Positions 1-16,094 of a DNA stretch of 16,094 nt are shown here, in pieces. Location: positions 1 through 16,094 of the forward strand of contig JAEUMX010000416.1 of NCBI GenBank assembly GCA_016791285.1. The letters are read 5' to 3'. Below the pieces are notes generated by a model that was not told the origin of the DNA, did not search any database, and was given only the letters and a program-made list of their open reading frames with translations. The first letter of the stretch is position 1. Each line of letters starts with the position of its first letter. The stretch comes from Burkholderiales bacterium. GTDB lineage: Bacteria; Pseudomonadota; Gammaproteobacteria; Burkholderiales; JAEUMW01. A program made the translations under genes and the position numbers.

Positions 1-79
1 CCTTGCTGCAGGGAATGTTGCCGAGCCGCGTCGCGCGGCCGGCCGCCGGAATCAGGCCGACGATCCGCCCGGGCAGCAT
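1..79 (-). CDS. Nucleotidyltransferase-like protein, N-terminal 26 codons only (cut by window edge)
   Basis: From an ATG at 79 the minus strand reads MLPGRIVGLIPAAGRATRLG followed by NIPCSK. The hydrophobic strand followed by PAAGxxxRL is the nucleotide-binding start of the NTP_transferase family (GalU/RfbA-type sugar-phosphate nucleotidyltransferases), and the SK a few residues later fits the family's PxxK segment. These enzymes join a sugar phosphate to an NTP to give an NDP-sugar and pyrophosphate in the cytoplasm. The start lies two bases after the nnrS stop codon, so it is probably read from the same transcript. Nothing in the visible part shows which sugar or nucleotide is used, and no link to denitrification can be seen. 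The family call rests on one motif in a short fragment. Confidence 0.6.
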   Translation of the reverse strand, partial: MLPGRIVGLIPAAGRATRLGNIPCSK

Positions 80-81
80 TC

Positions 82-1251
82 TCAGCGTCCCGCGAGATGG
101 CTGGACAGGCGCATGAGCCGAACGAGCAGCAGCGCGAATGCCACGCTCCAGCACAGCGCGGCGCAGAGGAGCAGCGCCCGCGGTTCGCCGATCCCCAATC
201 CGGCAAACGCGCGGGCGAGCGCCGCCAACCCGATCAGCAGCGTCGCCCAGATCGGCACCGTGGAGCGCGAGGGATCCACCCGCGCCTTCAGCGACCACGT
301 CATGAGCATCACGTTGAGCGTGAGGGTCCCGAGCGCGCCGACGGTGACGAGGTGCAGTGCCGCCGTCTCGTGGCGACCGGCAGCAAGCGCCAGACCGTAT
401 AGCAGGAGACCGGCGGCGAGCCATCCGTAGCCGGCGGCAAGGCAGAGCAGGTCGGGCCGGCCGCGCAGATCCCACAGCCGCCAGCGCAGCAGGCGAATGA
501 ACGCCAGCACGCCGGCGACGCACGTCGCAGCGGCTGCCAGGGCGACGGCCGCCGGCGCCGTTCCGAAGGCCGACGCGACGATCGCGATCGCCAGGGCGAC
601 CAGCAGTCCGCCCTCGACGCGCGGCTGCACGCGGGCGTCGAGCTTCCCGCCCTGCCGATGGAAATGCCCGGCAGCCGTCGGCCCAATGATGCGCCCGCCC
701 ATGAAGACCATGAGCGCGGCGAACAGGAGCACCGCGACGGCGAGCGTCACGCGCTGTGCGGCAAGGAAGTCGAGACTCAGGGCGAGCTCGAGGACGACGG
801 CGCTCGCACAGATCGCCGTCAATACCAGAGGCAGTGCCTGGTTGCGCCACTTCTTCGCGGATCCGAAGAGCCGCGGTCCAAGCTGCACGGCAAGCAACAC
901 CGCGAACGCGATGTTGGCCGCGGCGGCCGCGATGCTTTGCGGCGCCACGAGAAACGCGAGACGCGCCGCCATCCAGAGCCCGACCAGGAGCGCCAGGCGC
1001 TTCGCTGCGATCGAGCCGAGCTGGTTGCCGGAAACCACCGCCAGCGCGAAGCCGAACAGCATCTCGTGCGCGTGCCCCGTGCCCGACGCGAGCGCGGGAA
1101 ACGCGGGCGCTAGACCGAGCATCGCGAGCACGGACGCCGGCAGGACGAAGATCGCGTAGGTCGTCGCAAGCGGAAAGAACACCGCATTGCCGGCGAGGGG
1201 TCGCGGCGAAGTCGCTCTGTCCGGGTGTCCCGCCTTGCCTCTCTCAATCAC
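82..1251 (-). CDS. nnrS: NnrS family heme/copper membrane protein
   Basis: A polytopic inner-membrane protein of 389 residues made almost entirely of hydrophobic helices, about the usual NnrS length with room for some 10-12 helices. NnrS proteins bind heme and copper and are linked to nitric oxide stress and denitrification; their exact reaction is unsettled. Visible NnrS marks are the GHAHEMLFGFA block (about residues 59-69) with its conserved His pair, a HFHR segment in the middle, and a late ALHLVTVGALGT helix. The segment after that helix (MTWSLKAR) differs from the family's usual R-x2-LGHTGR-type end, so this is a divergent member. I chose the GTG at 1251 because it overlaps the nosX stop as GTGA; the frame is open further upstream, but that part lies over nosX coding sequence. 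No good ribosome binding site is visible, so translation probably depends on coupling to nosX. Confidence 0.75.
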   Translation of the reverse strand: MIERGKAGHPDRATSPRPLAGNAVFFPLATTYAIFVLPASVLAMLGLAPAFPALASGTGHAHEMLFGFALAVVSGNQLGSIAAKRLALLVGLWMAARLAFLVAPQSIAAAAANIAFAVLLAVQLGPRLFGSAKKWRNQALPLVLTAICASAVVLELALSLDFLAAQRVTLAVAVLLFAALMVFMGGRIIGPTAAGHFHRQGGKLDARVQPRVEGGLLVALAIAIVASAFGTAPAAVALAAAATCVAGVLAFIRLLRWRLWDLRGRPDLLCLAAGYGWLAAGLLLYGLALAAGRHETAALHLVTVGALGTLTLNVMLMTWSLKARVDPSRSTVPIWATLLIGLAALARAFAGLGIGEPRALLLCAALCWSVAFALLLVRLMRLSSHLAGR

Positions 1252-2255
1252 GACGCAGCCGGGTGTGCTCCAGGGAAGCCCGCGGTCGTGAGCACGGATT
1301 CGTCCTTGAGGACGAAGAGCGCGTCCGCGCCTGGCCACTCCTCGATGAGACGCCGACCGTTCTCGAGCCCGAGCACGAAGACCGCGGTGGACAGGGCGTC
1401 CGCGTCCATGCCGTTCGCCGCGACCACCGTCACGCTGGAGAACGCCTGGGGGCTGCGGCCGGTGGCGGGGTCGAAGATATGGTTGTAGGAACGGTCCGGC
1501 GTGAAGGTGGTGGCGTAGTCGCCGGAAGTCGCCATGCAGCGGCCTTCGAGCGCCGCCGCCGAAACGAGCGCGTCGGCGCGCCGTGGGTGCCGGATGCCGG
1601 CGAGCCAGGGCGCACCGCCCGGCTTGTGCCCGAGAGCGCCCAACTCCCCGGTGTCGACGAGCGCGTGCTCGACGCCGTGCGCGCGCAGCGCGGCGAGCGC
1701 GCGGTCCGCTGCGAAACCCTGCGCGATGCCGTTCAGCGTGATCGCCATGCCCGCCGGCAGGCGCAACCGCTCGGACGTGATCTCCAGCTTCCGGTAGTCG
1801 ACCCGTGCGCGGTGCGCGTCGATCGCGTCATCTTCGGGAAGACGCCCTGCCTTGTTTGCAGCGGCGTACAGATCCCACAGCGGCTGCACGCTCACGTCGA
1901 ATGCGCCCCCGCTTCTGACGGATGCCTCGCGCGCGCGTTCGAGCACGGCGACGAAGTAGGGATGCGGATGCTCGAGCGCACCCTCGCGGTTGAGCCGGCT
2001 GATCTCGCTCTCGGGCCGGTAGAGACTCATGATGCTCTCGACCCGCTCCAGCTCGTCGAACGCCGCGCTGATTGCGCGCTCGGCGGTTTCACGCGACGCA
2101 TGGAGCACGGTCATGGTCACGTCCGCGCCGAGCGCACGGGAAGTGCGGCTGACGCGATCGAGACCGCCGGTCCCAGCCAGCCTGCCCCACAGCCCGAGTC
2201 CGGCCAATCCGCCCGCACCCGCCATCACCAGGAGAAGCCGCCGCCGTCTGTTCAT
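1248..2255 (-). CDS. nosX: NosX / ApbE-type FAD:protein FMN transferase
   Basis: Protein of 335 residues belonging to the ApbE family, which moves FMN from FAD to a Thr of exported target proteins, using Mg2+, outside the cytoplasm. In nos clusters the usual target is NosR, whose gene lies five genes upstream here and carries a matching SGAT site. The N-terminus has an arginine run and hydrophobic stretch (MNRRRRLLLVMAG) that fits a Tat signal, as known for NosX. ApbE marks seen: SLYRPESEISRLN (substrate loop), LNGIAQGFAADR, DTGELGALG, SGDYATTF, YNHIFDPATGRSP and DADALSTAVFVLG near the C-terminus, the last holding the metal-binding Asp region. The DTGEL form instead of a GG form is what I recall for NosX-type members. 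The ATG at 2255 is preferred over the ATG at 2306 because a strong GGAGG lies 6 bases upstream and it gives a clean signal peptide. Confidence 0.88.
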   Translation of the reverse strand: MNRRRRLLLVMAGAGGLAGLGLWGRLAGTGGLDRVSRTSRALGADVTMTVLHASRETAERAISAAFDELERVESIMSLYRPESEISRLNREGALEHPHPYFVAVLERAREASVRSGGAFDVSVQPLWDLYAAANKAGRLPEDDAIDAHRARVDYRKLEITSERLRLPAGMAITLNGIAQGFAADRALAALRAHGVEHALVDTGELGALGHKPGGAPWLAGIRHPRRADALVSAAALEGRCMATSGDYATTFTPDRSYNHIFDPATGRSPQAFSSVTVVAANGMDADALSTAVFVLGLENGRRLIEEWPGADALFVLKDESVLTTAGFPGAHPAAS

Positions 2256-2261
2256 GTCCGG

Positions 2262-2266
2262 CCTCC
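2262..2266 (-). promoter_or_regulatory. Ribosome binding site of nosX
   Basis: GGAGG on the minus strand, six bases before the ATG at 2255. It decides the nosX start against the upstream in-frame ATG at 2306, which overlaps nosL and would bury the Tat signal behind 17 extra residues. Confidence 0.7.
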
Positions 2267-2292
2267 ATCCACAGACCTGCTGAATTGCCCGC

Positions 2293-2805
2293 TCACATCC
2301 GCTCATCGCGCATCACGCCACCGTCGAGCGCGACCATGTCGAGCGTGATCTCGCCGAAGCGCAACACCTTGCCGCCGTACTGTTTGACGAACGCCTGCGC
2401 ATCTTCCTCGCGTGCGAACGATGCGAGCGTCGGGCCCATCGATCCCTGCCGGCTGCTGCCTTGCACGTAGAAGGCCGACTTGGCGTCGATCCAGTGGCCC
2501 CGCGGCTCGCTCCAGTCGGCCCGGCCCATGTCCTGGGTGAACACGGCGATCGCACGCTTCTGCTGCTCCGGCCGCAGATAGATCGAGATCATCTCCATCG
2601 TGTCGCAGAAGAAATCCGGCGGCGCGTGGTCGTACTGAATCTGTCCCTTCGGACCTGGATAGTCCGCCAGCAGCATGCCGTCCAGCGCGCACACCGTCTC
2701 CCGCGTGATGTCCTGCGGCGCCACGGTCGTCGCTCGCTCGCCGCATCCTGTCGTGATGAGAAGCGCGCAGCAGACGGCCGCCATGGCGAAACCACGGGCC
2801 TTCAC
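2293..2805 (-). CDS. nosL: NosL copper-chaperone lipoprotein
   Basis: Outer-face lipoprotein of 170 residues that binds Cu(I) and helps deliver copper to the NosZ CuZ site together with NosDFY. A short hydrophobic stretch ends in ITTGC with the lipidated Cys at about residue 21. The conserved NosL core follows: VCALDGMLLADYPGPKGQI (about residues 38-56), FFCDTMEM, VFTQDMGRADW, PRGHWIDAKSAFYV, and GSMGPTLASFAREEDAQAF. In the metal motif Cys39 and Met44 are present, while the CxxCGM form I recall for other NosL has Asp in the second Cys position (CALDGM). The GTG start at 2805 overlaps the nosY stop as GTGA and has GGAGG five bases upstream. The start could alternatively be the ATG at 2784, but that leaves a very short signal peptide. 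Confidence 0.92.
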   Translation of the reverse strand: MKARGFAMAAVCCALLITTGCGERATTVAPQDITRETVCALDGMLLADYPGPKGQIQYDHAPPDFFCDTMEMISIYLRPEQQKRAIAVFTQDMGRADWSEPRGHWIDAKSAFYVQGSSRQGSMGPTLASFAREEDAQAFVKQYGGKVLRFGEITLDMVALDGGVMRDERM

Positions 2806-3626
2806 TTGAACCTCCAGATCGCGAACGCAAGCGGTGCGACGATCCAGAGCACCATCGCGCCGACCATGAGCCAGGGATTCGCGAGCGCTTCCGGAAAAAC
2901 CGTCGCCAGACCATAGAGCCGCCGCACGTCCTCGAACCCGAAGACGTTGAGGATGCGAAAGATGTCGGCAGGGCTCAGCAGGAGCAGAAGCGGGAAGAAC
3001 CCGAGGTTCCACTTGCCTTCGGTCGCGACCAGCAGGCCGAGCAACAGGAGGTCGTAGATCAGGACGTAGAAGAACCACACGGCGATGGCGACGCCGCTTG
3101 CGCGCATCCGGTCCGTCGCCAGCACCGAGACCATGACGGCCAGGCTCAGGAACGCCCATCCGAGGAGTAGCGCCGTCGCGAGGAACGCCGCGTACTGATA
3201 CAGCGCGGCGAGGCCGATCTTGTGCGACAGCACGATGCCGACCAGTCCGAACCCGGCCAGCGTCGAGAAGGCGAGCGCCATGGCGAGACCGAGATACTTG
3301 CCGAGGAGCAGCTCGATGCGGGTGATGGGCAGCGACAGCAGCAGTTCCAGCGACCCCTTGTCGCGCTCTCCGACGATGGCGTCGTAGCCGAGGATGAGCG
3401 CGATCAGCGGCACCAGATAGATGACCAGGCTGACCAGGTTCGCGATCGTCGCGTCGATGCCGCGAAAGCCGACTGCACCCTGCTGCGCCGCCCCCAGGTA
3501 AGCGATCACCAGCGCGAAGACGGTGAACACTGCGGCCACCGCCAGCACCCAGCGGTTGCGGATGCGGTCCCAGAATTCCTTGCCGGCGATGACGCCGATC
3601 TGGCCGAACTCGAGGTTGGCGATCAT
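2802..3626 (-). CDS. nosY: NosY ABC-2 type permease
   Basis: Inner-membrane permease of 274 residues, the usual NosY length, which forms the membrane part of the NosDFY ABC system needed to build the copper-sulfide CuZ centre of NosZ. It starts with a short cytoplasmic segment containing EFWDRIRNRW, typical of ABC-2 permeases. About six hydrophobic helices follow (around residues 28-47, 63-83, 110-130, 137-160, 175-200 and 245-268). The GERDKGSLELLLSLPITR block after helix two is the conserved coupling region of this family. Its ATG overlaps the nosF stop as ATGA, and its own stop overlaps the nosL GTG, so NosF, NosY and NosL are translationally coupled. I am sure of the call from sequence and context. 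Confidence 0.95.
   Translation of the reverse strand: MIANLEFGQIGVIAGKEFWDRIRNRWVLAVAAVFTVFALVIAYLGAAQQGAVGFRGIDATIANLVSLVIYLVPLIALILGYDAIVGERDKGSLELLLSLPITRIELLLGKYLGLAMALAFSTLAGFGLVGIVLSHKIGLAALYQYAAFLATALLLGWAFLSLAVMVSVLATDRMRASGVAIAVWFFYVLIYDLLLLGLLVATEGKWNLGFFPLLLLLSPADIFRILNVFGFEDVRRLYGLATVFPEALANPWLMVGAMVLWIVAPLAFAIWRFK
2811..2815 (-). promoter_or_regulatory. Ribosome binding site of nosL
   Basis: GGAGG on the minus strand, inside the end of nosY, five bases ahead of the GTG at 2805. It supports the GTG as the true nosL start and translational coupling with nosY. Confidence 0.7.
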
Positions 3627-4537
3627 GTCGCGCGGTCGGTGTAGCCGAGGAAGACCTCCTCCAGCGAAGGCTCCTCGATGTGAATGTCGACGATCTCTTG
3701 CCCGAGACCGGAAAGCGCGTTGAGCACGTGCATCTTCTGCGTGCGTGCGCAGCGCAGGTGAGCGATCGAGCCCGCCACCCGGATGATCTCGGTGTCAGGC
3801 AGCACGCGGCGCAAGGCGCCTTCCGCGCCGTTGTGCAGCGTCACCTGGATCGCGAGCGGGAGATTCAGTGCCTCGCGCAACCCCTGCACCGTGCCGAGCG
3901 CGCGGATCCGGCCGGTGTCCATCAGTGCCAGCCGGTCGACGCGCTGCTGGATCTCCGCGAGGATGTGCGAGCTCAGGAGGGCGGTGGTCCCACTCTCACG
4001 CAGCGTGCGCACGATCTCGTAGAACTCGCGGATGCCCTGCGGGTCGAGGCCGTTCGTGGGCTCGTCGAGGAACAGGATGCGCGGTGATCCGAGCAGCGCC
4101 TGGGCGAACGCGAGCCGCTGCTTCATCCCCTTGGAGTATTCCCCCACCGGGCGGCGCGCGGCGGCGGCGAGCCCGACGCGGTCCAGCAGCGCCGGGCACG
4201 ACGCTTTGTCGGCGCCCTTCAGCCTGGCGAAGAACCGCATCGTTTCGAGCCCGGTGAGATGGTCGTAGAGCGCGACGCTCTCCGGCAGATAGCCGATCTG
4301 GCGGCGCACCCGGCGAAAGGCCTCGCCGCGCACCGGCTCGCCGCGGATGCGGATGTCGCCGGCGGTCGCGGGCAGCAATCCCAGCATCAGCTTGAGCAGG
4401 GTCGTCTTGCCCGCGCCGTTGTGCCCGATGAGCCCCAGCAGCTCGCCTTCGCGCACCGTCAGATCGACGCCATCCACGGCGCGCGTCTGTCCAAAGTGCT
4501 TGGCGATGCCGCGCACCTCAATGACGCTGCAGACCAA
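3623..4537 (-). CDS. nosF: NosF ABC transporter ATPase
   Basis: Cytoplasmic ATPase of 304 residues that pairs with NosY and powers the NosDFY complex in CuZ maturation. Visible motifs: Walker A GHNGAGKT (residues 38-45), a Q-loop region near IGYLPES, signature YSKGMKQR in the form common to NosF and ABC-2 exporters, Walker B ILFLDEPTNGLD with its catalytic Glu, and the H-loop SSHIL. A C-terminal regulatory part of about 90 residues follows. The start is a TTG at 4537, inside the end of nosD (20-base overlap), with GGAG eight bases upstream. It is chosen because no ATG lies near the conserved N-terminal strand (VIEVRGIAKHFG); a GTG at about residue 8 is possible but would cut that strand. The stop overlaps nosY as ATGA. 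Confidence 0.94.
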   Translation of the reverse strand: MVCSVIEVRGIAKHFGQTRAVDGVDLTVREGELLGLIGHNGAGKTTLLKLMLGLLPATAGDIRIRGEPVRGEAFRRVRRQIGYLPESVALYDHLTGLETMRFFARLKGADKASCPALLDRVGLAAAARRPVGEYSKGMKQRLAFAQALLGSPRILFLDEPTNGLDPQGIREFYEIVRTLRESGTTALLSSHILAEIQQRVDRLALMDTGRIRALGTVQGLREALNLPLAIQVTLHNGAEGALRRVLPDTEIIRVAGSIAHLRCARTQKMHVLNALSGLGQEIVDIHIEEPSLEEVFLGYTDRAT

Positions 4538-5780
4538 TCCACGTGCTCCAGTCGGAGTTGAACGGCCGCATGCGCGGTTGCCTGTCGATCACGCTCGGGC
4601 TGCGCAGCAGCGGAAACTGCCGGGAGATCATGCGCAAGGTCTGCACCGCCGGGCTGTGCAGCAGCAGCTTCACCAGCGGATGCTTCCAGGCGAGACGATC
4701 GATCACGTCGTTCGCCTCGTAGGGCACGTCGCCGATGCCGTTGGCGTCCGCGTCCCAGCCTGCGTAGTTGCTCCAGTAGTTACCCCGCTGCTTCCCCCAT
4801 TCCTCGTCGCGCGAGGCCACGTAGCGGATCTGGTTGTGGTTCTGGACGAAGTCGTTGCCTTCCACGTCGTTGTGAATCGACCCCGCCCACAGATGCACAC
4901 CGACGCGGTTGCCGATGACCAGATTGTTCCGGAGGGTGTTGTACTCCGCGTCGTAGATGAAGAAACCACGGCTGTTGCCGGCCACCACGTTGTTCTCGAC
5001 CAGCGAATCCTGAATCGTGCGCAGCATGATGCCGTGGTCCGTGTTGCCCCAGGCGCGATTGTTCCGCACCACCTGGTTGCGCACCTCCATCAGAGCGAGG
5101 CCACCGCGATTCAGGTACGACTCGTTGTCCTCCCACAGATTGTGGTAGGAGTTCATATAGTGCGTGCCGTAGCGCAGATGATGGATGCGGTTGCCACGAA
5201 ACACCGCATGGTGCGAGACGTCGACGTAGATGCCGTCGCGCGAAAAGCTGATGTTGTTGTCGACGATGCGTGCGCCGGTCGTGTTGTAGAGCTGGATGCC
5301 GTTTCCCCGCTGTGCCGAGGCCAGATCGCGTTTCCCCGCGATGAGGTTGCCGCTCACCTGAACGTCCTTCACCTTGTGCAGCCAGATGCCGAAGAGGTTG
5401 TACGCGAGATCGTTGTCGCGGACGACGAGACGATCGGAGCCGGGCTCGACGTAGACGCCGGCGTTCTGCGCACCGAGGTCCGCGCCGCTGTCGCGGATGA
5501 TCAGTCCTGCGATGAGTACATCCGTCGCTTTCACCCGGATCACGTTGCCGGTGTTGCCGCCGCTCAGGGTCGGCCGATTCACGCCGATGAGCGAGAGCGG
5601 CTTGTCGATGACGAGATGCTCCTCGTAGTTGCCGCGCTCGACCTTCACCGTGTCGCCGGGCTGCGCGGCTTCGATCGCCGCCGCGATGGACGCGCCGGGA
5701 CGCACCACGTGCTCGGCCGCGCCCGCGGCCGTGGCTGCCAGATACAGCCCGGCCAGGCTCAAGACGCGGCGCGCGTTCAT
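4518..5780 (-). CDS. nosD: NosD periplasmic beta-helix maturation protein
   Basis: Periplasmic protein of 420 residues with a Sec signal peptide (MNARRVLSLAGLYLAATAAG, cleavage probably near residue 21). Most of the rest is a run of repeats rich in N, G, V and I, such as VVRDNDLAYN, IVDNNISFSRDGI, VVRNNRAWGNTDHGI, LVENNVVAGNS and LRNNLVIGNRVGVH. These are the turns of a right-handed parallel beta-helix (CASH/NosD repeat). The conserved late block GNYWSNYAGWDADANGIGD identifies NosD. It acts with NosF and NosY in supplying sulfur/copper for CuZ of NosZ. Its ATG overlaps the stop of the preceding small membrane-protein gene as ATGA. The open frame continues upstream of this ATG, but that part lies over the membrane protein gene and has no signal peptide. 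Confidence 0.95.
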   Translation of the reverse strand: MNARRVLSLAGLYLAATAAGAAEHVVRPGASIAAAIEAAQPGDTVKVERGNYEEHLVIDKPLSLIGVNRPTLSGGNTGNVIRVKATDVLIAGLIIRDSGADLGAQNAGVYVEPGSDRLVVRDNDLAYNLFGIWLHKVKDVQVSGNLIAGKRDLASAQRGNGIQLYNTTGARIVDNNISFSRDGIYVDVSHHAVFRGNRIHHLRYGTHYMNSYHNLWEDNESYLNRGGLALMEVRNQVVRNNRAWGNTDHGIMLRTIQDSLVENNVVAGNSRGFFIYDAEYNTLRNNLVIGNRVGVHLWAGSIHNDVEGNDFVQNHNQIRYVASRDEEWGKQRGNYWSNYAGWDADANGIGDVPYEANDVIDRLAWKHPLVKLLLHSPAVQTLRMISRQFPLLRSPSVIDRQPRMRPFNSDWSTWIGLQRH

Positions 5781-6238
5781 TGGTACAACCAGCGCAGCGA
5801 CGGCATGCTCTGCAGCAGATCGAGTACGCCGAGCAGGTGCATCGCGATGTAGAGCAGGCTGCCGAGCAGCACGTTCTTGAAGGACACGTAGCAGATCATG
5901 TCCATCAAGTTCGCGGTCCGGTAGCTGCGGCCCCACCACGGGCCGTCCTTGACATAGGGCTTGGATTGCATGCGCACCATGACCTCGAACACGCTCCAGC
6001 CGACCCACCAGGCGATCACCACGGGTGCCCCGATGCGACCCGCGGCGCCGAGCAGCCAGACGATCGCGATCACCACGGCGGCGGCGACGCTCAAAGCCAG
6101 CAGGAAGCGCTGGCGACGAAAACCGCGCCGGCTCCACGGCCACAGGTGATCCCAGATGTCGCTCGCCACCCACGCCAGCAGATTCTCGCGCTGGGCGTAG
6201 TGGGGGAAAACCGGGGTCGTCTCGTCGGCGTCGCTCAT
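5777..6238 (-). CDS. Unrecognised small three-helix membrane protein in the nos operon
   Basis: A 153-residue protein that I cannot place in a named family. The N-terminal 45 residues are soluble, rich in aromatic residues (NLLAWVASDIWDHLWPW), and end in a basic stretch RRGFRRQR. Three hydrophobic segments follow at about residues 45-66, 70-90 and 111-140. The loop between the second and third (QSKPYVKDGPWWGRSYRTANLMD) is charged and aromatic. By the positive-inside rule the basic stretch before helix one suggests a cytoplasmic N-terminus. No metal-binding Cys motif is seen: the only Cys lies in the third helix (ICYVSF), and two His are near the N-terminus plus one in helix three. It sits 19 bases after nosR and overlaps nosD by ATGA, so a role in NosR electron transfer or NosDFY maturation is likely but not shown. 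Confidence 0.85.
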   Translation of the reverse strand: MSDADETTPVFPHYAQRENLLAWVASDIWDHLWPWSRRGFRRQRFLLALSVAAAVVIAIVWLLGAAGRIGAPVVIAWWVGWSVFEVMVRMQSKPYVKDGPWWGRSYRTANLMDMICYVSFKNVLLGSLLYIAMHLLGVLDLLQSMPSLRWLYQ

Positions 6239-6257
6239 GGAAGTTCTCTTGGCGTGA

Positions 6258-8426
6258 TCACCGGGACTGCGCGCCGAGACTCGCCACCGGTTTGATCGGG
6301 ATGTAGTAACCGTCCGCCCCGATCGGCGTCAGCGGCAGCCCGCCTTTCGTGCGGCGCTTGCGCTCCTGTACCAGCGGCGGGCAGGCATGCGGGTCATAGT
6401 AGAGAATCTGACAGTCCAGGCACAGCAGGCATTCGCGCTGGTCGATCGCGCCTTGGTCGTCGATCGCCTGGGGGCCGCAACCGGCCTGACAGGCATGGCA
6501 GGTCGTGCACTCCGCCTTGCGCTTCAAGCCGAACCAGCGGAACGTGGTGGGCATCGCGAGCCCGGCGCCAAGCGCGCACAGATACTTGCAGAACGGCCGC
6601 TCGGTGAAGAGCGACACGCTGAACAATGCGATCCAGTACAGCATGAACGGCCACGACCGGTTCCATACGCCGACCAGGAACGTGGTCTTGAACGGCTCCA
6701 CCTCGGCCAGCTTCTCTGCCGCGCCCATCGAGTAGAACGATACGGCGACCAACCCGGCGAGAATCCAGTATTTGATCCATTTGAGCCGGTTGTGCAGCTT
6801 CAGCGGGGGCTGGAACTGGAAGCGCTTGAGCGGAGTCGCGCGCGCCAGCTTGTAGGCGATCTCGGACAGCGAGCCGAACGGGCACAGCCAGCCGCAGAAG
6901 AGCCCCCGCCCCCAGACGAACGTGGTGAGGATGAGGAACCACCAGAAGATGAAGACGATCGGGTCGGACAGGAACAGCTCCCACTTCCACTGGAACACCA
7001 GCGAGTGAAACCAGGTCAGCACGTGGGTGATGCTTGGCTGCGCCATGGAATAGAATCCGACGAAAAAGATGCTGGCGCTCCACAGCACGTACTTGGGGTA
7101 CGACACCCAGCGCTTGTCCTTGCGCGTGGAACGGCGCACGAGCTGGTCGCGCAGCCCATAGACCGTCGCCGTCGCCGCGAGCAGCAGGATGAACACCGCG
7201 ATCTCGATCTTCTTGGCTTTCCAGATCGCGAACCAGGCCGCTTCCGGTTTTTCCACCACCGGCCGGCCGTCTTCCAGGTAGCGTGCTGGCAGCCAGTATT
7301 CGCGGTCGAAGCTGACGAAGCTCTTCGCGCCGCTTTGCCGGTCGACCTTGTTGGCGAGAAAGGCGAGGCGCCACGGGTAGGCGGCGCTGAATTCGGCGCC
7401 GTGTAGGATGAAGATGCCCGATTCACGGAACCGCGGCGCGCCCGCCGCCTCGATGCGATAAAGGTTGCGGTAGTCGGTATCTCGGAAGGTGAAGCTCGCC
7501 ACGTCTTGCTCCACCTGGATGCGATCGTAGATGCCGCCGCGCACGAAGCCGGAGCCCTTGAACGAGGCCAGGCCGTTGGCGACGATGAAGATGGCATGAT
7601 CGCCCGGCTTCAGGTCGGCCATCAGCCGCCGGTAGTCGCGCTCGCCCAGCAGGTTGATGCCGACGTTGGGCGCGTTGAGATAGCCGAAGTAGAGATCGAT
7701 GTACGGCTCGCCGGTCTCCGGCAGGTCGAGCTCGCGCGGGCGCACCACGAGGTGCCCGACGCTGCCCTCGGCGAGCAGCGCGTTCCAGTCGAGCTTGTCG
7801 GCCACGGCGGTGAACTGCGCTTGCGGCTTGGGGCGCGCCTTGATGATGCCGACTTGGCGGGCGATCTCGTAGGCGCTGCGCATCACCGCCTGGTTCTCGG
7901 CGATCACGGTCACGGTGGCACCGCTGATCGCGTCCACCCCGATGTAACCCTCCTCGGCGCGGCCCTTGCCGATCTCGACCTTGTCGCCGGCGCGGCGGCC
8001 AACATACTGCTGGACGAATCGCGTCAGCTCCGTTTCCGGGATGCCGACCAGCAGGATCGGCTCGCTGTGCTTGAGGATGCGGATGCCGGCGATGGTGCCG
8101 CGCGTATTCATGCCGATCAGGGTAACGACCGGCTTGCCGGAGTAGGCCGGGATGTCCACGACGTCGGTGGACAGGAACACGTAGCCGACGAGCTGACGCT
8201 CGCCGTCGACCGTCTTGTACGCCTCGACATAGGGTGGTCGCCCCTTGCGCGGTGAGAAGCTGTCCGCGCCTGGCATCACCTCCCGACATGGCGCATACGC
8301 GCACAGATCGGGATCGGTCTCGAGTTGCTGCGGCAACTCGGTGTCGTAGATCGTCGCCTGCGCCGAGCCGGCGCAGGCGAGCAGCAGCAGACACACGCTG
8401 CGCAGCAGAAAAGCCAGGGCGGGCAT
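6258..8426 (-). CDS. nosR: NosR, flavo-iron-sulfur membrane protein supplying electrons to NosZ
   Basis: A 722-residue polytopic protein of normal NosR length. Order of parts: signal/anchor segment (residues 1-24); a periplasmic FMN-binding domain with DAISGATVT, where Thr171 of SGAT is the expected covalent FMN site; a transmembrane core from about residue 415 with two NapH-type motifs CGWLCPFG and CKYLCALGAG; and a C-terminal cytoplasmic ferredoxin part with CTTCHACQAGC and CLLCLDC (plus a Cys in DPHACP) for two 4Fe-4S clusters. The usual Pro after the fourth Cys of the first cluster is Gly (CGPQAI). NosR takes electrons from the quinol pool towards NosZ and is also needed for nos expression in some species. 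The ATG at 8426 lies 41 bases after nosZ, so nosR follows nosZ here. The ribosome binding site is weak. Confidence 0.96.
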   Translation of the reverse strand: MPALAFLLRSVCLLLLACAGSAQATIYDTELPQQLETDPDLCAYAPCREVMPGADSFSPRKGRPPYVEAYKTVDGERQLVGYVFLSTDVVDIPAYSGKPVVTLIGMNTRGTIAGIRILKHSEPILLVGIPETELTRFVQQYVGRRAGDKVEIGKGRAEEGYIGVDAISGATVTVIAENQAVMRSAYEIARQVGIIKARPKPQAQFTAVADKLDWNALLAEGSVGHLVVRPRELDLPETGEPYIDLYFGYLNAPNVGINLLGERDYRRLMADLKPGDHAIFIVANGLASFKGSGFVRGGIYDRIQVEQDVASFTFRDTDYRNLYRIEAAGAPRFRESGIFILHGAEFSAAYPWRLAFLANKVDRQSGAKSFVSFDREYWLPARYLEDGRPVVEKPEAAWFAIWKAKKIEIAVFILLLAATATVYGLRDQLVRRSTRKDKRWVSYPKYVLWSASIFFVGFYSMAQPSITHVLTWFHSLVFQWKWELFLSDPIVFIFWWFLILTTFVWGRGLFCGWLCPFGSLSEIAYKLARATPLKRFQFQPPLKLHNRLKWIKYWILAGLVAVSFYSMGAAEKLAEVEPFKTTFLVGVWNRSWPFMLYWIALFSVSLFTERPFCKYLCALGAGLAMPTTFRWFGLKRKAECTTCHACQAGCGPQAIDDQGAIDQRECLLCLDCQILYYDPHACPPLVQERKRRTKGGLPLTPIGADGYYIPIKPVASLGAQSR

Positions 8427-8439
8427 GGTTCGCCTGGGT

Positions 8440-8464
8440 CGGCGGCCCTGCGCGTAGACCGCCG
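8440..8464 (-). repeat. Inverted repeat between nosZ and nosR
   Basis: CGGCGG (8440-8445) and CCGCCG (8459-8464) form a perfect 6-bp GC stem with a 13-base loop, starting three bases after the nosZ stop in the transcript. No T-run follows, so it is not a full intrinsic terminator. It could shield the nosZ mRNA 3' end or weakly attenuate reading into nosR. In such a GC-rich sequence a chance stem is quite possible. Confidence 0.4.
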
Positions 8465-8467
8465 CGC

Positions 8468-10426
8468 TCAGGTTTCGACGAACATCCGGCCACGCATCTC
8501 CAGGTGCAGGGCGTGGCAGAAGTGGGTGCAGTAGAACCAGAACACGCCCGGCTTGTCGGCCGTGAAGGTGACCGACTTGGTCTCCTGCGGCCCCACCGCG
8601 AAGTTGATGTCGTAGTTCGCCAGGCCGAAGCCGTGGTGCAGATCCTCCACCTTGTCGTGATTGGTGAGAATGACCGTGACCTCGTCGCCCTTCTTGACGG
8701 TGAACTCAGTCGGCGTATACGTCGGCGCGATCGAGACGATGCGCACCGTGACCTTGTTGCCCTTGCGCTCGACGCCTGCCTGCGCGGTGTCCTTCACCGC
8801 GATCGGCGAGTCGTCCATGTTGTAGATCTGCTTGGTCTTCAGGATATCGCGGCGGATGATGATCGCATCGTGCGGCTCCGGGTGCGCGGTGCCGTCGTGG
8901 ATGAGCGCCATCTTCTCGCCGGTGATGTCGATCAGTTGCTCGGTCTCGACGTGCATCGGCCCGACCGGCAGGAAGCGATCCTTGGAGAACTTGTTGCCGG
9001 CGTTGAAGAACTTGCCGTCGGCCTCCCTGGTCTCGCCCATCGAGGCGTAGCTGTGTCCGGGCTGGTAGTGGACATCGATGCGATCGACCACCGGCTGCGC
9101 GCTCTTGTCACCCTTGTACTGGGCGATCGCCTTCTCCACGTTCCACTTGACCACCTGGCTGTCGAGGAAGAGGGAGGTATAGGCATTGCCCTTGTTGTCG
9201 AAGCCGGTGTGCAGCGGTCCCAGGCCGATCTCCGGCTCGGCGACCACCGCATCGCGCGGCTCCTTCACCTCGCCGTTGAACCATTTCAGCACGAGCTCGT
9301 GAGAGATCACGGTCGCGGTCGGCGACAACTTGCCGGAGCACACGTAGTACTTGCCGTCCGGCGTGGTGTTCACGCCGTGCGGATTCTTGGGTACCGGCAC
9401 GTAACAGGTGACGGCGGTCTTCGGATCACTGTTCGCGGCCTGGGTCCCGTCCACCACCGGCAGCTTGGAACCGCCGAGGGTGAAGGTCTTGCCCGCCTTG
9501 ACCGCAGCCTCGACGCGCTCGACGTCGAAGAACACGCAGGCGTCGCGCTCGGCCGACATCATGTCGGCGAACACGGCGCCGTTCTCGGTGTTGTATTGAT
9601 TCAGACACACCAGCTTGCCGTCGTAGGAGGTCGCACACAGATCCATATTGCCGTCGATCTTCACCTGCCAGCGCGGCTCCATGGTCTCGGCATCGACGCA
9701 GGTGAGCAGGCAAGCGTACTTGGCGTGATCCTTGATCTCCGGCCCCTTGTTGGTGAACGGAACGTGGAACTCCGACCCGCAGAACACCCGCGTGGTGTGA
9801 TTGATCTTCGGATCGACCGGATCGCGCCGGTCCGGGAAGATGCCGTGGAAGCCCTGCACGTTCGGGACCTCGACGATCTTGTCGCACTCCATGTAGTCGC
9901 CACGGATGCGCGCCATGCGGTTGTTGAGCTTGTCGTTGGTCCAGAAGTATTTGCCGTCGTAAGTGCCGTCGGTATAGGAACCATGCACGTGGTGGGTGTC
10001 GCCAGTGCAGTACTTCAGGCTGCCGTCGGGCTTCGTGCCGAGGATCTTCTTGGATTCGTTGGTGATGCCCCAGCCAGCCATCGGATCCATGTTGAACACC
10101 GGGATGCGCTTGAGGGTACGCCCGGAAGGCACGCCGTAGATGCGCAGCTCACCCGAGTGGCCACCGCTGGAGACCAGGTAGTACTCGTCCAGCTGACCCG
10201 GAGCGACTTCAGACGACACATGGGCCGCGGGCGTGACCGGTTTTGCCGGAGCGGTTTCCGACGCGGCCTTGGGCGCGGCTTTCTCCGACGAGTCGCCACA
10301 AGAGGCGAGCCCCACCGACAAACCCGCCCCCGCAAAACCGACTGCTGCCGCGGTGCCCAGAAACTTGCGTCGTCCCGCATCCTCCGGAACGACTTTATCC
10401 TCGATCGGTTGTCTATCGTCCGCCAT
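8468..10426 (-). CDS. nosZ: NosZ nitrous-oxide reductase (Tat-type, clade I)
   Basis: Multicopper enzyme reducing N2O to N2 in the periplasm, 652 residues. A Tat motif RRKFLG (residues 19-24) and hydrophobic stretch come first. An LASC lipobox at 40-43 and an Ala/Pro/Lys-rich linker (44-75) follow. The seven-bladed propeller carries all seven CuZ histidines: His145 and His146 (DTHH), His194 (GFHG), His350 (NPHG), His406 (PLHT), His458 (PGHS) and His519 (EPHD). The C-terminal cupredoxin domain has the CuA ligands His598, Cys633, Cys637, His641 and Met644; position 635, Trp in Pseudomonas stutzeri NosZ (CSWFC), is His here (CTHFC). The ATG at 10426 has AGGAGG five bases upstream; an upstream in-frame TTG was not used. 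It is the first gene of the nos unit, behind its own FNR-type promoter. Confidence 0.98.
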   Translation of the reverse strand: MADDRQPIEDKVVPEDAGRRKFLGTAAAVGFAGAGLSVGLASCGDSSEKAAPKAASETAPAKPVTPAAHVSSEVAPGQLDEYYLVSSGGHSGELRIYGVPSGRTLKRIPVFNMDPMAGWGITNESKKILGTKPDGSLKYCTGDTHHVHGSYTDGTYDGKYFWTNDKLNNRMARIRGDYMECDKIVEVPNVQGFHGIFPDRRDPVDPKINHTTRVFCGSEFHVPFTNKGPEIKDHAKYACLLTCVDAETMEPRWQVKIDGNMDLCATSYDGKLVCLNQYNTENGAVFADMMSAERDACVFFDVERVEAAVKAGKTFTLGGSKLPVVDGTQAANSDPKTAVTCYVPVPKNPHGVNTTPDGKYYVCSGKLSPTATVISHELVLKWFNGEVKEPRDAVVAEPEIGLGPLHTGFDNKGNAYTSLFLDSQVVKWNVEKAIAQYKGDKSAQPVVDRIDVHYQPGHSYASMGETREADGKFFNAGNKFSKDRFLPVGPMHVETEQLIDITGEKMALIHDGTAHPEPHDAIIIRRDILKTKQIYNMDDSPIAVKDTAQAGVERKGNKVTVRIVSIAPTYTPTEFTVKKGDEVTVILTNHDKVEDLHHGFGLANYDINFAVGPQETKSVTFTADKPGVFWFYCTHFCHALHLEMRGRMFVET

Positions 10427-10431
10427 TCTCG

Positions 10432-10437
10432 CCTCCT
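10432..10437 (-). promoter_or_regulatory. Ribosome binding site of nosZ
   Basis: AGGAGG, a full match to the anti-Shine-Dalgarno complement, five bases before the ATG at 10426. It fixes the start against the TTG at 10444, which lies upstream of the site, and suggests strong nosZ translation. Confidence 0.85.
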
Positions 10438-10530
10438 GCTCCAAGGTTTCTATTTGTCAGGACTGCTCGCCTCGCGGCGATTCGGGTCGTGCGCCGCGCG
10501 GTAAAACGGTTCTCCAATCGACCACTGGCT

Positions 10531-10557
10531 CCAGCATGCGCTGGGGATACAGATCCC
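10531..10557 (-). repeat. Two abutting stem-loops in the nosZ leader
   Basis: CCAGC-ATGC-GCTGG (10531-10544) and GGGAT-ACAG-ATCCC (10544-10557) are two perfect 5-bp stems with 4-base loops that share one base. Both lie just downstream of the predicted transcription start near 10561, so they would fold at the very 5' end of the nosZ mRNA. They may stabilise the 5' end or be a protein or RNA target. The remaining leader (10438-10530) shows no clear gene or further motif. Confidence 0.5.
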
Positions 10558-10567
10558 GGGACACCCC

Positions 10568-10573
10568 CTTATA
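10568..10573 (-). promoter_or_regulatory. Predicted -10 element of the nosZ promoter
   Basis: TATAAG on the minus strand matches TATAAT at five of six positions. Its centre is 32 bases downstream of the centre of the FNR-type palindrome, which is the spacing of class II FNR/Dnr promoters (activator at -41.5). The start of transcription is predicted near 10561, giving a leader of about 134 bases before nosZ. Confidence 0.7.
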
Positions 10574-10595
10574 CTTCTTGTCGCAGCGCCCTGCC

Positions 10596-10609
10596 TTGAT
10601 GTGTGTCAA
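10596..10609 (-). promoter_or_regulatory. FNR/Dnr/NNR-type operator upstream of nosZ
   Basis: On the minus strand the site reads TTGAC-ACAC-ATCAA. It matches the FNR family consensus TTGAT-N4-ATCAA at nine of ten positions and the looser TTGAY-N4-RTCAA form fully. Regulators of this family (FNR/Anr for low oxygen, Dnr/NnrR for nitric oxide) commonly drive nos and nir genes; the site alone does not tell which one acts. It lies in the only substantial intergenic region of the window, 170 bases before nosZ and 38 bases after the nirN stop. Confidence 0.8.
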
Positions 10610-10625
10610 CCCGGACCGCGCCGGG
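10610..10625 (-). repeat. Short inverted repeat after nirN
   Basis: CCCGG (10610-10614) and CCGGG (10621-10625) make a 5-bp stem with a 6-base loop, 22 bases after the nirN stop and directly touching the FNR-type operator. No T-run follows on the minus strand, so it is a poor intrinsic terminator; nir transcripts may read on into nosZ. It may be chance in GC-rich DNA. Confidence 0.35.
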
Positions 10626-10647
10626 AGACATGCTTTCGAGGAACCTG

Positions 10648-12204
10648 CTAGTGGCTCGTCCCTTCCGATCGCGTGATCTTGTTCCAGACGTTGTATTTGC
10701 CCACCGGCTTTCTCATCGGCAGGCGCTTCACCTCTTTCAGGGTCTCGGTGTCGTAGATCACCAGCGCGCCGTCCTGCTCCCAGATCGACACCAGCGCGTA
10801 ACGCCCGTCGCGCGTGAACTCGACGTGCGCGGCGGTCTTGCCCGGTGCCGGGCGCAGCGTCTTCGCGACCTCCAACGTGCGCTTGTCGATGAGCTGCATC
10901 GTGTCCTTGGCGGGGCTCATCATCGCGTCCACCCAGGCATAAGGTGTGACCTCGTGGCTGCGCATGAAGAACGCGGGGCCGAGCGTGGGGATTTCTTTCA
11001 CCACCTGCCAGCTCTGCATGTCGATCACGCTCACCACACCCTCCTTGAGATTCGGCGTCGCCAGCACGCGCTTGCCCTCATGCTCCCAGGAGATGCCCGA
11101 GCCCAGGTGCGGCAGCCCCGGCAGCGGCACGTCCGCGATCTTGCGCCGGACGTCGAGGTTCACCACCTGCCCCTTGCCGCCTGCACGCGCGGCGCCGATG
11201 ACGTAGGCGTAGCTCGGATCGAAGAAGAAATCGTCCAGCACTTCGTCGAGCGGCGTGCGGCGAGCGTTGAGCTTGCCCGGCGCCGCGACGCCTTCGCCCA
11301 GCTTGTAGTCGTGTACGAGTCCGTCGTAGATCGGCGCGGCGCTGTCGTCGTAGGAGATCTCCCAGATCTCGGGCACGTCCTTCAACGCGGCGACGAAGCT
11401 CTTGCGCGGCGCCGCATCGTACACCGCCGACACCCGCGAGCTCTTGCCCTGGCGGTCGCGCACCTCGATCACCTTGACGAGCGAGAGGTCGCGCGCGTCC
11501 AGCACCACCAGCGTGTGCGGTAGGTAGTTCGCCACCATCACGTAGCGGCCGTCGCCGGACACGGCTACGTTGCGCGTGTTGAGACCGGCGCGCACCTCGG
11601 CGACCGTCTGCAAGCTCCAGAGATCGAACTTGGTCACCCAGCCATCGCGCGAGCCGAAGAACACGTAGCGCCCGTCCGGCGTGAACTTCGGCCCGCCGTG
11701 CAGCGCATAGCGGGTCGGCACGCGCGCGAGCGGCTCGAAGCGATCGCCGTCCAGGATGGTGACGTGATGATCGCCCGCCTCCACCACCACGAAGAGGTTC
11801 ATCGGATCGGCGTCGAACTGCGGGCGGTCGGGCAGGCTGCCGGGCGTGACCGTCTCGATGCGGGACGCCTTGATCTCCGCCTCGCCCCATCGTGGCGGCG
11901 GCTCGACCTTCGCGTAGACGAAGGCGGCGAGCGCTTCGATCTCCGCCGCGGAGAGCTTGTCCGCGAAGCCCGGCATCTGTGTCGCCGCACGCCCCTGCGC
12001 GATCACCGCGACCGCGTCGGCACGCTTCAGGCGCTCGAGGTTCTCGGGCAGCAGCGCGGGCCCCATGCCCCCGAAGCGGTCGGCGCCGTGGCAGCTCGCG
12101 CAGTGCGTGGCGTACAGAGCCTGCGGGTCCGGCGCCGCGAAGCTGGACGTTGCCACCAGCGCGCACAGCACCAGCGCCCGCCGCGCCCACGACGAGGTCC
12201 GCAT
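10648..12204 (-). CDS. nirN: NirN, c-type cytochrome/d1-domain dihydro-heme d1 dehydrogenase
   Basis: Periplasmic protein of 518 residues that oxidises dihydro-heme d1 to heme d1, the last step for the NirS cofactor. It has a Sec signal peptide (residues 1-24, ending SSFAAP), a small cytochrome c domain with CASCH at 35-39 and a likely Met ligand in QMPGF, then an eight-bladed d1-type propeller (FTPDGRYVFFGSRDGWV, VSGDGRYVMVANYLPHT, FTRDGRYALVSIWEQDG). The end GKYNVWNKITRSEGTSH is of the NirN/NirS type. I prefer NirN over the nitrite reductase NirS because the gene lies at the end of a heme d1 operon, the cytochrome part is short, and the protein is about the length of known NirN. The ATG at 12204 follows the nirJ stop by 10 bases; a GTG one codon earlier is equally possible. 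No clear Shine-Dalgarno is seen. Confidence 0.88.
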   Translation of the reverse strand: MRTSSWARRALVLCALVATSSFAAPDPQALYATHCASCHGADRFGGMGPALLPENLERLKRADAVAVIAQGRAATQMPGFADKLSAAEIEALAAFVYAKVEPPPRWGEAEIKASRIETVTPGSLPDRPQFDADPMNLFVVVEAGDHHVTILDGDRFEPLARVPTRYALHGGPKFTPDGRYVFFGSRDGWVTKFDLWSLQTVAEVRAGLNTRNVAVSGDGRYVMVANYLPHTLVVLDARDLSLVKVIEVRDRQGKSSRVSAVYDAAPRKSFVAALKDVPEIWEISYDDSAAPIYDGLVHDYKLGEGVAAPGKLNARRTPLDEVLDDFFFDPSYAYVIGAARAGGKGQVVNLDVRRKIADVPLPGLPHLGSGISWEHEGKRVLATPNLKEGVVSVIDMQSWQVVKEIPTLGPAFFMRSHEVTPYAWVDAMMSPAKDTMQLIDKRTLEVAKTLRPAPGKTAAHVEFTRDGRYALVSIWEQDGALVIYDTETLKEVKRLPMRKPVGKYNVWNKITRSEGTSH

Positions 12205-12214
12205 CACGAAAACG

Positions 12215-13411
12215 CTACGCCGCGCTGCGTTGTCTCGTGTAGGGCGTGACCTTGATCCGCTCGCGCTCGCTGGTGATGCCGAGCTCGTGATCCTCGAGGT
12301 AGCAGCCCGGATCTTCCTGCCATGGATCGCCCGTCAACTGCCGCGCGCGGGTGCGCGTGTTGCCGCCGCAGATGGAGAAATAGGCACACTCGCCGCAGCG
12401 CCCCTTGATGACGCGCGGGCTCGCCTTCAGTCCCGCCATGATCGGATCGGACACGTCGCGCCAGATCTCCGAGAAGGGTCGCGCGCGAACATTGCCCAGG
12501 CTGTAGTCCCACCAGTAGGTGTCGGGGTGGACGTTGCCGAGGTTGTCGATGTTGGCGACGTTCACGCCCGATGCGTTGCCGCCCCATTGCGCGAGCTTCG
12601 CCCCCACGTGGTACGCACGCATCGGAAAATGGCGGCGCACCCAGCGCAGGAAATAGACGCCGTCGGCATCGTTGTTGCCGGTGACGAATTCGTTGTGCAC
12701 GCCGCGCTCCCTGCAGTCCCAGCAGACGTCGAAGAGCAGGTCCATGGCCTCGCGGGTCATGGCGTGATGGGCGTCGTCCTTGCGGTTCACGTTGCCGCGG
12801 CCGGCGTAGTTCAGATGCGAGAGGTAGAACTTGTCGATGCCTTCGGCTTCGATCATCGCCAGCAGCCACGGCAGGTCGGCGTAATTGTCGGCGGTCAGCG
12901 TAAAGCGCACGCCCACTTTCACGCCGGCATCGCGGCACAGCCGCAGCGCGCCCATCGAGGCATCGAAGGCGCCGGCGCGGCGCCGGAAGCGGTCGTGCGT
13001 GTCGCGGCGTCCGTCGAGGCTGATGCCGACGTAATCGAACCCGATGTCGACGATGCGATCGATGTTCGCGGCGTCGATCAGGGTGCCGTTCGTGGAGAGG
13101 CCGACGTAGAAGCCCATCGCCTTGGCGCGCCGCGCGATGTCGAAGATGTCGGGACGCAGCAGCGGCTCGCCGCCCGACAGGATCAGCACCGGCACGCGGA
13201 ACGCCTTGAGATCGTCCATCACCGAGAACACTTCGGACGTGCCGAGCTCGCCGGGGAAGTCGTGGTCGGCGGAGACGGAGTAGCAGTGCTTGCAGGTGAG
13301 ATTGCAGCGCCGGATCAGGTTCCAGATCACGACCGGCCCGGGCGGATTACGCCTGGGTCCGATCGGGGTCGGCGCGACGATCTCCTGCATGAATTGCGAT
13401 ACGCGAAACAT
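12215..13411 (-). CDS. nirJ: NirJ radical SAM enzyme of heme d1 biosynthesis
   Basis: Cytoplasmic radical SAM enzyme of 398 residues acting on 12,18-didecarboxysiroheme, where it removes propionate side chains on the way to heme d1. The SAM-cluster motif CxxxCxxC is at Cys36, Cys40 and Cys43 (CNLTCKHC), followed by the SAM-binding GGEPLLRPD and the LSTNGTLID strand. The C-terminal SPASM/twitch part has CGECAYFSIC and a further Cys in EDPGC (about 339-370) for a second cluster. The block QWGGNASGVNVANIDNLGNVHPD is typical of NirJ and related heme-remodelling enzymes (AhbC, AhbD). In a heme d1 operon, directly after nirH, the NirJ call is secure. The ATG at 13411 has a very strong AGGAGG six bases upstream. 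In the order known from Pseudomonas aeruginosa nirE would follow; here nirN follows at once. Confidence 0.95.
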   Translation of the reverse strand: MFRVSQFMQEIVAPTPIGPRRNPPGPVVIWNLIRRCNLTCKHCYSVSADHDFPGELGTSEVFSVMDDLKAFRVPVLILSGGEPLLRPDIFDIARRAKAMGFYVGLSTNGTLIDAANIDRIVDIGFDYVGISLDGRRDTHDRFRRRAGAFDASMGALRLCRDAGVKVGVRFTLTADNYADLPWLLAMIEAEGIDKFYLSHLNYAGRGNVNRKDDAHHAMTREAMDLLFDVCWDCRERGVHNEFVTGNNDADGVYFLRWVRRHFPMRAYHVGAKLAQWGGNASGVNVANIDNLGNVHPDTYWWDYSLGNVRARPFSEIWRDVSDPIMAGLKASPRVIKGRCGECAYFSICGGNTRTRARQLTGDPWQEDPGCYLEDHELGITSERERIKVTPYTRQRSAA

Positions 13412-13417
13412 CCCTCT

Positions 13418-13423
13418 CCTCCT
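13418..13423 (-). promoter_or_regulatory. Ribosome binding site of nirJ
   Basis: AGGAGG within a purine-rich run, six bases before the ATG at 13411. It fills the 14-base gap after nirH and rules out the far upstream open frame as the true nirJ start. Confidence 0.8.
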
Positions 13424-13425
13424 CG

Positions 13426-13911
13426 TCAGCCCGCGATGCGCAGGCCGGTCTTTTTCAGTATGCGCGTGCTGTAGAGCACGTCGTGCGCACGGCAGTGCGC
13501 GCCCAGCAGGGTCGCGATGCGTGCCACGCGGTCTGCGACCTCGGCGCGATCGCGCCCGTGCACCATCGCGAACAGATTGTACGGCCACTGCGGCGCATGC
13601 CGCGGCCGCCGGTAGCAGTGGGTGACGAAGTCGAGCGCGCCAACCGCCGCGCCGAGCGCGTCCACGCGCCCGTCCTCGACATCCCACACGCTCATGCCGT
13701 TCGCCGTGTAGCCGATCGCGTAGTGGTTCGGGACCACGCCCATGCGGCGGATCACCCCGCTATCGAGCATGCGCTGGATGCGCGTCTTGACCTCGTGCGC
13801 GCTCATGCCGACACGCCGCGCCAGCTCGTCGTACGGACGCGGCACGAGCGGGAGACCCGCCTGGGTGGCGACGATCAACCTGCGGTCCGCCTCGTCCACC
13901 GCGTCGCTCAC
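13426..13911 (-). CDS. nirH: NirH, siroheme decarboxylase subunit (Lrp/AsnC-type)
   Basis: Protein of 161 residues with an N-terminal winged-helix part (DEADRRLIVATQAGLPLVPRPYDELARRVG) and a C-terminal ferredoxin-like RAM fold, the architecture of the NirDLGH/AhbAB siroheme decarboxylases. These convert siroheme to 12,18-didecarboxysiroheme in the cytoplasm and are not DNA regulators despite the AsnC look. The block CYRRPRHAPQWPYNLFAMVHG (99-119) is the signature of the NirL/NirH half, and YSTRILKKTGLR closes the protein. The GTG start at 13911 overlaps the nirG stop as GTGA. The frame is open further upstream, but that part lies over nirG and has no family similarity. A partner NirG or NirD-type subunit is needed, and nirG lies directly upstream. 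Confidence 0.9.
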   Translation of the reverse strand: MSDAVDEADRRLIVATQAGLPLVPRPYDELARRVGMSAHEVKTRIQRMLDSGVIRRMGVVPNHYAIGYTANGMSVWDVEDGRVDALGAAVGALDFVTHCYRRPRHAPQWPYNLFAMVHGRDRAEVADRVARIATLLGAHCRAHDVLYSTRILKKTGLRIAG

Positions 13912-14363
13912 GCAACGAGCCTCATCTCGACGAAGTACTCCCGTTCCTTGGGGAACGCGAAGACGGGAAACCCTGTCTCGCGCTCGATGCGGACGATGGC
14001 CTGGTCGATCTGCGCCGGCGTCTCCGTTGCCAGTACGAACCACATGTTGAGACGGTGCTCGCGGCGATAGTTGTGCGCGACCTCAGGCAGTGCGTTCACC
14101 CGTTCGGCCACGCGCTCGAAGTCCGCCTCCGGCACGGCCAGCGCGGCAAGCACGAACGCGCCCCCCATGCGCTCGACCTGGAACATGGGTCCGAAGCGCG
14201 TCAGGATCTTTCGTTCGAGCATGCTTTCGATGCGTGCGATGAGCGTCGCCTCCTCGAGTCCCAGCGTTTCCGCTGCCGCACGGAAAGGTTCGTCGGCGAT
14301 GGGGAAGCCGCCCTGCAGCGCATTGACGATGCGACGGTCGACCGCGTCCAGTTCTTCACCCAT
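13908..14363 (-). CDS. nirG: NirG, siroheme decarboxylase subunit (Lrp/AsnC-type)
   Basis: Protein of 151 residues of the same winged-helix plus RAM-like architecture as its neighbours. The block VAHNYRREHRLNMWFV (about 95-110) is the NirD/NirG signature, with His97 and the REH triplet in the region expected to face the tetrapyrrole. It works with NirH and NirDL on decarboxylation of siroheme. The ATG at 14363 overlaps the end of nirDL by 8 bases and places the family's conserved first helix (DAVDRRIVNALQGGFPI) right at the start. Earlier in-frame codons lie over nirDL. Its stop overlaps the nirH GTG, so the two subunits are translationally coupled, consistent with a fixed ratio. Confidence 0.9.
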   Translation of the reverse strand: MGEELDAVDRRIVNALQGGFPIADEPFRAAAETLGLEEATLIARIESMLERKILTRFGPMFQVERMGGAFVLAALAVPEADFERVAERVNALPEVAHNYRREHRLNMWFVLATETPAQIDQAIVRIERETGFPVFAFPKEREYFVEMRLVA

Positions 14364-15357
14364 GCGCCGGCTCCGACTTGCGTTCGGATTCGAGATAGCG
14401 CGCCCCGCGCTGCTTGAAGCAGCGCTGCGAGAACAGCACCGCCGACGGGTAGCCGCCAACACCGCAGCGCACCCGGATCGCCTCGATCTCCCGCTCCACG
14501 TCGACGCGGCGGCGGCCGTGCACCATGCAGAAAAGGTTGTACGGCCAGTCCGGCAGCGCGCGCGTACGCCGGTAGCACAGGGTCACGAGCGGTTCGCGGG
14601 CGAGCCCCACGCCGACTTCGTGCACCACGTCGTCCGGCACGTCCCACACGCACATGGCATTCGCCTGATAGCCGAGCTCGCGGTGGCGCACGATCACGCC
14701 GAAGCGTTTGATGAGACCGCTGGCGAGCCACCCTTCGATCAACTCGAGCGCCATCCCTTCCGTCAGCCCGGCGCGGGTGGCGAGCTTCGCGAACGGACTG
14801 GGCGTGAGCTCGAGCCCGTCCTGCAGCGCGGCCAGGAGACGGCGTTCGATCGCGGGAATCTGACAGCCCATGTCGGCGTGCGCCGCGCACGCGACCCCTT
14901 CCGTCTTGCCCTGACCGGCAAGATCGAATCCGAGGTCGATGTGAAATTCCTCGAGCAGCCGCAGCCGGATGATGGGCAGCGCGGTGTCGGCTTCGATGCG
15001 GCCGAGCAGGTCGGCAAGCCGCGCAGGCGACGCAGCGGTGGCGACGAACCAGAGGTTGAAGCGATGCTCGCGCTGATAGTTGTGGTTCACCCCGGGGTAG
15101 GCGCTGATGCGCGCGGCCACTTCCTCGAGCCGATCGGGCGGCGCGGCAACGGCGGCGAGCGAGCCTGCGCCGATCCGGTTCGGTGCGAACACCGCACCGA
15201 CCCGACTCACCGCGCCACGCGCCTGCAACTCGCGCAACGCACCCAGCACCTCGTCCTCGGTCGCGCCGACCCTGTCACCGATCGACCGGAACGGTTGCGG
15301 CACCAGCGGAAAGCCGCGCTGGAAGCTGTTGAGCAGGCTGAACTCGAGTCGCTTCAT
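14356..15357 (-). CDS. nirDL: NirDL fusion, two-domain siroheme decarboxylase
   Basis: A 333-residue protein made of two complete decarboxylase units. The first (about 1-145) is NirD-like with NHNYQREHRFNLWFV (91-105). The second (about 168-320) is NirL-like with CYRRTRALPDWPYNLFCMVHG (261-281). A linker of about 20 residues containing GKTEGVACAAHADMGC joins them. Each unit has an Lrp/AsnC-type winged helix followed by a RAM-like fold. A single NirDL chain is known in some denitrifiers, while Pseudomonas aeruginosa has separate nirD and nirL. The protein takes part in removing two acetate carboxylates from siroheme in heme d1 synthesis. The ATG at 15357 overlaps the nirF stop as ATGA. The C-terminal tail (ESERKSEPAHG) is charged and beyond the fold. 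Confidence 0.92.
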   Translation of the reverse strand: MKRLEFSLLNSFQRGFPLVPQPFRSIGDRVGATEDEVLGALRELQARGAVSRVGAVFAPNRIGAGSLAAVAAPPDRLEEVAARISAYPGVNHNYQREHRFNLWFVATAASPARLADLLGRIEADTALPIIRLRLLEEFHIDLGFDLAGQGKTEGVACAAHADMGCQIPAIERRLLAALQDGLELTPSPFAKLATRAGLTEGMALELIEGWLASGLIKRFGVIVRHRELGYQANAMCVWDVPDDVVHEVGVGLAREPLVTLCYRRTRALPDWPYNLFCMVHGRRRVDVEREIEAIRVRCGVGGYPSAVLFSQRCFKQRGARYLESERKSEPAHG

Positions 15358-16094
15358 AGACCCATCTTCTGCGCGCGCCAGGTGAAGAAAATTCCGCTCG
15401 GGCTCCGGGCGGGCAGTTCGGCCAGCCGGGCGAATGTCGCCGTGTCGTACACGACCACCCGGTCATCGTCGCGCGCGGAGATCCACACCTCGTCGCCCGT
15501 GGTCGTGAACTCCATGTGCAGCACGGCCCGGCCGGGTTTCAGGGACTCCACCACCTTGAGCGCTGCCACGTCGATCACCTGCACCGTATCGTTGCCCGGA
15601 AACGCAAAATTCACCCACACCTGGCCACCGTCCGGCCGCGCCATGACGAACACCGGCTGCCCGTGCACCGGGATCGCCCCGACCTGCTGCCAGCTCGTCG
15701 CATCGACCACCAGCACCTCGTGGCGACCGATCGCGGGCAGAAACGCGTAACCCCCGGCCATCGCCCAGCCGCGCAGGTGCGGCATCTTGTAGACCGGCAG
15801 CTTCTCCGTCCCGCGGCCGTAGCCGTTCAGGATACGCTTCGGGCCGGCGTCCGGGTTGCGCATATCGAGCAGCACGAGCCCGTCCTCGCCGAAAAGACCC
15901 GCGATGTACCAGCGACCGTCCGGCGAGATGAGGCCGTCGTAGGGCTCCTTGCCCACGTTCTCGAACTTGCGCACCGTCGGATGACGCGGGTCGGCTGCGT
16001 CGACGATCCAGATCTCACCGGGCTCGAACAGGCTGAAGACGAAGCGATCGTTCGGCGCATCCGCGATGCCCACCACCTTCGCCCGCTGGCCTTG
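15354..16094 (-). CDS. nirF: NirF, heme d1 biosynthesis propeller protein, 5' part beyond the window
   Basis: The last 246 residues of a d1-type propeller protein; the frame stays open to the right edge, so the start lies outside. Blades are visible as repeated SPDGRWYIAGLFGEDGLVLLD, RPDGGQVWVNFAFPGNDTVQVID and TTGDEVWISARDDDRVVVYD. The end ARSPSGIFFTWRAQKMGL is typical of NirF and differs from NirN and NirS. No heme c motif is seen in this part. NirF binds heme d1 or its precursor and is essential for heme d1 formation; dehydrogenase activity ahead of NirN has been proposed. Its location varies between species (periplasm or lipid anchor), which the missing N-terminus would show. The stop overlaps the nirDL ATG, marking nirF as part of the same operon. 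Confidence 0.92.
   Translation of the reverse strand, partial: QGQRAKVVGIADAPNDRFVFSLFEPGEIWIVDAADPRHPTVRKFENVGKEPYDGLISPDGRWYIAGLFGEDGLVLLDMRNPDAGPKRILNGYGRGTEKLPVYKMPHLRGWAMAGGYAFLPAIGRHEVLVVDATSWQQVGAIPVHGQPVFVMARPDGGQVWVNFAFPGNDTVQVIDVAALKVVESLKPGRAVLHMEFTTTGDEVWISARDDDRVVVYDTATFARLAELPARSPSGIFFTWRAQKMGL

What the first reader, a model, noticed from the sequence alone, without database searches (positions are those of the whole stretch)
5777..6238. Unnamed three-helix membrane protein locked between nosR and nosD
This 153-residue protein has no match to the known Nos proteins (R, Z, D, F, Y, L, X, C, G, H) that I can recognise. It lies 19 bases after nosR, and its stop overlaps the nosD ATG as ATGA, so it is co-made with NosD. 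Its aromatic, Trp-rich N-terminus, basic stretch and three helices suggest an inner-membrane partner of NosR (electron transfer) or of NosDFY (CuZ assembly).
Basis: partly seen in the sequence, partly recalled or inferred. Interest (0 to 1): 0.7.

Follow-up and report, generated by a model that had tools for sequence, protein, structure and literature searches.

The report
Split-off membrane module of NosR
A small unnamed membrane protein in a bacterial laughing-gas-reducing gene cluster turns out to be a detachable tail piece of the electron-feeding protein NosR, joined to it in some relatives and made separately in others, which gives a concrete lead on how these bacteria power removal of a greenhouse gas.

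Summary
The ORF is real (minus strand, 153 aa, 19 bases after nosR, ATGA overlap with nosD) and highly conserved. No Pfam, NCBIfam or PDB entry matches it, but it is no orphan: in Cupriavidus, Acidovorax, Rhodoferax and other betaproteobacteria the same ~140 residues form the C-terminal end of NosR itself (about 870-890 aa instead of 720). Of 41 loci examined, 17 carry it fused to NosR, 23 (window included) as a separate gene between nosR and nosD, and one unlinked in a genome that still has nosZRDFYL. Fused and split forms need three switches on the NosR tree; presence follows NosR (3 changes) better than NosZ or NosY (4) or NosD (6). In 399 genomes it occurs in 16, all among the 40 with clade I nosZ. 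Best explanation: a three-helix accessory module of NosR, beside its cytoplasmic iron-sulfur domain, helping electron delivery to NosZ. The association is well supported; the biochemical step is inferred. A NosDFY role stays a rival: one relative has NosR, module and NosD in one frame. A fused AlphaFold2 model failed (pTM 0.44).

The parts
5777..6238 (-). Separate gene for the NosR C-terminal membrane module (153 aa; stop included)
   Evidence: homologous to the C-terminal ~140 aa of fused NosR proteins
6258..8426 (-). nosR (722 aa; FMN_bind + Fer4_5), ends at the short-form C-terminus ...GYYIPIKPV...
4518..5780 (-). nosD (420 aa), ATG overlaps the module's stop (ATGA)
8468..10444 (-). nosZ, clade I (TAT-dependent) N2O reductase, upstream of nosR
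   Evidence: TIGR04244 961.8 bits against a cut-off of 625
6134..6148 (-). HLWPW motif (residues 31-35); His31, Leu32, Pro34 invariant in 29 of 29
6044..6109 (-). predicted TM helix 1 (residues 44-65)
5963..6028 (-). predicted TM helix 2 (residues 71-92), with invariant W78, W81, S82, E85, R89
5933..5962 (-). KPYVKDGPWW loop (residues 93-102), positively charged, predicted cytoplasmic
5831..5908 (-). predicted TM helix 3 (residues 111-136), with invariant D113, Y117, V118, K121, N122
3623..4519 (-). nosF (ABC ATPase)
2802..3626 (-). nosY (ABC-2 permease)
2303..2805 (-). nosL
   Evidence: PF05573
1248..2306 (-). apbE/nosX flavin transferase (would flavinylate NosR; inference)

Best explanation
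The ORF encodes a detachable C-terminal membrane module of NosR. SHOWN by sequence: in one set of betaproteobacteria it is the last ~140 residues of NosR, in another a separate gene directly after nosR, and other nosR-bearing genomes lack it. INFERRED: (1) the separate protein binds NosR and rebuilds the long form. (2) Topology: N-terminus cytoplasmic beside NosR's C-terminal [4Fe-4S] domain, three helices, C-terminus periplasmic. (3) Its invariant face, mostly cytoplasmic (HLxP, K-G-WW-R, D-Y-V-KN), packs against NosR's iron-sulfur domain or membrane helices and stabilises or tunes electron passage from the quinol pool or a cytoplasmic donor through Fe-S and FMN to NosZ. Confidence about 0.85 for 'NosR module', about 0.5 for the electron-delivery role.
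For: Fusion: 12 of the 16 domain-bearing genomes have it in the NosR frame; C. necator H16 NosR, 873 aa, carries it; searching with the C-terminal 144 residues of that protein gave 494 proteins at E <= 1e-3 among 2062 candidates, the 120 listed being 644-897 aa long, those with a name called NosR/NirI family, regulatory protein NosR or 4Fe-4S binding protein. Repeated switching: fused/split needs 3 changes on the NosR tree and 3 on the module tree, starred branches forcing 3 and 2. Context: 18 of 18 loci have nosZ-nosR-ORF-nosD (L016's contig ends within nosD). Co-occurrence: 16 of 16 module genomes are among the 40 of 399 with NosZ over the TIGR04244 cut-off, 0 of the other 359. In G628 the module lies on another contig than a complete nosZRDFYL set lacking it. 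Presence/absence: 3 changes on the NosR tree, 4 NosZ, 4 NosY, 6 NosD. Patristic distances over 38 loci: r 0.80 with NosR, partial 0.50, the highest of six genes. Natural swap: L073, close to the window in the NirN-like protein (92% over the part held), NosD (88%) and NosF (84%), has another nosZ (68%) and nosR (70%) and no module. Topology: loop 93-110 has 4.8 K+R against 1.2 D+E on average; NosR's Fe-S domain is cytoplasmic and its FMN domain periplasmic in P. stutzeri (PMC7660919, passages; PMC5928378, passages); L088 continues from helix 3 straight into NosD, whose Pfam family is described as periplasmic.
Against: The module is dispensable in evolution: 24 of 40 clade I nosZ genomes lack it. 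No interface was obtained (fused model pTM 0.44). No experiment names it. The module's data reject every other gene's tree, NosR's included (AU p 2e-7), although NosR's is the least bad (delta logL 275 against 349-489), so its history is not simply NosR's. On the NosR tree the starred branches alone force only 1 presence change, and L066's place has support 35, so the two losses are not certain. The N-terminal segment is charge-balanced (4.6 K+R, 4.9 D+E) and does not by itself favour a cytoplasmic side. A scan for NosR sites that differ between module-bearing and module-lacking proteins showed mainly ancestry. Linked genes co-diverge anyway; NosF comes second (r 0.74, partial 0.32).
Confidence: 0.72

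Rival explanations
1. It is a NosD/NosDFY partner used in copper-site (CuZ) assembly, or a tether that brings NosDFY to NosR.
For: Directly upstream of nosD in the linked split loci; ATGA-type overlap here, in split L009 and in fused L036, L038, L039; one relative (L088) has NosR, module and NosD in a single 1277-aa open frame; partial distance correlation 0.32 with NosF, second to NosR.
Against: 17 of 41 loci fuse it to NosR; only one of these also runs into NosD. Presence needs 6 changes on the NosD tree against 3 on NosR's. Partial distance correlation 0.05 for NosD and -0.26 for NosY. In the eight Thauera loci the gap to the first nosD ATG is 91-164 bases where found.
Confidence: 0.15
2. 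It is only a passive membrane anchor or stability factor for the long NosR, with no part in electron flow.
For: Presence is patchy; no cofactor motif (one Cys in the ORF, not conserved).
Against: 21 positions invariant in 29 of 29, many polar, aromatic or charged, more than a passive anchor would need (judgement).
Confidence: 0.2
3. It is a transcriptional regulator, as databases name many homologues.
For: Names given by sources: 'transcription regulator' for many of the named homologues. A nosR deletion in P. denitrificans lost copper-responsive nosZ transcription (PMC7660919, passages).
Against: No DNA-binding family match; three membrane helices; the label most likely spread from NosR's old annotation as a regulator (inference).
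Confidence: 0.03

Closest known systems
Long-form NosR of betaproteobacteria, e.g. Cupriavidus necator H16 NosR/NirI family protein WP_011154163.1 (873 aa)
   Same: The C-terminal ~140 residues are homologous to the ORF (43.6% identity over residues 7-139), same place between the NosR Fe-S end and nosD
   Different: There it is part of NosR; here it is a separate gene
Canonical short NosR (P. stutzeri / P. denitrificans type)
   Same: The window's NosR (722 aa) matches the NCBIfam NosR model over profile positions 22-680 of 680
   Different: That model has no such module; window NosR scores 630.6 bits, under the model's cut-off of 1000
NapH / PceC (RdhC) membrane Fe-S proteins
   Same: Share a membrane core with NosR (PMC5928378, passages)
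   Different: The ORF itself matches no NapH or other family model

Membership tests
NosR/NirI family | FMN-binding domain | tested here: not met
   0 Pfam families for the ORF at E <= 1; present in the neighbouring NosR
NosR/NirI family | CX3CP motifs and C-terminal [4Fe-4S] clusters | tested here: not met
   One Cys in 153 residues, not conserved in fused relatives
C-terminal module of long-form NosR | Homology to the C-terminal extension of NosR/NirI proteins | tested here: met
C-terminal module of long-form NosR | Located directly downstream of nosR | tested here: met
   window; 40 of 41 loci incl. window linked (23 split, 17 fused), 1 unlinked
C-terminal module of long-form NosR | Physical binding to NosR | not testable with these tools
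   Fused AlphaFold2 model too poor (pTM 0.44); no complex prediction offered
NosC / NosG / NosH (haem c or ferredoxin subunits) | CXXCH or four-cysteine Fe-S motifs (recalled) | tested here: not met
   One Cys in the ORF
NosY / ABC-2 permease | ABC-2 membrane profile | tested here: not met
   0 Pfam families for the ORF; NosY itself hits PF12679 at 1.4e-40
Bis-His cytochrome b membrane anchor | At least two conserved histidines | tested here: not met
   One invariant His (H31) in 29 of 29
Any solved fold | Clear structural match in PDB | tested here: inconclusive

The most novel reading that the evidence does not exclude
The module is the bridge of a NosR-NosDFY station: it ties the electron-delivering NosR to the copper-loading NosD so that NosZ is matured, reduced and re-activated at one membrane site; in one lineage the bridge is covalent on both sides (NosR-module-NosD). 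A variant is that its invariant H31/E85/K121/D113/Y117 set forms an extra quinol-binding site on the cytoplasmic side of NosR.
Probability: 0.15. Interest if true: 0.8.

Novelty: new variant of a known kind. Interest (0 to 1): 0.52.

Why it matters
How electrons reach N2O reductase is still open; NosR is the leading candidate donor. A conserved module, fused or free, in common betaproteobacterial denitrifiers (Thauera, Azoarcus, Aromatoleum, Cupriavidus, Acidovorax, Rhodoferax relatives) gives that question a direct handle: a 140-residue piece that can be removed, split or joined without touching the FMN or Fe-S domains. It would also correct the database label 'transcription regulator' and warn that P. 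stutzeri NosR is not the whole story.

Tried and rejected

Rows dropped before counts: L068 (NosR cut by the contig end) and L071, L074 (no NosR on the contig) are not in the NosR tree; L091 has no NosR at its site; L020 and L077 repeat L003; L019, L021-L034 and L078-L085 are short copies of loci counted once under other numbers; L086 is the discarded G926. L015 and L016 lack genes at contig ends and are not among the 38 loci. L064 and L065 come from one genome and have identical NosR pieces. Of the five plasmid records two were fetched; the annotation of the C. metallidurans one is empty, and its fusion rests on the open frame.

Full report
OBSERVATION. The window reads, on the minus strand, nosZ (8468-10444), nosR (6258-8426), the ORF (5777-6238), nosD (4518-5780), nosF, nosY, nosL, apbE/nosX and nnrS. 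The ORF starts with ATG 19 bases after nosR and its TGA overlaps nosD's ATG. It has 153 residues. Pfam and NCBIfam give no family, PDB none. It is a real gene: 152 homologues at E <= 1e-3, the window's own included, and 623 at E <= 0.01 with a 24-sequence profile among the 7998 candidates scored.

CONTEXT. One scan of genome contigs gave 18 loci (Rhodocyclales MAGs, Thauera, Azoarcus, Aromatoleum, Pseudothauera and kin). In 18 of 18 the order is nosZ-nosR-ORF-nosD; L016's contig ends within nosD, and no nosL was found on L015. Searching those 18 whole genomes found one copy each, plus one meaningless E 0.69 hit in G009.

THE KEY RESULT. A profile search of 399 genomes of the same order found 16 with the sequence. 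In 12 of them it lies in the same reading frame as nosR, at its 3' end, with open frames of 880-1000 codons; in 4 it is a separate gene. The junction is clear: short NosR of the window ends ...GYYIPIKPV..., long NosR continues ...GYFIPIHPV-(linker)-DPRMPTDPVAPP...DHLWPWS... (L036), and separate genes of Thauera and Azoarcus relatives start much like that linker, e.g. MVDPRMVTDPVEPPYA (L007). Cupriavidus necator H16 pHG1 has the fused form, 873 aa, named NosR/NirI family protein. Searching proteins with only its last 144 residues gave 494 hits among 2062 candidates; the 120 listed are 644-897 aa, with names from Polaromonas, Rhodoferax, Acidovorax, Diaphorobacter, Hydrogenophaga, Undibacterium, Roseateles and others.

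HOW WIDE. A class sample: 6 of 369 genomes, one already known, three new fused, one new split, one unlinked. A phylum sample: 5 of 398, four known and one false. In these searches at most 10 candidates a genome were scored, so the rates are lower bounds. The tally used below is 41 loci: 23 split and linked (window included), 17 fused, 1 unlinked. The loci are not a random sample: 18 came from a search with the window's own protein.

TIE TO N2O REDUCTION. In the same 399 genomes, 40 have NosZ over the clade I cut-off; all 16 module genomes are among them and none of the other 359 gave a module match. The 24 nosZ genomes without it were examined at 25 loci: 12 loci have a distant NosR (35-38% identity to the window's), 11 a closer one (56-70%, L068 cut by its contig end), 2 show none (L071, L074); a filter-free search of their open frames gave nothing better than E 1.0. 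In the eight module-free nos loci read (L064, L066, L067, L069, L070, L072, L073, L100) no module stands between nosR and nosD. The unlinked copy, in G628, lies between a GGDEF-type protein and an enoyl-CoA-hydratase-like ORF (my reading of the translations) while the genome's nosZRDFYL cluster on another contig lacks it. This exception weakens 'always adjacent' but keeps 'always with nos'.

PHYLOGENY. On a NosR tree of 62 loci built without the module's columns, presence/absence takes 3 changes, consistent with one gain and two losses (L066, L073), though well-supported branches alone force only one and L066's place is weak; fused/split takes 3 changes, and starred branches force 3 for the fused group. 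Presence takes 4 changes on NosZ, 4 on NosY and 6 on NosD. The module's own tree also needs 3 fused/split changes, with starred branches forcing 2. Whether these are fusions or fissions is not decided. Distances over 38 loci correlate best with NosR (0.80; partial 0.50), next NosF (0.74; partial 0.32). The module's data nevertheless reject all other trees, NosR's least strongly. L073 is instructive: its NirN-like, NosD and NosF proteins are 84-92% identical to the window's, yet its NosZ and NosR are only 68% and 70% and it has no module, as if nosZ-nosR(-module) had been exchanged as a block.

ANATOMY AND TOPOLOGY. AlphaFold2 of the ORF: short helix 20-32, long helices 44-65, 71-92, 111-136. 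Over 86 sequences, loop 93-110 carries on average 4.8 K+R and 1.2 D+E, the short loop 66-70 0.6 and 0.3, the N-terminal segment a balanced 4.6 and 4.9. By the positive-inside rule (recalled) loop 93-110 is cytoplasmic, hence the N-terminus too and the C-terminus periplasmic. This fits NosR, whose C-terminal iron-sulfur domain is cytoplasmic (PMC7660919, passages), and fits L088, where helix 3 runs directly into NosD, whose Pfam family is described as periplasmic. Of 21 positions invariant in 29 of 29, 15 lie by this topology on the cytoplasmic side or the inner part of a helix (H31, L32, P34, R89, K97, G99, W101, W102, R107, A109, D113, Y117, V118, K121, N122) (the sorting is mine). There is one Cys, not conserved, and one invariant His, so no haem c, Fe-S or bis-His haem b site in the module itself.

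MECHANISM. NosR is held to pass electrons to NosZ and bears Fe-S clusters and a covalent FMN (PMC12052999, PMC7660919 and PMC5928378, passages). The module adds three helices next to the Fe-S domain with a conserved cytoplasmic face. The simplest reading is an accessory subunit or domain that docks there and supports or tunes NosR's electron input. That it binds NosR is inferred from fusion and co-divergence; what it does to electrons is inferred from place and conservation. A bridge to NosD is the boldest reading left open.

KNOWN OR NEW. The fused proteins are in databases as NosR or 4Fe-4S proteins; the separate ones, where named, mostly as hypothetical protein or 'transcription regulator'. 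Ten literature searches listed no paper on the module (see Tried and rejected); they cover open-access papers only. It is best filed as a new variant of a known kind: a long or split NosR.

Noticed in passing
L088:4745-8575 (+): One open frame of 1277 codons holds NosR, the module and NosD; helix 3 of the module passes into ...VALVSPAAAATLQVAAGDD..., which looks like NosD's signal-peptide cleavage region. Single case; not checked for sequencing error.
   Followed up: partly
window 4518-10444 against L073: Likely block exchange of nosZ-nosR(-module) between close relatives: NosD 88%, NosF 84% identical, but NosZ 68% and NosR 70%.
   Followed up: partly
L091:6894-7385 (+): Unlinked copy of the module beside a GGDEF-type protein gene in a nos-positive genome.
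   Followed up: yes
window 10648-12207 (-): 519-aa protein with a cytochrome c domain and a cytochrome d1 haem domain (PF02239), NirN-like, upstream of nosZ and next to heme d1 genes (NirJ and siroheme decarboxylase-type) at 12215-15357.
   Followed up: partly
window 6258-8426 (-): The window's NosR and a fused NosR (P0191) match the NCBIfam NosR equivalog over nearly its full length but score 631 and 589 bits against a cut-off of 1000, so these NosR proteins miss the automatic name.
   Followed up: no
L098, L099 (G374:C5:25445-27049): A second NosR-like protein in G374 (43-50% identity in two pieces within one 607-codon frame), away from its nos cluster.
   Followed up: no
L004:12180-13814, also L006-L008, L010, L011, L013, L018: One or two extra NosL-like proteins (28-41% identity) downstream of nosL.
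   Followed up: no
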